Positions 1 to 64,000 of a DNA stretch of 64,000 nucleotides are shown one piece after another (positions within the stretch are counted from its first letter, which is position 1; the number at the start of each line of letters is the position of its first letter). Source of the stretch: Ruminococcus flavefaciens (GTDB lineage: Bacteria > Bacillota > Clostridia > Oscillospirales > Ruminococcaceae). The translations under genes were made by a program, and so were the position numbers. The stretch spans positions 62,001 through 126,000 of the forward strand of contig JAMPIL010000001.1 of NCBI GenBank assembly GCA_023662725.1, given 5' to 3'. Below the pieces are notes generated by a model. The model worked only from the letters and a program-made list of their open reading frames with translations, had not been told where the DNA came from and searched no databases.

Positions 1-542
1 TCCATTGTTGGATGCATCTTGCAATGGATTTTGCTTTTGAAAACAGAGCTGTTATGCTTGAAAAAGTAAAACAGATTTTTACGGAGCAAATTGAAAAACA
101 CACTGCACTTCATCCGACTTACACAGATGAGATAAACTGTCATCACAATTACGCAGCAATTGAAAATCATTACGGAGAGAATGTGTGGGTACACCGAAAG
201 GGTGCGATTCATGCTAAAAATGGTGAAATTGCAATCATTCCCGGTTCTATGGGTTCTAATAGTTATATTGTCAAAGGACTTGGGAATGAGGAAAGCTTTT
301 TGACCTCTTCCCACGGTGCCGGCAGAAGTTATTCCCGCACCGGAGCAATGGAAAAGTTTTCTGTAGAATCTGTTATGGTCGATCTGAAACAGCGAAACGT
401 TGTGCTTGGCAAAAACAGCAAAAAAGATGTCGCTGAGGAATGCAGATTTGCATACAAGGATATTGATACAGTCATGGAAAATCAAAAAGATCTTACCGAG
501 CCAATTAAGAAATTGTTTACAGTTGGCGTGGTAAAAGGATAA
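1..542 (+). CDS. rtcB: RtcB-family RNA ligase, C-terminal part (truncated by window edge)
   Basis: The reading frame is open from the first base (…HCW before the first Met at 12), so the 5' part lies outside the window. The visible ~180 residues match the C-terminal half of RtcB, the GTP- and Mn2+-dependent ligase that joins 2',3'-cyclic-phosphate (or 3'-phosphate) and 5'-OH RNA ends. Diagnostic stretches are HHNYAAIE, WVHRKGAIHA, the IPGSMGS segment and SSHGAGR. The His of SHGAGR belongs to the metal/guanylation centre in known RtcB proteins. It is followed after 16 bases by a DIP1984-family gene and then by an RNA with tRNA-like arms, a context that suggests RNA repair. The family call is firm; the substrate is unknown. 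Confidence 0.93.
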   Translation, partial: HCWMHLAMDFAFENRAVMLEKVKQIFTEQIEKHTALHPTYTDEINCHHNYAAIENHYGENVWVHRKGAIHAKNGEIAIIPGSMGSNSYIVKGLGNEESFLTSSHGAGRSYSRTGAMEKFSVESVMVDLKQRNVVLGKNSKKDVAEECRFAYKDIDTVMENQKDLTEPIKKLFTVGVVKG

Positions 543-558
543 ACAGGAGGTTATTATT

Positions 559-1011
559 ATGAAACTTGCTACCGCTTTGTCAGAACGTTCTGACATTCAA
601 AACAAAATCAGTGAAATATCTGTCAGATTGAATAACAACGCAAAGGTACAAGATGGAGATACTCCCACTGAAAATCCTATCAAGCTCATTGAGGAACTTG
701 ACAGTATGCTTATAAGACTCGAATACCTGATGGCAAAAATCAATCTTACAAACAGCAGAACGGTATACGATGGAAAAACCATCACTGAACTGCTTGCACG
801 CAGAGACTGTTTGAAGAAGAAAATAGAAACAATCAGGAATTTTCTTAACAATTCAAGCAACAGGGTAAATCGTATGACAAGAACAGAGATTAAAATTATC
901 AGCACTGTTCCCGTTTCTGAAATTCAAGAAACTCTCGATTGCCTTTCCAAGGAATTGCGTCAAACAGACGAAAAAATTCAGGAATTGAATTGGACAACAG
1001 AACTGATATAG
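559..1011 (+). CDS. DIP1984 family protein
   Basis: A 150-residue, highly charged, mainly helical protein with an AGGAGG-type site 8-13 bases before ATG. The start MKLATALSERSDIQNKI and the pattern of alternating basic and acidic heptads match the DIP1984 family (sometimes labelled septicolysin), a soluble coiled-coil family of unknown biochemical role. Conserved-looking features are the early ALxER motif and a mid-protein NxxT…LxRRD segment (about residues 65-90). The gene is 16 bases downstream of rtcB and clearly co-transcribed with it. I infer a helper role for the ligase or for the tRNA-like RNA that follows. No catalytic motif is visible. Confidence 0.8.
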   Translation: MKLATALSERSDIQNKISEISVRLNNNAKVQDGDTPTENPIKLIEELDSMLIRLEYLMAKINLTNSRTVYDGKTITELLARRDCLKKKIETIRNFLNNSSNRVNRMTRTEIKIISTVPVSEIQETLDCLSKELRQTDEKIQELNWTTELI

Positions 1012-1014
1012 TGT

Positions 1015-1205
1015 TATGGGTGGGATTTTTTACAGAGTGGATGCATCTCCGTCAGCAGAGAATGTGCTGAATCATTGGCGAAATCGGGACAGATTTCAGA
1101 GGTTCGACTCCTCGTTTTAAACGCATTGTCCAGCAATGTTACATGCGTATCGTTAATTATTTTATTACTACCTCGCATCGGCTGTGAAAATGGGTGGGGA
1201 TTAGT
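1015..1205 (+). ncRNA. tRNA-like structured RNA downstream of rtcB
   Basis: Four consecutive hairpins lie in tRNA order. A D-arm-like GAG/CTC stem (1035-1037 with 1047-1049) has GG in its loop. A perfect 5-bp stem with a 7-nt loop sits at 1053-1069 (anticodon-arm geometry). A 6-bp stem at 1080-1097 sits where a long variable arm would be. A 4-bp stem at 1099-1113 carries the loop TTCGACT, which satisfies the T-loop consensus TTCRANY. No 7-bp acceptor pairing or CCA is visible, the expected U33 is absent, and more hairpins follow (for example CATTG/CAATG at 1124-1138). The block is flanked by near-repeats of TGGGTGGGATT (about 1018 and 1190) and ends at an intrinsic terminator. It is therefore not a normal tRNA but a tRNA mimic or a degraded type II tRNA, probably in the rtcB transcript. 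Confidence 0.6.
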
Positions 1206-1238
1206 AAAGGCGGAAATCAAGTAGATTTCCGCCTTTTT
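1206..1238 (+). terminator. Intrinsic terminator of the rtcB operon
   Basis: AAAGGCGGAAATC (1206-1218) pairs with GATTTCCGCCTTT (1224-1236) around a 5-nt loop, followed by a T run. This is a textbook Rho-independent terminator on the plus strand and defines the 3' end of the rtcB/DIP1984/tRNA-like transcript. Confidence 0.9.
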
Positions 1239-1312
1239 ATTTGAAATTATCTATATTGTATTTGCGAGATTCTGAAATAGCACCTTATCACTTTATTTTT
1301 CACATCAGAACC

Positions 1313-1684
1313 CTACTTCTCATTTTCAATTTCGTCTGTAAGCCTTAAAATCTCCGGAGCTATTTTCTCACGTTGTTTCTGTGTAATTTTAATGTATATC
1401 GGATAAGCCGCCGTAAGTATTGTCATTCCGGCAACTCCGACGATCACTCCGGGAATAAACTCAGACCATTCAAGACACAGACACATCCCGAATCCCATTA
1501 TCAGTGTTCCTGCTATACCAACAATAATCGAAATCATAGTTCCGGGACGTGTCACGCTTTCGTCAAGACGGCGTAGTCTGTCCATTTTGCTTTCTTTCTG
1601 CAGTAAATACTTTTTACGGATATTTTCCAGTTCCGATTGCTGTTTTGCAGAGTATGTGTATTCAAATTTATCATTATTTTCCAT
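1313..1684 (-). CDS. Small membrane protein with N-terminal coiled coil
   Basis: 123 residues. The start is placed at the ATG encoding MENNDKFEY because AAGGAG lies 9 bases before it; a longer frame has no such site. Residues 1-45 are charged and helical, then come two membrane spans (about 50-72 and 78-100) and a charged tail. The segment GFGMCLCLEWSEFIPG between the spans is shared with the protein at 4746-5117 (GMCM…EW…FTPG), so the two belong to one uncharacterised family. The gene starts one base after the upstream membrane protein ends, so it is the last gene of a regulator-kinase-membrane-membrane operon. Function unknown. Confidence 0.75.
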   Translation of the reverse strand: MENNDKFEYTYSAKQQSELENIRKKYLLQKESKMDRLRRLDESVTRPGTMISIIVGIAGTLIMGFGMCLCLEWSEFIPGVIVGVAGMTILTAAYPIYIKITQKQREKIAPEILRLTDEIENEK

Positions 1685-1685
1685 T

Positions 1686-2618
1686 TCAAATGCTCCTTTC
1701 AAGAGACTTCAAATTTCGATTCGACCATACTATCATAAAAACTGCCATGCATAATACCATTGTGCAGACAACACCGCCTGTAATGGTATTCATCAAACGC
1801 TGATAGTTTTCTCCTCCGCCGAATGCCGAGAACATTGCAGTTTGTAGTGCAAACATTGACATCAAAGCCCCTGCAAGACTGAGTATTTTTGCCGATGAAA
1901 GTATGGGATTGTTTATCTTTGCAAATTTTATGACATTGACCACTGCGTTGATAAAACAGTAAAACGCATACAGTGCAGAAATATATATCATATATCCTCT
2001 GTACTCATATCCCCTGTTCCGCCATATCATCTGAATAGTCATGCCAGTCATAGCTATGTTCAGTGCAAGCATCATGGTTCCGCATGATCTTGTACTTTTG
2101 TATTCATGAACTTTTCTTTCAAGAAGGTATTCTTTTTTGTCGGTAATGCGAACATTTCTCAGCAAAGTAAAACGTATAGCGCTAAGCATCACATAATAAA
2201 TTCCGATCGCCCACAGCCATGCTGAACGGAATATTGCTCCCGTAGCACACTTGAAAACTGCATAGAACATATTGATAGCAAGTCCGCTGTAAAGAGACAC
2301 TTTCGCTCGGAATTCACGGTCATTCAGGTACATTGAAGTATATTTATGACGATTCATAAAACTGCGAAATTTCACGATAATTCGCACTTCATTGCCGTGA
2401 ATCAGTTCCTTACAGCGTCTTATTGCTCTAGGAAAATTAGCACATAAAACTGTCAGAGCATACGCTGAAAGTACAAAAGAAACATAGCAGATCGGATTCG
2501 TTCTGCTCCAAAATATAAGTGCAATAATCACAGAAGGAAATCCGATCAGCGAACTCAATATAATTATCCACACAGGCGGAAAAAGAAGCTTAAAAACAAT
2601 ATCCTTAAACTTTTTCAT
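1686..2618 (-). CDS. Polytopic membrane protein of a two-component operon
   Basis: 310 residues with about seven or eight hydrophobic spans (roughly 10-33, 40-62, 108-135, 140-152, 180-200, 208-235, 240-262, 280-300), separated by Arg/Lys-rich cytoplasmic loops. No transporter signature or ATPase partner is seen. The gene overlaps the histidine kinase gene by 14 bases, so the two are translationally coupled. I infer a membrane accessory of the sensor or an effector of the envelope response, but the family is not recognised. Confidence 0.75.
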   Translation of the reverse strand: MKKFKDIVFKLLFPPVWIIILSSLIGFPSVIIALIFWSRTNPICYVSFVLSAYALTVLCANFPRAIRRCKELIHGNEVRIIVKFRSFMNRHKYTSMYLNDREFRAKVSLYSGLAINMFYAVFKCATGAIFRSAWLWAIGIYYVMLSAIRFTLLRNVRITDKKEYLLERKVHEYKSTRSCGTMMLALNIAMTGMTIQMIWRNRGYEYRGYMIYISALYAFYCFINAVVNVIKFAKINNPILSSAKILSLAGALMSMFALQTAMFSAFGGGENYQRLMNTITGGVVCTMVLCMAVFMIVWSNRNLKSLERSI

Positions 2619-3672
2619 TTACACCGCACCTCAGCTTTACTGTAAACGTACTGCCTTTTCCAAGCTCACTTTGCACGGATATTTCTCCCTCTGTTATATC
2701 AACTACCCTCTTGACCAATGCAAGTCCAAGTCCGTTTCCTTTAGCAGCATGAGAGGTATCCCCCTGATAAAATTTCTCAAAAATATGCTTTCCCGTTTCA
2801 GTAGACATTCCACAGCCCGTATCATTCACAGTTACAATTGCATATTCATTTTCTTTTTTCAATCCAAGAAAAACGGTTCCGCCATTATCTGTAAACTTTA
2901 TCGCATTGGAAAACAAATTGTTCCACACAAGACTGAGCAATTCACTGTCTGCATTTATGATAACGTCCTCTTCAATTTCCGTATCGATTTCAAGATTTTT
3001 CTGTTCCCACACTGTTTCAAAACCAAGCAGACATTCGCATAACTGTTCCGATAAATTATATGGCTCGGATTTGGGATAGATCTGCTGATTTTCAAGCTTA
3101 TTCAATTTTAAAATATTTGTTATCAAATCAGCAATTCTGCGGGAATTCTCAGTAACAGCTTTTGCGTACTCTATCCGTTCATCTTCAGTTAGATCAGAAC
3201 TTTGAAGCAGTGTGCCGTAATTATTGATAGCCGCTAACGGCGTTTTCAATTCGTGTGAAACATTAGCGATAAAATCTGTTCTCAGCGTTTCAACTCCGCC
3301 GAGTTCTTCCGCCATTTGATTGATCTGGTCTATGATAATATTAAATTGATTTGTGTTGGTAAGCTCCCGAATATTAGGTATTTTCTTGTTGAAATCACCA
3401 CTTGTTATTTTATCCAATCCTTTGATGATATTTTTTACAGGACGTTCAACGGTTATCTTTCGTCGGATCGTATCTATGCTCCAAAACAGAAAGGTGAGAA
3501 TAAAAATGTTTAAAAAAGTAAGTTTCGCATTTTTTTCCAATATTTCACGTTCAAGATTCATTGATCGCAGAAATATCAGAAAAGAACAGGTTATTACAAA
3601 AGACATCGAACCAAAGAAGCATACAAATCTCATTAAGTCAAAAGCAAATTTGTTCAGACTATTTCTCTTCAT
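2605..3672 (-). CDS. Membrane sensor histidine kinase
   Basis: 355 residues. Two membrane spans (about 13-36 and 51-68) leave almost no extracellular loop, as in intramembrane-sensing kinases. A HAMP-like linker (GLDKITSGDF) follows. The HisKA box is NVSHELKTPL with the phosphoacceptor His140. The ATPase domain shows the N box (NNLFSNAIKF), a G1 box (NDTGCGM) and a G2 box (GNGLGLALV). The kinase would phosphorylate the response regulator encoded just upstream (4-base overlap). The minimal sensor and two downstream membrane proteins suggest that it reads membrane or envelope state through a partner. Confidence 0.93.
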   Translation of the reverse strand: MKRNSLNKFAFDLMRFVCFFGSMSFVITCSFLIFLRSMNLEREILEKNAKLTFLNIFILTFLFWSIDTIRRKITVERPVKNIIKGLDKITSGDFNKKIPNIRELTNTNQFNIIIDQINQMAEELGGVETLRTDFIANVSHELKTPLAAINNYGTLLQSSDLTEDERIEYAKAVTENSRRIADLITNILKLNKLENQQIYPKSEPYNLSEQLCECLLGFETVWEQKNLEIDTEIEEDVIINADSELLSLVWNNLFSNAIKFTDNGGTVFLGLKKENEYAIVTVNDTGCGMSTETGKHIFEKFYQGDTSHAAKGNGLGLALVKRVVDITEGEISVQSELGKGSTFTVKLRCGVNEKV

Positions 3673-4340
3673 TTCAGTACCGCCTTGTAGCCTAAACCAT
3701 GAACTGTAACAATTTCAAAATCATCGCATTTTTCAAATTTTTCTCTCAGCTTTCGCATATATACGTCGACTGTTCTGGAACTTGATTCAGTTTCAGCATC
3801 CCAGAATTCATTCATCAGCTGAGAACGTGTAAAGGTCTTTTTCGGATAAGACAACAGCTTATACAGCAGATTGAATTCACGGACAGTCATTGGAATGTCC
3901 TCACCGTCAAGAGCGGCAGAGCGTTCCTCTGCATCAAGAACCAATTTTCCTACCGTAATTTTTTTGGCAGTCGAGATTTTAGCTCTCCTAAGCAATGCAC
4001 CTATTTTTAAAAGAAGTTCATCAAGGTCTATCGGTTTTACCATATAGTCATCAATTCCTATCCGATAACCACGCTGTTTGGAATTGAAATCATCTCTTGC
4101 TGTCATAAAAATAATCGGAATTTCCTGATTCAGTGAGCGTACAGTTTCGGCAAATTCAAATCCGTCGATTTTCGGCATCATAATATCAGATATGATAAGG
4201 TCAAACATATTGCCGTACATTTCATTATATGCGTCGTTTGCATCAAGACAGCCAATTATTTCGTAACCGTTTCTGTTAAGATAGGTGCAGACAGTTTTAT
4301 TCAACTCTTTATCATCTTCTACAAGCAGTATTTTAAACAT
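3669..4340 (-). CDS. OmpR/PhoB-family response regulator
   Basis: 223 residues from the ATG chosen here, which has GGAGG 7 bases upstream; an in-frame TTG two codons earlier is less likely. The receiver domain has the acidic pair ED (8-9), phosphoacceptor Asp52 in SDIMMP, Thr in FMTA and Lys in VKPID. The C-terminal winged helix ends with VHGLGYKAV, typical of OmpR-type regulators. First gene of a four-gene operon. Two TTGTTAAAG direct repeats, 11 bases apart, lie about 45 bases upstream and probably are its own operator. Confidence 0.95.
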   Translation of the reverse strand: MFKILLVEDDKELNKTVCTYLNRNGYEIIGCLDANDAYNEMYGNMFDLIISDIMMPKIDGFEFAETVRSLNQEIPIIFMTARDDFNSKQRGYRIGIDDYMVKPIDLDELLLKIGALLRRAKISTAKKITVGKLVLDAEERSAALDGEDIPMTVREFNLLYKLLSYPKKTFTRSQLMNEFWDAETESSSRTVDVYMRKLREKFEKCDDFEIVTVHGLGYKAVLK

Positions 4341-4384
4341 TTGCAAACCTCCATTTTCTGAATTTGCCTTATCATAACATACTA

Positions 4385-4404
4385 TTGTTAAAGTTTTGTT
4401 AAAG
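4385..4404 (-). promoter_or_regulatory. Direct-repeat operator upstream of the response regulator
   Basis: TTGTTAAAG occurs at 4385-4393 and again at 4396-4404 on the plus strand (CTTTAACAA twice on the transcribed strand), exactly one helical turn apart. This is the usual binding arrangement for an OmpR/PhoB-type dimer. A TATGAT-like -10 follows on the minus strand, placing the repeats near -35, an activator position. The same TGTT phase recurs at 5187-5223. Confidence 0.65.
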
Positions 4405-4428
4405 AATTGATGTTCACAGAAAATTTAC

Positions 4429-4464
4429 AAACAAGCCTGCACGAATTTTCATGCAGACTTGTTT
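4429..4464 (-). terminator. Terminator-like hairpin between convergent-phase operons
   Basis: AAACAAGCCTGCA (4429-4441) pairs with TGCAGACTTGTTT (4452-4464) with one mismatch. It lies just past the stop codon of the minus-strand gene at 4466. A T run on the plus strand and AT-rich sequence on the minus side make it possibly bidirectional. Confidence 0.65.
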
Positions 4465-4465
4465 C

Positions 4466-4711
4466 TCATTTTTTTAAAGCGTTAATTCTTTCCTGCGCTG
4501 CCGCTGTTCTTGCTTTTGCTTCGGCAATCTGTTCATCACGTTTTGCCTGCTCAGCTGCCTTGCGTACAGAAGGCTTGCTCATAGCTTTTGCCTCCTGAAA
4601 ATTCGCCTTTGCTTCAGCTTTTACTGCGGCAAAATTTGCTTTGTCTACTTCATGCTGTGCTTTTGCACTCTCTGCCATATCCTTAAATGCATTTTTGAAA
4701 AACTCGCCCAT
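4466..4711 (-). CDS. Small charged helical protein of unknown function
   Basis: 81 residues from the ATG with GGAGG nine bases upstream (MGEFFKNAF). After a short amphipathic N-terminus the sequence is almost wholly Ala/Lys/Glu/Gln, with repeats such as AEAKANFQEAKA, predicting one long soluble helix or coiled coil. There is no signal peptide or membrane span. It is the second gene after the GMCM-type membrane protein (34-base gap), and the pair sits next to the two-component operon whose operator motif it shares. Possibly a PspA-like or membrane-peripheral stress protein, but this is only inference. Confidence 0.75.
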   Translation of the reverse strand: MGEFFKNAFKDMAESAKAQHEVDKANFAAVKAEAKANFQEAKAMSKPSVRKAAEQAKRDEQIAEAKARTAAAQERINALKK

Positions 4712-4745
4712 TATGATTTCCTCCAAAAACTTAATTTGATTTATA

Positions 4746-5117
4746 TTATTTAATACCCTTGATCATTGGAATCAGTCCCAGCAGAAGAGCAATGCCCACA
4801 ATACCAACAATGATTCCAAGTATCATAAGACCTTCCCAGACCATTGTCATGCACATTCCAACACCGAAAACAATATTTGAAACTACGCCATAAATAGCGA
4901 TTCCTACTGTTTTGCCGTTAATTTGAATTGCAGGAGCATTTGTCATTTTTCTGCGGACAATCACCATAGCTAGCAAAACGACTACTCCTATCGCACCGCA
5001 TACAACTCCGGGAGTGAATGCTTCCCATTCCGGTAAAAGCGCCATGCACATTCCCAATGCAAAGATAAGTCCTCCGATCGTTGACATGACAAGTGTTACA
5101 AAGTTTTCCTTTTTCAT
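4746..5117 (-). CDS. Small membrane protein with duplicated GMCM module
   Basis: 123 residues, four hydrophobic spans arranged as two similar halves. The first contains ALGMCMALLPEWEAFTPG followed by a glycine-rich span; the second contains GVGMCMTMVWEGLMILG followed by the same kind of span. The single-copy version of the module occurs in the protein at 1313-1684. The gene has a GGAGG site and starts a two-gene operon with the helical protein at 4466-4711. Four 11-bp-phased TGTT repeats lie 70-106 bases upstream of its start. Function unknown; inferred target of the adjacent response regulator. Confidence 0.75.
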   Translation of the reverse strand: MKKENFVTLVMSTIGGLIFALGMCMALLPEWEAFTPGVVCGAIGVVVLLAMVIVRRKMTNAPAIQINGKTVGIAIYGVVSNIVFGVGMCMTMVWEGLMILGIIVGIVGIALLLGLIPMIKGIK

Positions 5118-5186
5118 AATAAGTACCTCCAGTTTATTTTTGTCTCAGACGTTTCCTCATCTGTTGTATATATTCTAAACCTCTAT

Positions 5187-5223
5187 TGTTTGCGTAATGT
5201 TTGTGAGATGTTAGAGAAATGTT
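5187..5223 (-). promoter_or_regulatory. Four phased TGTT repeats, probable response-regulator binding array
   Basis: TGTT occurs at 5187, 5198, 5209 and 5220 (AACA on the transcribed strand), each exactly 11 bases from the next, upstream of the operon at 4466-5117. The outermost unit is closest to the TTTAACA half-site repeated at 4385-4404. The regular spacing fits tandem binding of OmpR-family dimers on one DNA face. Confidence 0.6.
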
Positions 5224-5267
5224 AAAATGAACTTAAAATAAATTCTCTTCGGAAAACAAACTGTCAT

Positions 5268-6146
5268 TCACGGCAGATTATCTTTATTCGCCAATAAGTA
5301 TTCTATGAAAGACTTTGCTGCAACAGGCAAACTGTTTTTATCCTTGTATCCGATCGCAAGCGTTCTGTAAATTGGCGGATCTAACGGAATACATACGATG
5401 TCATAGTTGTTTCGTCTTAACATCAGTTCTGCAAGAATACTGATACCCAGTCCGGCTTCTGCCATTGTCATGATAGCATAGTCATCATGAATCGTATATT
5501 TGATATTCGGTTCAAGACCTGCGGCATGAAATGCATTCAACGGTTCACTGTAATGACCTTCTTCCAGAAGAATAAATGGCTCGGATACGATTTTCTCCAA
5601 TTGTATGGTTTCGTGTTTTGCAAGACGATGGTCTTTCGGGAGTACAACAAGCATTTCCCCATCCTTGATTGTAATCGTTTCAAGATCTGTTACAGCCGGA
5701 GGTGTGATAAATCCAAAATCCACAGCTCCGGTTTTGATCCATTCCTGTATGGAGGTATAATCCCCTTGATGAAACAAAAATTGAACTTTCGGGTACAATT
5801 CTTCAAAACCTTTGATGAGTTTTGGCATCCAGTGACAGGTAATGCTTGAAATTGTACCGACACGAATGATTCCTGTTTCCAGCCCTTTGATTTCATTGGC
5901 CTTTTCCTGCATAGCACGATACTGTAAAATACTCCGCTCAATAAACGGATACAGTTCTTCCCCCTCAAGCGTAAGTTTAACTCCCGTTCTTGAACGTCGA
6001 AGCAATTTAATCGACAATTCTTTTTCCAGAGAAGCGATCATCTGACTCATGGCGGACTGCGTATATCCCAAAGCATCTGCGGCTTTTGTAAAACTGCCAA
6101 GTTCTATGATTTTTTCAAGTGCAATATAACGATTCACGTATGACAA
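5268..6146 (-). CDS. LysR-family transcriptional regulator
   Basis: 292 residues, the standard length of the family. The N-terminal winged helix-turn-helix (about residues 1-62) has the typical AADALGYTQSAMSQMIASLE segment followed by the linker helix. Residues 88-290 form the periplasmic-binding-protein-like effector domain (IRVGTISS… to …GYKDKNSL). It is divergent from the acetyltransferase-cupin gene at 6258 with only ~110 bases between starts, so that gene is its likely target. The effector is unknown. Confidence 0.93.
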   Translation of the reverse strand: MSYVNRYIALEKIIELGSFTKAADALGYTQSAMSQMIASLEKELSIKLLRRSRTGVKLTLEGEELYPFIERSILQYRAMQEKANEIKGLETGIIRVGTISSITCHWMPKLIKGFEELYPKVQFLFHQGDYTSIQEWIKTGAVDFGFITPPAVTDLETITIKDGEMLVVLPKDHRLAKHETIQLEKIVSEPFILLEEGHYSEPLNAFHAAGLEPNIKYTIHDDYAIMTMAEAGLGISILAELMLRRNNYDIVCIPLDPPIYRTLAIGYKDKNSLPVAAKSFIEYLLANKDNLP

Positions 6147-6189
6147 ATCACCTTTCCTAATGTTTATATTAAAAACATTCGCTTTACTT

Positions 6190-6219
6190 ATTATACTATG
6201 TATGCTACAATAAAGTCAA
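6190..6219 (-). promoter_or_regulatory. Promoter of the LysR-type gene
   Basis: On the minus strand TTGACT (complement of 6214-6219) and TATAAT (complement of 6190-6195) are separated by 18 bases, a good sigma-A promoter directed at 6146. It lies in the divergent regulatory gap, so autoregulation is likely. Confidence 0.65.
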
Positions 6220-6257
6220 GCAAACTGTATTGCAATTTTAAAGTGGAGGTATCTTTT

Positions 6258-7079
6258 ATGGAAGTCATTGAATATCAGAAAAAATATAAGCAGGACTTTA
6301 TCAGACTGAACACAGCGTGGGTGGAAAAATATTTTGTCATGGAAGAAACTGACCGTGAAATTCTATCGAATATTGATGGTTTCATACAAAAAGGTGGCAT
6401 GATATATTTTGCGGTTGAAAACGATCAGGTGCTTGCAACCTGTATGGTAATCCCCGAAGATAACGATATATGGGAAATTTTAAAGCTTGCAGCAGATGAT
6501 CATTACAGCGGTCACGGTGCGGGAAGTGCAGTTTTCAAGGCCTGCATGGACTACGCGATTGCACATGGAGCAAAAAAACTTACGCTGATTTCAAATCACA
6601 TTTTAAAACCTGCATTGCACATCTATGAGAAATTCGGTTTTCGGCAGGTGGAAGTAGACAGAACAGAATACGAACGATGCGATGTACAGTGCGAATATAT
6701 CGTTCCAATCAATAAATCAGAAATTAATGAAATATTCACGTCAAAGGAACAGTTTATCATGGTAACTAAAAAAGAAGATGCAAAGAAAAAAACGTTCAAA
6801 GGCGTTTCGCTGGATTCACTGGCAGTCGGAGAAAAATCCATTGTCTGCAAAATGAATTACGTTGAGGGGAATTTTGCATCGCTTCATCAACATCCTCACG
6901 AACAGAGCGGATATGTAATTTCGGGTAAGTACCGCCGCATGACGGTTGACGAGAAAGAATATGAATTGCAGCCGGGCGATAGCTATGCAATTCTGGGCAA
7001 TGTGCCGCATTCCTTTGAAGTAATTAAAAGCGGTGAAGTCATCGATGTATTTACCCCGATCAGAGAGGACTATTTATAA
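6258..7079 (+). CDS. GNAT acetyltransferase-cupin fusion protein
   Basis: 273 residues. The start ATG (MEVIEYQKK) has GGAGG eight bases upstream; the frame is open further but without a site. Residues 1-150 form a GNAT N-acetyltransferase domain with the acetyl-CoA-binding region HYSGHGAGSAVFKA and the later YEKFGF element. Residues ~175-273 form a single cupin domain with HQHPHEQSGYV (metal-binding His/Glu) and PGDSYAILGNVPHSFE. Such fusions are annotated in clostridia without known substrate. The LysR gene lies divergently upstream. Substrate could be a small polar metabolite or sugar derivative; not determinable here. Confidence 0.85.
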   Translation: MEVIEYQKKYKQDFIRLNTAWVEKYFVMEETDREILSNIDGFIQKGGMIYFAVENDQVLATCMVIPEDNDIWEILKLAADDHYSGHGAGSAVFKACMDYAIAHGAKKLTLISNHILKPALHIYEKFGFRQVEVDRTEYERCDVQCEYIVPINKSEINEIFTSKEQFIMVTKKEDAKKKTFKGVSLDSLAVGEKSIVCKMNYVEGNFASLHQHPHEQSGYVISGKYRRMTVDEKEYELQPGDSYAILGNVPHSFEVIKSGEVIDVFTPIREDYL

Positions 7080-7148
7080 AACAGATGATAATGACTGATG
7101 CAATGGTAATGGAATATAATGATGAAAGTGTAGTAATAATTCTTGTTT

Positions 7149-7190
7149 TGTGACTATGTCACGGAATAAATAAATCTCCTCCTGTATAAT
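7149..7190 (+). promoter_or_regulatory. Crp/Fnr-type operator and promoter of the ferredoxin operon
   Basis: The palindrome TGTGAC-TAT-GTCACG (7149-7163) is centred 29 bases before the first T of TATAAT (7185-7190). That puts it about 41 bases before the predicted transcription start (about 7197), the class II activator position. There is no good -35 box, as expected for an activator-dependent promoter. A second copy with the same core and geometry lies at 7980-8021. The neighbouring Crp/Fnr-family protein (8354-9028) is the obvious candidate regulator. Confidence 0.75.
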
Positions 7191-7216
7191 TTAAGTATGA
7201 CAGGAGGAGATTTATT
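7169..7216 (+). repeat. 17-bp perfect inverted repeat covering the ferredoxin ribosome binding site
   Basis: The arm at 7169-7185 is the exact reverse complement of 7200-7216, with 14 bases between. The right arm contains the AGGAGGAG ribosome binding site of the gene starting at 7217; the left arm is an anti-Shine-Dalgarno copy. The start predicted from the -10 box (about 7197) excludes the left arm. Native transcripts would then be open for translation, while read-through transcripts would fold and hide the site. Confidence 0.8.
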
Positions 7217-7414
7217 ATGATAAAAAGAAAAGCAGCAGTCAGTATCCGTGAATGCGTCGCCTGCGGATGCTGCATAAAGGTTTGCCCGAAAAATGCAATT
7301 GTCATTCCGAAAGGTATATATGCCGAAATTAATCATGAATTGTGCGTCGGCTGTGGAAAATGTGCCAAAGAATGTCCTGCAAGCGTGATTACATTGGAGG
7401 TGACAGAACAGTGA
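7217..7414 (+). CDS. 2[4Fe-4S] ferredoxin
   Basis: 65 residues with two complete CxxCxxCxxxCP motifs (CVACGCCIKVCP and CVGCGKCAKECP), the classic clostridial ferredoxin fold carrying two cubane clusters. It overlaps the downstream NapH-like gene by 4 bases. The downstream protein has lost the C-terminal ferredoxin domain normal for the NapH/NosR group, so this gene may supply it in trans. The promoter has a Crp/Fnr-like site. Confidence 0.92.
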   Translation: MIKRKAAVSIRECVACGCCIKVCPKNAIVIPKGIYAEINHELCVGCGKCAKECPASVITLEVTEQ

Positions 7415-8007
7415 AGCAAAAGAAAAAATGGTATGACTATCTTTGGATATTCTCGCTTACATATCTTATTTTAGGATTTTTCAATATTCTGTTTGCATGG
7501 CTCGGATTGCTTTGCTTTTTCATACCGATTATTATATCAGTTGTAAAAGGCAACAAGGCATATTGTAACAAATATTGCGGACGAGGACAGTTATTTGCTT
7601 TGATAGGAGGCAAATTCGGACTTTCCCGTAAAAAAGACATTCCGAAATGGATGAAATCAAAATATTTCCGATATGGATTTCTGATCTTCTTTTTTGCGAT
7701 GTTTTTCCTGATGCTCTGGAATACCTATCTGGTGTTTTCAGAAACCAAAGACCTGAGCCAAACGGTAAAGCTGCTATGGACATTCAAACTTCCGTGGCAC
7801 TGGGCATATCATGGAACGCTTTTTTCGCCGGGAGTGGCACAGTTTGCTTTCGGATTTTACAGCGTAATGCTCACATCTACCGTACTTGGATTTGTTACCA
7901 TGATTTTATTCAAGCCACGTTCATGGTGTGTGTACTGTCCTATGGGAACGATGACGCAATTGATCTGCAAAGCAAAAAATGTGACCGTGTCACAGAAAGA
8001 AAAATAA
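7411..8007 (+). CDS. NapH/NosR-like iron-sulfur membrane protein
   Basis: 198 residues starting at GTG (7411), with GGAGG ten bases before it and the start overlapping the ferredoxin stop. About four or five hydrophobic spans are visible (about 12-42, 83-106, 140-165). Two cysteine motifs sit at membrane boundaries: NKYCGRGQLF and WCVYCPMGTM. These are the signature of the NapH/NosR/RdxA 4Fe-4S binding membrane family, which passes electrons across or into the membrane. Here the soluble ferredoxin part is encoded separately just upstream. Role: electron delivery in a stress-inducible redox system (inferred). Confidence 0.85.
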   Translation: MKQKKKWYDYLWIFSLTYLILGFFNILFAWLGLLCFFIPIIISVVKGNKAYCNKYCGRGQLFALIGGKFGLSRKKDIPKWMKSKYFRYGFLIFFFAMFFLMLWNTYLVFSETKDLSQTVKLLWTFKLPWHWAYHGTLFSPGVAQFAFGFYSVMLTSTVLGFVTMILFKPRSWCVYCPMGTMTQLICKAKNVTVSQKEK

Positions 8008-8021
8008 AAACAGGGTATACT
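7980..8021 (+). promoter_or_regulatory. Second Crp/Fnr-type operator and promoter, for thioredoxin
   Basis: TGTGAC-CGT-GTCACA (7980-7994) lies in the end of the NapH-like gene. Its centre is 29 bases before the first T of TATACT (8016-8021), identical geometry to 7149-7190 and again about -41 from the likely start. The two independent copies support a true operator with consensus TGTGACNNNGTCACR. Confidence 0.75.
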
Positions 8022-8056
8022 AAAGATGTAAATAAAAATAAAGGAAGGTAATTCAT

Positions 8057-8365
8057 ATGTCAGTTTTAAGTGTAAATAAAATCAATTTCGATTCCGTAAA
8101 GGGAAGCGATAAGCCGGTTCTTCTCGATTTCTATGCCGACTGGTGCGGTCCATGCCGTATGGTTTCCCCATTAGTGGATGAGATAGCAGAAGAAAATCCG
8201 CAGTATCTGGTTGGAAAGATCAATGTAGATCAGGAACCGGAACTTGCACAGGCATTCGGCGTGGCAAGCATTCCCATGTTAGTCGTAATGAAAAACGGCA
8301 GAATCATTCAGAAATCTGTCGGAGCAAAACCAAAGCCTCAGATTCTTGCCATGTTAGAGGGCTAA
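8057..8365 (+). CDS. trxA: Thioredoxin
   Basis: 102 residues, normal thioredoxin length, with the active site WCGPC (Cys30, Cys33), the preceding FYADW strand and the cis-proline loop SIPMLVV. It reduces protein disulfides in the cytoplasm. It has its own Crp/Fnr-like operator and a good AAGGAAGG site. The 3' end overlaps the convergent Crp/Fnr gene by 12 bases, so the two stop regions interlock. No thioredoxin reductase is adjacent; the CoA-disulfide reductase-rhodanese gene nearby is the likely functional partner. Confidence 0.95.
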   Translation: MSVLSVNKINFDSVKGSDKPVLLDFYADWCGPCRMVSPLVDEIAEENPQYLVGKINVDQEPELAQAFGVASIPMLVVMKNGRIIQKSVGAKPKPQILAMLEG

Positions 8366-9028
8366 TTGACGCAAACGCTTTTTATCAAGAATTTTTATAC
8401 CCTTGCGTGAAACTTCAACTATCCCCTCGCCTGCAAAATATTTCAGCATTCTTGATACGACCTCACGGGCAGATCCTATATATCGGGCTATCTGCTCATG
8501 AGTAAGCGTAATGGTATCGGAATTGATTCTGGCTGTCTCATCTGAGAGAAAAATCGCAAGCCGTCTGTCCATACTCATAAAGAGAATCTGTTGCATGACC
8601 CACATCACATCCGAAAAACGGCTGACGGCAGTTTCCAGTGCAAAAATTCTGATCTGCGGATTACGTGAGGATACTTCTGCAAAGGAAGAACCGCTGATGA
8701 CGTAGCACTCGCTGTTCTCCTCTGAATCAACAAACACGTCAAAGGTAATTGTTTTTAAGACACATGAGGCGGATAGCATACACATATCCCCCTTATGCAG
8801 ACGATACAATGTAATGTCTTTGCCGTCCTCCGACATGATGTAAAGCCGCAGACTGCCTGAACGCACAAAGATAACGCCGGAGCATTCGTTCCCACTATGA
8901 ATATTTGCGCCTTTGGGATATGTCTGAACAAAGGAATTGCAGCAGATACATTCACGGTCAGATTCTGATATTTCGTTCCAGAACGGGAATATTTCCCGAT
9001 AGACAGCTTCAAACAAATTTTGTTCCAT
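8354..9028 (-). CDS. Crp/Fnr-family transcriptional regulator
   Basis: 224 residues. Residues ~25-115 form the cyclic-nucleotide-binding-like beta roll, with cysteines at about 27, 29, 30, 49, 83, 89 and 108 that could bind a cluster or sense thiols. A dimerisation helix follows (about 125-150). The C-terminal winged helix has LTHEQIARYIGSAREVVSRML; its recognition helix carries E189 and R193, the ExxxR pattern that reads GTGA half-sites. This fits the TGTGAC palindromes at 7149 and 7980. The gene lies between thioredoxin and the divergent CoA-disulfide reductase gene. The signal (oxygen, NO, sulfane sulfur) is not known. Confidence 0.9.
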   Translation of the reverse strand: MEQNLFEAVYREIFPFWNEISESDRECICCNSFVQTYPKGANIHSGNECSGVIFVRSGSLRLYIMSEDGKDITLYRLHKGDMCMLSASCVLKTITFDVFVDSEENSECYVISGSSFAEVSSRNPQIRIFALETAVSRFSDVMWVMQQILFMSMDRRLAIFLSDETARINSDTITLTHEQIARYIGSAREVVSRMLKYFAGEGIVEVSRKGIKILDKKRLRQLAL

Positions 9029-9065
9029 TTAAAAAAACTCCTTTCAGAAAAGAGGTACAATATAT

Positions 9066-10736
9066 ATGAAAACAGTAATTATCGGCGGTGTCGCCGGAGG
9101 TGCGTCTGCGGCAGCGAGACTACGCAGACTGGATGAATCGGCAGAGATCATTGTATTGGAGCGAGGAGAATATGTCTCCTTTGCCAACTGCGGACTGCCG
9201 TATTATATCGGTAATGTCATCACTAATAAAAATCATCTGACGCTGCAAACACCTGAAAGTTTTCGAGCAAGATTCAATATTGATGTTCGTGTGAACAGCG
9301 AAGCGTTGAAAATTGATCCTGATACAAAAACCGTTTTAATTAAGAATTTGCAATCAGGTAGCAGCTATACAGAAAGCTATGATGATTTGATTCTTTCGCC
9401 CGGTGCTGAACCTATCAGACCGAATATTGACGGAATCGACAGCAATTTCGTGTTCACACTTCGTAATATTCCCGACACTTTAAAAATTAAGGAATATATC
9501 GAAAGGACAATGCCAAAATCAGCAGTTGTGATGGGCGGCGGCTATATCGGCGTTGAAATGGCAGAAAATCTGAAAGAGGCAGGACTTGATGTATCTATTG
9601 TAGAGCTTGCCGATCATCTCATCGCTCCTCTTGATTTTGATATGGCAGCGGATGTGCATCGTTACATCAAATCAAATGGAATCAATCTGTATCTGAATAA
9701 CGGTGTAAAAGCAATTGACGGTCACAAGGTGATTTTACAAAACGGAGAAATTCATGCCGAAATGGTGATTCTGTCGGTTGGCGTTCGTCCCGAAACAGAA
9801 TTAGCAAAAGAATGCGGCATTCAGACCAACCAACGAGGAAGCATCATTGTTGACCGAAACATGAAAACCAATCTTCCTCATATCTATGCAGTTGGTGACG
9901 CAGTGGAGGCGGAGAACTTTGTTACAAAATCCCCTGCATTTATCCCGCTTGCAGGACCAGCTAACAAACAAGGACGTATTGCAGCAGATAATATTGCAGG
10001 TTTATTCTCAGAATATAACGGTACGCAAGGCTCCGCAGTGCTAAAGCTTTTTGATATGACTGTTGCCACAACAGGCATCAATGAAAAAATTGCTCAATCA
10101 GCAGGAATGGATTATGACAAAACCTATATTTACTCCGGTTCGTACGCTTCCTATTATCCCGGGGCAAACAATATGTCAATAAAAGCGCTCTGGGACAAAA
10201 AGACGCTGAAGATACTTGGCGCACAGATCGTCGGATTTGACGGAGTAGACAAGCGTATGGATGTGTTGGCAACGGCAATCCGTTTCGGTGCAAAAATCAC
10301 TGATCTTACAGAACTTGAGCTTTGCTATGCACCGCCTTTTGGCAGCGCCAAAGATCCGGTCAATATGCTCGGTTTTGTTGCTGAAAATGTCGTTACCGGA
10401 AATATAAAGCAGTTTTTCTGGGATGACGTTGAAAAACTGCCGCGTGACAGCAGTGTGACGCTCCTTGATGTAAGGACTTACACAGAAGTACAGCGAGGTA
10501 AAATAGATGGATTTACCAACATTCCTCTGAATTCATTAAGAGAACGCATTTCAGAAATTCCAAAGGACAAGCCTGTTTATGTTCATTGCCACAGCGGTTT
10601 ACGCAGCTATATTGCCTGCCGCATCTTAATGGGAAACGGTTATGATTGCTTTAATCTTGCAGGCGGTTGGCGGCTTTATGAATCTGTTATCAATGAAAAA
10701 ACTGTTCCTGAATACATCTGCACGGAATGCAAATAG
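9066..10736 (+). CDS. CoA-disulfide reductase-like flavoprotein fused to rhodanese
   Basis: 556 residues. Residues 1-450 are a class III pyridine nucleotide-disulfide oxidoreductase: FAD motif GGVAGGASAAARLRR near the N-terminus, the single redox Cys42 in FANCGLPYY, an NAD(P) motif (VMGGGYIGVEMAE, ~160) and the second FAD motif IYAVGDAVE. Residues ~465-545 form a rhodanese domain whose catalytic loop is HCHSGLRS (Cys508). This architecture is the CoADR-RHD / NADH-dependent persulfide reductase group, which reduces CoA disulfide or per- and polysulfides. Divergent from the Crp/Fnr gene, 37 bases apart. Confidence 0.92.
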   Translation: MKTVIIGGVAGGASAAARLRRLDESAEIIVLERGEYVSFANCGLPYYIGNVITNKNHLTLQTPESFRARFNIDVRVNSEALKIDPDTKTVLIKNLQSGSSYTESYDDLILSPGAEPIRPNIDGIDSNFVFTLRNIPDTLKIKEYIERTMPKSAVVMGGGYIGVEMAENLKEAGLDVSIVELADHLIAPLDFDMAADVHRYIKSNGINLYLNNGVKAIDGHKVILQNGEIHAEMVILSVGVRPETELAKECGIQTNQRGSIIVDRNMKTNLPHIYAVGDAVEAENFVTKSPAFIPLAGPANKQGRIAADNIAGLFSEYNGTQGSAVLKLFDMTVATTGINEKIAQSAGMDYDKTYIYSGSYASYYPGANNMSIKALWDKKTLKILGAQIVGFDGVDKRMDVLATAIRFGAKITDLTELELCYAPPFGSAKDPVNMLGFVAENVVTGNIKQFFWDDVEKLPRDSSVTLLDVRTYTEVQRGKIDGFTNIPLNSLRERISEIPKDKPVYVHCHSGLRSYIACRILMGNGYDCFNLAGGWRLYESVINEKTVPEYICTECK

Positions 10737-10771
10737 TATTCGGATCCTCTATTATATAATCATACACCATT

Positions 10772-11291
10772 TTATGCAAATTTACAATGATCTGCTGCAA
10801 TAAAACTTGACAAGAGAAGTTCAAAGAAGTCAAGTCCTTTATGTTTTCCGGCTTTCTGCTCATTTCTGATGAGCGAAAGTGCGGTCTTCGAGAGTTTTTT
10901 AGTAATTACCAGAACATTGATGATCAAAGAAATCACAGACAGTATGGCAATACTGTAGATCACCAGATACAGCGGATATATCGTGTCAAGTTTGGAATTG
11001 AAAAATATCCTTGAGTATTCTCCAGCTGCACCGAGAATCTTCGGATTTTCCTCTGCTTTTACAAATGCTGTTCCAAATAGACTGCTATCAACGAAAAAAT
11101 ACACTGATCTGTCCGTCCTCCACCAAATTCTGTTCTGCCCGCTGCTTTGAGCCTGTGATGATCGTTTCTGCCGAACCTACCATTGAAACTACAATATATA
11201 TTCCCATAACGATCAGCAGTATCAACACCAAATAGCGCATGAACTTACTATTCACATCACGCAATATACGCTTTCGAAGCACTCTTTTCAT
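10772..11291 (-). pseudogene. Remnant of an FtsX-type ABC permease with large internal deletion
   Basis: Two pieces of one permease lie side by side in different frames. The N-terminal ~65 residues (11291 down to 11088; MKRVLRKRILRDVNSKF then a membrane span) break off after VEDGQISVFF. A late piece (11104 down to 10772) contains the last two spans (LYLVIYSIAILSVISLIIN) and ends at a stop. Family members have roughly a thousand residues, so most of the gene is gone. It partners the broken ATPase immediately upstream (11291-11605). Confidence 0.75.
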
Positions 11292-11605
11292 TACAAATCC
11301 TCCGGTTCTGCCGCAGGTATACGGATTTCATTGAGATAGTCCTTCTTGATCAGCCCGTCTTTCACGATAAGCACCTGATGCACCATATTATTTATGGAAT
11401 TGTTATGCGTCACAATGAGCATTGTTGTAACACATTTTGTGTTGATCTGTTCTAACAGAATGAGAATATCCCTTGATGTTTTGGAATCCAATGCCCCTAT
11501 CGGTTCATCACATAAGAGCAGCTTTGTTTTTTTAATCAAAGCTCTTGCAATAGCAAAATGCATACATTCATTTGCTGATCCATGAACCTGATGAGCAAAA
11601 GGCAA
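11291..11605 (-). pseudogene. Truncated ABC exporter ATPase
   Basis: Only ~100 C-terminal residues remain. The Walker B (LLLCDEPIGALDSKTSRDIL) and H-loop (IVTHNN) match the MacB/LolD-type ATPases, but the Walker A half is missing. The expected LSGGQ signature after HQ is replaced by VHGSANECMHFA, so it cannot work as an ATPase. The stop overlaps the start of the permease remnant, as in intact MacB-type operons. Confidence 0.8.
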
Positions 11606-11957
11606 TTAGCCATATGCATCGAATCATAGATTATCTGATCAAGGGATTGAATTAATTCTGTGTTCAATATTTTAAAATGCCGTGCTATGGTACGGCATTT
11701 AACATGATATGGATGATCTTTTAGAAGCGCTGAAAATGACAGAGCATCAGAACAAATTTCCGTCCTAGCCTTCCGACGGACAGCAGCAAAGATCTGTATA
11801 CATTTTTCAGAAACTCTGATTTTGCACTTTTCAAAGGCTTTCCTTTCGTTTCTCTGTCAGCTCTCGCATATACACCTCAATTAGAATAACATAGTTACAT
11901 AACAACGTTATTCTAACACATTTTTTAGATTTGTCAAACAACCAAATCAAAATCTTA
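11606..11957. other. Decayed intergenic segment with hairpin and palindromic operator; possible TetR remnant
   Basis: A perfect 9-bp hairpin AAATGCCGT/ACGGCATTT lies at 11675-11700. TTAGAATAAC (11881-11890) and GTTATTCTAA (11907-11916) form a perfect 10-bp inverted repeat with a further TTA…TAA symmetry inside, a typical TetR-family operator. Just beyond it on the minus strand a start at 11869 reads MRELTEKRKESL and then stops; the continuation in another frame is helical. This resembles the beginning of TetR repressors of multidrug pumps, now broken. A plus-strand tail HRIIDYLIKGLN (ending near 11655) could be another fragment. All of this is tentative. Confidence 0.4.
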
Positions 11958-13324
11958 TCAAAAAGCTTTTTTACACCGAATTCTTCTCATGAGTATGACT
12001 GAGATCAAACAACTGATTCCTTCTGCAATTATGAATGTCGTCCAAACAAGCCATGTCATATTTAGATTGTTTCCGATTATGCAGGAAAATCCCCATGCAA
12101 CCGGAATGACAATCAAAAACTGCCTGCATACGGATACCAAAAGAGATTCCTTTCCGCTTTCCAGAGCCTGAAAAATTCCCTGATACGCAATATTGGCGCC
12201 TGCGAACACAAAGCTTATGGAAATCACACGCATCGCACTGACACAAATGGCTTTTGTTCCGCCTGACAATCCGAACAGTTCAGACAACTGTATTGCTAAT
12301 AGTTCCATTAATGCTGTTCCAATCAGCATAATTACAATTGTATAGAATAATCCGTACTTGATTCCGTCCTGAATTCTTTGCTTATTCCTGCTGCCATAGC
12401 TGAATGAAATAATTGGCGTAATCGCATCACGCAGACCAAATGCGGCGAACAAAATAAACTGCTGCACTTTATAGTAAATTCCGTAAGCCGTGACAACGGA
12501 TTCATCAATTCTCACAAGAATCAGATTCAGACCATAAGTCATCACTGACATCAGAGCCTGTGCAATGATAGCAGGGATTCCGATTGCATAAATACTCTTG
12601 ATGATACACAGAGACGGACGCATATAGATAAATCCATTCTGGATATCCTTGTTCTTTTTGAGATGAAAAATATATGCCAACACAAGTGAAACGATTTGAC
12701 CGATCACCGTTGCATAAGCTGCACCTTTCACACCAAAAGCAGGAACTCCCAGCCAGCCATATATGGGTCTAAAATCATATTAATGATCGCTCCGGCAACC
12801 TGTGCAATGGTGGAATAAAGGGAATTTCCTGTAGCTTGCAGAAGTTTCTCGAATATGGAGAAAAATACGATACCAAATGAAATGACACAGCAGATACGAA
12901 GATAACTGACCGCCATATCCATTACAACCGAATTGGATGTCTGACTGCTGATATATGCCTTTACACCGACTATGCCAAACAAAAGAAATATTACATAAAT
13001 AACGCAGGCAAGAAAAATTGCATTGCCGGCTGCCCGACTTGCTTCGTCCTTTTTCTTCTGACCAATCTGCATGGAAACGACTGCCCCCATACCCACTCCA
13101 GTTCCGATTGCAATCGCAACCATAAGCATCTGAATCGGAAAAGCAAGCGTCAGGGCATTCAGAGCATCTTCGCCAACATCCTTAATCCTACCGACAAATA
13201 CACTGTCTACAATGTTATAGACTGCTTGCAGCATCATGGATAAAATCATCGGGATTCCCATAGAAATCATCAGCTTGCCTACTGGCATATCTGCCATTTT
13301 ATTGTTTTGTTTCATGAACTTCAC
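11958..13324 (-). pseudogene. MATE-family multidrug efflux pump, frameshifted
   Basis: Two frames together make a normal-length (~450 residue) MATE transporter. Residues 1-195 run from 13324 (GTG, or ATG at 13315) to 12728, and the remainder from about 12780 to 11958. The first frame ends in [12 protein letters not shown]. In the next frame the expected family sequence [19 protein letters not shown] continues through the same bases, so a small indel near 12765-12775 broke it. Both halves have the expected 5-6 membrane spans. With the ABC remnants next door this makes a decayed drug-export locus; alternatively a recent single mutation. Confidence 0.85.
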
Positions 13325-13347
13325 TCTCTTTCTGTAACATAAAAAAT

Positions 13348-13378
13348 AAGCGTAAATCCATTATCTGGATTTACGCTT
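13348..13378 (-). terminator. Intrinsic terminator between the tRNA cluster and the MATE gene
   Basis: AAGCGTAAATCCA (13348-13360) pairs perfectly with TGGATTTACGCTT (13366-13378); on the minus strand the hairpin is followed by TATTTTTT. It would stop transcription coming from the tRNA operon before the MATE start at 13324. Confidence 0.8.
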
Positions 13379-13521
13379 ACTGCCACTCGACTTTTTTATT
13401 TTATCACATATTATTCCAATTGTCAAGAGTAAAATCTGATCATAAACAATTACTTACTGTGATTTTCTGCTCACTGTGGATGCTATCATTTTATGATAAT
13501 GTTTCCCTTCTTTTTATAATA

Positions 13522-13559
13522 AATTGCACCTAACGATATATCATTCGTTAGGTGCAATT
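13522..13559 (-). terminator. Hairpin directly after the tRNA cluster
   Basis: AATTGCACCTAACGA (13522-13536) pairs perfectly with TCGTTAGGTGCAATT (13545-13559), one base beyond the CCA end of tRNA-Cys. The following minus-strand sequence is AT-rich (TTATTATAAAA) rather than a clean T run, so it may serve as a processing or terminator hairpin. Confidence 0.65.
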
Positions 13560-13560
13560 A

Positions 13561-13634
13561 TGGAGGCGCCACCCAGATTTGAACTGGGGATCAAGGTGTT
13601 GCAGACCCACGCCTTACCACTTGGCTATAGCGCC
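13561..13634 (-). tRNA. tRNA-Cys (GCA)
   Basis: Reading the minus strand, GGCGCTA pairs with TGGCGCC as acceptor. The D arm GCCAAGTGGTAAGGC is typical of cysteine tRNAs, the anticodon loop reads CTGCAAC (anticodon GCA), the T arm is CCCAG-TTCAAAT-CTGGG, and TCCA is encoded at the 3' end. The lower anticodon stem has a G-U and one mismatch, slightly irregular. Last of four tRNAs in the transcript. Confidence 0.93.
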
Positions 13635-13639
13635 CTCCA

Positions 13640-13715
13640 TGGAGCGGATTACGAGGCTCGAACTCGCTACCTCCACCTTGGCAAGGTGGCGCTCTACCAG
13701 ATGAGCTAAATCCGC
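13640..13715 (-). tRNA. tRNA-Gly (GCC)
   Basis: Acceptor GCGGATT/AATCCGC, anticodon arm CCACC-TTGCCAA-GGTGG giving anticodon GCC, T loop TTCGAGC, CCA encoded. 76 nt, third gene of the cluster; five bases separate it from tRNA-Cys. Confidence 0.96.
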
Positions 13716-13720
13716 ATTAA

Positions 13721-13797
13721 TGGCGACCCGGATGAGGCTCGAACTCACGACCTCTAGCGTGACAGGCTAGCGTTCTAACCAACTGAACTACCGGGCC
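13721..13797 (-). tRNA. tRNA-Asp (GTC)
   Basis: Acceptor GGCCCGG paired with CCGGGTC (G-U closing detail), anticodon arm CTAGC-CTGTCAC-GCTAG with anticodon GTC, T loop TTCGAGC, CCA encoded. 77 nt, second gene of the cluster. Confidence 0.96.
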
Positions 13798-13799
13798 AA

Positions 13800-13875
13800 T
13801 GGTGGGGACTACAGGGCTCGAACCTGTGACCCTCTGCTTGTAAGGCAGATGCTCTCCCAGCTGAGCTAAACCCCC
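13800..13875 (-). tRNA. tRNA-Val (TAC)
   Basis: Acceptor GGGGGTT paired with AGTCCCC, anticodon arm TCTGC-CTTACAA-GCAGA with anticodon TAC, T arm ACAGG-TTCGAGC-CCTGT, CCA encoded. 76 nt, first tRNA after the promoter at 13941-13969. Confidence 0.96.
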
Positions 13876-13940
13876 ACACTTTTTCGCCATTTCGTTCGCC
13901 AGAGAAGTTCATTTTTGTTCTCTCCCCTGACGACTATTAT

Positions 13941-13969
13941 ATTATATCACAACGATTCTGATTTGTCAA
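13941..13969 (-). promoter_or_regulatory. Consensus promoter of the tRNA operon
   Basis: On the minus strand TTGACA (complement of 13964-13969) and TATAAT (complement of 13941-13946) are exactly 17 bases apart: a full consensus sigma-A promoter, as expected for stable RNA. The leader to tRNA-Val is about 60 bases. Confidence 0.9.
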
Positions 13970-14049
13970 CCCTTTTTTTGAAATTTTTCAAAAAAATTTT
14001 TTCATCCATCTGAAACAGCTATAAAACAGCGAAAAATAGCCGTTTAGCA

Positions 14050-15789
14050 CTAATCATCAATAGAAATAAATTTCATGGCATATTCGATAGTCTCATCGTA
14101 CGAGCCTCCTTGTAAGTAAATGCTGCACACTGCATTAAGAAATGCACTTTTGATCATGCCGTCATATGGTGTAATAATTCCATTCAAATCAATTGCTTTG
14201 GCATTTTTATCAAGGACTTCAAAATAATTCTGACCTCCAAGATCATCCGTAATCCATTCGTTAAGAACTGCCTTATTATTAATAATTTCTTCCATTACTA
14301 CAACATTATTTACATACTCAGGTTTACTAAGAGCAAATTCTTTCATAGCAACAGAATCAACTGTCGCATTATATATAAACGACTGCGCCTCTTCGGCATT
14401 ATCCGTTGCAGGATTTACAACTATCCATGTTCCTCCCCAGAAATACGGTGACGGTCCTTCGCAGACAGCCCATTTTCCATAAGATTCAGAAGAAATCTGT
14501 CCAAAGAATGACCATTCACTGAATCCCCATGTCGAGACAAAATATCCCATGCAAGAACCCTTCTTACTTGCTTTAAGCCAAGAGTCCGACCATTGATCGT
14601 TATGAGTTACTCCGCCGAAATCCCAAAGCGCTTTTGCATAATACGCAAACTCCTTGCACGAATCGCCAAACACAACTTCGTTATTTATTATCCAAGGCTG
14701 AGTCCTGATGTCGGAAAATGCCTGCCATAATCCTCCGACTGAATCAGCAAGAGCAACCTTTGCTTCACTGTGAAACGCAACCTCCATAGATGTAGAAACG
14801 AATTCGTCCCAATTACAAATCTTAGCCTGCATTTCCTCCGAAGTTTTTATTCCAAGGTATTGCTCAGCAAGATCGGTTCTGTAAGCAAATGCTCCTGGTG
14901 CAGCCTGCCATGAAGCTCCGACTATTTTTCCTTCATTTTTACCGCTTGTCGCTCTTCCTATCTCCATTGTATAATCATACGCATCGGCAAAATCATCGTC
15001 GCTGAAACCGAGCGATTCAAGCGGTGCAGTTCTTGTATCATCATTGATATATTTCAATGCCCAATCAGCCTCACAAAAATATAAATCGAGATCTTCACTG
15101 GAGATAAAGAGCTGATCATACCTTTCAGAAGCATCACCGCCACCGCAGTCAAAATTTATGAAATCAACATTTTCACAAGAATAGCCAGTATTCTTTTCCC
15201 ACTGTTGTAAAAGAACCGGAACATCATCAGGATTCCATGCCGCAACTGTAAATGTATCCCCTCCGGTTTTGAGCGTTACATTTCTCAGACCATTTACCGT
15301 CTTATGTGGGGGAGCAGATGATTTGGCTGTAGTTGTCGTTGCTTCAGGAATTATTTGCGTTGCCGTTATCGTCTGAGCATTCGCTAATTCAGATTCTTTT
15401 CGTGATTTTTCAATCATTTTCAGCTCTTCATAATACATTTCCCCCAGAGTAAAGTTTCCAGAGTTCTCAATTGTTCCTGCCAAATACGCAGGACTTTCCC
15501 AATCCTTAGAATAATAAACCTTGATATTTCCCCTATCAGCAATTATAATCCATTCAAGATCAACATCATGATTCTTCATAAGCTTCTGACGATATTTCTT
15601 AGCTTCGTCATTAAGACAATATTCAGGATTATTTGAAATAATTCCTGTAAAATCGTCGTCTATTATATTATATGCAGCTTTGGCGAGATTGTCAATTTTT
15701 CTTTCTTTTTCCTGCCATGTATCTCCGCAGGCAGTTACAGATACAACAGCTATACAAGCTGCGGTAATTGCTGATATTCTTCTATTCAT
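14050..15789 (-). CDS. Extracellular solute-binding lipoprotein with extra N-terminal domain
   Basis: 579 residues. A lipoprotein signal ends in the lipobox VTAC (Cys21). Residues ~22-125 are a small domain (…EYCLNDEAKKYR…) not found in ordinary binding proteins; residues ~140-175 are a Thr/Ala/Pro linker. Residues ~180-579 form a family 1 sugar-type solute-binding fold, with VAAWNPDDVPVLLQQWEK at its start and a later WGFSEWSFFGQISSE region. No ABC permease or ATPase is adjacent, so it is an orphan receptor sharing distant permeases, or a sensor. It follows the EF-G-like gene, with a terminator between. Confidence 0.85.
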   Translation of the reverse strand: MNRRISAITAACIAVVSVTACGDTWQEKERKIDNLAKAAYNIIDDDFTGIISNNPEYCLNDEAKKYRQKLMKNHDVDLEWIIIADRGNIKVYYSKDWESPAYLAGTIENSGNFTLGEMYYEELKMIEKSRKESELANAQTITATQIIPEATTTTAKSSAPPHKTVNGLRNVTLKTGGDTFTVAAWNPDDVPVLLQQWEKNTGYSCENVDFINFDCGGGDASERYDQLFISSEDLDLYFCEADWALKYINDDTRTAPLESLGFSDDDFADAYDYTMEIGRATSGKNEGKIVGASWQAAPGAFAYRTDLAEQYLGIKTSEEMQAKICNWDEFVSTSMEVAFHSEAKVALADSVGGLWQAFSDIRTQPWIINNEVVFGDSCKEFAYYAKALWDFGGVTHNDQWSDSWLKASKKGSCMGYFVSTWGFSEWSFFGQISSESYGKWAVCEGPSPYFWGGTWIVVNPATDNAEEAQSFIYNATVDSVAMKEFALSKPEYVNNVVVMEEIINNKAVLNEWITDDLGGQNYFEVLDKNAKAIDLNGIITPYDGMIKSAFLNAVCSIYLQGGSYDETIEYAMKFISIDD

Positions 15790-15808
15790 TTTTATTCCTC
15801 CAGATTAA

Positions 15809-15833
15809 AAGGGGTACAATAAATGTACCCCTT
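15809..15833 (-). terminator. Terminator after the EF-G-like gene
   Basis: AAGGGGTAC (15809-15817) pairs with GTACCCCTT (15825-15833); on the minus strand it is followed by TTTT. It separates the EF-G-like gene from the lipoprotein gene. Confidence 0.8.
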
Positions 15834-15844
15834 AGTACAGAATT

Positions 15845-17926
15845 CTATTCCTCAGAATTAAGAGCAGAAATAACCTCGGTAAGCAAATTTGACGGAAGCT
15901 GTTCATATCTCATAAAATCAAATGTGAAACTTCCAAGACCTCTTGTTGTCTGACGCAGATACATTGCAAAATCATGCATTTCACGCATAGGAACTTCTGC
16001 CTGAATCATTGTAACGCCGTGAGAAACGGGTTCCATTCCAAGCACTCTTCCTCTGCGTTTATTGAGTTCTCCCATAATATCGCCCGTATTTTCATCCGGA
16101 GCAGTAACTTTAAGTTCGCCGATAGGTTCAAGCATTACAGGATCAGCCTTTTTCAAACCTTCTTTATAGGCAATTGAAGCGGCTGTTTTAAACGCCATTT
16201 CTGATGAATCGACAGGATGATATGAGCCGTCAACGAGAATGGCTTTAAGTCCGACTACAGGACATCCGGCAAGAACTCCTTTTTTAACAGAATCTTCGAG
16301 TCCTTTCTGAACTGCCGGGAAGTAGTTTTTAGGAACAGCTCCGCCGAAAACTTTTTCTTCAAAAATAAGAGAATCACTTACACAAGGCTCGAATTCAATC
16401 CATACATGACCATACTGTCCATGACCGCCCGACTGTTTCTTGTGTTTGCCCTCCACTTTGACCTTCTGACGGATAGTTTCTTTATATGCAATTTTCGGAA
16501 CGCTTAATTTAACGGAAACTCCGAATTTTCCGCTGAGCTTCGACGCTGCAACTTCGAGATGCTGCTCGCCAAGACCGCTGAGAATCTGCTCTTTTGTATT
16601 CTCATCCTGAACGTAACTGAGAGACGGATCTTCTTCAAGAATTCTCTGAATACTTGCCGATATTTTGGCTTCATCCCCCTGAGCCTTTGCCTTTACAGCC
16701 ATTGAGTAGCACGGCTTCGGGAAATCCATTCCGGCAAATTCAAGTATTCTTGAAACATCGGAAAGAGTATCTCCGGTGTTAGCGGAAATTTTTGAAGCAA
16801 CAACGATATCTCCGGCGTAAGCGCAGTTCACTTCTGTCTGCTTCTTTCCGCAAACGGAATAAAGTTTGCCTATTTTCTCAGTATTTCCGGTCGAGGAATT
16901 AACAACATCGCAGTTTGAAGAAAGCTTTCCGGACATTACTTTTATCATCGACATTTTTCCAACAAACGGATCAGCAATAGTTTTAAAAACATAAGCCGAA
17001 AGAGATTCATCAATATCGCATTTAATCTCTACAACATCCTTGGATGGAGTATAAGCCTCTGCAGGATATACTTCATCCGGTGCAGGAAGAAGAAGCTCGA
17101 TTTCTTTAAGGAGCATATCTATTCCTGAAAGATCAGCAGCAGATGCGCATACAACAGGAGTGATAATTCCTTTATTCATACCGTTGTGAATGCCGTCGAT
17201 AAGTTCTTTCTGAGTAAACGGTTCACCTTCAAAAAATTTCTCCATAAGCTCATCTGAGGTTTCTGCAACAGCTTCTGAAACAGCCGCAACAAGTCCCTCA
17301 ATACGGTACTCAAACTTTTCAGATATTTCAGCAGTTGGCATTTCAGTTTCGACAGCATTTCCCTTACCGTCATATTTATAGGCTTTCATTTCTATAAGAT
17401 TAACAAATTCAACGATAGAACCGTTGCTTATTACAGGAACAACTACAGGACATACTGTCGGACCGAAAACAGTTTTCAGTTCCGTAAGAACGTTGAAGAA
17501 ATTAGCGTCCTTGTCGTCGATTTTAGTAACTACGAACATCTTGGATTTGCCCTGTTTAACAGCCTCGTCATAGGCTTTTCTTGCTCCTATCTTTACGCCT
17601 GATTTAGCTGAAACAGTAATCATAACCGTATCCGAAGCACGAATTCCTTCAACCATTTCGGCAGCAAAATCAAAAAGACCAGGAGTATCAAGAATATTAA
17701 TTTTGTAGTCGTTATATTTAAAAGAAGCAAGAGAAGTTCCAATTGAAATTTTTCTCTTTATCTCTTCGGGATCGTAATCACATACAGTCGTTCCGTCAGC
17801 AGTTTTTCCCAGACGATCTGAAGCGCCTGATTTATATAAAACTGCTTCTGCAAGAGAGGTTTTTCCGGAGCCATTATGTCCGGCAAAGGCAATATTTTTT
17901 ACTTTATTGACATCATATTCTTTCAT
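15845..17926 (-). CDS. Elongation factor G-like GTPase (EF-G2 type)
   Basis: 693 residues with the five-domain EF-G layout. GTPase motifs are GHNGSGKTS (16-24), DTPG (~78-81) and TKID (~134). The latter replaces the NKMD of canonical EF-G and is typical of the EF-G-like paralogue group. Domain IV retains KHKKQSGGHGQYGHVWIE and domain V ends conventionally. Canonical fusA normally sits with rpsL/rpsG and tufA; none is present here, supporting a secondary paralogue. It likely binds ribosomes, but its exact role (translocation, rescue or regulation) is unknown. Confidence 0.9.
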   Translation of the reverse strand: MKEYDVNKVKNIAFAGHNGSGKTSLAEAVLYKSGASDRLGKTADGTTVCDYDPEEIKRKISIGTSLASFKYNDYKINILDTPGLFDFAAEMVEGIRASDTVMITVSAKSGVKIGARKAYDEAVKQGKSKMFVVTKIDDKDANFFNVLTELKTVFGPTVCPVVVPVISNGSIVEFVNLIEMKAYKYDGKGNAVETEMPTAEISEKFEYRIEGLVAAVSEAVAETSDELMEKFFEGEPFTQKELIDGIHNGMNKGIITPVVCASAADLSGIDMLLKEIELLLPAPDEVYPAEAYTPSKDVVEIKCDIDESLSAYVFKTIADPFVGKMSMIKVMSGKLSSNCDVVNSSTGNTEKIGKLYSVCGKKQTEVNCAYAGDIVVASKISANTGDTLSDVSRILEFAGMDFPKPCYSMAVKAKAQGDEAKISASIQRILEEDPSLSYVQDENTKEQILSGLGEQHLEVAASKLSGKFGVSVKLSVPKIAYKETIRQKVKVEGKHKKQSGGHGQYGHVWIEFEPCVSDSLIFEEKVFGGAVPKNYFPAVQKGLEDSVKKGVLAGCPVVGLKAILVDGSYHPVDSSEMAFKTAASIAYKEGLKKADPVMLEPIGELKVTAPDENTGDIMGELNKRRGRVLGMEPVSHGVTMIQAEVPMREMHDFAMYLRQTTRGLGSFTFDFMRYEQLPSNLLTEVISALNSEE

Positions 17927-18076
17927 TTGAAATTTCTCCTTGAGATTATTTTATTTACAGATTATAAATTCATTTTATAAATTTCATGCACTGTACACAA
18001 CAATTATAAAACTTTTTTAAGTAAATTGCAATAGTGATTCAATATTTTCTACATATCACATTACTAAAGGTGTATT

Positions 18077-19603
18077 TTATTGTGCATTACGCACAACAGA
18101 AGAGTTCTTTTTTATTTCAAAAGGTCTTATTTTTCCCAAAATCATAAATACGACGAAATATCCTAAGCCCCATAACAGAGTGAAAACTATCATTTTTAAA
18201 ATATTGCCATCAACTGCTCCCGCAACACGCATGATAAGTTCGGAAGCGCACATAGTCAAATAAGCGTAAAGCACGGGAACAGCTATCAATTTCAGAAAGT
18301 TGAATTTCATTCCGGTCGTTTTCATAAGCTTTATAAAACGAGAACAGTTTCCAAGAACGTTGCTTGTATAATACGACGCTGCTATTCCATAAAATCCGAT
18401 TTTCGGTACAAAAATAAGTACAATAGCAATACGCACTGTATATTCCGCAAGATAATTCAAAGACGAAAAAGCCTGAAGTCCCATTCCTTTTATCATTGCT
18501 TCGAGAATTATTTCCATATAAATAAATGGAACGACCGGAGCTATTACCGTTATCATTTTTCCGGCAGTATCGCCTCCGCCGAGAAGCTCGCCTATAGGAT
18601 TTCCAAAACGCATCAAAACCGCAGCTGCGAAAATTGAAAACATAAGAGTCCATTCCGTAAGGCGTTCAGTAAGACTTTTTATCCGCACTCTGTCCCCTGC
18701 TGCCGATGCTCTCGCCGATTCGCTCACTATTATTCCGGACATTGAACAAAGTACAACTGACGGAAAAAACAATGTCGGAATTACAATAGCTTCAAAAATT
18801 CCAAATCGGCTCAGCGCCACTGAAACCGAATCTCCGTACTGACGGAGGCAAAGCGGGATTAATGCGTCGTTTGCACTGCTAAGAGCGGCTGTAAGAATTC
18901 CGCCTCCCATTATCGGAAATGCAAATGCTGCATATTTTTTAAAGCCAAGAGAACCTTTACCGTTTGAACGCTCATGATTTTTAGCAAATGCTGTAAGGAA
19001 AAATACAAGTGAAAAAAGGTTTCCGGCTATGATTCCAGCTATCATGATTTCACAAACTATACTTTCAGACGGATTATCAGAAATAAGAGTTACTGCGATT
19101 ATCACTGCCGATTTAACTGCAAATTCAAGAATATCGCCAAGAGCAGTGATTCCGGCTTTTCTTCCGGCATTGAAATATCCTTTGAAACATGATGCTATCG
19201 CTCCGGAAATAAGAGCAACAGGCATAAGACGTATAGCACCTGACATTTCCGCGCCGCTGAAAAATCGTCCGCTGATCGGTTCGGCGAGCAGAAAAACTAA
19301 AGCAGATACTGCAACGCTGAGCATTGTGCAGAGCTTTATACCATGCATAAGAATCCTATTTGGATTTCCACCGATTTTTCCGTGTTCTTCCGAAATAAGA
19401 CGGCTCATGCACAAAAATGCGTTGCCGTTTGAAATTATTCCCGCAAGATTCAGAAAAGAACCCATTAGCGTAAGAATTCCAATAGCCGAAGCTCCGAGCT
19501 GTTTTGTTATAAATACATTAAGCAGCAGCGCTGCCGTGTCAAGAAAGAGCTGCATTGCGGTAAGCATAGCTGTATCACGTATAATTTTACTTCTGAAAAA
19601 CAT
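18077..19603 (-). CDS. Polysaccharide/lipid-linked flippase of the MOP superfamily (SpoVB-like)
   Basis: 508 residues, about 12-14 hydrophobic spans, with the family start FFRSKIIRDTAMLTAMQLFLD and the GASAIGILTLMGSF loop common to SpoVB/MurJ-like oligosaccharide flippases. It probably moves lipid-linked cell-wall or polysaccharide precursors across the membrane. It lies just before gatD/murT in the same orientation, supporting a wall role, though a terminator at 19675 separates the transcripts. Sporulation-specific function cannot be judged from here. Confidence 0.82.
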   Translation of the reverse strand: MFFRSKIIRDTAMLTAMQLFLDTAALLLNVFITKQLGASAIGILTLMGSFLNLAGIISNGNAFLCMSRLISEEHGKIGGNPNRILMHGIKLCTMLSVAVSALVFLLAEPISGRFFSGAEMSGAIRLMPVALISGAIASCFKGYFNAGRKAGITALGDILEFAVKSAVIIAVTLISDNPSESIVCEIMIAGIIAGNLFSLVFFLTAFAKNHERSNGKGSLGFKKYAAFAFPIMGGGILTAALSSANDALIPLCLRQYGDSVSVALSRFGIFEAIVIPTLFFPSVVLCSMSGIIVSESARASAAGDRVRIKSLTERLTEWTLMFSIFAAAVLMRFGNPIGELLGGGDTAGKMITVIAPVVPFIYMEIILEAMIKGMGLQAFSSLNYLAEYTVRIAIVLIFVPKIGFYGIAASYYTSNVLGNCSRFIKLMKTTGMKFNFLKLIAVPVLYAYLTMCASELIMRVAGAVDGNILKMIVFTLLWGLGYFVVFMILGKIRPFEIKKNSSVVRNAQ

Positions 19604-19674
19604 ATCTTCCTCCCATTAAGAACAAGTTCTGATAACTAATTCTATGAGGGAAGTCCAAATTAAATTACAAAAAA

Positions 19675-19696
19675 CTGCTGCATTTTCATGCAGCAG
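19675..19696 (-). terminator. Terminator of the murT-gatD operon
   Basis: CTGCTGCA (19675-19682) pairs with TGCAGCAG (19689-19696) around a 6-nt loop; the minus strand continues with TTTTTT. It lies six bases beyond the gatD stop. Confidence 0.9.
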
Positions 19697-19701
19697 CAAT
19701 T

Positions 19702-20442
19702 TTATTTTAAAAGTCTTTCAATCATTACATTTCGGCAATCTTTTTCAAGCTTGTCGTCAAGAGGCGCAAGTTCAACAGGAACGTTCTCTCCTCTGTTAAT
19801 ACAGTAATTTATCATATAATCCGAAATTTCCGGATTTTTCGCAAGACACGGACCATGCAGGTATGTTGCGATAACATTTTTTTCAAAATACCCCTCGGAT
19901 TCACTTGCACAGCAATTTCCGTTTCCGTAAAGAACTTTTCCAAACGGAGTTTTAACCTCCTGCGTCTGTCCGCCGTGATTTTCAAAACCTACTACTTTCA
20001 CCGGCTCACCAGTGATATCGGTCTGAATGACTATATTACCGATACATCTTTTTTTTCGACTCGTGGGAGCGATCGTATAATAATCGAACAAACCAAGTCC
20101 GGCTATTTCATTCCCATCAGCGTCACGGTAAAATTTTCCCATAAGCTGATAGCCTCCGCATATCAGAAATAGGAAAACGCCTTCATTATAAGCCTTAACG
20201 ATTCCCTCTTTGCATTTAAGCAGATCGGCAGAAATATGCTGCTGTTCAAGATCTGCTCCGCCGCCGATATATATAAGATCGTAAGATGAAAAATCAGGCT
20301 TATCCGAATCGACCGAATACTTATCTATCTCACACTTTATTCCTCTCATGGAACTGCGGTAATTCAGGATTTCCATGTTTCCGCTGTCGCCGTAAAGATC
20401 GAGCATATCCGCATACATATGAAGTATTTTCAATGTTTTCAT
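19702..20442 (-). CDS. gatD: Lipid II isoglutaminyl synthase, glutaminase subunit GatD
   Basis: 246 residues, a class I (CobB/CobQ-like) glutamine amidotransferase. The nucleophile is Cys95 in LICGGYQLMG and the catalytic His196 lies in TYLHGP. GatD hydrolyses glutamine and passes ammonia to MurT, which amidates the D-Glu of lipid II to D-isoglutamine. Translationally coupled to murT by a 4-base overlap. In Gram-positives this amidation is needed for efficient peptidoglycan cross-linking. Confidence 0.95.
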   Translation of the reverse strand: MKTLKILHMYADMLDLYGDSGNMEILNYRSSMRGIKCEIDKYSVDSDKPDFSSYDLIYIGGGADLEQQHISADLLKCKEGIVKAYNEGVFLFLICGGYQLMGKFYRDADGNEIAGLGLFDYYTIAPTSRKKRCIGNIVIQTDITGEPVKVVGFENHGGQTQEVKTPFGKVLYGNGNCCASESEGYFEKNVIATYLHGPCLAKNPEISDYMINYCINRGENVPVELAPLDDKLEKDCRNVMIERLLK

Positions 20443-21779
20443 TCCGATTTACCTCCATGCTTTGAAATATAGCGTTTTAAAGCGCTTCTCGTTGGCTGAA
20501 CGGCAGTATAGTTTGCGATAACATATTTTCTTCCCGGAGTTTCCGCCAGACACTCGACAGCCTTGTCAAGATCCGGACGCACCACTATTTTGGACGCTTC
20601 AAAACCGGAGCATTTGATTCTTACGGCAATATCGTACGCTCTTGTTCCGGATGTAACCACTCTTGTAACTCTTTCAAAAATACTGAAATTTATATCCCAT
20701 ATCCATGAAACGTCAAGACCATCAGCAACATTGTCGTTCAATACGAAAAGAAGCTCTTTTTCACCGCTTGTTTCATTCATAACACGAAGAGTCATATTCG
20801 CTCCAACAGGATTTTTCGCAAGGTTAAGAGTTGTTTCCCTGTCGCCGAGCATAAAGTTTTCCATACGTCCGTTATTGACCGTATACGTGGAAATAACACT
20901 GTTTGTTATTTTCTGATCAATACTATAAAGCTTAGCTGCCGCCGCAACCGCAGTCATATTATAAACATTATAAATGCTGTTAAGTCTTGGAGAATATTCA
21001 AATCCATCCGCAGTGAAAACAGGTTTTTCAAGATCAATTTTTTCCGCAGTTATATACGGTTCGTAATTGCCGAACCCACATTTTTTACAGGAAAACTTTC
21101 CTATGTGAGAATATTGATAATACTCATATTCCAGCGATTCTCCGCAGAACGGACAGAAACGACCTTCAGAAGCCTCAAAAGCCTTGTCAGTTGCAAAAGC
21201 GTAGGGCATTGCATGAAAATATTTAATGTTTTTATTTTCAGGATTTGCCTTACCGAGACGAGCTGTATTCGGATCGTCGCCGTTAAGTATAAGATTTCCC
21301 TCAAAAGTTTTGCAGAATCCGTTTATTTTCTGGATAAGTGTTTCCATTTCTCCGTTTCTGTCAAGCTGATCCCGGAAGAAATTCAGAACGACCAGCGTAT
21401 CAAGCTTTAATTGAGAATAAACTACTGGAACGTGTGATTCATCCGTTTCAAGAATAAGATAATCGGCTTTGACTCTTCCCTTCATATCACAGTGGCGAAG
21501 AAGCAGAGAGCATATTCCGGTATCGAGATTATTGCCCTCTTTATTGATTATGATATTTTTTCCGCTTTGCTCAAAAAGCTGTGCGATACAGTTTGTAACA
21601 GAAGTTTTTCCATTAGTGCCTGTAACAGCGATTATAGGACAATCAACCTTGAACATTGAAACACATTTGTGTCCTGAAAGATGCCACAGGATGATTCCCG
21701 GAAGATTTCCGGCATTTCGTTTAAGAAGCCGCAGCATTTTAACGATGATTTTTCCGATTAAAATAAGTAATCTTTTCAC
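20439..21779 (-). CDS. murT: Lipid II isoglutaminyl synthase, Mur-ligase subunit MurT
   Basis: 446 residues. The Mur ligase ATP loop TGTNGKTS is at 53-60. A zinc ribbon (CPFCGES … CKKCGFG, about 205-230) interrupts the central domain as in other MurT proteins. The C-terminal DUF1727 region includes DVSWIWDINF, which contacts GatD. It activates the alpha-carboxylate of D-Glu in lipid II. The N-terminus has a hydrophobic/basic stretch, possibly membrane-associated. Operon murT-gatD. Confidence 0.95.
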   Translation of the reverse strand: MKRLLILIGKIIVKMLRLLKRNAGNLPGIILWHLSGHKCVSMFKVDCPIIAVTGTNGKTSVTNCIAQLFEQSGKNIIINKEGNNLDTGICSLLLRHCDMKGRVKADYLILETDESHVPVVYSQLKLDTLVVLNFFRDQLDRNGEMETLIQKINGFCKTFEGNLILNGDDPNTARLGKANPENKNIKYFHAMPYAFATDKAFEASEGRFCPFCGESLEYEYYQYSHIGKFSCKKCGFGNYEPYITAEKIDLEKPVFTADGFEYSPRLNSIYNVYNMTAVAAAAKLYSIDQKITNSVISTYTVNNGRMENFMLGDRETTLNLAKNPVGANMTLRVMNETSGEKELLFVLNDNVADGLDVSWIWDINFSIFERVTRVVTSGTRAYDIAVRIKCSGFEASKIVVRPDLDKAVECLAETPGRKYVIANYTAVQPTRSALKRYISKHGGKSE

Positions 21780-21813
21780 ATCTGTCCTCCAAATTAATTA
21801 ACTACCATATAAT

Positions 21814-22485
21814 TTAATTCTGCTTTTTTGAAACGATAACGCCGCCGGTTTTGTAAATGCTGTTTTCCGGAACAACTCCCCTGACGCTGCTTGTAGGATA
21901 AATATTTGAATTTCTTCCTACTATCGTTCCGGGATTCAAGACGCTGTTGCATCCAACCTCAACATAATCACCGAGCATTGCACCTATCTTTTTTATTCCT
22001 GTTTCAATTGATCCGCCGTCTGATTTTATAACTACGTTTGTTTTATCCGATTTAACGTTCGACGTTATCGAACCTGCTCCCATATGCGATCTATAACCAA
22101 GAATACTATCTCCCACATAATTATAATGGGGAGTCTGAACATTATCGAAAATAATAACATTTTTTAACTCTGCCGAGTTTCCGACAACGCAGTTTTTTCC
22201 GATTATCGCACTTCCTCTGATAAAAGCGCAGTGACGGACTTCTGTTTCTGCTCCGATAATACATGGCGAACCTATATATGCGCTCGGAAATATCTTGGCA
22301 GTTTTATGAATCCAGACATTTTCGGACGGATTATCATATTCAGCGGGATCCAGCTTATTTCCGATTTCAACGACCAATTTGCTTATCCCTTTAAGAGCCT
22401 CCCAAGGGTAGGTGAAGCTTTTAAGATAATCGGCAGCGATAGTATGTTCAAGATCAAAAAGTTCCGCAATTGTAATATTATTCAT
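21814..22485 (-). CDS. Left-handed beta-helix (hexapeptide repeat) protein
   Basis: 223 residues. After ~75 helical residues the chain follows hexapeptide periodicity (IGSPCIIGAETEV, IIGKNCVVGNSAEL, VGCNSVLNPGTIVG), the LbH fold. HYNYVGDSILGYRSHMGAG is the pattern seen in GlmU-like and sugar-1-phosphate uridylyltransferase-associated C-termini, but no nucleotidyltransferase domain is present. It lies 34 bases upstream of murT, so it may help in wall precursor or sugar nucleotide acylation. The reaction is not determinable. Confidence 0.85.
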   Translation of the reverse strand: MNNITIAELFDLEHTIAADYLKSFTYPWEALKGISKLVVEIGNKLDPAEYDNPSENVWIHKTAKIFPSAYIGSPCIIGAETEVRHCAFIRGSAIIGKNCVVGNSAELKNVIIFDNVQTPHYNYVGDSILGYRSHMGAGSITSNVKSDKTNVVIKSDGGSIETGIKKIGAMLGDYVEVGCNSVLNPGTIVGRNSNIYPTSSVRGVVPENSIYKTGGVIVSKKQN

Positions 22486-22641
22486 ATAAAATGCTCCAAT
22501 CTTAACTAAAAGAATTATTCAATTCATATTTTTATTTGGCAATATCGTAAGAATATTTTTACGATTTTCTTTATAATATTATAACCTTATTATTAAAAAA
22601 AGTCAAGAAAAACGCTGTTTTATCAGAAATATAATAAACGC

Positions 22642-22670
22642 TTTACATTTATTTCCCGATGTGGTAAAAT
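22642..22670 (+). promoter_or_regulatory. Promoter of the SGNH hydrolase gene
   Basis: TTTACA (22642-22647) and TAAAAT (22665-22670) with a 17-base spacer, 33 bases before the start codon. It sits in the ~217-base divergent gap with the beta-helix gene. Confidence 0.6.
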
Positions 22671-22702
22671 AAGGAAGATATTTTTTACGAAAGTGTATTT
22701 AT

Positions 22703-23722
22703 ATGAAAAATAAAATTTTGAATCTTATTAAAAGTCCATCGTTTTCCGTATTCCTCTTCACTACGGCTATGCTGGCAGTTTTATGGGCTTACGGCTATAA
22801 AAAGAACAATGAAAACCTTGCCGGAAATACTAATCCGACTGATATAAAAGTTTCAGCAGAAATTGTTACGTCCCCTACGAACGATACAAATATGAATCCA
22901 GTTACATCAGTTTTAACATCAAATTCGAAAACAAACACTACCACCTCTATTTCAACAGCAGCGACAACATCTTCCGCTGTTGTTTCAACTCAAATTACTT
23001 CATCTGCAATTATTACGGAAACCGCTGAAACTGAATCGGGAACAGAATCCGATGAGATTCCTTCTCCGGGACAACCTCTTTCACCTTACCTTTATGCAGG
23101 TGAATCTCCTAACAGTGAATTTTATCAGGAACGTCTTGCAATTGCCGGAGATTCTATTGCTTCGGGATTTAATATTTACGGATATATTCCGACAGAACAC
23201 AATATCGCAACAGAATCTGTCGGAATCTGGAGCTACGGAAATTTTACATTCGACTTCGGATACGGTGAAATGGGACTGGTGGATGCGGTAGCCTATATGC
23301 AGCCGAAGCTTCTCTATATTTCCATGGGAATGAACGATATGCCTAATAATTCGCCTGATTGGTTTGCTGATGAATATTATAATTTGATCGCACAGATTCT
23401 TGAAAAAGTTCCTGATACAAATATAGTTGCCGCAGGAGTTACTCCAGTTGCCGATTATGTTTCCTATACCACAAACGAAAATATCCGAAGCTATAATTCT
23501 GCTCTTGAAAATATGATAAACAACATCGGCTCGCCGCAGATCTATTACTTCGACGCATATTCCGTCCTCGCCGACAGCGGCACGTTTGCTCTGAGCAGTG
23601 AATATTCTGCCGGAGACGGCATTCATATCTCATCAGACAGCTATAACGTTATTCTTACGGCTCTGTTTAATTTTCTTGACAATACTCCTGTTATGGAGCA
23701 GATCATATCAACTGAATCATAA
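22703..23722 (+). CDS. Membrane-anchored SGNH/GDSL hydrolase
   Basis: 339 residues. A signal-anchor span occupies residues ~12-31; then a Thr/Ser-rich linker (~45-125) typical of this organism's extracellular proteins. The SGNH domain begins near 140: block I GDSIASG (nucleophile Ser), an SMGMNDMP block (Asn) and DGIHIS with the catalytic Asp and His. Expected to be an extracellular esterase, for example removing acetyl groups from polysaccharide or cell wall. It precedes the pectate lyase in the same direction but has its own promoter. A second, degenerate family member lies at 45605. Confidence 0.88.
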   Translation: MKNKILNLIKSPSFSVFLFTTAMLAVLWAYGYKKNNENLAGNTNPTDIKVSAEIVTSPTNDTNMNPVTSVLTSNSKTNTTTSISTAATTSSAVVSTQITSSAIITETAETESGTESDEIPSPGQPLSPYLYAGESPNSEFYQERLAIAGDSIASGFNIYGYIPTEHNIATESVGIWSYGNFTFDFGYGEMGLVDAVAYMQPKLLYISMGMNDMPNNSPDWFADEYYNLIAQILEKVPDTNIVAAGVTPVADYVSYTTNENIRSYNSALENMINNIGSPQIYYFDAYSVLADSGTFALSSEYSAGDGIHISSDSYNVILTALFNFLDNTPVMEQIISTES

Positions 23723-23844
23723 TCATTATTCCTTTATTCAAGAATGGATCTTATGCGAAACATTAGTTGAAACAGACATAAAAAAACACCATTTTTTGTG
23801 CAATCTGCTATTAAATAGACTATCCATTTTTTGCATTTCGTGCA

Positions 23845-23873
23845 TTGACGACTGTAACTTATAGTGGTATAAT
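23845..23873 (+). promoter_or_regulatory. Promoter of the pectate lyase gene
   Basis: TTGACG (23845-23850) and TATAAT (23868-23873) with a 17-base spacer, 50 bases before the start codon; GGAGG site follows. The rest of 23723-23844 is AT-rich without recognisable features. Confidence 0.75.
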
Positions 23874-23923
23874 ACAATTGTAAAAAATATTGAGCGTTTA
23901 CGCTCTGAAGGAGGAACTATTTA

Positions 23924-26785
23924 ATGATAGGCAAAAAAATAGTCAGTACGGTTCTTTCTGTCACGACGATGATCGCTGCGATACCTCTCGGCTTCAAAAC
24001 CGAACGTTTTGAAGTTTTCGCAGCAGAAAGTTATCCTGTACAGAAATTCCTTATGGGAATATCGAACACCGACCGCAGCGTTAATGCGTCGGGAGCTAAT
24101 CTCAAATCCGATGTTTCAAATGGAACAAGCTCTGAGGAATGGTCGCTTAATTATGTAAGCGACGGAGTTTACGAAATCGTCAGCGGCGCAAGCGGAAACA
24201 TATTGACAAGCAGCGGTAATGGAGTAACACTCGCTAAAGATACTGATTCCGATTCTCAGCGTTGGAAAATCGAAGGAGTTCAGAAGGATTTTGACGGTTA
24301 TTATCTTTATTATAAGGTAGTAAGCAATGCCGATTCATCGAAAGCCCTCACATTTAACCCTAATTCCAACAGTTTTACACTTTCTTCATATTCTGGAAAC
24401 GAATATCAGAAATACAAGATAAATCTTGACGGATGCGAGGGATTCGCTGGCAACTCCATGTGTCAGGAAGGCGAAAAAGCTTGTGCGGTAGGAGGACTTT
24501 TCGGTAAAACTGTTACAGTAAGCAATGTCAGCGAATTAAAAAATGCTCTTGATTCTAAAGAGGCTCTGACTATCGTTGTCAGTGCAGACATCGACATGAA
24601 ATCTGAGGGAAATACACGTATACGAGACAATAAAACCATTGTAGGTTCTTACGGAGCAAACACGATATACGACTGTCAGCTCCGTACGAACGACGCATAT
24701 GGCGCTGCTGATGACAATCCGAGCGATAATATCGTATTCAGAAATATTGACTTTCAGGCAGTAAACGTGAAAAACAGAATACTTATCAATATATGGTCTT
24801 CAAGAAATATATGGATAGACCATTGTACTTTTAACAGTCGTTTAAGCTATGATAAAACCGGAAACGGTCAGGACGAGGTTGGTAAATTCATATGGATAAA
24901 TACTCCTTATGATTCATACCTTGACGCTAAAGACAGACTTCGCAGTCCAGATTATATCACTATCTCCTACTGTTCTTTCACTAACCGTTACTGGACTGTA
25001 GCTTATGGTACTCAGAATGACGAAACATCAAGATGCAGGACAACTCTTTGCTATAATAAATGGGATAAAAATGTAAGAAGATGTCCTCAGATCGGCAACG
25101 GAAACGGTCATATATACAACAACTATTTCGAGGGCAGTGACTTTGGAAACGGAAGCGGAACTTCTCAGATAATAGGCGGCGACGGTTCAAATATCGTCAG
25201 TGAAAACTGCCGCTTCCAGTCATATGAAAATACTTATCCATACTGCATATCTGCCGGCGGCGGAAATGATCCATATCGTGACAGCGATTCATATTACTCT
25301 AAAACAAGCGGAGATGTTCCCACTGCCCTGAAAGTTTCGATAAAGGTTGAAAGCACATGGCATCCAAATAAGGAAAATTACGGATACTCGCTTATTTCTG
25401 CTTATAATACCAAGGGAACGGACACAAAAGATTTTTGCAACAGCTATGCAGGAGCTTTTAAATCCGAGGACAAAATAAAATATATCAATGACAGCGATAT
25501 GTCAAAATATATTTCTGTAAAATATCCTTCTCCTTTCCTTAAATCGCTTGCAGTAACCGAAAACACTGCCGCCGTTATGAATACATCAGTAAAGTATATG
25601 TTCAAAAATGCCGAAAGCGGATTATACATGGAAGTGGACGGAGCAAAAGCTGAAAGCGGAGCAAATGTTCAGCAGTGGGGAGCTGATAGCGAAGCTGTTC
25701 ATAATACATGGAAACTCAGAGACGCAGGCGACGGCTATTACTACATCCGTTCATGCGTAGGAGACGGCAAAACATATTATCTTGATCTTGCATATGGAAA
25801 ATCTGACAACGGAACCAATATCGGTATATGGACAAACGACGAATCGGATGCACGAAAATTCAAGTTTGTTGATAACGGTGACGGAACTTACACCATACTT
25901 ACAAAATCCAGCAAGGATGCAAGTTGTATAAGCGTTGAAAACGATTCTTTGCAATCCGGTGCAAATGTTATTCAGTGGCAGTGCAATGGCAAGAATTCAC
26001 AGAAATGGATAGCTGAAATTATTACCATACAGGACGGCGCTGAGATCGATACAAACAAAAACTATATGATCCAGAATGTAAACAGCGGTCAGTTTATGGA
26101 AGTTCAGGACGGAAAAGCTGAATCGGGGGCAAATGTTCAACAGTGGGGAGCTGATATAAACAGCCCATCAGCTCATAACGTATGGCGATTAAAGGCAGTT
26201 AACTGGGGATATTACTACATTTATTCCGGTACAGCAGACGGCGACACGCTTCTTCTTAACTGTACTGACGGAAAAAACGGTACAAATATTTATATCGATG
26301 AATTCCTCAAATCCAGCACACAATATTTCAAGTTTGTTGATAATGAGGACGGAACTTATACGATAGTCACACGTTCATCAAAGGATCTATCGTGTGTAGA
26401 AATTGCCGACGCTTCTAAAGCGTCTGGAGCAAATGTTCAGCAATGGCAGTGGAATGATAACAACTGTCAGAAATGGAAGCTTATCCCTGTTGATTATACC
26501 CTTCCCTGCCAGACAACAACAACAACTACTACTACCACTATAACAACTTCAACAACGACATCCACATCAACTACTACAACTGTTCCCTCGGACGTTAAAG
26601 GTGACGTTAACAATGACGGAATATTCAATGTTGCCGATTTAGTTATTCTTCAGAAATGGCTGCTTGCTGTTCCTGATGTAAAGCTTGAAAATTGGAAGGC
26701 AGCGGATTTATACGAGGATAACAAGCTTGATGCATTTGATCTCTGCATGATGAGAAAATTATTGCTTGGACAAATAAAAGTATAA
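23924..26785 (+). CDS. Secreted pectate lyase (PL1) with ricin-type domains and dockerin
   Basis: 953 residues, secreted. A signal peptide (about 1-35) is followed by a ricin-like beta-trefoil (~38-165). A family 1 pectate lyase (~185-475) has WIDHCTF and the RRCPQIGNGNGHIYNNYFEG region. Two further ricin/CBM13-type domains (about 545-690 and 695-850) share ESGANVQQWGAD. A Thr-rich linker and a C-terminal type I dockerin complete it; the dockerin has two Ca-binding repeats (DVNNDGIFNVADL and DLYEDNKLDAFDL). It cleaves pectin backbones by beta-elimination while docked on a cohesin scaffold. The second dockerin repeat is less canonical at the Ca loop. No pectin-use neighbours. Confidence 0.93.
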   Translation: MIGKKIVSTVLSVTTMIAAIPLGFKTERFEVFAAESYPVQKFLMGISNTDRSVNASGANLKSDVSNGTSSEEWSLNYVSDGVYEIVSGASGNILTSSGNGVTLAKDTDSDSQRWKIEGVQKDFDGYYLYYKVVSNADSSKALTFNPNSNSFTLSSYSGNEYQKYKINLDGCEGFAGNSMCQEGEKACAVGGLFGKTVTVSNVSELKNALDSKEALTIVVSADIDMKSEGNTRIRDNKTIVGSYGANTIYDCQLRTNDAYGAADDNPSDNIVFRNIDFQAVNVKNRILINIWSSRNIWIDHCTFNSRLSYDKTGNGQDEVGKFIWINTPYDSYLDAKDRLRSPDYITISYCSFTNRYWTVAYGTQNDETSRCRTTLCYNKWDKNVRRCPQIGNGNGHIYNNYFEGSDFGNGSGTSQIIGGDGSNIVSENCRFQSYENTYPYCISAGGGNDPYRDSDSYYSKTSGDVPTALKVSIKVESTWHPNKENYGYSLISAYNTKGTDTKDFCNSYAGAFKSEDKIKYINDSDMSKYISVKYPSPFLKSLAVTENTAAVMNTSVKYMFKNAESGLYMEVDGAKAESGANVQQWGADSEAVHNTWKLRDAGDGYYYIRSCVGDGKTYYLDLAYGKSDNGTNIGIWTNDESDARKFKFVDNGDGTYTILTKSSKDASCISVENDSLQSGANVIQWQCNGKNSQKWIAEIITIQDGAEIDTNKNYMIQNVNSGQFMEVQDGKAESGANVQQWGADINSPSAHNVWRLKAVNWGYYYIYSGTADGDTLLLNCTDGKNGTNIYIDEFLKSSTQYFKFVDNEDGTYTIVTRSSKDLSCVEIADASKASGANVQQWQWNDNNCQKWKLIPVDYTLPCQTTTTTTTTTITTSTTTSTSTTTTVPSDVKGDVNNDGIFNVADLVILQKWLLAVPDVKLENWKAADLYEDNKLDAFDLCMMRKLLLGQIKV

Positions 26786-26820
26786 ATATGTTTATCATAC
26801 AACGATAAACATCAAAATAA

Positions 26821-26854
26821 AAATGGCAGTCATGAGAATTCATAACTGCCATTT
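26821..26854 (+). terminator. Terminator of the pectate lyase gene
   Basis: AAATGGCAGT (26821-26830) pairs with ACTGCCATTT (26845-26854), followed by a T stretch. It lies 35 bases past the stop. Confidence 0.8.
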
Positions 26855-26902
26855 TTATGTGTAACAAATAAACCTCGTTCATTTTCAATAGACTTATGAA
26901 GG

Positions 26903-26931
26903 TTGACAATTTTGTTAATATGTGCTATAAT
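26903..26931 (+). promoter_or_regulatory. Consensus promoter of the GNAT gene
   Basis: TTGACA (26903-26908) and TATAAT (26926-26931) exactly 17 bases apart, 29 bases before the start codon at 26960. Confidence 0.85.
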
Positions 26932-26959
26932 AGGAAAATTTTTTTACCGGAGGTATAAA

Positions 26960-27508
26960 ATGATATTAACTACTAAAAGATTGATACTTCGTCCATGGGA
27001 TGAAACTGACGCTGAAAGCTTGTATACATACGCCAAAGATCCTTCGGTTGGACCGATCGCAGGCTGGCCAGTACATACAAGTGTAGAAAACAGCCTTGAA
27101 ATTATCAGAAATGTATTGGCAGTTCCTGAAACATATGCCATATGCTTGAAAGAAGATAATAAAGCAATCGGCAGCATCGGTCTTATATTAAACGGTTCTA
27201 CTGATATGACCGAAAAGGATGACGAATGCGAACTCGGATATTGGATAGGAAAACCATTCTGGGGCAATGGATATGTTCCTGAGGCAGCAATTGAATTGAT
27301 CAGACATGGATTTGAAGATCTTGGCATGACAACGATCTGGTGCGGTTATTACGATGGAAATACAAAATCAAAACGAGTTCAGGAAAAATGCGGCTTTATT
27401 TATCACCACACTACAAAAGAACTTGAAGTTCCCCTTATGAATGAAATTCGCACCGGTCATGTTTCAAGTCTGACGAAAAAACAATGGCTTTCAAATGCTT
27501 CAAGATAA
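26960..27508 (+). CDS. GNAT acetyltransferase (RimJ/RimL type)
   Basis: 182 residues; the ATG at 26960 is preceded by GGAGG, so the open frame upstream (which crosses the promoter) is not coding. MILTTKRLILRPW is the usual RimJ-like opening, with the acetyl-CoA loop PFWGNGYVPEAA and the later KSKRVQEKCGF motif. It probably N-acetylates a protein N-terminus or small molecule. It is monocistronic, with its own promoter and a double terminator downstream. Confidence 0.9.
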   Translation: MILTTKRLILRPWDETDAESLYTYAKDPSVGPIAGWPVHTSVENSLEIIRNVLAVPETYAICLKEDNKAIGSIGLILNGSTDMTEKDDECELGYWIGKPFWGNGYVPEAAIELIRHGFEDLGMTTIWCGYYDGNTKSKRVQEKCGFIYHHTTKELEVPLMNEIRTGHVSSLTKKQWLSNASR

Positions 27509-27580
27509 ATAAAAACCAGCTTAAAGTCCTTCTGCTACACCTATTGATAATAGCTCCGCCCATTAAGCAGAAAAAAATCA

Positions 27581-27667
27581 AATTAGAGCGTGTTCACATA
27601 AAATAAATGTGAACACGCTCTAATTATTAAGATAACCAGTATTCAAAAGAATATTGGTTATTTTTTT
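27581..27667 (+). terminator. Tandem hairpins with T run
   Basis: Hairpin 1: AATTAGAGCGTGTTCACA (27581-27598) pairs perfectly with 27608-27625. Hairpin 2: ATAACCAGTATTC (27632-27644) pairs with GAATATTGGTTAT (27649-27661, one G-U) and runs into seven T. The second is a clear plus-strand terminator for the GNAT gene. The 27509-27906 gap holds these, a weak promoter near 27838 and nothing else recognisable. Confidence 0.8.
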
Positions 27668-27837
27668 GCAACCTGCTGCAATACCGCTATATGTGAATTT
27701 GTTTTCATACATCATATCTCTGTTCTATAATTTCCCTAAACAGGCTGTCTATATAATTATAACGTACACAATAAAAATTGACGATTTTAAGTGCAGTTTT
27801 GTTCTGCAAGAATATATGATAAAAAATTGGAAATATA

Positions 27838-27866
27838 TTGTAATTTGTCGAAATTTGTGGTATAAT
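27838..27866 (+). promoter_or_regulatory. Promoter of the IbrA/IbrB-like pair
   Basis: TTGTAA (27838-27843) and TATAAT (27861-27866) with a 17-base spacer, 41 bases before the start codon. Confidence 0.6.
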
Positions 27867-27906
27867 TATTTTTGAAATGTATTTATAGAAAAGATGGTGA
27901 TAAAAT

Positions 27907-29226
27907 ATGATACGTAAATATCTGGAAATAAACGTATATGAAGCTTTTCAAAATCGTATGGAATATGTTTTTCAGGAATTTGAAAATATATATGTATCTT
28001 TCAGCGGCGGAAAAGACAGCGGACTGCTTTTAAATCTCGTTCTTGATTATATGAAGCAGCACAACATACATAAAAAACTCGGAGTATTTCATCAGGATTT
28101 TGAAGCTCAGTATTCTTTCACAACAAAATATGTTGAAACTACATTTGAAAAAAATATTGATTTAATTGAACCATACTGGATCTGCCTTCCAATGGCAACA
28201 AGAACGGCGCTCAGCAGCTATGAAATGTACTGGTATCCATGGGATGACGCCAAAGAAGAAATATGGGTTAGACCTATGCCGGATAAACCCTATGTTATTA
28301 ATCTTAAAAACAATCCTTTTTACTATTATAAGTATAAAATGCATCAGGAAAATCTTGCCAAACAATTCGGAAGGTGGTATAAAGAAATACATGGCGGTGG
28401 AAAAACCGTGTGCCTGCTCGGACTAAGAGCCTCGGAATCTTTACAGCGATACAGCTCGATCGTTAATAAAAAATATGGATATAACGGAACTTGCTGGATA
28501 TCTAAAATGTTTAAGGATGTATGGTGTGCTTCTCCTATATACGATTGGACTATAAATGATATATGGACGGCAAATTATAAGTTTAATTATGAATATAATC
28601 ATATTTACGATCTTTATTACAGAGCTGGTCTGAAACCTGAACAGATGCGTGTAGCTTCACCTTTCAATGATTACGCAAAAGACAGCCTTCATTTATACAG
28701 AGTTCTTGAACCGGAAACATGGGGCAAGCTTCTCGGACGTGTGAAAGGAGCAAATTTTACCGCAATATACGGAAGAACTTCCGCTATGGCATATAGGAAT
28801 ATCAAGCTTCCGGAAGGTCATACATGGAGGTCGTATACAGAATTTCTGCTTAATACTCTCCCCAAACGTCTCAGAAAGGAATATATCGAGAAGTTTAAAA
28901 CATCTATAAAATTCTGGCATGTAACAGGCGGCGGTCTTTCAGAAGAAACTATAAAAGAACTTGAAAACAACGGTTATAAAATCAAACGCAATGGAGTTTC
29001 AAACTATACGCTTGATAAAAAATCAAGAATAATCTTCATTGGAAACATTCCTGATGATACCGACGATATCTTATCAACAAAAGATATTCCCAGCTGGAAG
29101 CGTATGTGTATATGCATTCTTAAAAATGATCACGCTTGTAAGTCGATGGGATTTGCAGAAACAAAAAAACAACGAGAACGTATCGAGAAAATCAAAAAAA
29201 AATATAAAAGTCTGGAGGAATTATAA
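27907..29226 (+). CDS. PAPS-reductase-fold PP-loop protein, DUF3440/IbrA-like
   Basis: 439 residues. The PP-loop SGGKDSG (33-39) sits in an N-terminal adenosine-nucleotide alpha-hydrolase fold (1-235), as in PAPS reductase/DndC proteins. The C-terminal region (~240-439), with W- and Y-rich segments, corresponds to the DUF3440 part of IbrA. Enzymes of this fold activate substrates by adenylation. IbrA in E. coli is known as a regulator of immunoglobulin-binding genes; its chemistry is unsettled. The ParB-like gene begins directly at the next base, so the pair is a unit, commonly carried on mobile DNA in other genomes. Confidence 0.88.
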   Translation: MIRKYLEINVYEAFQNRMEYVFQEFENIYVSFSGGKDSGLLLNLVLDYMKQHNIHKKLGVFHQDFEAQYSFTTKYVETTFEKNIDLIEPYWICLPMATRTALSSYEMYWYPWDDAKEEIWVRPMPDKPYVINLKNNPFYYYKYKMHQENLAKQFGRWYKEIHGGGKTVCLLGLRASESLQRYSSIVNKKYGYNGTCWISKMFKDVWCASPIYDWTINDIWTANYKFNYEYNHIYDLYYRAGLKPEQMRVASPFNDYAKDSLHLYRVLEPETWGKLLGRVKGANFTAIYGRTSAMAYRNIKLPEGHTWRSYTEFLLNTLPKRLRKEYIEKFKTSIKFWHVTGGGLSEETIKELENNGYKIKRNGVSNYTLDKKSRIIFIGNIPDDTDDILSTKDIPSWKRMCICILKNDHACKSMGFAETKKQRERIEKIKKKYKSLEEL

Positions 29227-29787
29227 TTGAAATTCATCAGCCCCGTTTATAATGTAAAAGCCGTACCTATTGAAAAAGTTATCCCCAATACATATAATCC
29301 TAACTCAGTTGCGCCGCCGGAACTTAAATTGTTATACGACAGTATCAAAGAAGATGGCTACACAATGCCTGTTGTATGTTATTATTCCCAGAAAGAAGAT
29401 TTGTACATAATTGTTGACGGATTCCATCGTTATCGTGTAATGCTGGAAAATAAGGATATTTACGAACGTGAGAACGGAATGCTTCCTGTTTCAGTAATCG
29501 ATAAACCTCTGGCAAAAAGAATGGCAAGCACTATACGTCATAACAGAGCAAGAGGTTCACATAATGTCGATTTAATGGGAAATATAGTAAAAGAACTGCA
29601 CGATCTTGGAAGATCAGACGCATGGATATCTAAACATCTCGGCATGGACAAAGACGAAATCCTGCGCTTAAAACAGATAACCGGTTTGGCATCTTTATTC
29701 AGGGAAATAAATTTTGGAAAGGCTTGGATCCCGGAGAATGAATCATCTGATTCAGATTCAGAAAACAAAGAGGAGCTGCTTGTATAA
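29227..29787 (+). CDS. ParB/Srx-fold protein, IbrB-like
   Basis: 186 residues starting at TTG (29227), the base after the IbrA-like stop, with TGGAGGAA 7 bases upstream. The ParB N-terminal fold shows the DGFHRYR motif (64-70), related to GxxRxxA of ParB/Srx nucleotide-using enzymes, and the basic NRARGSH motif (106-112). A helical region (DAWISKHLGMDKDEILRLK) resembles the DNA-binding HTH of ParB. The tail is acidic (SSDSDSENKEE). It lacks chromosome-partition context (no parA), so it acts with the PP-loop partner. Confidence 0.87.
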   Translation: MKFISPVYNVKAVPIEKVIPNTYNPNSVAPPELKLLYDSIKEDGYTMPVVCYYSQKEDLYIIVDGFHRYRVMLENKDIYERENGMLPVSVIDKPLAKRMASTIRHNRARGSHNVDLMGNIVKELHDLGRSDAWISKHLGMDKDEILRLKQITGLASLFREINFGKAWIPENESSDSDSENKEELLV

Positions 29788-29872
29788 ATTCTGATATTTT
29801 GTAAAACAATACTGCTTATTCCAGAAGTTGTCAGCATTTTATGTGAACAGATTCTTATATTCTCCGCTTGAT

Positions 29873-29901
29873 TTGAAGTCTTACTTGTGTTACAATATAA
29901 T
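29873..29901 (+). promoter_or_regulatory. Promoter of the response regulator gene at 29927
   Basis: TTGAAG (29873-29878) and TATAAT (29896-29901), 17-base spacer, with AAAGGAGGAA just before the start. Confidence 0.65.
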
Positions 29902-29926
29902 CATCTGATCAAAGGAGGAATTCTAA

Positions 29927-30589
29927 ATGCCAACGATCGCAGTAATCGATGATGATCAACATATAAATGAAATGCTTACAGATCTGCTTACACGTGAAGG
30001 ATATTCCGTCATAAACGCATACTCTGGTACGGAAGCGGTTTACCTTTTATCCCAGAATGTTCCCGATTTAGTTTTGCTCGATCTGATGATGCCGGGACTT
30101 TCCGGAGAAGAAGTTCTTTCACAAATAAAAGAAATCCCCGTTATCGTTATGAGTGCAAAGGCTGATATTCACAATAAGGTGGAACTTCTTTTAGGCGGCG
30201 CAGCAGACTATATCACCAAACCGTTCGATACACAGGAATTACTCGCAAGAATTACAGTGCAGCTTAGACAGAACAGAATTAAAAATTCGGATACACTGAC
30301 ATTTGCAGATTTGATTTTAAACTGCGTTTCTCACGAGGTCATGGTGGGAGGAATTGCTGTAAGACTGACAAAAACTGAATACGCCATTCTCAAACTGCTT
30401 ATGCAGAATCCTGCTCAGGTAATCACCAAATCGTCTATACTCGATAAAATAAGCATAGACACTCCCGACTGCGTGGAAAGTTCGCTTAAAGTACACATCA
30501 GCAATCTTCGCAGAAAACTGCGTGAAGCTTCTTATAAAGACTACATTGAATCAGTCTGGGGTATAGGATTTAAAATGAGAGAATCTTAA
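29927..30589 (+). CDS. OmpR-family response regulator of an ABC-transporter island
   Basis: 220 residues. The receiver has acidic residues DDD (8-10), phosphoacceptor Asp52 in LDLMMPG, VMSA and KPFD (the conserved Lys). The C-terminal winged helix ends SVWGIGFKM. The gene is followed by an ABC transporter and, five genes on, by the cognate kinase (33323). Phased TCTTAAC repeats start in its own last codons and precede the transporter, so it probably controls the ABC genes from an internal promoter. Confidence 0.95.
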   Translation: MPTIAVIDDDQHINEMLTDLLTREGYSVINAYSGTEAVYLLSQNVPDLVLLDLMMPGLSGEEVLSQIKEIPVIVMSAKADIHNKVELLLGGAADYITKPFDTQELLARITVQLRQNRIKNSDTLTFADLILNCVSHEVMVGGIAVRLTKTEYAILKLLMQNPAQVITKSSILDKISIDTPDCVESSLKVHISNLRRKLREASYKDYIESVWGIGFKMRES

Positions 30590-30640
30590 CTAAATCTTAA
30601 CTCTTTTCTTTACCGCTTTCTTAACAATTAAGTGTTAGAA
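30584..30640 (+). promoter_or_regulatory. Phased TCTTAAC repeats and promoter of the ABC operon
   Basis: TCTTAAC at 30584, 30595 and 30619, and TCTTTAC at 30607, are spaced 11, 12 and 12 bases apart. A TAGAAT -10-like box follows at about 30635 and an AAGGAGG site before 30672. The first repeat overlaps the stop of the response regulator gene. The arrangement fits tandem binding of the OmpR-type regulator encoded upstream. Confidence 0.6.
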
Positions 30641-30671
30641 TATCTGTATCAAGAAAAGGAGGACTATTCAA

Positions 30672-31586
30672 ATGGAATATGTTTTAACAACCAATTCGCT
30701 TAGCAAACAATATCGTCATTTTAAGGCTTTAAACGGTCTTTCCATGCATGTTCCGAAAGGCTCTATCTACGGCTTTATCGGTAAAAACGGCGCCGGAAAA
30801 ACTACACTAATACGATTGATATGCGGATTGCAGGATCCAACCTCGGGAGAATATTCTCTCTACAAAATAAGTAACAATAACAAGTCGATTGAAAAATCCC
30901 GCCGCCGTATGGGAGCTGTAGTTGAAACGCCGTCTATTTATCTGAATATGACTGCGGAAGAAAATATAAAAGAACAATTCCGCATTATCGGTCTGCCTTC
31001 GTTTGAGGGAGTTACCGAACTTCTGGAACTTGTAGGACTGGAGAATACCGGTAAGAAAAAAGCTAAGAATTTTTCTCTCGGTATGCGGCAAAGACTCGGT
31101 ATTGCAATTGCCCTTGCAGGAGATCCGGATTTTATTGTACTGGACGAACCTGTTAACGGTCTTGATCCTCAGGGAATTATTGAAATGCGTGAACTGATTT
31201 TAAAACTTAATCGTGAACGACAGATAACATTCCTGATATCAAGTCATATTCTTGACGAGCTTTCACGTCTCGCTACACATTACGGTTTTATCGACAACGG
31301 AAGAATGATCAAGGAAATAAGCGCCGAGGATCTTGAAAATGCCTGCCGCAAATGTTCAAGAATAAAAGTTTCCAATATAAAAGCGCTTGTTCGTGTGCTT
31401 GATAAACTTGGACTGGAATACAGTGTTCTTGATGATAACAGCGCAGATATATTTGCCAAAATAAACATAACAAAACTCACGCTTGCTCTTGCTGAAGAAA
31501 ATTGCGAAGTGCTTTCACTTGCCGAACGTGATGAAAGTCTGGAAAGCTATTATGTAAATCTGATTGGAGGCAGGAACAATGAGTAA
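30672..31586 (+). CDS. ABC transporter ATP-binding protein (BcrA-like)
   Basis: 304 residues. Walker A is GKNGAGKTT, the Q-loop ICGLQDP, signature LSLG-like FSLGMRQRLGIAIAL, Walker B FIVLDEPVNGLDPQG and H-loop SSHIL. The ~80-residue C-terminal extension is as in BcrA/NisF-type lantibiotic or bacitracin exporters. It energises the two permeases encoded next (8-base overlap with the first). Likely self-protection or export of membrane-active peptides, by family and by the attached two-component system. Confidence 0.93.
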   Translation: MEYVLTTNSLSKQYRHFKALNGLSMHVPKGSIYGFIGKNGAGKTTLIRLICGLQDPTSGEYSLYKISNNNKSIEKSRRRMGAVVETPSIYLNMTAEENIKEQFRIIGLPSFEGVTELLELVGLENTGKKKAKNFSLGMRQRLGIAIALAGDPDFIVLDEPVNGLDPQGIIEMRELILKLNRERQITFLISSHILDELSRLATHYGFIDNGRMIKEISAEDLENACRKCSRIKVSNIKALVRVLDKLGLEYSVLDDNSADIFAKINITKLTLALAEENCEVLSLAERDESLESYYVNLIGGRNNE

Positions 31587-32439
31587 ATTATTAAAATCCA
31601 ATTTCGCAAGACTCTGGAAAAGCAGAATTTTCTGGCTTGGAATGTTGTTTTCTGCCGGACTCAGCGCTTTATTAATTTTTGCAAGATATGAAGATATAAA
31701 ACGACATTACGAAATATATGCCATTCAGGACGCAAGCTACAGAAATGCTGATTCATTGATATTCATAGGCGGATTATATTTGATATTTGCCGCAGCAGTA
31801 TTTATAGGAGTTTTTGTTGGAACTGAATATTCAGACGGAACGCTCAGAAATAAGCTTATTATAGGTCATTCCAGAAGCTCTATCTACATTTCAAATTTAA
31901 TAGTATGCACAGCTGCCGGAATTATTATGCACCTGACATATATAATCTTAACAATTTTGCTTGGAAATCTGATTCTGGAAGATTCAACGTTAAAATTCAA
32001 GGAATTTTTATTACTCATACTCATGGGAACGGCTGCGATGATCGCAGTATCGGCGCTTCTGGTAATGATATCAATGCTTATCCACAGCAAGTCAACAGGA
32101 TCTGTAGTTATTCTGATCTTAACAATGATTATGCTGTGTGCAACAATGTCCATTACACAACGTCTTTCGGCTCCCGAATATTACGACTCGTATTCATACA
32201 TCGATGAAGCTACAGGAAAGCCTGTAGTGGTAGAGAAAGAGAAAAATACGCACTATCTCACAGGAACAAAACGTAAAGTTTATGAATTTTTAGATGACTT
32301 CATTCCAACATCACAGCTTTATAAAACTGCTTCGCATGATTCATCAAAGCTTGACATTACGCTAATCTACGACGGAATCATAATTCTGATTACAACAACG
32401 GCTGGCATCGCTGTTTTCCGCAGAAAAAATCTGAAGTAA
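31579..32439 (+). CDS. ABC-2 type permease, copy 1
   Basis: 286 residues from the ATG with GGAGG upstream, overlapping the ATPase gene. Six hydrophobic spans in the ABC-2 layout: span 1 after SNFARLWKSRIFWLGMLF, then an extracellular loop of about 30 residues, five more spans and a final RRKNLK tail. A large hydrophilic loop (~195-250) lies between spans 5 and 6. It is a paralogue of the next gene, starting and ending with nearly the same words, hence a tandem duplication. Confidence 0.88.
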   Translation: MSKLLKSNFARLWKSRIFWLGMLFSAGLSALLIFARYEDIKRHYEIYAIQDASYRNADSLIFIGGLYLIFAAAVFIGVFVGTEYSDGTLRNKLIIGHSRSSIYISNLIVCTAAGIIMHLTYIILTILLGNLILEDSTLKFKEFLLLILMGTAAMIAVSALLVMISMLIHSKSTGSVVILILTMIMLCATMSITQRLSAPEYYDSYSYIDEATGKPVVVEKEKNTHYLTGTKRKVYEFLDDFIPTSQLYKTASHDSSKLDITLIYDGIIILITTTAGIAVFRRKNLK

Positions 32440-32460
32440 TTCCGGAATGAGGTGAAAATA

Positions 32461-33309
32461 ATGATTAGACTGATAAAATCAAATTTTTCAAGACTCTGGA
32501 AGAGTAAAATTTTCTGGCTTGGTATAATTTTTATGTTCGGAATGGGAATATATGCCGTTTTTTCACAATATACACTCATTAATAAAGAACTTGGATATGA
32601 TTATTCCAGAATGGAGGAGCTTTTATTTTCGGGCGGTATGTTTATGATCGTGATAGCTGCGGTTTTTATAGGACTGTTTATCGGTACGGATTACAATAAC
32701 GGTACTATAAGAAATAAGCTTATTGTTGGTCATACACGAATAAAAGTATACTTTTCAAATTTCATAGTTTGTATTTCCGCCCTGCTTATGATGCACTTTG
32801 CTTATTTTGTACCTGTCATCGGGATAGGATTTCCGCTTGTTGGAAATTCAGCATCCGTAAGTTCGCTAATTATATTAAGCTTAATAAGCGTAGCAACTCT
32901 TACTTCTCTATGTAGTGTTTTCCTCCTGATTTCCATGTTGATTAACAGTAAATCCAGCGCTTCAGTGATAGCAATTATTATATCAATTTTATTTATGATG
33001 AGCGCTATGATGATCTATAGCAAACTCAATGAGCCTGAATACTATGAAAATGTTGATATGATCTATACCGATGATTACGGCAATACACAAGAAAAACATA
33101 TCGACAAAGAGAAAAATTACGATTACGTTGATGGTACAAAACGTAAGGTATATGAGTTCCTGTACGATTCTCTTCCCGGATGTCAGATGCTTCAAATCAC
33201 ACAGCAAAACCCTGAAAATCCGGAACGCCTGCCGATTTATTCATTTTCAATTATTGTCGTTACAACAGCCTGCGGAATATTTTTCTTCCGCAGAAAAAAC
33301 CTGAAATAA
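32461..33309 (+). CDS. ABC-2 type permease, copy 2
   Basis: 282 residues from the ATG after GAGGTG. It shares the SNFSRLWKSKIFWLGIIF opening, the DGTLRNKLI/NGTIRNKLI loop and the FFRRKNLK ending with copy 1, in the same six-span plan. The two probably form a heterodimer with the shared ATPase. The hydrophilic loop differs most between copies, which may set substrate specificity. Confidence 0.88.
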   Translation: MIRLIKSNFSRLWKSKIFWLGIIFMFGMGIYAVFSQYTLINKELGYDYSRMEELLFSGGMFMIVIAAVFIGLFIGTDYNNGTIRNKLIVGHTRIKVYFSNFIVCISALLMMHFAYFVPVIGIGFPLVGNSASVSSLIILSLISVATLTSLCSVFLLISMLINSKSSASVIAIIISILFMMSAMMIYSKLNEPEYYENVDMIYTDDYGNTQEKHIDKEKNYDYVDGTKRKVYEFLYDSLPGCQMLQITQQNPENPERLPIYSFSIIVVTTACGIFFFRRKNLK

Positions 33310-33322
33310 GGAGTTGATTTTC

Positions 33323-34204
33323 GTGTTCTGGTTGACGTGCCTTTGTACTTTGCTTATAGCAGGAATAGTGATTCTGCTGATAAAAATATACTTTATGAAA
33401 AAATCAGCAAGAGAGATAAAAGAAAAAATTGCTGAAAGGATGTCAGCCGACACAAATACGCTAATTGATATTTCAAGCAGTGACAGAGATATGCGTGAGC
33501 TTGCCGAAAGTCTGAACGTTAAGCTCAAACAGCTCCGCCGAGAAAAACTTCGCTACCAACAAGGTGATACCGAACTGAAAGAAGCGGTCACGAACATCTC
33601 CCACGATTTGCGTACGCCGCTGACTGCAATAAGCGGATATCTTGATCTTTTAGAGAAAGAAAAAACGTCTGATACAGTCCGGAAATATATTACACAGATC
33701 GTCAACCGTACAGACGCTATGAAACAGCTTACTGAAGAACTTTTTCGCTATTCGATCGTTGCGTCGGTTCGGGAAATGAATATGGAACCGGTTTGTCTGA
33801 ACAGCATTCTTGAAGAGAGCATCGCTTCGTATTATGGTGCAATTGTTCAGCAAGGAATTAATCCCAACGTTGAAATTTCCGAAATCCGTGTGGAGCGTAC
33901 ACTCGATAAATCTGCACTTATGAGAATTTTCGGAAATATCATCAGTAATGTTATTAAATACAGCGACGGAGATTTATTCGTTAAACTTACAGAAAACGGA
34001 GTGATAACATTTTCAAACACGGCTAAAAACCTGAATGCCGTTACGGTTGGACGTTTATTTGACAGATTTTATACGGTTGAAACTGCCAAAAACTCCACCG
34101 GATTGGGATTGTCGATAGCAAAATTATTTACAGAGCAAATGGGTGGAACGATCAAGGCAGAATATGTGAATGAATGTCTTGTGATCACTATATATTTTGA
34201 ATAA
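33323..34204 (+). CDS. Sensor histidine kinase of the ABC island
   Basis: 293 residues from the GTG with AAGGAG 9 bases upstream (a TTG three codons earlier is possible). Only one N-terminal span (about 2-23), so no extracellular sensor. HisKA NISHDLRTPL (His94) and the ATPase motifs NIISNVIKYS and STGLGLSIAK are present. Lantibiotic-immunity-type systems often rely on the transporter itself for sensing, which suits this kinase. It pairs with the regulator at 29927. Confidence 0.92.
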   Translation: MFWLTCLCTLLIAGIVILLIKIYFMKKSAREIKEKIAERMSADTNTLIDISSSDRDMRELAESLNVKLKQLRREKLRYQQGDTELKEAVTNISHDLRTPLTAISGYLDLLEKEKTSDTVRKYITQIVNRTDAMKQLTEELFRYSIVASVREMNMEPVCLNSILEESIASYYGAIVQQGINPNVEISEIRVERTLDKSALMRIFGNIISNVIKYSDGDLFVKLTENGVITFSNTAKNLNAVTVGRLFDRFYTVETAKNSTGLGLSIAKLFTEQMGGTIKAEYVNECLVITIYFE

Positions 34205-34208
34205 AAAC

Positions 34209-34241
34209 TAAGGAGATGTTGAATTTGAAAACATCTCCTTA
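34209..34241 (+). terminator. Terminator of the ABC/two-component operon
   Basis: TAAGGAGATGTT (34209-34220) pairs perfectly with AACATCTCCTTA (34230-34241); T-rich sequence follows. Confidence 0.85.
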
Positions 34242-34272
34242 ATTTATGTGTTTTTTACACAATATGATCATT

Positions 34273-34884
34273 TCATCCCAAAATCTCATGAATTTTCTTT
34301 TCGATCTCCTTGATACGTTCATTCAGAAATTTCGGATTATCTTTAAACCACTTGATATTAAGCGGTGACGGATGTGGAAGAACATAAGCAGGCTTACCGT
34401 TTATAGCGCAATCCTTGAATACTAATGACGTAAAATCTTCATCGGGAAAGAAAAAATTCGCCGCTTTACTGCCCACAAGAATAAATATTTTATTGTTCAC
34501 CGATTCAATTTCTCTAACCAGCCAGGTTTTCGCACAAATCTTAGGTGGAAGCCTGTCTCCTCCCTTTAACGATTTTCCGGGATAGCAATGAGCCACTGAT
34601 GTAAGATAAAAATTATCAGGATCATAAAACATTTTTTCAGAAATATTATACCACTCGTTTCTCAGTCGATTTCCGCTTGCATCGTTCCATGGCTTTAAGG
34701 TATTATGCACATTCTGCGACGGCGCCTGACTGATGTGTATTATCTTGGAATTTGCATTGCCCATTACTATGGGATGCGGCTCAAAACCAAATTTTTCCTG
34801 ACACTTACGGCAGTTCAGTATTTCTTGTTTCAACTCGTCAAATGTATTTTCCGATGATTTAATAATTGTCTCGTTTTTATTCAT
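34273..34884 (-). CDS. Uracil-DNA glycosylase family protein
   Basis: 203 residues. Features of the family 4/5-like glycosylases are a cysteine pair NCRKCQ (about 24-28), a later Cys in VAHCYPGK and ICAKTW that could complete a 4Fe-4S site, an SQAPSQ motif in the place of GEAPG, ILVGSKAA, and the HPSPLN motif (~170). It probably removes uracil or a related base from DNA; the altered motif 1 leaves the exact substrate open. It overlaps the upstream C39-like gene by 8 bases, so they are co-translated. Confidence 0.82.
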   Translation of the reverse strand: MNKNETIIKSSENTFDELKQEILNCRKCQEKFGFEPHPIVMGNANSKIIHISQAPSQNVHNTLKPWNDASGNRLRNEWYNISEKMFYDPDNFYLTSVAHCYPGKSLKGGDRLPPKICAKTWLVREIESVNNKIFILVGSKAANFFFPDEDFTSLVFKDCAINGKPAYVLPHPSPLNIKWFKDNPKFLNERIKEIEKKIHEILG

Positions 34885-35251
34885 GTTGTTCCTCTTCTTT
34901 CGATAACTTCCAATAGTATCTTCTGTTTGATATGGGGAAATCCTCCATTACGCCATGTTCGGGATCGAAAAAAATTCCTCTGCAATAAAGCGACCAATGC
35001 CAGCATCTTGGGGTTTCAAGACTTAAAAGACAAAGTTCCGGAAGATCGTTTTTACTTCTTACAGGTATACGTGCATCAGAAACCTTTACTCCGAAATTCC
35101 TTAAAACCGACTTCATTTCTTTCAGATTCGTTTCCCTTTCATTTCCAAGATATTCAATTATTTCATCAACACTTTTGTCAAGAACCATTGCAAGCACAGC
35201 CTGTCCGCACTGTAAATCAGTTGGTTCGTGTATGTATTTTATTTCAGTCAT
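34877..35251 (-). CDS. C39-like papain-fold protein
   Basis: 124 residues, a minimal papain-like domain. DLQCGQAVLAMVL contains the candidate nucleophile Cys15; the HWSLYCRGIFFDPEHG segment supplies the His and the FDP element seen in peptidase C39-like proteins. There is no signal peptide and no transporter fusion, so it would act in the cytoplasm. It is coupled to the DNA glycosylase gene. Biological role unknown. Confidence 0.75.
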   Translation of the reverse strand: MTEIKYIHEPTDLQCGQAVLAMVLDKSVDEIIEYLGNERETNLKEMKSVLRNFGVKVSDARIPVRSKNDLPELCLLSLETPRCWHWSLYCRGIFFDPEHGVMEDFPISNRRYYWKLSKEEEQHE

Positions 35252-35377
35252 TGTTAATTTTTAAAGGTTGTCTTTTAAAAACAACCGTCTCCCTTTTTTT
35301 ATTTCACTATAACACAATCCATTGTAAAAGTCAACAAATTTTTCTGCAAATTTTCTCACCTTATATCAAGACTTTTT

Positions 35378-35406
35378 ATGACAAATCTGAAAAAATATGT
35401 TATAAT
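35378..35406 (+). promoter_or_regulatory. Promoter of the third two-component operon
   Basis: ATGACA (35378-35383) and TATAAT (35401-35406), 17 bases apart; TTAGGAGT ribosome site before the start at 35437. Shares the ~185-base gap with the divergent C39-like gene. Confidence 0.6.
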
Positions 35407-35436
35407 AATAAAAAACACATATTAGGAGTCTTATTT

Positions 35437-36114
35437 ATGAAAGTTCTGATTATTGAAGATGAAAAAAATCTTTCTATGGCTTTAAAGGAACTGCTGGTCT
35501 GCGAAGGTTTTCTCGTTGATACTGCTTTTAACGGCATAGACGGTCTTGATAATGCTCTGAGTGGAATTTACGATGTTATCATTCTTGATATCACGCTGCC
35601 TAAAATGAACGGTGTGGAGGTTTTGCAGGAAATACGAAAAAATAACATTTCCTCATCTATACTAATACTTACTGCAAAGTCTGAAACAGAAGATAAGATA
35701 AAAAGCTTTAAATCCGGAGCTGACGATTATCTCACCAAGCCGTTTGTAACCGAAGAGCTTATCGCTCGTGTGTGGGCCCTTTCAAGAAGAAATGCTATGG
35801 AATATGTTACTGAGATTCTCCGTTTTGCCGATATTGAACTCGACCGTACTCATCATGAGCTGAAAAAAGACGGCAAAGGCATTAAACTAAGCACAAAGGA
35901 ATATCAGCTTATGGAACTTCTTATTTTAAATAAAGGAAACGTTGTTAAGCGTGAGTACTGTATAAATAAAATCTGGGGGTACGAATCAGATGTTGAATAT
36001 AACTCAACAGATGTTTATATTTCGTTTCTCCGAAAAAAACTGAATGCTCTCAAATCTGATACAGTTATAAAATCTGTAAGAGGGATAGGATATTCTCTGG
36101 GAGAAAACAAATGA
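35437..36114 (+). CDS. OmpR-family response regulator
   Basis: 225 residues. The frame is open far upstream, but ATG at 35437 (MKVLIIEDEKN) with AGGAG is the real start. The receiver has ED (7-8), phosphoacceptor Asp51 in LDITLPK, Thr in LTAK and Lys in TKPFV; the OmpR winged helix ends SVRGIGYSL. Its stop overlaps the start of the kinase gene by 4 bases. It may regulate the adjacent carbohydrate genes, but no repeat operator is apparent. Confidence 0.95.
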   Translation: MKVLIIEDEKNLSMALKELLVCEGFLVDTAFNGIDGLDNALSGIYDVIILDITLPKMNGVEVLQEIRKNNISSSILILTAKSETEDKIKSFKSGADDYLTKPFVTEELIARVWALSRRNAMEYVTEILRFADIELDRTHHELKKDGKGIKLSTKEYQLMELLILNKGNVVKREYCINKIWGYESDVEYNSTDVYISFLRKKLNALKSDTVIKSVRGIGYSLGENK

Positions 36115-37811
36115 ACAGCTCACTTAATAAGCTCAGGAAAAAATATATCATAACGGCTTCACTCATAGTTTTTGCGGTCGTTTTGCTAATGATCATAACT
36201 CTGAATTTTTTAATGAGATTCAGCTATAAAAATGAAGGAAAAATTATCGAAAGCGTTATCGAACAGGCAGCGGTTTCTCATCTTAATCAGCCTGTTAATG
36301 AGCATTTTGATCTGAGTGAAGCCGATAAAACTGAAAACGGAGATTATAAAATTACCAGAAGCGTAAAAGATATTTCAAAAATCACCGTTTATGGAAATAT
36401 CAGCTACAATGGTTCAGTTGATTGGTACAGCGCTGGCGGAGGTCTTCTTTTTGAGGCTGAAATAGATGGCAGTCCGCAATGGGTACATAAAAAATATCAA
36501 TTTAACGATGATACTACAAGTATCTCAATAGACTTCAATAACTACGATAATATAAGAATGGGTGAAGATACTATTTCTATTGATGAATCACAGATCGTAA
36601 GCGATTATTTCCTCCTTTCAGTTATATGGTGGAAATCATCAAGTAATGGCGGAGATGACGAAAATATTAAAATTACTGTTGACAGTATAGACATCAGTTA
36701 TAAAAATGAAGCAACTATCCCCTCTTCAAACGGTTCTCTTATAGCACACAGCAGCTTTTCCGATATTTTTGAAAATAATATTCCGGAAGTTCTGAATAAC
36801 ACCGGCTCGTTTTATCTTATTGCCAACAGTAATGATCGTCTTTTATCGATCAATGACGGCAATCTTATGAATCCTTTAGAAAATTCCGAAGCAAGAGAAT
36901 ATGCTAAAACCATTCTTAAATCTGATAAGAAAAACGGAAAAATCACTAAAGACAAAACTGCTTACAGCTACAGCATTCATCAGGAAAACGGAATGAAAAT
37001 CATAATCTTTATTAACGATAGCTTCACTCATACAGCAAACGGTAATCTTCTTAAAATTTCAATTCTTGTCGGAGGGGTTATTTTCTTTATCCTCTTCGTG
37101 TTTATCGTTATCGTCTCAGGATATGTTATAAAGCCTGTCGCTGACAGTATGGAACGGCAGAAGCAGTTTATCTCGAATGCAAGCCACGAACTTAAAACTC
37201 CTATTACTGTTATCTCCACTACTATTGATATTATCGAAAATAAAAACGGTAAAGATCGCTGGACTGAATGTATAAAAGAACAGGCTGTTAAAATGCAAAG
37301 GCTTGTTAAAGAACTTCTTGATCTCTCTAAACTGCTTGAAATTAATACAGCTCGCTCCGGTTTTAAAGTTAGCGATATAAGCAATACTGTAAATAATTCT
37401 CTCCTTTATTTTGAGAGTCTGCTGTTTGAAAGCGGAAAAACTCTTGAACAGGATATTGAAGAAAATATCAGGATTAACTGCGATGAAAATAAAATTTCTC
37501 AGCTGGTCGGAATCCTTATGGATAATGCCCTGAAATATTCCGATGAGAAGAGCAGAATCTGTTTCAGACTTAAAAAGAATGGCGACTATGCCGTTATAAG
37601 CTGTTCTAATCCATGCTCTGACTTTTCAGCAAGCGATACTTCAAAATTATTTGAACGCTTTTTCAGAAGTGAAAACGATCTCATCCACGAACAGGAAGGA
37701 TTTGGTCTTGGCTTGTCAATTGCTAAGGCTATAGCTGAACTTCACGGCGGACAAATCTCGGCTGCTTACGAAAATAACATTATAACGTTTACTGTTATAC
37801 TCAATACTTAA
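36111..37811 (+). CDS. Histidine kinase with a large extracellular domain
   Basis: 566 residues. Span 1 (about 12-35) and span 2 (about 314-338) frame a ~275-residue extracellular region rich in Asp, Asn and Ser with many beta-strand-like stretches. HisKA ISNASHELKTP carries His359; ATPase motifs GILMDNALKYS and GFGLGLSIAK follow. HAMP is very short or absent. The extracellular domain does not match a family I recognise; given the secreted xylanase gene just downstream, a polysaccharide or peptide ligand is possible. Confidence 0.92.
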   Translation: MNSSLNKLRKKYIITASLIVFAVVLLMIITLNFLMRFSYKNEGKIIESVIEQAAVSHLNQPVNEHFDLSEADKTENGDYKITRSVKDISKITVYGNISYNGSVDWYSAGGGLLFEAEIDGSPQWVHKKYQFNDDTTSISIDFNNYDNIRMGEDTISIDESQIVSDYFLLSVIWWKSSSNGGDDENIKITVDSIDISYKNEATIPSSNGSLIAHSSFSDIFENNIPEVLNNTGSFYLIANSNDRLLSINDGNLMNPLENSEAREYAKTILKSDKKNGKITKDKTAYSYSIHQENGMKIIIFINDSFTHTANGNLLKISILVGGVIFFILFVFIVIVSGYVIKPVADSMERQKQFISNASHELKTPITVISTTIDIIENKNGKDRWTECIKEQAVKMQRLVKELLDLSKLLEINTARSGFKVSDISNTVNNSLLYFESLLFESGKTLEQDIEENIRINCDENKISQLVGILMDNALKYSDEKSRICFRLKKNGDYAVISCSNPCSDFSASDTSKLFERFFRSENDLIHEQEGFGLGLSIAKAIAELHGGQISAAYENNIITFTVILNT

Positions 37812-37816
37812 AAAAT

Positions 37817-37979
37817 CAAAAGGTCTGACGCATTTGACCGGATGCGGCAGACCTTTTGGTTTGATTATTGTTTTGTCCCCCAAATAAAACTCTGCGAAGA
37901 GAAGGATCGCTCTTAGCAGAGCTTTATTTAAGTGATAAATTTTTCAGGGTGTGAATTCTGAAATATACCACACCCTGAA
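37817..37979. terminator. Three successive hairpins between convergent operons
   Basis: CAAAAGGTCTG/CAGACCTTTTG (37817-37858) follows the kinase stop. AAATAAAACTCTGC pairs with GCAGAGCTTTATTT (37882-37929), with an inner AAGAG/CTCTT. TTCAGGGTGTG/CACACCCTGAA (37943-37979) lies 28 bases past the end of the minus-strand xylanase gene. Together they isolate the convergent transcripts. Confidence 0.7.
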
Positions 37980-38006
37980 TTTTAAAGAAGTTCGGATATG
38001 TAAACT

Positions 38007-40157
38007 TTAATTACATTTTGCGTAAAGCTGACCGCCGTTCATTTCTTTTCCATTTACTGCAAAAAGTTCTGAAACGGTCACTATCTGCCATCCCTGCGAT
38101 TTAAGGTAAGGGCAAAGATATTCCATTGCCTCTGCTGTTGTATCATACGTTTCATGACAAAGTACAATTGCATTATCAAGCGAACCGTTGCTCATAGCAT
38201 TTTTTATGGTATCAATTATCTGATCGCTCGATGCGCCGTTCCAATCCTGTGTGTCGATCGAACAAGTTATAAGCGGAGCATCATACAGCGTGCTCTGAAC
38301 TGTGCTGTTTGAAGCAAGATATGGCAGTCTTAGAAGTTTAGACGGCTCTGCGCCTATTATAGATTTAAGCTTCTGTACGCAGGAATCATATTCGCTTCGG
38401 ATCTCACTTTCTGAAAGATTTGTAAGATATGGATGAGAATTTGTATGATTAGCAATTTCCATTCCCATATCATACGCTTTTTTCACTTCATCCTGATTAC
38501 TTGCGTTTGTCCAGTTTCCAACATAGAAAAAAGTAGAATGAAAACCTGAATCGGAAATAGCGTTGAGAATTCTCATAGATGATGAATTTGAAGACGTTCC
38601 GACTGCTCCGTCATCAAATGAGATTGCAACCATTGGCTTGGATGGATCTATCCATGAAATATCAACTCCATTATTTCCTGAAGATCCAACAGGAGGAGTT
38701 ATAGGCTCGGAAGATTTTGAATTCACTGCTTTTCTGAGGAGAGCAAGATCAAATGAATCGATAATAGCATCACCGTTCATATCAGCAGTTTCGGGATTGA
38801 CACTTGCTTTCATACCAAGGATAAAATTCTGAAGCTCCTGAATATCAGCAGCATCGATTTTTCCATCATAGTTTACGTCGCCCATTTTATACTTTTTATC
38901 CGAACCAATAAAAATTCCGTCTTTGGCTCCGATAGCCTCATCCATATAGAAATTTGTTGTGCTGTCCTCTGTTTCGACATAGATAAGGAGGTTTTTGGCT
39001 CCGGCTGGGATAGTATAGCTTGTGTTTGCAAGCTGAACCCATTCGCCGTTTGCACCGGTTGCTGTGGCAATTGTATCGTAGTTTTCCTCGCCGTCTTTTG
39101 TATACTGAAGAGTAAGCTTGAAATCTTCTGATGCAGTTTCATTCTGCATCGCCATTACGCTGAAACTATAGGAATTTCCCGGAACAAAAACAGAACTGTT
39201 TAATGAACGTACTGCACCATTCCATGAATCTGTTCTGCCGGTTACGTAGAGAGAGTTGTTTCCGTCATAAGTTTTGGAACTGTCTGTTTTAACAGAAGCA
39301 TCACCTCTTGCTGCCCAGCTGTCGGTATCATCTTCAAAATCGGAGTGGAAGAAGTATCCGTTTTCGTCAGGTTCTACGATCACTGGAGGTTTAACTGTGC
39401 CTCCGTCGCCGTCACCATTACCAATAACAAGACCGTTTTTAATAACATTAGCGCTTCCGTTTGACTGATAGCCTTCAATATTGAGAGCAACTTCGTACAT
39501 TGTTCCACTCATATCAAGACCGGCTTTTTCCCATGCTTCAAAGTGTTTGGAAACGCTGATCCTGCCCGTGATTTCCTTCTTAACATTGTTCTGTGCAGGA
39601 TTATCCTGACGAACGCTCCAATACTGTTCAAATGTTTCATTTCCATGAATAGACGGTTGATTTTCTCTTACAGTTTTATAAATATCGTATGTGTTGCCGT
39701 TTGCTTCAACTGTACCAAGAGAATTAGTAGATCCTGGTGGCCTCCAAGAACCCCATGCTTCCACGATGTAATATTCAACGGTAGGGTTTTCTGTCCAACC
39801 GTAAACACACATATAGGAATTTCCTTTTGGCTCGTATTCGACGTCATAATCAATGTAAATACCGTTATATTCGCCGTATTTCTTTGTTTTCTCAAGCTTT
39901 TTTCCGGTACGGAAGAGACAATTTTCGATTCCGCTCCAGCTGCATGAGAATGCTCCGTCGCTTCCAACCTGCATTTCAGCGCTGCCTTGTCCCCACTGGT
40001 TCCAAAGCTCGTAGTCATATCCGTCCTTATTACCGATCTGCTGCTGATCAGCAGCGGCGGAATTCAACTGCGATGCCGGCATGGTAAAGAAGCAAACAGC
40101 TGTCATCAGCATTGTTACAAAACCGCTGACAGACCTTTTGATTGCGCCTTGTCTCAT
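38007..40157 (-). CDS. Secreted xylanase-esterase: GH11, CBM22-like, dockerin, CE4
   Basis: 716 residues. A signal peptide (1-~35) precedes GH11 xylanase (~45-245), with nucleophile Glu128 in VEYYIVEAWGSW and acid/base Glu228 in NIEGYQSNGSA. A CBM22/CBM4_9-type beta-sandwich (~268-412) and a type I dockerin (~425-480; DVNYDGKIDAADI and DMNGDAIIDSFDL) follow. The C-terminal CE4 deacetylase (~505-705) has metal motifs SFDDG, HTNSHP, the Arg in RLPY and the catalytic His in LCHE. It would cut xylan and remove acetyl groups on a cellulosome-like scaffold. The internal dockerin placement resembles known Ruminococcus xylanases. Confidence 0.95.
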   Translation of the reverse strand: MRQGAIKRSVSGFVTMLMTAVCFFTMPASQLNSAAADQQQIGNKDGYDYELWNQWGQGSAEMQVGSDGAFSCSWSGIENCLFRTGKKLEKTKKYGEYNGIYIDYDVEYEPKGNSYMCVYGWTENPTVEYYIVEAWGSWRPPGSTNSLGTVEANGNTYDIYKTVRENQPSIHGNETFEQYWSVRQDNPAQNNVKKEITGRISVSKHFEAWEKAGLDMSGTMYEVALNIEGYQSNGSANVIKNGLVIGNGDGDGGTVKPPVIVEPDENGYFFHSDFEDDTDSWAARGDASVKTDSSKTYDGNNSLYVTGRTDSWNGAVRSLNSSVFVPGNSYSFSVMAMQNETASEDFKLTLQYTKDGEENYDTIATATGANGEWVQLANTSYTIPAGAKNLLIYVETEDSTTNFYMDEAIGAKDGIFIGSDKKYKMGDVNYDGKIDAADIQELQNFILGMKASVNPETADMNGDAIIDSFDLALLRKAVNSKSSEPITPPVGSSGNNGVDISWIDPSKPMVAISFDDGAVGTSSNSSSMRILNAISDSGFHSTFFYVGNWTNASNQDEVKKAYDMGMEIANHTNSHPYLTNLSESEIRSEYDSCVQKLKSIIGAEPSKLLRLPYLASNSTVQSTLYDAPLITCSIDTQDWNGASSDQIIDTIKNAMSNGSLDNAIVLCHETYDTTAEAMEYLCPYLKSQGWQIVTVSELFAVNGKEMNGGQLYAKCN

Positions 40158-40365
40158 GTGAATTATTCCTCGCTTTCATTAAATTGGCATGTAACTCTGA
40201 AAATATTTTTCAATTGAGTTTCTGCCTTTACTTGATGATTTTATTTTATCACAACATTATTGAAATTTTATTGAATTCAGAAAATTTATTGAAGAAAATT
40301 ATATATTGTTCATAAATTGAATTTTTAAGATATACCGCCGTTTTTTGATACTATAAAAATTAAAA

Positions 40366-40388
40366 CGGCTGGATTTCTAACCCAGCCG
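40366..40388 (-). terminator. Intrinsic terminator of the minus-strand RNA
   Basis: CGGCTGG (40366-40372) and CCAGCCG (40382-40388) form a GC-rich stem; on the minus strand TTTTAATTTTT follows. It ends the candidate RNA transcribed from 40892-40920. Confidence 0.85.
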
Positions 40389-40887
40389 ATACTTTAATAA
40401 TATTCAATTGTTTAAATAATCAGAAAATCTCTTTCTTCATCGGATATCACCTTTTCAGTAAAATCAGATTGTATTCTGAGTCCGTCCGACTCAAAACTTA
40501 TCCTAAAATAACTGATAAAAATAGCTTAATTTCTCATTGGACTCAACCTTTACATTATTTTTGATGAAATATATCTAAAGACTCATTGTCGAAATTTCAG
40601 ATAATCCTGTATCCAAATAGACTTTAGACATGAAGCCGTTTCAAATCAGCAATGCGTCAGCACAGTAAACGAACATTATATTTGTAGTTTCAATCAATGG
40701 AACAAGCCGAAGCCTATATTCCCAACTTTTATACGTTTACTCAGCAAGCCCGCCGGCTTCACGCTGCTGTTCTGATGTTTCTTCCATTGGACTCAACCGC
40801 CTTTCCGCATCAAATAAATCTACATCAAGTTTTATAAACTCAGACCAAGTAAATTCAGCTTTGGGATTTTTATTTCCCTTTCGTTGT
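40366..40887 (-). ncRNA. Candidate large structured RNA (~520 nt), class unknown
   Basis: It has a consensus promoter at one end, an intrinsic terminator at the other, and no good reading frame across most of it. Two 8-bp helices cross in transcript order: TTCCATTG strand 40782-40789 with 40695-40702, and 40734-40741 with 40664-40671. This gives a pseudoknot. Inside is a hairpin AAGCC-GGCG-GGCTT; later TGAGTC/GACTCA (40477-40493) forms another. GGTTGAGTCCAATG occurs twice (about 40546 and 40785). Size and ornate folding recall the large RNAs of rumen and gut Bacillota (ROOL-like), but I cannot confirm a class. A 54-codon frame (40737-40901) overlaps the 5' part. Confidence 0.6.
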
Positions 40888-40891
40888 TTAT

Positions 40892-40920
40892 ATAATACCA
40901 TATAATTTGTTGATTGTCAA
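40892..40920 (-). promoter_or_regulatory. Consensus promoter of the minus-strand RNA
   Basis: TTGACA (complement of 40915-40920) and TATTAT (complement of 40892-40897), 17 bases apart. Transcription is predicted to begin near 40885. Confidence 0.8.
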
Positions 40921-41030
40921 TAGTTTCTTTCAATATTTTTTGTTGATTTAGAATATTTGTAACAATTAACAATGTTGAAAGAGAATTATAATACAATTTG
41001 CACAAACGTGTCTATACCTCTTATTTCCTC

Positions 41031-41059
41031 TTGATTTTTTCGTTTTTATAGTGTATAAT
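41031..41059 (+). promoter_or_regulatory. Promoter of the DUF1292 gene
   Basis: TTGATT (41031-41036) and TATAAT (41054-41059) with a 17-base spacer; the leader to the start at 41135 is ~70 bases. GGAG lies about ten bases before ATG. Confidence 0.7.
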
Positions 41060-41134
41060 AAATATGAACTGAAATTCTTTTAAAGTTTTTCAGAAAATTT
41101 TTATATGGCTTGATGCCGGAAATGGAGCATTTTT

Positions 41135-41443
41135 ATGTCTGAAATGAACGAATACACTCCCGAACTTTTTGAACTTGTCGATGAAGAGGGCAATAAAAAG
41201 AACTTCGAGCTTATTGACGCTGCTGAGCTTAACGGTGAACAATATTTTGCAATGGTGCCGGCTATAGAGGACGACGATTTTCTTAATGCCGATTGCGATC
41301 TTGTAATATTAAAAGCAATTGAAGATAACGGCGAAGAAATTCTCGCTTCTATTGATGATGACGATGAATTTGAAGCAGTTTCAGAATTCTTTCTCCAGAG
41401 AATGCAGGAAGCTTTTGAAGAAGATTCTTTCGATGAAGAATAA
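41135..41443 (+). CDS. DUF1292 family protein
   Basis: 102 residues, strongly acidic (runs EDDD, DDDDE, EEDSFDEE). The pattern FELVDEEGNKKNFELIDAAELNGEQYFAMVPA…VILKAIEDNGEEI is the DUF1292 family found in Bacillota, often near alaS, yrvM or ruvX genes. The fold is a small beta-rich domain and the function is unknown. It stands alone here between two RNA loci. Confidence 0.9.
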   Translation: MSEMNEYTPELFELVDEEGNKKNFELIDAAELNGEQYFAMVPAIEDDDFLNADCDLVILKAIEDNGEEILASIDDDDEFEAVSEFFLQRMQEAFEEDSFDEE

Positions 41444-41481
41444 AATTCTTTAAAAGTTTACAACTTTACATAATTTAGGTA

Positions 41482-41510
41482 TTGATTTTCTGATTTATTT
41501 GTGCTATAAT
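41482..41510 (+). promoter_or_regulatory. Promoter of the 6S-like RNA
   Basis: TTGATT (41482-41487) and TATAAT (41505-41510), 17-base spacer, placing the start at about 41517, just before the closing helix of the RNA. Confidence 0.7.
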
Positions 41511-41516
41511 ATATAT

Positions 41517-41714
41517 GTCAATTAAATATTCTGCCTTGTTCGGGTAATTGTAGTTTTTATAATCCAACACTTTTTTTAAGGGAATTCAGCTCCGGCTGTG
41601 GATTGCAGACCTCCCCATCGTGGAAGAAGGGAGCGTGAAGCATTCGGGCGACTACCCACCTTGCGTAAACGCTTGGTTTTATTTCGCTATATGACGGCAA
41701 GGCGGAATTTTTTC
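41517..41714 (+). ncRNA. ssrS: 6S RNA-like transcript
   Basis: ATTCTGCCTTG (41528-41538) pairs with CAAGGCGGAAT (41698-41708) as an 11-bp closing helix (one G-U), followed by six T: a free-standing ~185-nt RNA. The interior contains ACCTCCCC…GGGAGCG, GAAGCATTCGGGCGACTACCCACC and TTTCGCTATATGACGG, which I recognise as the conserved pattern of clostridial 6S RNA. 6S RNA mimics an open promoter and binds sigma-A RNA polymerase. A covariance-model search would settle it; I consider the call likely. Confidence 0.75.
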
Positions 41715-41764
41715 GACTAAATCAAAAGGATGAACATATTAATTCGATACTCATAAAAAATTTT

Positions 41765-41802
41765 AAGCCTCGAAGCAATTATTGATAACTGCTTCGGGGC
41801 TT
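41765..41802. terminator. Hairpin between 6S-like RNA and the gene at 41881
   Basis: AAGCCTCGAAGCA (41765-41777) pairs with TGCTTCGGGGCTT (41790-41802) with a single T-G wobble. T-rich sequence on both sides allows bidirectional use. Confidence 0.65.
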
Positions 41803-41880
41803 ATTGTTAATATTTGATTACTCGCATAAATCAGAATTTATATTATTGAAATGATAATCATAATTATTGATTTACCTATT

Positions 41881-42249
41881 TTAAATTTCGTATAATAAAT
41901 AGATTTCAACAGTACTATATTGCCTTATCAATTCCTTATCCATGTTTGAAAGCTCTTGTTCTGGAAAATTAGCCACCAATGAGCAAAGATAAAGGTAAGC
42001 AGGACTGTACCTTTGAGAAAAACCCTCTCGTCCGAATTTACCTTGTATAATATCAAACTCATGCTGAATTTGACTGGTACTATTGCAGTCATGCAACTTC
42101 ACCACATTATCTAAATTATTTTTACTTGTATTGTCAATGATTGATTTAGCTGTATTAACTGCTACAAAAAGCCACTGGTCTAAATTTGTCAGTTTCTTTG
42201 GCTTGTCTTTCAGTTCTGCTTTTATATTGACATAAATTTCATTTTCCAT
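41881..42249 (-). CDS. Hypothetical protein
   Basis: 122 residues from the ATG (MENEIYVNIKAEL) with GAGGAAA 6 bases upstream; the frame is open further but without a site. It is a soluble, largely helical protein with a central SQIQHEFDIIQGKFGREGF segment and an acidic helical end. No family, signal peptide or catalytic motif recognised. It stands alone with a hairpin-rich leader (42250-42513). Confidence 0.55.
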   Translation of the reverse strand: MENEIYVNIKAELKDKPKKLTNLDQWLFVAVNTAKSIIDNTSKNNLDNVVKLHDCNSTSQIQHEFDIIQGKFGREGFSQRYSPAYLYLCSLVANFPEQELSNMDKELIRQYSTVEIYLLYEI

Positions 42250-42513
42250 ACTTAATTTCCTCATACATTCTGATTTATCGCAGTAAATTTCAGCGAGCAA
42301 AAGCAGACTGGTGTTCCGCAGAGAGTAACGAGCTTGCGAGTGGGAACGTGATATTCGATCAAGCTGGCTACAGCTTGAAATTCCAATTTATCTTAGTAAC
42401 AGTTATACATCAAAGCCATTAAACGCCATAGCACTTCTTACCGAAAATCATAAGTGCTATGGCGAAAACTTCTTTATGGACCGCCTGTCTTTAAGTTCGT
42501 CCTTTTTACATAA
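42250..42513. repeat. Hairpin-rich intergenic segment
   Basis: Two perfect inverted repeats: TCAAGCTG-GCTA-CAGCTTGA (42359-42378) and CGCCATAGCACTT (42424-42436) paired with AAGTGCTATGGCG (42452-42464). Between 42310 and 42350 GTTCC…GGAAC and CGAGC…GCGAG pairings are possible. The second repeat lies past the nrdG end (42514) and may act as its terminator, though its T run is weak. The rest looks like a dispersed intergenic element, but no second copy occurs in this window. Confidence 0.5.
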
Positions 42514-43014
42514 TTATGGTTTGATTTCAACTGCCCTGCCCTCTTTAAGACTTCTCTGACAGTCTATATAACGCTGGTTTGAGCTTCCACGGAATTTCAG
42601 ATTCCAATCCTTTTGCGACAAAATAAATTTTCCGTCTATAAGAAAATCCGTAACAGAAAGCAAATCGTTCCAGTGATTTTTTTCTCTGTTTTCGTAAAGC
42701 TCCTCAAAGGTATAGCCGGTGTAAGTGATTATATTTAATCCAATCGCTTTAATTTTTCTGCCAATATCCGCAAGTGCCTCCGCTTGACAAAAAGGCTCTC
42801 CTCCGCTGAAAGTTACACCGTCAAGCAGGGGATTTTTTTTTATTTTTTCAATAATTTCATCGGCTTCAACAATTTCTCCGCCGTTGAAATCATGCGTCTG
42901 AGGATTATGGCAACCCTCGCACTTATGAGGACAGCCTTGCGTAAAAATTGTAAATCTGATTCCTGGTCCATCAACAATAGAATCATTTACAGTTCCTGCG
43001 ATCCGTAATTTCAT
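42514..43014 (-). CDS. nrdG: Anaerobic ribonucleotide reductase activating protein NrdG
   Basis: 166 residues, radical SAM enzyme with the cluster motif GCPHKCEGC (CxxxCxxC) and the GGEPF motif that binds S-adenosylmethionine. It generates the glycyl radical on NrdD. It follows nrdD with a 12-base gap in the same transcript. Length and start (MKLRIAGTVNDSIVDGPG) are canonical. Confidence 0.96.
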   Translation of the reverse strand: MKLRIAGTVNDSIVDGPGIRFTIFTQGCPHKCEGCHNPQTHDFNGGEIVEADEIIEKIKKNPLLDGVTFSGGEPFCQAEALADIGRKIKAIGLNIITYTGYTFEELYENREKNHWNDLLSVTDFLIDGKFILSQKDWNLKFRGSSNQRYIDCQRSLKEGRAVEIKP

Positions 43015-43026
43015 TTTATTCTCACC

Positions 43027-45345
43027 TTAAATATTGTGCTTGACTCTATCATGTTCTTCGGAACGTTTTCCATTATTAAAACGATCAAGAGTTCCTACAA
43101 GATAGCCTGTGATTCGGCGGATTCTATCAAATGCAACAGCTCCGCTGTGCTCTTTTCTTCCGCAACACGGACACGTTTCGCCGATAATTCCAGTGTAACC
43201 ACAGCATGGATCTCGATCTACAGGATGATTTATAGCTCCATAACCGATTCCAGATTCTTTCATGCAGCGAACGATTTTTTCAAATGCCGAAAGATTTTCA
43301 AGCGGATCTCCGTCAAGTTCTATGTAGCTGATATGTCCGGCATTAGTGAGCTCGTGATATGGAGCTTCGATTTTGATCTTTTCAAATGCGCTTATAGGAT
43401 AATAAACCGGAACGTGGAATGAGTTCGTATAATAATCACGATCGGTAACTCCCTCGATAATACCAAATCTCTGTGCATCCATACGGACAAAACGTCCTGA
43501 AAGTCCCTCTGCCGGAGTTGCAAGAAGGGAGAAATTAAGTCCGGTTCTTTTAGATTCTTCGTCAATTCGCACTCTCATGGCAGTAATGATCTCCATTCCC
43601 AGCTCACGTGCTTCTTCGCTTTCACCATGATGAGCGCCAATAAGAGCTTTCAGCGCCTCAGCCAGACCGATAAATCCGACGGAAAGCGTACCATGTTTCA
43701 AAATCTCATCAACGGTGTCATCTGCTGAAAGCTTGTCGGAATCTATCCAGATTCCCTGTCCCATAAGGAAAGGATAGTTGCGTACACGCTTCTGGGACTG
43801 AATCCTGAAACGGTGCATAAGCTGATCTATAGCCAGATTCATCATATCTTCCAGCATTTCAAAGAATAAACCAACATTGTGATCGGCTTTTATAGCAAGT
43901 CTTGGTAAATTTATTGAAGTAAAACTGAGATTGCCTCTGCCTGTAACAATTTCTCTCGACGGATCATAATTGTTGCCGATAACTCTTGTTCGGCAACCCA
44001 TATAGGCGATTTCTGTATCAGGATTGCCCGGTTTGTAGTACTGAAGATTATATGGAGCGTCTATAAATGAGAAATTCGGGAAAAGTCTCTTCGCCGAAAC
44101 ACGGCAGGCAAGCTTAAAGAGATCGTAGTTCGGATCTTCCGGATTGTAATTGATACCCTCTTTGATCTTGAAAATATGAATCGGGAAAATCGGAGTTTCT
44201 CCGTTTCCAAGACCTGCTTCCTGAGCGAGAAGAACATTTTTTATGACCATTCTTCCCTCAGGAGACGTATCCGTTCCATAATTTATCGAGCTGAAAGGCG
44301 TCTGCGCTCCGGCACGGCTGTTCATTGTATTGAGGTTATGAATAAGCGCTTCCATAGCCTGATAAGTAGCTCTGTCCGTTTCTTTTTCAGCGTTTCTTGC
44401 TGCAAACTTCTGAATCTTTTCAGCAGTTTCCTTGTCCGCATGATCAAGGAGCAGTTCAAATTCCTTTTCCTTGTATCCGTTATCATTGGTTAAGATGGGA
44501 ATGAGATTATATTTTTCACGAATCTCTTTTTTAATTGAATCTGCAATTTCAAATTCATTTTCCGCTCCACCGATGAGGGACAGCGCTCTTGCGATATTCT
44601 GAATATATCTTGAAGCGTAGGTCTTTTTTACTCCGTCTGCCATAGCGTAATCAAACGTTGGAATACTCTGTCCGCCATGCTGATCGTTCTGATTGGACTG
44701 GATAGCAATACAGGCAAGAGCTGAATAGCTTGAAATATCGTTAGGCTCACGCAGATATCCGTGACCGGTCGAGAATCCATTGGTGAAGAGTTTTTTCAGG
44801 TCTATCTGCGAACAGGTAGTTGTCAAAGTATAAAAATCAAGGTCGTGAATATGTATATCACCTTCACGATGAGCTTTAGCGTGTTCCTCTTCAAGAACAT
44901 ACATCTCATAGTATTCCTTAGCAGAAACAGAGCCGTATTTAAGCATAGTTCCCATAGCCGTATCGCCGTCGATATTTGCATTTTCACGTTTTATATCGCT
45001 GTCTTTTGCCGAACTGAAAGTAAGTTCATTAAGAACGCACATAAGATTCGTTTTCATCTCTCGTGAACGTGTACGCTCATAGCGATAAAGAATATATGCC
45101 TTTGCGGTTTTAGCGTGTCCTTTTTCAATAAGAGTTTTCTCAACAAGATCCTGAATTTCCTCAACAGTAGGAACTTTGCCCTTGTTCTGCTCTTCATAGA
45201 TTCTGCAAACCTCAACAGCGGTATCAACAGCGGTATTGAAATCAGTTCCGCCGCATGATTGAGCTGCTCTGAAAATAGCGTTCGCAATTTTTTCTATGTT
45301 AAACGGTACTTTTCTTCCGTCTCTTTTAACAATATGAATTATCAT
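43027..45345 (-). CDS. nrdD: Class III anaerobic ribonucleoside-triphosphate reductase NrdD
   Basis: 772 residues. An N-terminal ATP-cone (~3-90) senses dATP/ATP. The catalytic ten-stranded barrel contains the conserved NMNSRAG-type segment (NTMNSRAGAQTPFSS). A C-terminal Zn site (DPCCGYTG…CPCCGRKE) and the glycyl radical loop RRITGYLVG (Gly ~747) complete the enzyme. It makes dNTPs without oxygen, fitting a strict anaerobe. An NrdR-box-like site lies in the leader (45363-45375). Confidence 0.97.
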   Translation of the reverse strand: MIIHIVKRDGRKVPFNIEKIANAIFRAAQSCGGTDFNTAVDTAVEVCRIYEEQNKGKVPTVEEIQDLVEKTLIEKGHAKTAKAYILYRYERTRSREMKTNLMCVLNELTFSSAKDSDIKRENANIDGDTAMGTMLKYGSVSAKEYYEMYVLEEEHAKAHREGDIHIHDLDFYTLTTTCSQIDLKKLFTNGFSTGHGYLREPNDISSYSALACIAIQSNQNDQHGGQSIPTFDYAMADGVKKTYASRYIQNIARALSLIGGAENEFEIADSIKKEIREKYNLIPILTNDNGYKEKEFELLLDHADKETAEKIQKFAARNAEKETDRATYQAMEALIHNLNTMNSRAGAQTPFSSINYGTDTSPEGRMVIKNVLLAQEAGLGNGETPIFPIHIFKIKEGINYNPEDPNYDLFKLACRVSAKRLFPNFSFIDAPYNLQYYKPGNPDTEIAYMGCRTRVIGNNYDPSREIVTGRGNLSFTSINLPRLAIKADHNVGLFFEMLEDMMNLAIDQLMHRFRIQSQKRVRNYPFLMGQGIWIDSDKLSADDTVDEILKHGTLSVGFIGLAEALKALIGAHHGESEEARELGMEIITAMRVRIDEESKRTGLNFSLLATPAEGLSGRFVRMDAQRFGIIEGVTDRDYYTNSFHVPVYYPISAFEKIKIEAPYHELTNAGHISYIELDGDPLENLSAFEKIVRCMKESGIGYGAINHPVDRDPCCGYTGIIGETCPCCGRKEHSGAVAFDRIRRITGYLVGTLDRFNNGKRSEEHDRVKHNI

Positions 45346-45362
45346 TGCCTATTACCTCCGAA

Positions 45363-45429
45363 CACAATATATAGTAGTCTCATTTCTGTCGTCATATATA
45401 AGTATAATGCAAATACGCCTGCTTGTCAA
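45363..45429 (-). promoter_or_regulatory. nrdD promoter with NrdR-box-like site
   Basis: On the minus strand TTGACA (complement of 45424-45429) and TATACT (complement of 45401-45406) are 17 bases apart. CACAATATATAGT (45363-45375) downstream of the start matches the NrdR box consensus ACACWATATCTWGT closely. A second, weaker ATATATA match overlaps the -10 (45394-45400), 27 bases away, not the usual ~31. Confidence 0.65.
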
Positions 45430-45557
45430 TTGTACAATTAAGCAGTAAAAAACGAACTTATCGCCAGTTTTTTTGGCTATTATCACCTAAAATTTGCTTT
45501 TAAAAATGGATTTTGGCGATATATCGTCATTTCAAAAACGCTTCAATGAAAAGCAAA

Positions 45558-45581
45558 CGCACCACTATATATTGTGGTGCG
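45558..45581 (-). terminator. Terminator hairpin containing an NrdR-like sequence
   Basis: CGCACCAC (45558-45565) pairs with GTGGTGCG (45574-45581); the loop TATATATT together with the stem spells CACAATATATAGTG on the minus strand, nearly the NrdR box seen at 45363. It lies 24 bases past the stop of the gene at 45605 and is followed by TTTGCTTTTC. Confidence 0.6.
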
Positions 45582-45604
45582 CAAAATCAAGTCAAGCCTT
45601 AAAA

Positions 45605-46471
45605 TTATGCTGTATGAGTTCTTATATAATCGCTTATCGCCTTATATGCCGACTCGCTCAATTCACCTGTTTCAGTGTTCCAATATTCTTCTGAAAGATT
45701 TCCCTCCGCCGATTTGAGCGCTGTATTTGTATCAATGCAGTAAACTCCGGTATTTTTTGCTAAATCAAGCAGACGGCTGTTATATTGATTTATCAGATCG
45801 TTATTAATTGTTTCCGCATTAATATAAACTGGAGGAAGCTGCATGATATAGATTTTGGTATCAGGCAGATAATTATGGAGACTATTCACAAGAGTTGTAT
45901 AAGCTGTTATCATTTCGTCCACACTTGATACTCCGATATCATTTCCAAGCATTATATATAGATTAGTCGGCTTTTTTAGCTGCATTGTCTGATAGACAGT
46001 TACAGTTCCGTAAGTTGATTCAACTTTTTGTTCGTTACACACAGCTGCCCCAAGCTGTTCGCTTCCTATAACATCTTTAAGCGATGTATGATCTGCCATT
46101 CTGATGAGTGTTGAATCCGTTATAAGGCAGCAGCTTTCAAGATAAGATACGTCAACTGCTTCGGACTGCGGTACGGGATTGGTTATTGACGTACTCCCCT
46201 GCTGTTCCGGTGTTTTTTCAGCTCCATCAGAAGGAACTTCTGTAGAATCATCCGCATCTTCATCGTCGGAATCAGGCTGTTCCTGTACAACGTTTTTTTC
46301 TGAGCCATCATTTAAAAAATCGTCATTCAAATTTGCTGCAAGCATATACAAGGCAAAACATCCGGCAAAGGAAAGCACAAAAATGACCACAAGAACTCCA
46401 AAATTGAACTTCACCCTTGGTCTGCCTCTTTTTTTATTTGATATATGCTGAACCGTTCTTTTCTTCGCCAT
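45605..46471 (-). CDS. Membrane-anchored degenerate SGNH-hydrolase-like protein
   Basis: 288 residues. A basic N-terminus (KKRTVQH…RGRPRVK) and one span (~23-45) anchor an extracellular domain behind an acidic linker (~50-100). The domain aligns in outline with the SGNH hydrolase at 22703: ITDSTLI in the place of GDS, MLGNDIG in the place of the GxND block. But the C-terminal DGxH block is replaced by GELSESAY, so the catalytic Asp/His pair seems lost. Likely a non-catalytic binding or scaffolding version. Confidence 0.75.
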   Translation of the reverse strand: MAKKRTVQHISNKKRGRPRVKFNFGVLVVIFVLSFAGCFALYMLAANLNDDFLNDGSEKNVVQEQPDSDDEDADDSTEVPSDGAEKTPEQQGSTSITNPVPQSEAVDVSYLESCCLITDSTLIRMADHTSLKDVIGSEQLGAAVCNEQKVESTYGTVTVYQTMQLKKPTNLYIMLGNDIGVSSVDEMITAYTTLVNSLHNYLPDTKIYIMQLPPVYINAETINNDLINQYNSRLLDLAKNTGVYCIDTNTALKSAEGNLSEEYWNTETGELSESAYKAISDYIRTHTA

Positions 46472-46655
46472 AAGTCCTCCTTAGTAAAAATCAGTTATCC
46501 TTATATATTATACCCTTTATTTGAATTTTTTGCAAGGCTTTTTTTATATTTTGTGCATTTTTCTTTTATAATAGTTTCTTAGCATTACTTGACAGATTAT
46601 AAAATGTATGATACACTTAAAAGTGTTAGCTAAAATTGATCATGAGGTAAAATTA

Positions 46656-46979
46656 ATGATAGGCGATATTGTTACAGTTAATATTGACAGACCACTCGGA
46701 AGCTATCATCCAAAATATAAGGATATGTATTATCTTATCAACTATGGCTATATCGAGGGAATTATTGCTCCCGACGGAGAAGAGCAGGACGCTTACATAC
46801 TGGGAGTAGATGAACCTGTTGAAAAATTCACAGGCAAAATTATTGCAATAATTCATAGATTTGATGATGTGGAAGAAAAATGGGTGGTATGCCCTGAAAA
46901 TATGTATTTTACTAAAGAAGAAATAATGGAACAAGTAAGATTTCAGGAAAAATACTATCAATCAGAAATTATAATGTAA
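46656..46979 (+). CDS. Short inorganic-pyrophosphatase-like protein
   Basis: 107 residues from the ATG with GAGG upstream (MIGDIVTVNIDRPLGSYHP). The words RPLGSYHP, YLINYGYIEG and DGEEQDAYILG align with the family I pyrophosphatase strands EIPxGS, NYGY and DGDPLDxxV. The protein lacks ~60 residues and the full set of metal-binding Asp of a real PPase. Small clostridial proteins like this are often annotated as pyrophosphatases without proof. Function uncertain. Confidence 0.75.
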   Translation: MIGDIVTVNIDRPLGSYHPKYKDMYYLINYGYIEGIIAPDGEEQDAYILGVDEPVEKFTGKIIAIIHRFDDVEEKWVVCPENMYFTKEEIMEQVRFQEKYYQSEIIM

Positions 46980-47038
46980 ATTATGATCAATACCGATTCT
47001 GATTTTTTTAATAAATCATATTTAACCAGGAGGTCATT

Positions 47039-47422
47039 ATGAAAATTGAACATATTGCAATGTATGTGAACGATTTAGAAACCGCCAAAGAGTTTTTTAT
47101 AAAATACTTTGATGCAACAGCAAATAATGAATATCATAATTCAAAAACTAACTTCCGCTCTTTTTTTCTTTCCTTTAACAACGGAACAAGATTGGAGATA
47201 ATGAATAAACCTAATATGCTTGATAACGAAAAAGATGTCAACCGAACCGGTTATATTCACATTGCATTCAGTTTAGGAAGTGCAGAAAAGGTTGACCGAT
47301 TAACCGCCAAGCTGTTATCCGATGGTTATGAGATAATTAGTGGTCCACGAACTACCGGCGACGGATATTATGAAAGCTCTGTGATAGGTTTTGAGGGAAA
47401 TCAAATTGAACTTACAATTTGA
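47039..47422 (+). CDS. Glyoxalase/VOC family protein
   Basis: 127 residues, one VOC module pair: IEHIAMYVNDLETAKEFF opens the first beta-alpha-beta-beta-beta unit (metal ligand His), followed by RLEIM (Glu), GYIHIAFSLG (second His) and the ending GNQIELTI (Glu). These four residues form the typical metal site of glyoxalase I and relatives. The substrate is unknown. Good AGGAGG site; follows the pyrophosphatase-like gene by 59 bases. Confidence 0.9.
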   Translation: MKIEHIAMYVNDLETAKEFFIKYFDATANNEYHNSKTNFRSFFLSFNNGTRLEIMNKPNMLDNEKDVNRTGYIHIAFSLGSAEKVDRLTAKLLSDGYEIISGPRTTGDGYYESSVIGFEGNQIELTI

Positions 47423-47462
47423 TTTCTGATACGAAACTTGTTACAATCTTTATTATTATCTC

Positions 47463-47491
47463 TTGCAATTTTATCAAAAATGAGATATAAT
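47463..47491 (+). promoter_or_regulatory. Promoter of the zinc-ribbon/pyrE pair
   Basis: TTGCAA (47463-47468) and TATAAT (47486-47491), 17-base spacer, 52 bases before the start at 47544. Confidence 0.7.
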
Positions 47492-47543
47492 AGATTATGG
47501 ATTTTTAATACCAATTTCTGGGACTTTCAGGAGGCGAATTAAA

Positions 47544-47897
47544 ATGATTTGCGGAAATTGCGGTAAACCTATGGTAAGCGGTGAATTCAGAATGAAGCAG
47601 AGAAGTGTAGATAAAGGATTTTACCGTGCCTACCCTGTTGCCGCATTCTATCATGAGAATGTAAAGCTCTGTGAAACTCCGCTCGACAAAACTCTTGGGT
47701 TTTACTGTACTGAATGCGGTACGCTCTCCGGATTTTTTCGGTATACCAAGCCTGTTAATTTCGCCGGAAGATTTAAAGCCGATCTTGATACGTCTATTGA
47801 CAAGCTTCCAACGAAAAAATGTCCTGAATGTGATACTGAAATGGATATTGATTATCCACGCTGTCCGGATTGCGGATTTGTTTTTGAAACGAAATGA
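47544..47897 (+). CDS. Zinc-ribbon protein
   Basis: 117 residues with CGNCGKPM at the N-terminus, a middle FYCTECGT pair, and a C-terminal CPECDTEMDIDYPRCPDCGF ribbon, so at least two zinc sites. No catalytic domain seen. It lies 30 bases upstream of pyrE and is probably co-transcribed. Role unknown; zinc-ribbon proteins of this kind often bind nucleic acids or partner proteins. Confidence 0.75.
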   Translation: MICGNCGKPMVSGEFRMKQRSVDKGFYRAYPVAAFYHENVKLCETPLDKTLGFYCTECGTLSGFFRYTKPVNFAGRFKADLDTSIDKLPTKKCPECDTEMDIDYPRCPDCGFVFETK

Positions 47898-47927
47898 GTT
47901 TATATACTAAACGGAGGTAAATTTAAA

Positions 47928-48584
47928 ATGACTTACAAAGAAAGTTTTATCAGATTTATGGTTGACTGCGGAGTTCTTACATTCGGTGAATTTACGCTTA
48001 AAAGCGGCAGAAAAGCTCCTTACTTCATCAACTGCGGAAATTATAAGACCGGAGCTCAGCTCGCTAAACTCGGCGAATATTACGCTGAATGCATACATGA
48101 AAACAACATTCCGGTTGAAACTCTTTTCGGACCTGCTTACAAGGGAATCCCTCTTGCCGTTTCGGCTGTTGTAGCTCTTAGCAATAAGTTCGGAATCGAC
48201 GTTTCTTACTGTTTCGACCGCAAGGAAGCAAAGGATCACGGCGAGGGCGGTATGTTCGTTGGAAAAACTCTTACGGACGGTGAAAAAGTCGTTATTATTG
48301 ACGATGTTATGACTTCCGGAAAGGCTCTGCGTGAGTCTATGCCTAAGTTAAAGTCTGCTGCTGATGTTGACGTAACCGGTATGGTCATCACTGTTGACCG
48401 TATGGAAAAAGGTACGAGTGAGCTTTCAGCCGTTCAGGAGGTAAAACGTGATTTCGGAGTTACGGTTTATCCTATTGTCACCATGGTTGATATCATTGAT
48501 GCTATTAAAAACGACATAGTTCCCGGTAAGGAATATCTTGATAAAATGCTTGAATACAGAAATACTTATGGTATTGCAGAATAA
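47928..48584 (+). CDS. pyrE: Orotate phosphoribosyltransferase PyrE
   Basis: 218 residues. The PRPP-binding motif VVIIDDVMTSGKAL and the flexible loop region FDRKEAKDHGEGG (catalytic Lys) are conserved. It makes OMP from orotate and PRPP in pyrimidine biosynthesis. No other pyr genes are nearby. Ends at a strong terminator (48620). Confidence 0.95.
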   Translation: MTYKESFIRFMVDCGVLTFGEFTLKSGRKAPYFINCGNYKTGAQLAKLGEYYAECIHENNIPVETLFGPAYKGIPLAVSAVVALSNKFGIDVSYCFDRKEAKDHGEGGMFVGKTLTDGEKVVIIDDVMTSGKALRESMPKLKSAADVDVTGMVITVDRMEKGTSELSAVQEVKRDFGVTVYPIVTMVDIIDAIKNDIVPGKEYLDKMLEYRNTYGIAE

Positions 48585-48619
48585 ATTAACATAAACCTTC
48601 TCATATGTTATAAATTTTT

Positions 48620-48655
48620 AGCCCGAAAAAGGTTTGATTGAACCGATTTCGGGCT
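48620..48655 (+). terminator. Terminator of pyrE
   Basis: AGCCCGAAA (48620-48628) pairs with TTTCGGGCT (48647-48655) with an inner GGTT/AACC; TATTTTTAT follows. Confidence 0.85.
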
Positions 48656-48747
48656 TATTTTTATATAACATTTTACTAAAACAAATCAAGATTTATTTGT
48701 GTTTCAATATAAAAGAACACTGGGATAAGTTACACGATGCGTAGAGA

Positions 48748-49130
48748 TTACATCTTCATAAAAATAAGATTAAACATTTCTTCGGTTAATCCATATCTTT
48801 CAAAAAATGTCTTCATTTCCTTTTCCACATCTTCAAAGCATAAATTATATTTCTCATAGAAATCCTCGCTTTTCCCGCATAGATACGAAAAAAAGTTAAA
48901 ACTGATAAGAAGATCATCTTTATTTTTTCCAGTACAATTGTAAAGCTCCTCAATAGCTTCGTAGATTTCACCATTGTCTATCATTTGGAGAAGCTCATCA
49001 GATTTCTCCTTTTTTTCAAATTATCTATTGACCATGATTCAGATGCCCCCACATCCTTACCAAAAATAAATTTCATTATAGCTGCAACCATTTGGTGAAT
49101 CTCCCGTAAAATGAAATCTTGTTCAAACAT
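48748..49130 (-). pseudogene. DUF6483-like protein split by a frameshift
   Basis: The start MFEQDFILREIHQMVAAIMKFIFGKD (49130; GAAAGG site upstream) and the later ELLQMIDNGEIYEAIEELYNC…EDVEKEMKTFFERYG part are in different frames. They meet at a run of seven A (minus strand) near 49010. Joined, they give a ~120-residue protein matching the DUF6483 pattern (FE.DYI.R.I…LIFGKD; L..LIDNGEI.EAE..L). Either a genuine frameshift, a sequencing error in the homopolymer, or slippage. Function unknown. Confidence 0.7.
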
Positions 49131-49315
49131 AATTTTGCCCTTTCTATCATCAAAAGATTTTACCAAATCATTCTTATAGAATATTGATTTTGTAGAATTA
49201 CATCGCAGCCATGAAAATATCAAAAAATCTGAAAATTTTTGTAAATAAATGTAATCCCCAATTTATCTTGCTATCCATTATACAGCAACTTCTTTGATTT
49301 GTCAAGCATAATATA

Positions 49316-49349
49316 ATAGTACCTCCAATCAGAAGATCGAAGGTACTAT
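49316..49349 (-). terminator. Terminator at the end of the fumarate/Hdr operon
   Basis: ATAGTACCT (49316-49324) pairs with AGGTACTAT (49341-49349), 33 bases past the transporter stop. The T run is best on the plus strand, so it may be bidirectional. Confidence 0.65.
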
Positions 49350-49381
49350 ATTTTAATTTATTAAATTTTATCAATACTCTC

Positions 49382-50590
49382 TTAGAAAAGCATTATCAAA
49401 AATTGTGAAACGAGTACGACCGAAATAAGTGCAACGGGATATGTTGCTGCGTAAGCTGAAGCAACATTTTCCGTTCCAGAGGTACTGATGAGTGTACCAA
49501 GAGCTGGAGTTGAGGTCATTCCACCTGTAAGTGAACCAAGATTATTGAATAAGCTAAGCTTGAGAACATATTTTGCAAACAAGAATCCAAGAACCATTGG
49601 TACGATTGTCATGATAATTCCGTAAATAAAATAAATAGCATCAAAATACTGAACAAATTTTGCTCCTCCTGCAACACCTGCACCGATAAGGAAGAACATC
49701 AAACCAAGTTCACGGAAAACTTTGAGAGTTGAATCCTTAGGCATTATAGAAATTTTCCCACATCTTCCAAAATGACCGAATATTAGAGAAACAAGCAAAC
49801 ATCCGCCTGTTGTTGAAAGAGAAAAGTTCTTAAACTTAAATGAACCTATAACAATACCTATAACAGCGGCAAGCGCAAATGGCATAATACCAAAATCATC
49901 CATTTCAATAAGCTTTCCGTTATACGCTTTTTTTCCCGATTTTGAATCGGCAACCACAAGTTTTTCACGTTCAGCTTTTATATCTGCTTTAAGGATCTTA
50001 GGTATAATCTGAACAAAAAGAACAACACCGATAACACCAAAAATATAAGCTATAGCATAACCTACTGAAACGATGCTTTGAAGCTCTTCTGTTCCCACGG
50101 CGTCTTTTGCGGCAGAGAATCCAGGGGTGCTTGTGAGAGCACCAGATAAAATTCCTGTAAGCATTGCAGTAAATTCATCATTTGAAAGATCAGTAAAGTT
50201 TCTGCCAACAAATATACATCCTGCGCAAGCAAGCCCGCCGCTTAAAATAATGATAACAGCAAGCACAACATATGACTTGAAATTTTTCTTAAAATTACCA
50301 AAAAAATTTGGTCCGGCGATAAAGCCTACTGCGGTAACAAAAAGAATAAGTCCAAGATTATCGACAATCTTCAACGCATTGGTCACAAAATCCGTATTAA
50401 TCTCATTGGAAAGGTCTTTATAGAAAAGGCAGCCGTAAATAAGAGCAACTATAAAAACTCCGGCTGTTCCAAGAGATACTCCTTTGATAGTGATTCTACC
50501 AAGTATATATCCCAGAGCCGCAATGGCGATTACTGAAACCATAAGGAAAGAAACACCATGAATCGAAAGGATTCCGTTAAAAAATTCCAT
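49382..50590 (-). CDS. AspT/YidE/YbjL-type membrane exchanger
   Basis: 402 residues; start at ATG 50590 (MEFFNGILSIHG). About ten hydrophobic spans in two inverted halves, each with the GALTSTPGF/GGMTSTPALG motif typical of the aspartate:alanine exchanger (AAEx) family. The TrkA-C regulatory domains of YidE are absent. As last gene of a fumarase-fumarate reductase operon it probably exchanges C4-dicarboxylates or aspartate, for example succinate out for fumarate/aspartate in (inference). A hairpin at 50626-50650 between frdA and this gene may reduce its expression. Confidence 0.85.
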   Translation of the reverse strand: MEFFNGILSIHGVSFLMVSVIAIAALGYILGRITIKGVSLGTAGVFIVALIYGCLFYKDLSNEINTDFVTNALKIVDNLGLILFVTAVGFIAGPNFFGNFKKNFKSYVVLAVIIILSGGLACAGCIFVGRNFTDLSNDEFTAMLTGILSGALTSTPGFSAAKDAVGTEELQSIVSVGYAIAYIFGVIGVVLFVQIIPKILKADIKAEREKLVVADSKSGKKAYNGKLIEMDDFGIMPFALAAVIGIVIGSFKFKNFSLSTTGGCLLVSLIFGHFGRCGKISIMPKDSTLKVFRELGLMFFLIGAGVAGGAKFVQYFDAIYFIYGIIMTIVPMVLGFLFAKYVLKLSLFNNLGSLTGGMTSTPALGTLISTSGTENVASAYAATYPVALISVVLVSQFLIMLF

Positions 50591-50625
50591 TTTTTTATCA
50601 CTCTGCTTTCTTTTATACAAATTTG

Positions 50626-50650
50626 TGGGACGCTTTTTCAGAGCGTCCCA
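50626..50650 (-). terminator. Attenuator-like hairpin between frdA and the exchanger gene
   Basis: TGGGACGCT (50626-50634) pairs perfectly with AGCGTCCCA (50642-50650). No strong T run on the minus strand, so partial termination or mRNA stabilisation is likely. Confidence 0.55.
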
Positions 50651-50670
50651 TTAATTCATTTAATTGTTTT

Positions 50671-52275
50671 TTATTTTGATTTTCTTGCATAATGCGGAAG
50701 GAGCATTGGTGATGCAGTTTCATTCTGAATTCCTGCCTCAGCAAGTTCCTTGTTGAATTTATCAACATGAGCAAGCGTGAGTTTTTCAGGAACAGCTGTT
50801 TCCTTTGCCTTTGCAGCAGCGTAAATTCCAGCATTTCTGCCAAATACAATAACATCAAGAAGTGAATTTCCCATAAGTCTGTTTCTGCCGTGGATACCTC
50901 CGGCAACCTCTCCGGCTGCATAAAGATTCTCAACGCCTGTAGCACAGTCATCAGAAATATCAAGTCCGCCATTCTGATAATGAAGAGTCGGATACACGAG
51001 AATAGGTTCCTTACGGATATCAATTCCATATTTTCCGAACATTCTCATCATTGCAGGGATTCTCTTTTCAATAGTTCCCTCGCCATGAATAAGCTCTATC
51101 ATTGGAGTATCGAGCCATACAGCCTTGCCGAGATGCGTTTCAATGCCCTTGTTTCTTGCTGTACATTCACGGATGATCGAAGACGCTGTTACGTCACGTG
51201 TTTCAAGCGGATTCATGAAAACCTCGCCATCAATATTAACAAGCTTTGCTCCGAGTGAACGAACTTTTTCGGTTACGAGAGCACCGAAGATCTGCTCCGG
51301 ATAGCCTGTTCCTGTAGGATGATACTGGAGAGTATCAGCATAAAGAAGCTTTGCCCCAACTCTGTAACCCAGAATAAGACCATCAGCTGTTGCACCGTAG
51401 TGATTTGAAGTAGGGAAGCCCTGATAGTGAAGACGTCCTGCGCCGCCTGTTGCAATGATAACCGTTTTAGCTCTTGCAACAAGAAGCTCCTTTGTTTCCA
51501 TGTTCATAAGAACAGCGCCGGCTGCCTTTCCGTTTTCATCGAGAATGATCTCAACTGCGGCTGTAAAATCAACTACTGGAATTCCTCTGTTAAGAACCTC
51601 GTCACGAAGAGTCCTCATAATCTCTGCACCGGAATAATCCTTAGCAGCATGCATTCTCTTTCTGGATGTACCACCGCCATGAGTCGTAACCATAGTTCCG
51701 TCGGCTTCTTTATCAAATTCAACACCAAGTTTATTGAGCCACTGAATTGCCTCAGGAGCCTTTGTAACAAGCTTCTTAACAAGCTCCGGCTTAGCAGCAA
51801 AATGTCCGCCGCCGAATGCATCGAGGTAATGAATAGCAGGAGAATCGTTTGGCTTGTCAGCAGCCTGAATACCGCCCTCTGCCATCATTGTATTTGCATC
51901 GCCGATACGAAGCTTTGTAACGATCATTGCCTTGGCTCCGGCTTCATCAGCTTCGATAGCAGCAGATGCACCTGCACCGCCGCCTCCAATAATAAGAACA
52001 TCGGTATCGTAATCAGGATTGCTTAAATCAACGTCCGACGAGCTGATTCTGCTTTTGCCCTGAAGAAGCTCTGCAAGCTGAGTAGGAACCTTATCGCCCT
52101 TATTTACGCCTGCTGAAAGCACTGTAAATTCATCCTGCTTATAATCAGGGTGAAATGTTGCAAGAAGGGTATCCTTTTCTTCTGCTGTCATTCTTCTCGG
52201 TTCGAGACTTGCGTTTTCTGCTCTTTTTTCAGCAACGACCTTTGCAAGCTCATTCAGCTTTTCGATTTTATACAT
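50671..52275 (-). CDS. Soluble fumarate reductase flavoprotein subunit
   Basis: 534 residues. An ~85-residue N-terminal extension precedes the FAD fold (GGGGAGASAA at 97-106). The active site region has THGGGTSRKR, LQYHPTG (His ~319) and the catalytic Arg in TRDVTA (~360); AGEVAGGIHGRNRLMGNS is the second FAD motif. The SHT motif whose His binds FAD covalently in membrane fumarate reductases is ANT here (Asn128), so FAD should be non-covalent. No anchor subunit is present. Located directly behind frdB and the Flx/Hdr genes, it likely reduces fumarate to succinate with electrons from HdrB/FrdB. Symbol left blank (frdA/tfrA-like). Confidence 0.9.
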   Translation of the reverse strand: MYKIEKLNELAKVVAEKRAENASLEPRRMTAEEKDTLLATFHPDYKQDEFTVLSAGVNKGDKVPTQLAELLQGKSRISSSDVDLSNPDYDTDVLIIGGGGAGASAAIEADEAGAKAMIVTKLRIGDANTMMAEGGIQAADKPNDSPAIHYLDAFGGGHFAAKPELVKKLVTKAPEAIQWLNKLGVEFDKEADGTMVTTHGGGTSRKRMHAAKDYSGAEIMRTLRDEVLNRGIPVVDFTAAVEIILDENGKAAGAVLMNMETKELLVARAKTVIIATGGAGRLHYQGFPTSNHYGATADGLILGYRVGAKLLYADTLQYHPTGTGYPEQIFGALVTEKVRSLGAKLVNIDGEVFMNPLETRDVTASSIIRECTARNKGIETHLGKAVWLDTPMIELIHGEGTIEKRIPAMMRMFGKYGIDIRKEPILVYPTLHYQNGGLDISDDCATGVENLYAAGEVAGGIHGRNRLMGNSLLDVIVFGRNAGIYAAAKAKETAVPEKLTLAHVDKFNKELAEAGIQNETASPMLLPHYARKSK

Positions 52276-52289
52276 ATCAATACTCCTCC

Positions 52290-52973
52290 TTACTTTTCGA
52301 TCTCACGAGAGTTATACAGGTCTTTAACTTCCTGTATATTATCAACCGACTTAGCCATAAGCTCTGCGATCTTTTCATCAAAGATACCTTCGTTGATCTC
52401 TTTTACACGATCAGCAAGGTGCTCGCATTCAGGAGCGATATATTTACCGTTAAGTCTTCTTGCAAGCATAGCTACCTGCGGATGAGAAATTCCTGCAGGA
52501 CAGCGTGAGGAACATACTCCGCACATTACGCAATCGAAGGATTCTTCTGCACACTTATCATACTCGCCTCGCTGAGCGTATGCAATATACTGCATAACGT
52601 TAAGTTCCTGAGTACAAGCTTTTGTGCAGGCATTACAGCCGATACAGCAGTAAATTTCCGGATAGAGCTGCATCATTATCTGCTCTGTAGGCTTGATCTC
52701 ATTTATGTTATAAACCTGCTTTACAAGCGGGAAGAAAGGAAGTGTAGCAACATACATTCCCTCCTGAACTTCTGTCTGACAAGCGAGACAGGCATGAAGC
52801 TCCTGCTTATCTTTCATTCTGTAAATAGTTGCACAAGCTCCGCAGAAACCGTTGCGGCAGCCGCAGCCTCTTACAAGCTCATAGCCTGCATATTCCATAG
52901 CTGTCATTATTGTAAGACCTGCCGGCACCTGATATTTTTTGCCGAACAGATAAACATTTACCATATTTTCCAT
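52290..52973 (-). CDS. Fumarate reductase iron-sulfur subunit
   Basis: 227 residues; start at MENMVNVYLF with AAGGAG nine bases upstream. The N-terminal ferredoxin-like domain binds 2Fe-2S (GCGCRNGFCGACA … CLAC). The C-terminal helical domain has two cysteine sets (CIGCNACTKACTQE and CVMCGVCSSRCPAG) for 4Fe-4S and 3Fe-4S/4Fe-4S clusters. SdhB/FrdB-type, shorter than usual and lacking sequences for a membrane anchor. The methanogen thiol:fumarate reductase subunit TfrB joins such a domain to HdrB-like domains, a precedent for coupling FrdB with the HdrB encoded upstream. 16 bases from flxA. Confidence 0.9.
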   Translation of the reverse strand: MENMVNVYLFGKKYQVPAGLTIMTAMEYAGYELVRGCGCRNGFCGACATIYRMKDKQELHACLACQTEVQEGMYVATLPFFPLVKQVYNINEIKPTEQIMMQLYPEIYCCIGCNACTKACTQELNVMQYIAYAQRGEYDKCAEESFDCVMCGVCSSRCPAGISHPQVAMLARRLNGKYIAPECEHLADRVKEINEGIFDEKIAELMAKSVDNIQEVKDLYNSREIEK

Positions 52974-52989
52974 GCTTAGATGCTCCTTT

Positions 52990-53835
52990 TTAATATTCGT
53001 CAGGCAGTTCGCCCAGTTCGTCGTAACGGAAAACAGGACCGTCTTTGCAGACATACTTATTTCCGATATTGCAGCGTCCGCACTTGCCGACTCCGCATTT
53101 CATACGAAGCTCCATAGTTGTATAAACCTGAGTTTCAGTGAAACCAAGCTCTTTAAGACCGTTAAGTGTGAACTTGATCATGATCGGAGGTCCGCAGATA
53201 AGAACAGTTTTGTTTAAGGACGGATTAAGTTCTTTTACATAATTGGGAACGAATCCAACGTGACCATCCCAGCCTTCCTGTTCTCTGTCTATAGTAAGAT
53301 TTACTTCGATTCCGTCATCGTTCATCCATTCATCAATGATCTCTTTGTAATCAACGAGATCGTCCATAGAACGTGAACCGTAAACTATCTGAACGTCACC
53401 GTAGTTTGCTCTATTATCACGAACATAATTTATTACCGAACGGAGCGGAGCAAGACCGATTCCTCCGGCGATAAACAGAAGGTCCTTGCCTTTCAGCTCT
53501 GTTTCAACAGGGAAAGCGTTGCCGTAAGGTCCTCTTATAGTGATCTGCTGACCAACATCCATAGCGTGAAGCCAATTTGTGAGACAGCCGCACTTTTTAA
53601 TGCTGAATTCCATAAATTCCTTATTTGTAGGAGAAGAGGTTATCGAAAACATCGCCTCGCCTACTCCGGGAATAGAAAGCATTGCGCACTGACCGGGCAT
53701 ATGCTCGAAAACTTTTCCGCCGACTGTTCCGTCTGCGCTTATTGCGTTGACTCTGAAAGTCTTTACATCAGGAGTATCAATTCTGATATCAGTAACGACT
53801 CCGATATGCGGGATTAATGTATCATTAGCGTTCAT
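52990..53835 (-). CDS. flxA: FlxA-like FAD/NAD(P)H-binding subunit
   Basis: 281 residues. Ferredoxin-NADP reductase fold: FAD-binding beta barrel (RGPYGNAFPV), NAD(P) domain (LLFIAGGIGLAPLRS, VYGSR) and a C-terminal 2Fe-2S motif (CGVGKCGRCNIG … CKDGP). This is the sulfhydrogenase-gamma/HydG layout of FlxA, the NADH-oxidising input of Flx-Hdr complexes. Start overlaps the flxB stop by one base. Supplies electrons to the 4Fe-4S subunits and then to HdrA. Confidence 0.88.
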   Translation of the reverse strand: MNANDTLIPHIGVVTDIRIDTPDVKTFRVNAISADGTVGGKVFEHMPGQCAMLSIPGVGEAMFSITSSPTNKEFMEFSIKKCGCLTNWLHAMDVGQQITIRGPYGNAFPVETELKGKDLLFIAGGIGLAPLRSVINYVRDNRANYGDVQIVYGSRSMDDLVDYKEIIDEWMNDDGIEVNLTIDREQEGWDGHVGFVPNYVKELNPSLNKTVLICGPPIMIKFTLNGLKELGFTETQVYTTMELRMKCGVGKCGRCNIGNKYVCKDGPVFRYDELGELPDEY

Positions 53836-54854
53836 TACTTAACCTCCAATGCTTTCATTACCTTAACGATATTCATTGAAATAGGACACTTTGAAAGACA
53901 TCTTCCGCATCCTACGCATCCGAATTCGCCGTTGTTGTTTGCAGGGAAATACACAAGCTTGTGCATAAATCTCTGACGGAAACGCTCAAGCTGAGAAATT
54001 CTCGGATTTCCGTGAGCCATTTTTGTAAAGTCAGAATACATACATGAATCCCAGCAGCGGAAACGCTTTATGCCGTTTCCGGTATTGAAATCCTTTATAT
54101 CATAGCACTGACAGGTCGGGCAGACGAACGTACAGGTTCCGCATCCAATACAGCTCTCGGAAAGCTCAGCCCACTTTTCAGATTTAAAATATTCATTAAG
54201 CTTGTCGCCGCCGAACGAATCTGTTGACAGATTTGAAAGCGGAAGAAGTGAAAGAATTCTCTTTGTTTCAGCCTTAACGCTTTCAAGGCTTGAAGCGTCT
54301 CCATCTTCAAGGAGAGAAGCGACTGAATCGACAAATGCTTTTCCTTTTTCTGTATTCGCTTCAAAGTATATATAACTTTCGTCATTCCAGCAGGAAACAT
54401 CCCCTTCCGGAGCAGTCGGATCAATTCCGAAAGCTGAACAGAAGCAGGTCTCAGCCGGACGTGTACAAGCCATTGAAACTACAACGCCGTGATCACGTCT
54501 GTTTTTATAGAAGCTGTCCACCGGATCAACAAGATAAACTTTATCAAGAATAGTAAAACTTCTTGCATCGCAGGCACGAACACCGAAAATCACGAAATCT
54601 TCAGATTCTTCACGAACATCGTTTACTTCGATCTGCTTGCCTTCCATTTTAAATTCAACAAGATTCTCTGTCTGAGGGAAAAAGAAATCCTTTGCACTTC
54701 TGAGAGTGTTAAGAGAATTGCTCATTTTCATTCCGCTCTCATATTTTTTATATTCAGCAGCTCCGTCCTCACGGTCAACAGGAATATAAAGAGTCTGTTT
54801 TTCAGCAATTGCATCAAAAAGGCTGTCAATTTTATCAATCGCAATTCTGAGCAT
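53835..54854 (-). CDS. flxB: FlxB-like 4Fe-4S subunit
   Basis: 339 residues, sulfhydrogenase-beta-like. CFCSAFG (~137-143) and CIGCGTCTFVCPTCQC (~237) in the middle, and CVGCGRCLSKCPISM near the end, give at least two 4Fe-4S clusters plus extra cysteines. It connects FlxA (NADH) with the other subunits. Tightly coupled: stop of flxC and start overlap by one base. Confidence 0.85.
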   Translation of the reverse strand: MLRIAIDKIDSLFDAIAEKQTLYIPVDREDGAAEYKKYESGMKMSNSLNTLRSAKDFFFPQTENLVEFKMEGKQIEVNDVREESEDFVIFGVRACDARSFTILDKVYLVDPVDSFYKNRRDHGVVVSMACTRPAETCFCSAFGIDPTAPEGDVSCWNDESYIYFEANTEKGKAFVDSVASLLEDGDASSLESVKAETKRILSLLPLSNLSTDSFGGDKLNEYFKSEKWAELSESCIGCGTCTFVCPTCQCYDIKDFNTGNGIKRFRCWDSCMYSDFTKMAHGNPRISQLERFRQRFMHKLVYFPANNNGEFGCVGCGRCLSKCPISMNIVKVMKALEVK

Positions 54855-55825
54855 TATTCGACACCCCTTTCGTGAACGATACTTGCTTCGCAGTCATCTG
54901 TAGTATAAGCATTGAGAGGAGCTTTTGTTGTAGTATCCTCGCCTGCCTGATATTCGCCGTAAAGCGAATTGATATCCTTGATAAACTTTCTGTTAAGGAG
55001 ATGAAGAGGAATATTCTGAGGGCAAACTCTTGAACATTCGCCGCAGTCTGTACATCTTCCGGCAACGTGGAATGCACGGATAATATGGAACATATTCTCT
55101 TCAAAGCTATTTGAAGCAGCTTTATTTTCAATTCCTGAATCAGGATTATCAAATACGCACTTTTCGCAGGTGCAAGCCGGACAGACGTTACGGCAAGCAT
55201 TGCAGCGTATGCATTTAGAAAGTTCAGCTCTCCAGAAATCATAACGCTCCTGAGCTGTCATATTCTCAAGCTTTTCAACCATATCGAAACGGTTGGATTC
55301 AAGAACATCGCCGTCCTCGCCGATAAGTTCATCATAAGTAACGTGCTTTTTGCTCTTGCAAGCTGCACACTTATCGCTTATTGCTTCATAGAAAGGCATA
55401 GTCTGCTCGCCGTAAACAGTTTCGATTTTCAGAGTATAGTTCTCATTCTTGATTCCTGTGATACCTGTGATCCCATTTGCCTTTATCTTGTCAGCATCAA
55501 GCTTAGGACCGCCGGGAATTCCCACAACATAAATGTTGTCACGATCAACTCGATGTTCTTTTGTGAGCTGATTAAGGCTGTATGTATCGCAGGGTTTGAG
55601 GAAAGCGAGGATCTTGCCCTCTTTTTTGCTTTCTTTCACAAGGTATTTTGAAACGTTTGCAGCAGTAAATTCATCGTAAACGAAATCAGCGTCAATTTCC
55701 TCTGCTGTTTCAAAAATTGCCGGAGTAATATCGTATACAAATTCACCCTTTTTCCAGCCGATCACACGATTCACTGTTCCGTCAGCCAGAAGCTGCTTTG
55801 CTTTATTAATCATTGCTTCTTGCAT
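54854..55825 (-). CDS. flxC: FlxC-like 4Fe-4S subunit
   Basis: 323 residues. N-terminal ~190 residues resemble F420/F-type beta subunits (KPCDTYSLNQL); CAACKSKKH follows at about 153. Then CIRCNACRNVCPACTCEKC and CTDCGECSRVCPQN give two more clusters. It is the second ferredoxin-like wire of the Flx part. 16-base overlap with flxD. Confidence 0.82.
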   Translation of the reverse strand: MQEAMINKAKQLLADGTVNRVIGWKKGEFVYDITPAIFETAEEIDADFVYDEFTAANVSKYLVKESKKEGKILAFLKPCDTYSLNQLTKEHRVDRDNIYVVGIPGGPKLDADKIKANGITGITGIKNENYTLKIETVYGEQTMPFYEAISDKCAACKSKKHVTYDELIGEDGDVLESNRFDMVEKLENMTAQERYDFWRAELSKCIRCNACRNVCPACTCEKCVFDNPDSGIENKAASNSFEENMFHIIRAFHVAGRCTDCGECSRVCPQNIPLHLLNRKFIKDINSLYGEYQAGEDTTTKAPLNAYTTDDCEASIVHERGVE

Positions 55826-56256
55826 CGTAAATCCTCCAATCTGCGGTTAGGTCCGAGCTTTTTAACGGCTTCGGTAAACTCGTTCATAGTTGCTGCGAAT
55901 TTTGCGCCTTCAGCAGCAGAAACCCATTCAACTCTTGTACGGTCACGCTCGATTCCGAGGTAATCAAGCATACTGAAAAGAAGAGTCATTCTTCGGCGTG
56001 TAAAGTAATTTCCCGAAGTATAGTGGCAGTCGCCGGGATGACAGCCGCAGAGAATAACTCCGTCAGCGCCTCTCTGGAAAGCACGAAGAATAAACATAGG
56101 ATTTACACGGCATGAACATGGAACTCTTATGATTTTAACATTTGTCGGGTAATTAAGTCTGTTTGTGCCTGAAAGATCGGCTCCTGCATAGGAACACCAG
56201 TTACAGCAGAATGCAACGATCAGCGGCTGAAATTCTTTATTATCATTTACTTGCAT
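55810..56256 (-). CDS. flxD: FlxD/MvhD-like 2Fe-2S subunit
   Basis: 148 residues with the complete MvhD pattern: FCCNWCSYAGAD, the CSCRVNP segment, and GCHPGDCHY. In methanogens MvhD bridges hydrogenase and HdrA through a 2Fe-2S cluster; in Flx complexes it links FlxBC to HdrA. Overlaps hdrA by 10 bases, flxC by 16. Length normal. Confidence 0.93.
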   Translation of the reverse strand: MQVNDNKEFQPLIVAFCCNWCSYAGADLSGTNRLNYPTNVKIIRVPCSCRVNPMFILRAFQRGADGVILCGCHPGDCHYTSGNYFTRRRMTLLFSMLDYLGIERDRTRVEWVSAAEGAKFAATMNEFTEAVKKLGPNRRLEDLRCKKQ

Positions 56257-58238
56257 ATTGCGTCTACCTCCGCCATAATCTGACTGTTAGAGAAGCCGTT
56301 AAGATCCATAGCTCCTGATGGACAAGCTACCGTACAAGCGCCGCATCCCTGGCAAACAGCAGGATTAACGCTTGCAACTCTGCGTATTGCAGTTGTACGG
56401 TCGGGCATTCTGAATTCCTTATCCTGATATGTGATAGCTCCATATGGACAAACCTTTTCACATGAAGAACATCCATTACACATAAGCTCGTTTGAATGAG
56501 CAACACATGGATTGCAGGTGATGCTGTTTTTACAGAGAAGTCCGATAGCTTTTGCAGCGGCAGCGCTTGCCTGAGCAACAGTTTCAGGAATATCCTTTGG
56601 TCCCTGACAAGCTCCGGAAAGGAAAATACCGGCTGTTGCACTTTCAACAGGACGAAGCTTTGGATGAGCCTCTGTAAAGAAATCGTTTGTATCCATCTGT
56701 GTTGTAAGCATTGTTGCGAGTGGACGAGCTGTTTTGTCCGGCTCGATAGCTGCAGCGAGAACTACCATATCAGCGTCGATATGAAGCTGTTCGTTTGAAA
56801 GCAGGTCAGACGCCTGGACGTCAAGTTTTCCGTCCGACTTAGGAGTTACCTTGCCGACCATTCCCTTAACATAGTGTACATTGTACTGTTCAACTGCTCT
56901 TCTGTAGAATTCATCGAAATTCTTTCCGGGAGTACGAACATCTATGTAGAAAACATAAACCTCTGTATCCGGATATTTCTCACGGATGAGCATTGCGTGC
57001 TTTGCGGTATACATACAGCAAATTTTTGAGCAATAAGCCTTACCCTTGCTGTCGTCGCATCTTGAACCGACACACTGTACGAAAACGATAGTATGCGGAT
57101 GAGTTTTATCAGAAGGACGAAGAAGCGTTCCGCCGTTAGGACCTGCGGCATTCATAAGTCTCTCAAGTTCAAGAGAAGTAACTACGTCAGGACTCTGAGA
57201 GTATGCAAATTCATCATATTTATCAAGTTTTATAGGATTAAATCCCGTTGCAACAACAATCGCGCCGTATTTTTCTTCAATAAACTTATCCTGCTGCTTG
57301 TAGTCAATAGCTCCTACGGAACATACCTTTGAACATACTCCGCACTTGCCGTTTTTAAGCATCATACAGTAATTCGGATCAATTGTAGCAACCTTCGGAA
57401 CTGCCTGTGCGAAAGGAATATAAACTGCTCTTCTGGTATCAAGTCCCATGTTGAATTCATTAGGAACTTTCTTCATCGGACACTTTTCTGTACAAAGTCC
57501 GCATCCGGTACATTTAGTCTCATCAACGTAACGAGCTTTCTTCTTGATTGTAACGCTAAAGTTTCCAACGAATCCCTTAACATCCGAAACTTCACTGAAA
57601 GAGTGGATATGTATTTTTTCGTTCTGTGAGCATTCAACCATTTTAGGTGTAAGAATACAAGCGGCACAGTCAAGAGTCGGGAAAGTTTTATCGATCTGGG
57701 CCATTTTACCGCCGATAGTCGGTTCTTTCTCTACAATATCAACCTCGAAACCTGCCTCGGCAATATCAAGTGCAGTCTGGATTCCGGCGATTCCTCCGCC
57801 GATAACGAGTGCTCTTTTAACAACAGGACTCTCTCCTGCTGTAAGAGGGGCGTTGAGGTGAACTTTTGCGATGGCAGCTCTTCCAAGGATTACAGCCTTT
57901 TCAGTTGCTGTAGCTATATCCTTATGAATCCATGAACACTGCTCACGGATGTTTGCTATTTCAACAAGATACGGATTCAGTCCGGCAGCAGCAGCAGCCT
58001 TTCTGAATGTATTTTCATGCATTCTCGGTGAACATGAACAGATAACAACGCCTGACAGATTATGTTCTTTTATAGCGTCCTTAACGAGATTCTGTCCGGA
58101 TTCTGAACACATATACTGATAATCCTGGGAGATAACGACACCAGGTTCATGTCCAAGAGCTTCTGCAACAGCCTTAACATCTATTGTAGCTGCGATATTT
58201 GTACCGCAGTGACAGACAAAAACACCAATTCTCTGCAT
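56247..58238 (-). CDS. hdrA: HdrA flavoprotein, electron-bifurcating subunit
   Basis: 663 residues. N-terminal VFVCHCGTNIA and CSCSPRMHE motifs; thioredoxin-reductase-like FAD fold with LVIGGGIAGIQTA (~144) and the LDCAACILTPK cysteine motif; an inserted ferredoxin (CTGCGLCTEKCP, ~243, with CGVCSKVC); and a C-terminal 2[4Fe-4S] domain (CNGCSSCEKVCPYG, CQGCGACTVACPSG). In heterodisulfide reductases HdrA's FAD splits electrons between ferredoxin and HdrB. All cluster sites seen in bifurcating HdrA appear intact. GGAGG at the start, 15 bases after hdrC. Confidence 0.95.
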   Translation of the reverse strand: MQRIGVFVCHCGTNIAATIDVKAVAEALGHEPGVVISQDYQYMCSESGQNLVKDAIKEHNLSGVVICSCSPRMHENTFRKAAAAAGLNPYLVEIANIREQCSWIHKDIATATEKAVILGRAAIAKVHLNAPLTAGESPVVKRALVIGGGIAGIQTALDIAEAGFEVDIVEKEPTIGGKMAQIDKTFPTLDCAACILTPKMVECSQNEKIHIHSFSEVSDVKGFVGNFSVTIKKKARYVDETKCTGCGLCTEKCPMKKVPNEFNMGLDTRRAVYIPFAQAVPKVATIDPNYCMMLKNGKCGVCSKVCSVGAIDYKQQDKFIEEKYGAIVVATGFNPIKLDKYDEFAYSQSPDVVTSLELERLMNAAGPNGGTLLRPSDKTHPHTIVFVQCVGSRCDDSKGKAYCSKICCMYTAKHAMLIREKYPDTEVYVFYIDVRTPGKNFDEFYRRAVEQYNVHYVKGMVGKVTPKSDGKLDVQASDLLSNEQLHIDADMVVLAAAIEPDKTARPLATMLTTQMDTNDFFTEAHPKLRPVESATAGIFLSGACQGPKDIPETVAQASAAAAKAIGLLCKNSITCNPCVAHSNELMCNGCSSCEKVCPYGAITYQDKEFRMPDRTTAIRRVASVNPAVCQGCGACTVACPSGAMDLNGFSNSQIMAEVDAICK

Positions 58239-58253
58239 AGTATTATCTCCTCC

Positions 58254-58637
58254 TTACTTAGTGTATTTTCTGAATGCTGTAACGATTGCCTGCTGTGGCA
58301 GATCATCATCAAGCATAGCCGGAATCTGATCCGGGATAAGATGATTATTACCCTGCTGACGAACTGCTGCAAGACGAACAGCTTCAACGACCTTTGCAGG
58401 CTCGACATTTCTCGGGCATCTTTCAACGCAGGCAAAGCAGGTCAGGCACTTATAAAGCGACTTTGAATTCATAAGCTTTTCAATATCGCCCTTTTCAACC
58501 ATATATACAAACTGATGCGGATGATATTCCATCTCGTCATACGAAGGGCAGGTTCCGGAGCATTTTCCGCAGCGCATACATTTAAGAACGTTAACGCCGC
58601 TTGTTCTGAGAACCTGTTCCTGAAGATTCTTATTCAT
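58254..58637 (-). CDS. hdrC: HdrC iron-sulfur subunit
   Basis: 127 residues with two 4Fe-4S motifs, CMRCGKCSGTCPSYDEM and CLTCFACVERCPRN, and the GDIEKLM linker usual for HdrC. It carries electrons from HdrA to HdrB. Overlaps hdrB by 8 bases. No hydrophobic span, so cytoplasmic. Confidence 0.95.
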   Translation of the reverse strand: MNKNLQEQVLRTSGVNVLKCMRCGKCSGTCPSYDEMEYHPHQFVYMVEKGDIEKLMNSKSLYKCLTCFACVERCPRNVEPAKVVEAVRLAAVRQQGNNHLIPDQIPAMLDDDLPQQAIVTAFRKYTK

Positions 58638-59427
58638 TATTTGCCTCCTTTAAGCCAAGAGCCTCGGCAAGAAGTTCCGTAAAGTAGTAAACAGGAAGTG
58701 AAGAACCGGAATTCTTCTTTAAATTATAAAGACAGAGCGGGCAAGCTGTTATTATCATATCAGCACCATGATCTTCGGCGCTGTTCATAACTGCGCTGCT
58801 TCTTTTTGCAGCCTGAGTCTTATCTTCCATTGTTATGTATCCGCCGCAGCATTCGTTTCTCTGAGCGTAAATAACAGGAGTTCCGCCAATGGCCTTGATG
58901 AAATCTTCCATTATAGTAGGATTTTCAGGATCGTCCATAGCAAGAGCTTTGGATGGACGAAGAAGCAGACAGCCGTAATATGCAGCTATCTTTTTGCCCT
59001 TGAACGGATTTACAACCTTTTGTGCAAGATTATCAAATCCAACAACGTCACGAAGCATTTCGAGATAGTGATAAACGGTAGTTTCGCCGTTATAAGGCTC
59101 GTCAAGCTTAAGATAATTGTTTATCTTGAAAGCCATCTGCTCATCACGGGAAATATCGTAATTTGTCTGTTTTATTACATTGTGACAAGCTGAACAGACC
59201 GTTACAAGAGGTCTGCCGAGTTCCTTTGCCGCATTAAGAGTTCTTACAGCGGAAAGTTTTGTTGCGTTTTCGTTAGTTGCGGTAGTGTAAGCACCTCCGC
59301 AGCACTGCCAGTCAGACGGCTCTTCAAGAATGATTCCAAGAGCCTCGGCAGAAGACCTTGCATATGCGTCAAGATCTTTAGCCTTAGTTCTGAGCGTACA
59401 GCCGGGATAATATGTGAAAGTATTCAT
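58630..59427 (-). CDS. hdrB: HdrB, CCG-domain subunit
   Basis: 265 residues with two CCG domains: YYPGCTL…QCCGG…CSACH and YYGCLLLRP…ECCGG…CPLC. These cysteines bind the two non-cubane 4Fe-4S clusters that reduce disulfides in heterodisulfide reductase. All are conserved, so the site should be active. The natural oxidant here is unknown: no DsrC or CoM system is encoded in the window, and the fumarate reductase encoded downstream is the candidate acceptor. 78 bases after fumarase. Confidence 0.93.
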   Translation of the reverse strand: MNTFTYYPGCTLRTKAKDLDAYARSSAEALGIILEEPSDWQCCGGAYTTATNENATKLSAVRTLNAAKELGRPLVTVCSACHNVIKQTNYDISRDEQMAFKINNYLKLDEPYNGETTVYHYLEMLRDVVGFDNLAQKVVNPFKGKKIAAYYGCLLLRPSKALAMDDPENPTIMEDFIKAIGGTPVIYAQRNECCGGYITMEDKTQAAKRSSAVMNSAEDHGADMIITACPLCLYNLKKNSGSSLPVYYFTELLAEALGLKEANNE

Positions 59428-59505
59428 AAGTACGCTTCCTTTCGTGTGAATATCTTAAAATCTGTAGCAATAAGACGATACATAATCATCTGTTGATAAA
59501 GATTT

Positions 59506-60882
59506 TTAAACCATTTCTTCGGGATGGAAAACCTCGTCAAACTTCTCCTCGCTGAGGAAACCAAGCTCAACGCAGGCTTCTTTAAGGGAAATATTATCCT
59601 TAAATGCTTTTTTTGCAGTCTTTGCAGCATTCTCGTATCCAATATATGGATTAAGAGCTGTAACGAGCATGAGAGAGTTATGAAGATTGTGGTGCATTTT
59701 TTCTTTGTTAGCCTTGATTCCTACAGCACAGTTTTTGTTGAAGGAAAGTATAGACTCAGAAAGAAGTCTTGCGGACTGAAGGAAATTATATGCGCATACA
59801 GGCATAAATACATTCAGTTCAAAATTTCCCTGTGAAGCGGCCATGCCAACTGCAACATCGTTACCCATTACCTGTACGGCAACCATAGTAACCTGTTCGC
59901 ACTGAGTCGGATTTACCTTGCCCGGCATGATAGAAGAACCAGGTTCGTTTTCGGGAATAAAAATTTCTCCAAGACCGTCACGAGGACCTGATGCAAGCCA
60001 CCTTACATCGTTTGCAATCTTCATCATATCAGCTGCAAGTGCCTTGAGAGCACCGTGTGCAAATACGATCTCATCCTTTGAAGTAAGAGAGTGGAACTTG
60101 TTTGGAGCAGTAACGAAATTCTTTCCTGTAAGCTCACTTATAGCCTCTGCTGCTTTTTCAGCGAATCCCTTAGGAGCATTAAGACCTGTTCCAACGGCTG
60201 TTCCGCCGAGAGCCAGTTCTTTAAGCTCTTCGCATGATGAAAGTATCATTTTTCTGTCTTTTTCCAGAGAAGCTCTCCAACCGCTTATTTCCTGGGAAAA
60301 TTTAATAGGAGTAGCATCCTGAAGATGAGTACGTCCGCTTTTAACAATACCCTCATTTTCCTCTTCAAGTCTCTTAAATGTATCAATAAGAGTATCAACA
60401 GCAGGAATAACCTTGTCCTCAAGCGCAATAACAGCCGCAATATGCATAGCAGTCGGGAACGTATCATTAGAGGACTGACTCATATTTATATCATCATTAG
60501 GATGAAGAAGCTTTGCTCCGGCAATTTCATTTCCACGGTTTGCAATAACCTCATTAGCGTTCATATTAGACTGCGTACCGCTTCCGGTCTGCCATACAAC
60601 AAGAGGAAAATGCTCGTTAAGAGAGCCGCTTATAACCTCGTCGCACGCCTTTGAAATGGCTGAAAGCTTTTCATCAGTCATTTTTTCAGGTTTAACACTG
60701 TGATTAGCGACAGCTGCCGCTTTTTTCAGAATTCCGAATGCATGAGTAATTTCTCTTGGCATTGTTTCAATTCCTACACCGATAAGAAAATTTTCATGGC
60801 TTCGCTCTGTCTGAGCTGCCCAATACTTATCAGCAGGAACTTTAACTTCACCCATAGAATCGTGTTCAATACGGTATTCCAT
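59506..60882 (-). CDS. fumC: Fumarase class II (FumC)
   Basis: 458 residues from ATG 60882 (MEYRIEHDSMGEV) with GGGAG ~10 bases upstream. The superfamily signature GSSIMPGKVNPTQCE (SS loop with catalytic Ser) is present, as are the SSNDTFPTA and TGLNAPKGF segments. It interconverts malate and fumarate; oxygen-stable, iron-free. First gene of the fumarate reduction operon. Confidence 0.96.
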   Translation of the reverse strand: MEYRIEHDSMGEVKVPADKYWAAQTERSHENFLIGVGIETMPREITHAFGILKKAAAVANHSVKPEKMTDEKLSAISKACDEVISGSLNEHFPLVVWQTGSGTQSNMNANEVIANRGNEIAGAKLLHPNDDINMSQSSNDTFPTAMHIAAVIALEDKVIPAVDTLIDTFKRLEEENEGIVKSGRTHLQDATPIKFSQEISGWRASLEKDRKMILSSCEELKELALGGTAVGTGLNAPKGFAEKAAEAISELTGKNFVTAPNKFHSLTSKDEIVFAHGALKALAADMMKIANDVRWLASGPRDGLGEIFIPENEPGSSIMPGKVNPTQCEQVTMVAVQVMGNDVAVGMAASQGNFELNVFMPVCAYNFLQSARLLSESILSFNKNCAVGIKANKEKMHHNLHNSLMLVTALNPYIGYENAAKTAKKAFKDNISLKEACVELGFLSEEKFDEVFHPEEMV

Positions 60883-61415
60883 TGTAATATCCACTCCCAA
60901 AATTGTTTATTCTGTAAAAATCGTTTAATTGATTTTCAGCATTTTACTACATAATATAAGTATATCAGCAAGACCGGATAATTTCAAATTCAGTTTAAGA
61001 ATATTGCTATTCATATAATAATATATAATTAACAATAATTATATTCTCCGAAACAGAAAACATTATGTTAAATTGTACTATATCAGTTTTAATATTCCAA
61101 TGCAACTTACGATTTACTATTCTGAATAAATTTTTTCACTCTCGGAATAGTACTGTCAACAAGCAAAAAACTGCATTTATCGTTAGTTATCCAAACCTGA
61201 TCAAAACAATATATGCTTAATTCAAAATTGAATCATTTCATCATATCATTCATTCACATTGATTAATTTACAGCATGGTATGCCGATACGGAATATTAAA
61301 ATATACAATAGAGAATAATCCGGCACTGTGATTGATAAAAAATTCACATTCATTTTATGTGAAACCAAAGATATAAATTTAATATTTCATCCGAAGTTTG
61401 ATTAAGGAATTGTTA
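60883..61415. other. AT-rich leader of the fumarase/Hdr operon
   Basis: 533 bases without a coding frame. A weak Rex-like half-palindrome TTGTTTATTCTGTAAAAA lies at 60903-60920, just upstream of fumC; I see no full TTGTTAA-N4-TTAACAA. A TTGACA on the minus strand (complement of 61156-61161) has no good -10. No RNA structure recognised. Confidence 0.4.
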
Positions 61416-62057
61416 TTAATAATCAACATTCATTGAATTCAACCTGTACGATAAAGTCGTCAGACTATCTCCGAGATGAACATTTTCAACTGCTGCTTCT
61501 TTATGGAAAGCCCTCAAATCGTAATGAGTAAAGTTCCAGAAAGCCTTTATTCCACATTTTATAAGCCTTTCTGTCATCTGCTCTGCATCCGACGTAGGTA
61601 TACACAAAATTGCTGCAACCGGAGAGACTTCAGCACAGAAGCTTTCTATCTCATCTGAACTTTTTATCGTTATATCTCCAATTTCTTTACCAATCAAAAT
61701 CGGATTAATGTCGAATGCTCCGATAAGTTCAAAGCCCTTGCTTCTGAAATCAAGATGTGTGGCAATTGCTTTTCCGAGATTTCCTGCACCAAGAAGGATC
61801 ATCGGCGTCAGATTATCGAGTCCGAGTATTTTGCCGATCTCCTCACGCAGTGCGCTTACATTATAACCATAGCCTTGCTGTCCGAATTCACCGAAACAAT
61901 TGAAATCCTGACGAATCTGCGAAGCAGTAAGTCCCATTTTTTCAGACAATTCTCTTGATGAAATACGAACATAGCCCTCGCTTTTAAGCTCGCCGAGAAA
62001 TCTGTAATATCTCGGCAGCCTTCTGATCACCGAATTTGATATCGAGTTTTTTGACAT
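61416..62057 (-). CDS. rex: Redox-sensing transcriptional repressor Rex
   Basis: 213 residues. N-terminal winged helix (ISSRELSEKMGLTASQIRQDFNCFG) and a Rossmann NAD(H) domain with LLGAGNLGKAIATH and GAFDINPILIG. Rex senses NADH/NAD+ and represses fermentative and respiratory genes when NADH is low. It is 22 bases downstream of icd and directly upstream of the fumarase/Hdr/fumarate reductase operon, a sensible regulator for it. Confidence 0.96.
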   Translation of the reverse strand: MSKNSISNSVIRRLPRYYRFLGELKSEGYVRISSRELSEKMGLTASQIRQDFNCFGEFGQQGYGYNVSALREEIGKILGLDNLTPMILLGAGNLGKAIATHLDFRSKGFELIGAFDINPILIGKEIGDITIKSSDEIESFCAEVSPVAAILCIPTSDAEQMTERLIKCGIKAFWNFTHYDLRAFHKEAAVENVHLGDSLTTLSYRLNSMNVDY

Positions 62058-62079
62058 TATATGCCTTCTCTCTGTATCA

Positions 62080-63291
62080 TTACATTAATTTATCAAGTCT
62101 CACCTTAATTTCGTCAAGGAACGCTTTTGAATCAACCTTTTTCTTATTCTCAAGCTTTGAAATAAGGAAAAGATCACCGGTCATAACTCCCTCTTCAATT
62201 GTCTGAACAGTAGCCTTCTCCAGTTTATCAGCGAAATCGCAAAGTTCCTGATTTCCGTCAAGTTCGCCTCTTTTTCTGAGAGCGCCGCTCCATGCAAATA
62301 TTGTTGCAACAGAGTTGGTGGATGTTTCCTCGCCCTTGAGGTACTTGTAATAGTGACGCTGTACAGTACCATGAGCAGCTTCGTATTCATAAATTCCGTC
62401 AGGAGAAACAAGAACAGATGTCATCATAGCAAGACTTCCATAAGCCGTTGAAACCATATCAGACATAACATCGCCGTCATAGTTCTTACAAGCCCAGATA
62501 TAGCCTCCGTTTGAACGAATAACACGAGCAACGGCGTCGTCAATAAGAGTATAGAAATACTCGATGCCGGCAGCTTCGTATTTTTCTTTATACTCGTTAT
62601 CGTAAATTTCCTGGAAAATATCCTTGAATCTGTGGTCATACTTCTTGGAAATAGTATCCTTTGTTGCAAACCATACGTCCTGTTTCAGATCAAGTCCGTA
62701 GTTAAGACAAGCTCTTGCAAAGCCGGCAATACTTGCATCAAGATTATGAAGTCCCTGAATAATGCCGTCGCACTTTGAAAAATCATGAATAAGCTCACGA
62801 GTTTCGTTGCCGTCCTTATCGGTTACAACAAGTTCAGCCTTGCTTCCTTGAGCAACCTTCATTTCTGTATTTTTATAAACATCGCCGTAAGCGTGACGAG
62901 CGATAGTTATGGGTTTCGTCCATGTAGGAATGTATGGTTCAATTCCCTTAACGATGATAGGAGTACGGAATACCGTTCCGTCGAGCGCAGCACGGATAGT
63001 TCCGTTAGGCGATTTCCACATCTGGGTAAGGTTATACTCAGGCATTCTTGCAGCGTTAGGAGTAATGGTTGCGCATTTTACAGCAACGCCGTACTTCTTT
63101 GTAGCCTCTGCGGAATCAATAGTAACCTGATCCTTTGTCTTTTCACGGTAATCGAGTCCGAGATCGTAGTATTCCGTATTAAGCTCTACATATGGTTCGA
63201 GAAGAGTTTCCTTGATCCATTTCCAGAGAATTCTTGTCATTTCGTCGCCGTCCATTTCGACAAGCGGAGTTTTCATAATAATTTTTGCCAT
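62080..63291 (-). CDS. icd: NADP-type isocitrate dehydrogenase (eukaryotic-like class)
   Basis: 403 residues of the homodimeric class [23 protein letters not shown] start, substrate motif [13 protein letters not shown], and the [16 protein letters not shown] metal-binding region. It converts isocitrate to 2-oxoglutarate and CO2. It is followed by rex (22-base gap). With fumarase and fumarate reductase it covers both an oxidative and a reductive arm of a split citric acid cycle. Confidence 0.95.
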
Positions 63292-63314
63292 CGGTTTTTA
63301 CCTCCTGAAAATAT

Positions 63315-63700
63315 TTACTTTGAGATTACATATAATGGAAACACCAGACAAACAGCTAAAAATACATCAACCGAAACAGCGATGATAATATTCCTGAGTA
63401 TGACGTATTTCAGCATCATTCTGTCATATTCATAATTTTTCCATGTTCACAAAACCAGACTGCATAATATACCTAATATCACATAGCCTGAAAAACCGCA
63501 TCTAAAAAGTCTTGCCAAGGCAAGTCCTAAAATTATACCTAAGATCTAAGGAAGAACCAGCGGAAAATTCCAGTATTGCTCCCTCTATTATTTCCAAGCG
63601 GATGATACTGTTTCAGAAAATCTTTTTTCTCCTGAAAATCACTGAAACCTTCCTCTCTTCTTCGGTATATTTCTTTATCTTTTAAAATATCTTTTATTAT
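63315..63700 (-). pseudogene. Decayed membrane-protein gene
   Basis: On the minus strand a frame reads SDFQEKKDFLKQYHPLG and stops near 63545. In a shifted frame LGIILGLALARLF and GYVILGILCSLVL form a hydrophobic hairpin, then a TGA, then in the same frame MLKYVILRNIIIAVSVD and a last span before a stop at 63315. The hydrophobic pattern across frames indicates a former ~120-residue or longer membrane protein with at least one frameshift and one internal stop. Family not recognised. Confidence 0.45.
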
Positions 63701-63749
63701 TTAAAAATCAATCATTGAAATCTATTAATCCATTTTCAGAAAATTCTTG

Positions 63750-64000
63750 TTATGATAAAATTTTATGTCCATTCATCCGTGCAATATCTGAGATTTTTGC
63801 ATACACGTCAGAAGTAACTATAATAATCTCATAACTATCGCTGTCAATATCAATCATACCAATGAATGCTTTGCCGTTTAAATCCATATTGATTGCTTTA
63901 ATCCATGTTTCAGCATCATCGCTTTGATGCATATTAACCACCTGAACCGAATCAGCTATAACAGGATATTTTTTTAGCTTTTTAAGTGCAGATAAAAAGT
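63750..64000 (-). CDS. Hypothetical protein, C-terminal part (cut by window edge)
   Basis: The frame is open to the right edge: …FLSALKKLKKYPVIAD then VQVVNMHQSDDAETWIKAI, ending DIARMNGHKILS. 83 residues visible, soluble, alternating strand/helix (KAFIGMIDIDSD, SYEIIIVTSDVYAKI). No family recognised. The start codon lies beyond the window; an internal Met at 63935 has no ribosome site. Confidence 0.65.
   Translation of the reverse strand, partial: FLSALKKLKKYPVIADSVQVVNMHQSDDAETWIKAINMDLNGKAFIGMIDIDSDSYEIIIVTSDVYAKISDIARMNGHKILS

What the first reader, a model, noticed from the sequence alone, without database searches (positions are those of the whole stretch)
49382..60882. Operon joining a complete Flx-Hdr bifurcation module to a soluble fumarate reductase
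Seen: one minus-strand run fumC-hdrB-hdrC-hdrA-flxD-flxC-flxB-flxA-frdB-frdA-exchanger, with most junctions overlapping or under 20 bases. All diagnostic cluster motifs are intact. Known: FlxABCD-HdrABC confurcates/bifurcates NADH electrons to ferredoxin and a disulfide (DsrC in sulfate reducers), and methanogen TfrAB links FrdA/FrdB-type subunits to HdrB-like domains. Inferred: here fumarate takes the place of the disulfide, giving a soluble complex that does 2 NADH + fumarate + oxidised ferredoxin to succinate + reduced ferredoxin. That would be an energy-conserving fumarate reduction without membrane anchor, and no partner for HdrB other than FrdAB is encoded here.
Basis: partly seen in the sequence, partly recalled or inferred. 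Interest (0 to 1): 0.92.

Follow-up and report, generated by a model that had tools for sequence, protein, structure and literature searches.

The report
Operon coupling fumarate reduction to bifurcation
A gut or rumen Ruminococcus carries a conserved gene set that probably lets the cell use NADH to reduce fumarate to succinate while saving part of the energy as reduced ferredoxin, an idea already proposed in print for a related bacterium but not yet proven in the test tube.

Summary
An uninterrupted minus-strand run fumC-hdrBCA-flxDCBA-frdBA-exchanger lies at 49382-60882 with its motifs intact. It is not new: the same gene series ('succinate operon') and the same NADH/ferredoxin/fumarate hypothesis are printed for Pseudoclostridium thermosuccinogenes (PMC7282089, citing a 2019 preprint that I could not read). 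My contribution is comparative evidence. In 341 class-wide genomes, 46 of the 47 with this FrdB also carry FlxD; all nine core genes are present in 38 of 47, the other 9 loci being cut at contig ends. Fumarase lies near the core in 33 of 47, as class II (18) or the unrelated class I enzyme (15), never both. The genome has one HdrB, no DsrC, and no second fumarate reductase candidate apart from an L-aspartate-oxidase-like protein; it has Rnf and [FeFe] hydrogenases. FrdAB resembles methylmenaquinol:fumarate reductase (predicted non-covalent FAD, a second [4Fe-4S], an HdrB/SdhE-like partner). Against exclusivity: at phylum scale Hdr genes were found beside only 22 of 39 such FrdB loci; others sit with malic enzyme, pyruvate carboxylase or NapC-type cytochromes. 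Bifurcation onto fumarate is likely but biochemically unshown.

The parts
59506..60882 (-). fumC, class II fumarate hydratase (458 aa), first gene of the run
   Evidence: TIGR00979 711.7 bits, above its cut-off 664.75
58630..59427 (-). hdrB (265 aa), two CCG domains for two non-cubane [4Fe-4S] clusters; best NCBIfam hit is MFR subunit SdhE (146 bits), then HdrB (131 bits), both below cut-off
   Evidence: all ten cysteines conserved in 109 of 109 unique sequences; homologous to solved HdrB chains
58254..58637 (-). hdrC (127 aa), two [4Fe-4S] motifs
   Evidence: eight cysteines conserved in 112 of 112 unique sequences
56247..58238 (-). hdrA (663 aa), FAD plus [4Fe-4S] subunit, the expected bifurcating flavin site
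   Evidence: 698 bits to 5odc_A, aligned over residues 3-660; NF040770 802.6 bits
55810..56256 (-). flxD (148 aa), MvhD/FlpD-type linker subunit
   Evidence: PF02662 1.4e-55
54854..55825 (-). flxC (323 aa), iron-sulfur subunit; its three solved matches are F420-dependent formate dehydrogenase chains
53835..54854 (-). flxB (339 aa), AsrA/sulfhydrogenase-beta-like iron-sulfur subunit
52990..53835 (-). flxA (281 aa), FAD/NAD(P)-binding entry subunit with DHODB-type FeS domain
   Evidence: PF00175, PF10418, PF00970 above cut-off
52290..52973 (-). frdB (227 aa), one [2Fe-2S] and two [4Fe-4S] motifs, no CCG domain
   Evidence: twelve ligand-type cysteines invariant in 131 unique sequences
50671..52275 (-). 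frdA (534 aa), fumarate-reductase-type flavoprotein; about 90-aa N-terminal extension, no Succ_DH_flav_C hit, Asn128 where the covalent-FAD His lies in E. coli FrdA
49382..50590 (-). AspT/YidE-type exchanger (open from TTG 50620; ATG at 50590), candidate succinate exporter
   Evidence: PF06826 210 bits, TIGR01625 148 bits above cut-off; sequence read
50625..50651 (.). hairpin between frdA and the exchanger
   Evidence: -18.8 kcal/mol, z -5.0; terminator-like pattern on the other strand
49316..49349 (-). terminator-like hairpin downstream of the exchanger
   Evidence: 15 pairs, pattern scan only
61018..61035 (-). remnant of a Rex-like half site (TTGTTAA) in the rex-fumC intergenic region; a near-palindromic form is seen in 16 of 27 loci of the genus
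   Evidence: window; 27 loci; the stricter Rex pattern is not enriched in the window
61416..62057 (-). rex, NADH-sensing repressor, upstream on the same strand; context, not part of the complex
   Evidence: NF003990 279 bits above cut-off 233; before fumC in 27 loci

Best explanation
The cassette encodes a soluble NADH-dependent, ferredoxin-reducing fumarate reductase. FlxA takes a hydride from NADH; FlxBC and FlxD pass electrons to the FAD of HdrA, which bifurcates them. One stream goes to ferredoxin, the other through HdrC/HdrB to the iron-sulfur clusters of FrdB and the non-covalent FAD of FrdA, where fumarate becomes succinate. Net: 2 NADH + fumarate + 2 Fd(ox) give 2 NAD+ + succinate + 2 Fd(red). 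FumC makes the fumarate, the AspT-type exchanger probably exports succinate, and Fd(red) is used by Rnf (ion pumping) or hydrogenase. Shown here: gene content, intact motifs, conserved linkage, no other fumarate reductase candidate found by PF00890 except a protein nearest to L-aspartate oxidase, presence of Rnf and hydrogenase genes. Inferred: bifurcation with fumarate as the high-potential acceptor, the HdrB-FrdB contact, stoichiometry, direction and transporter substrate.
For: Linkage: 12 of 12 FlxD genomes carry FrdB in 119 family genomes; 46 of 47 FrdB genomes carry FlxD in 341 class genomes; core nine present in 38 of 47, the other 9 cut at contig ends. One genome (G384) has frdBA moved to the front yet still beside hdrBCA-flxDCBA. 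Substrate: class II fumarase 22-230 nt upstream in 18 of 47, unrelated class I fumarase near the core in 15, both in 0; 26 of 47 also have an LDH/MDH-family gene with Arg at the specificity position. FrdA residues H319, R339, H432, R466 invariant in 104 sequences. Two full FAD_binding_2 proteins in the genome: this FrdA and one nearest to L-aspartate oxidase. One HdrB, no DsrC match. HdrA 698 bits to a methanogen HdrA of solved structure. Precedent: W. succinogenes MFR pairs FrdA/B-type subunits with a 10-cysteine SdhE related to heterodisulfide reductases, has non-covalent FAD, a second [4Fe-4S] in SdhB and no detected succinate oxidation (PMC2680327); HdrB's best NCBIfam hit is SdhE. TfrB spans FrdB-, HdrC- and HdrB-like segments in one protein. 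With textbook potentials: about -33 to -49 kJ/mol.
Against: I found no biochemistry for this complex. At phylum scale Hdr genes were found beside FrdB of this family in 22 of 39 loci, and 5 of those 22 show hdrCB without HdrA or Flx, so FrdAB can probably use other donors. Six of 52 class-sample FlxD genomes lack FrdB. Three of 47 class loci have at least 3 kb on both sides and no fumarase there. HdrB keeps all ten cluster cysteines, so it could still reduce a disulfide. In R. flavefaciens, methanogen co-culture lowers succinate (PMC7174568), while added H2 almost abolishes it in P. thermosuccinogenes (PMC7282089); the two do not give one simple prediction. No complex structure could be modelled.
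Confidence: 0.68

Rival explanations
1. Co-expression without a shared complex: Flx-Hdr reduces a disulfide (small thiol or unknown protein) with bifurcation as proposed for sulfate reducers, and FrdAB takes electrons from that thiol or from another donor.
For: HdrB keeps both non-cubane cluster motifs in 109 of 109 sequences; FrdAB of this family occurs near NapC-type cytochromes, malic enzyme or pyruvate carboxylase with no Hdr gene found in other lineages; TfrAB uses thiols (recalled).
Against: No DsrC match in the genome; FrdB has no CCG domain to oxidise thiols itself; FrdB and FlxD co-occur in 46 of 47 class genomes and the core stays together through a rearrangement.
Confidence: 0.14
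2. A non-bifurcating NADH:fumarate reductase: Flx-Hdr is only a soluble wire from NADH to FrdAB, and the energy is lost as heat.
For: No sequence test here distinguishes a bifurcating from a non-bifurcating flavin; fumarate reduction by NADH alone is strongly downhill.
Against: HdrA aligns over its whole length with solved HdrA of methanogen complexes, known as bifurcating (recalled); the genome has Rnf and hydrogenases that could use Fd(red).
Confidence: 0.1
3. The complex runs backwards in vivo: succinate and Fd(red) drive NAD+ reduction (confurcation).
For: The reaction is formally reversible; an isocitrate dehydrogenase gene lies nearby.
Against: Invariant Asn in place of the covalent-FAD His; E. 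coli and yeast variants lacking that bond lost succinate oxidation (PMC2680327); R. flavefaciens produces succinate (PMC7174568).
Confidence: 0.04
4. FrdA acts on another unsaturated acid or is a second aspartate oxidase.
For: The flavoprotein superfamily has many substrates; NadB (TIGR00551) scores 276 bits against this FrdA.
Against: Best NCBIfam hit is TfrA (346.9 bits); dicarboxylate residues invariant; another genome protein is nearer to NadB (439.6 vs cut-off 452.75); fumarase neighbours of two unrelated kinds.
Confidence: 0.04

Closest known systems
'Succinate operon' of Pseudoclostridium thermosuccinogenes (PMC7282089; hypothesis credited there to Preprints 2019 10.20944/preprints201912.0288.v1)
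   Same: [quoted passage not shown] same proposed chemistry; organism also has Rnf.
   Different: Different organism; I compared descriptions, not sequences. In the paper the operon is up about 4-fold under CO2 limitation (not significant for all subunits); I have no such data for the window's organism.
FlxABCD-HdrABC of Desulfovibrio vulgaris (Ramos 2015; not read, recalled and cited in PMC7282089)
   Same: All seven subunit types are present here in one run.
   Different: The acceptor proposed there is a disulfide such as DsrC (recalled); here no DsrC was found and frdBA is part of the cassette.
Methylmenaquinol:fumarate reductase SdhABE of Wolinella succinogenes (PMC2680327)
   Same: FrdA-type subunit with no covalent-FAD histidine, FrdB-type subunit with a second [4Fe-4S] in place of [3Fe-4S], 10-cysteine HdrB-related partner.
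   Different: MFR is exported and takes electrons from membrane quinol; here no Tat-type signal was seen by eye and the partner sits in an NADH-linked set. Bit scores are far below the MFR cut-offs.
Thiol:fumarate reductase TfrAB of methanogens
   Same: FrdA's best NCBIfam hit is TfrA; TfrB holds segments matching FrdB, HdrC and HdrB.
   Different: TfrA score 346.9 is below its cut-off 718; FrdB lacks the CCG domain.
tfrAB with flxABCD-hdrABC in gammaproteobacterial rTCA clusters (PMC6315080)
   Same: A fumarate reductase interspersed with flx-hdr genes, suggested to form one complex.
   Different: Placed there in carbon fixation together with korABCD; TfrAB-type enzyme.

Membership tests
FlxABCD-HdrABC | FlxA with FAD- and NAD-binding domains | tested here: met
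   PF00175, PF00970, PF10418 above cut-off
FlxABCD-HdrABC | FlxB and FlxC iron-sulfur subunits and MvhD-type FlxD | tested here: met
   PF17179 in FlxB, Fer4 domains in FlxC, PF02662 in FlxD
FlxABCD-HdrABC | HdrA with FAD and several [4Fe-4S] domains; HdrB with two CCG motifs; HdrC with two [4Fe-4S] | tested here: met
   HdrB and HdrC cysteines invariant
FlxABCD-HdrABC | NADH-dependent ferredoxin reduction coupled to a second acceptor | not testable with these tools
   no assay possible
P. thermosuccinogenes type fumarate reductase operon | fumarase, hdrABC-flxABCD, frdBA and putative transporter in one series | tested here: met
   gene order; compared with the paper's text, not with its sequence
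Thiol:fumarate reductase TfrAB | TfrB with C-terminal CCG domains | tested here: not met
   FrdB has no PF02754 hit
Thiol:fumarate reductase TfrAB | TfrA above the curated score | tested here: not met
   346.9 bits against cut-off 718
Methylmenaquinol:fumarate reductase (class E) | no covalent-FAD histidine in the flavoprotein | tested here: met
   Asn128 invariant in 104 sequences; aligned with the E. coli His
Methylmenaquinol:fumarate reductase (class E) | second [4Fe-4S] instead of [3Fe-4S] in the FeS subunit | tested here: met
   two CxxCxxCxxxC motifs invariant in 131 sequences
Methylmenaquinol:fumarate reductase (class E) | subunits above curated MFR scores | tested here: not met
   SdhE 146 vs 500, SdhA 221 vs 1100
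Methylmenaquinol:fumarate reductase (class E) | Tat export and quinol oxidation | not tested
   no signal-peptide tool; no hydrophobic N-terminus seen by eye
Classical quinol:fumarate reductase FrdABCD | membrane anchor FrdC/D beside frdAB | tested here: not met
   no such gene in the operon; not searched genome-wide

The most novel reading that the evidence does not exclude
FrdAB, HdrABC and FlxABCD form one stable soluble complex in which the HdrB non-cubane clusters hand electrons straight to FrdB, so that fumarate replaces the disulfide as high-potential acceptor of flavin-based bifurcation. Together with Rnf this would give fumarate respiration without quinone or cytochrome in many gut and rumen Clostridia, with FrdAB a swappable acceptor module that other lineages plug into HdrCB, NapC-type cytochromes or other donors. 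The N-terminal extension of FrdA would be the docking element.
Probability: 0.55. Interest if true: 0.72.

Novelty: new member of a known kind. Interest (0 to 1): 0.5.

Why it matters
If right, many succinate-producing gut and rumen Clostridia conserve energy at the fumarate step without quinones, which changes ATP and hydrogen budgets for rumen succinate and for industrial succinate producers. FrdAB would be a new kind of bifurcation acceptor. The comparative data here make the published hypothesis directly testable in a culturable succinate producer, R. flavefaciens, two strains of which (FD-1, ATCC 19208) carry the whole operon.

Tried and rejected
Rejected: that linkage is an accident of one genome. 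Rejected: that FrdA is the genome's L-aspartate oxidase; another protein is nearer to that family, though just below its cut-offs. Rejected: that FrdAB is bound to Flx-Hdr in every lineage. Not upheld: a Rex site in the window. The stricter pattern gave 10 matches with 9.96 expected; a looser one gave 83 with 62 expected, reached by 1 of 100 shuffles, but over the whole window, not at fumC. I count by eye 16 of 27 rex-fumC regions with a TTGTTAA-type near-palindrome. Corrected: the upstream gene of relatives was first labelled malate dehydrogenase from Pfam; NCBIfam puts L-lactate dehydrogenase first in 4 of 4 scanned and above that cut-off for TIGR01771, but 26 of 26 carry Arg at the position where, from recall, Gln marks lactate and Arg malate dehydrogenases (20 by pattern, 6 read by eye). 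MDH is preferred, not proven. Errors made and mended: one search used a wrong fumC frame, so its fumC identities are void (redid them); one search missed the class I fumarase of L129 by an identity threshold (34.9%) although Pfam had found it, so its counts 14 (class I) and 15 (none) became 15 and 14. One search repeats with alignments shown. Searches of print; only open-licence PMC papers are held, and the 2019 preprint and Ramos 2015 were not read, so priority beyond PMC7282089 is unknown to me. The hypergeometric values ignore shared ancestry.


Full report
What is there. The window is contig 11, 62001-126000, of a 3.11-Mb, 99.96% complete genome. The 31 best FrdB relatives among named genomes (L049-L079) are 85-94% identical; 30 of the 31 records are labelled Ruminococcus, among them R. 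flavefaciens ATCC 19208 and FD-1. The genome therefore looks like a member of the R. flavefaciens group. Eight of ten junctions overlap or are at most 16 nt. The exchanger is set apart by 50-80 nt and a strong hairpin, so its place in the same transcript is less certain than that of the other ten. rex and an isocitrate dehydrogenase gene lie upstream on the same strand.

Anatomy. HdrA aligns over its whole length with the solved methanogen HdrA (698 bits). HdrB has both CCG motifs; its ten cysteines are conserved in 109 of 109 unique relatives. FrdB has one [2Fe-2S] and two four-cysteine [4Fe-4S] motifs, invariant in 131 unique relatives, and no CCG domain. FrdA has the dicarboxylate-site residues H319, R339, H432 and R466 (they align with E. 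coli FrdA; which residues matter is recalled) and they are invariant in 104 sequences. Asn128 replaces the histidine that binds FAD covalently in E. coli. FrdA begins with about 90 residues before the FAD domain that match no solved structure (best E 1.1), and no Succ_DH_flav_C domain was found. I read the extension as a possible docking element; that is inference.

Linkage in relatives. Family sample, 119 genomes: FrdB of this clade (E at most 1e-70) in 14, next match 3.7e-7; FlxD in 12; all 12 have FrdB. The two FrdB genomes without a FlxD hit (G086, G072) have their FrdB contig cut inside the operon. Class sample, 341 genomes: FrdB in 47, FlxD in 52, both in 46. The exception, G189, has a contig that ends inside flxC. 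FlxD without FrdB occurs in six: G150's contig ends just after flxA; G155, G188 and G272 have hdrC, a long hdrA reading frame (1013-1493 aa) and flx genes but no match to this hdrB; G140 has hdrC/hdrA/flxD matches only; G183 was not fetched. Of the 47 class loci, 38 have all nine core genes and the other nine are cut at a contig end; 46 keep the order hdrBCA-flxDCBA-frdBA, and one (G384) has frdBA in front of hdrBCA-flxDCBA. All 80 named loci keep the order of the genes present; 62 have all nine and 18 are cut. Those 80 are the best-scoring of at least 577, so they are biased to close relatives and may overlap the other samples. In the genus 107 of 125 genomes have FrdB; among those at least 90% complete and at most 5% contaminated, 64 of 68.

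Substrate. In the class sample 18 of 47 loci have class II fumarase (fumC) 22-230 nt upstream of the core and 15 have the two-subunit class I fumarase (14 downstream of frdA at 26-3692 nt, 1 upstream in G384); none has both. Fourteen show no fumarase: 11 have less than 3 kb on at least one side and 3 (L137, L143, L175) have at least 3 kb on both sides. Class I and class II fumarases are unrelated proteins (general knowledge), so recruitment of one or the other near the same core argues for fumarate as the substrate. Twenty-six of 47 also have an LDH/MDH-family gene with Arg at the specificity position, and 29 of 47 the AspT-type exchanger at 44% identity or more. The AspT family includes the C. 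glutamicum succinate exporter SucE1 (PMC9527358, passages).

Own genome. One gene with CCG domains, no DsrC match, nine FAD_binding_2 matches of which two are full length: this FrdA and a protein nearest to L-aspartate oxidase. RnfC is above its cut-off (430 vs 246 bits) and there are three [FeFe]-hydrogenase large-subunit matches. R. flavefaciens makes succinate (passage in PMC7174568), so this FrdAB is the best fumarate reductase candidate found. Fd(red) could be used by Rnf or hydrogenase.

Beyond the class. In 398 phylum genomes FrdB (E at most 1e-30) occurs in 39 and FlxD in 156; 35 of 39 have both. I read all 39 neighbourhoods, the window's own and 38 fetched. Six have the full hdr-flx set, four of them with frdBA first. 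Eleven have flxD with a second HdrA-like gene, nine of these with hdrC, hdrB and hdrA in view and two cut by contig or locus ends (L223, L229). Five have only hdrCB (one, L224, on a 3.8-kb contig). Seven have malic enzyme, class I fumarase or an LDH/MDH gene and no Hdr found (malic enzyme confirmed in L201, L205, L206, L210, L227; L204 and L207 lie near a locus end). Three have pyruvate carboxylase (all scanned). Two have NapC/NirT-type cytochromes. Five are other. So Hdr genes were found beside 22 of 39 and flxD beside 17 of 39. Hdr was sought here with the window's proteins at E 1e-6, so a distant Hdr could be missed. FrdAB looks like a module that changes donors, and Flx-Hdr is its constant neighbour only in some lineages, the window's class among them.

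Mechanism. Best reading: NADH enters at FlxA, HdrA bifurcates, ferredoxin takes the low-potential stream, and HdrC/HdrB pass the other to FrdB and FrdA. The closest tested precedent for the acceptor side is the W. succinogenes SdhABE enzyme: a 10-cysteine SdhE related to heterodisulfide reductases, a second [4Fe-4S] in SdhB, non-covalent FAD and no detected succinate oxidation (PMC2680327, abstract and passages). HdrB's best NCBIfam match is that SdhE family, though below cut-off. The TfrB model aligns with FrdB at its start, HdrC in its middle and HdrB at its end, so one natural protein combines the three parts. With textbook potentials the overall reaction is about -33 to -49 kJ/mol, enough for bifurcation. 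None of this is biochemistry.

What is known. The same gene series is described as the succinate operon of P. thermosuccinogenes, with fumarate reductase assumed to be linked to ferredoxin reduction on the strength of a 2019 preprint, an approximately 4-fold rise of the operon under CO2 limitation, and near loss of succinate under H2 (PMC7282089, passages and section 8). A complex of flx-hdr with thiol:fumarate reductase was suggested for gammaproteobacteria (PMC6315080, passages). The listings of my searches showed no paper that joins R. flavefaciens with such an operon, within the open-licence library only. The finding is a new member of a known, biochemically untested kind.

Regulation. In 27 loci of the genus rex lies before fumC; by eye 16 have a near-palindromic TTGTTAA-type site (mean least mismatches 2.6 against 4.5 in simple shuffles, not corrected for relatedness). 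In the window only the left half remains and the stricter scan shows no excess. NADH control by Rex is a suggestion only.

Noticed in passing
61018-61035 and 61416-62057: rex lies before fumC in 27 loci of the genus, with a Rex-like near-palindrome in 16 of them but only a half site in the window.
   Followed up: partly
50625-50651: Strong hairpin (z -5.0) between frdA and the exchanger, which may set the exchanger's expression apart or act as a terminator for the other strand.
   Followed up: partly
phylum-sample FlxD hits, e.g. G498, G746, G585: Many FlxD/FlpD homologues outside the class read through one in-frame TGA, possibly selenocysteine.
   Followed up: no
L129 1418-3121 (G384): An aldehyde:ferredoxin oxidoreductase gene follows the rearranged frdBA-hdrBCA-flxDCBA set, a ferredoxin-linked neighbour.
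   Followed up: no
L034 15253-16677 and a few other loci: A monomeric [FeFe] hydrogenase (TIGR04105) lies near frdA in L034; 4 of 47 class loci have a hydrogenase match over 35%.
   Followed up: partly
L200 11787-15062 and similar loci: A roughly 1090-aa HdrA-like protein sits between hdrA and flxD in a phylum-level variant of the frdBA locus.
   Followed up: no
L198 8354-9013 and L211 10338-10754: FrdBA of this family near NapC/NirT-type cytochromes: perhaps a quinol-linked version of the same reductase.
   Followed up: no
G855: One genome of the genus carries two full-length FrdB genes on different contigs.
   Followed up: no
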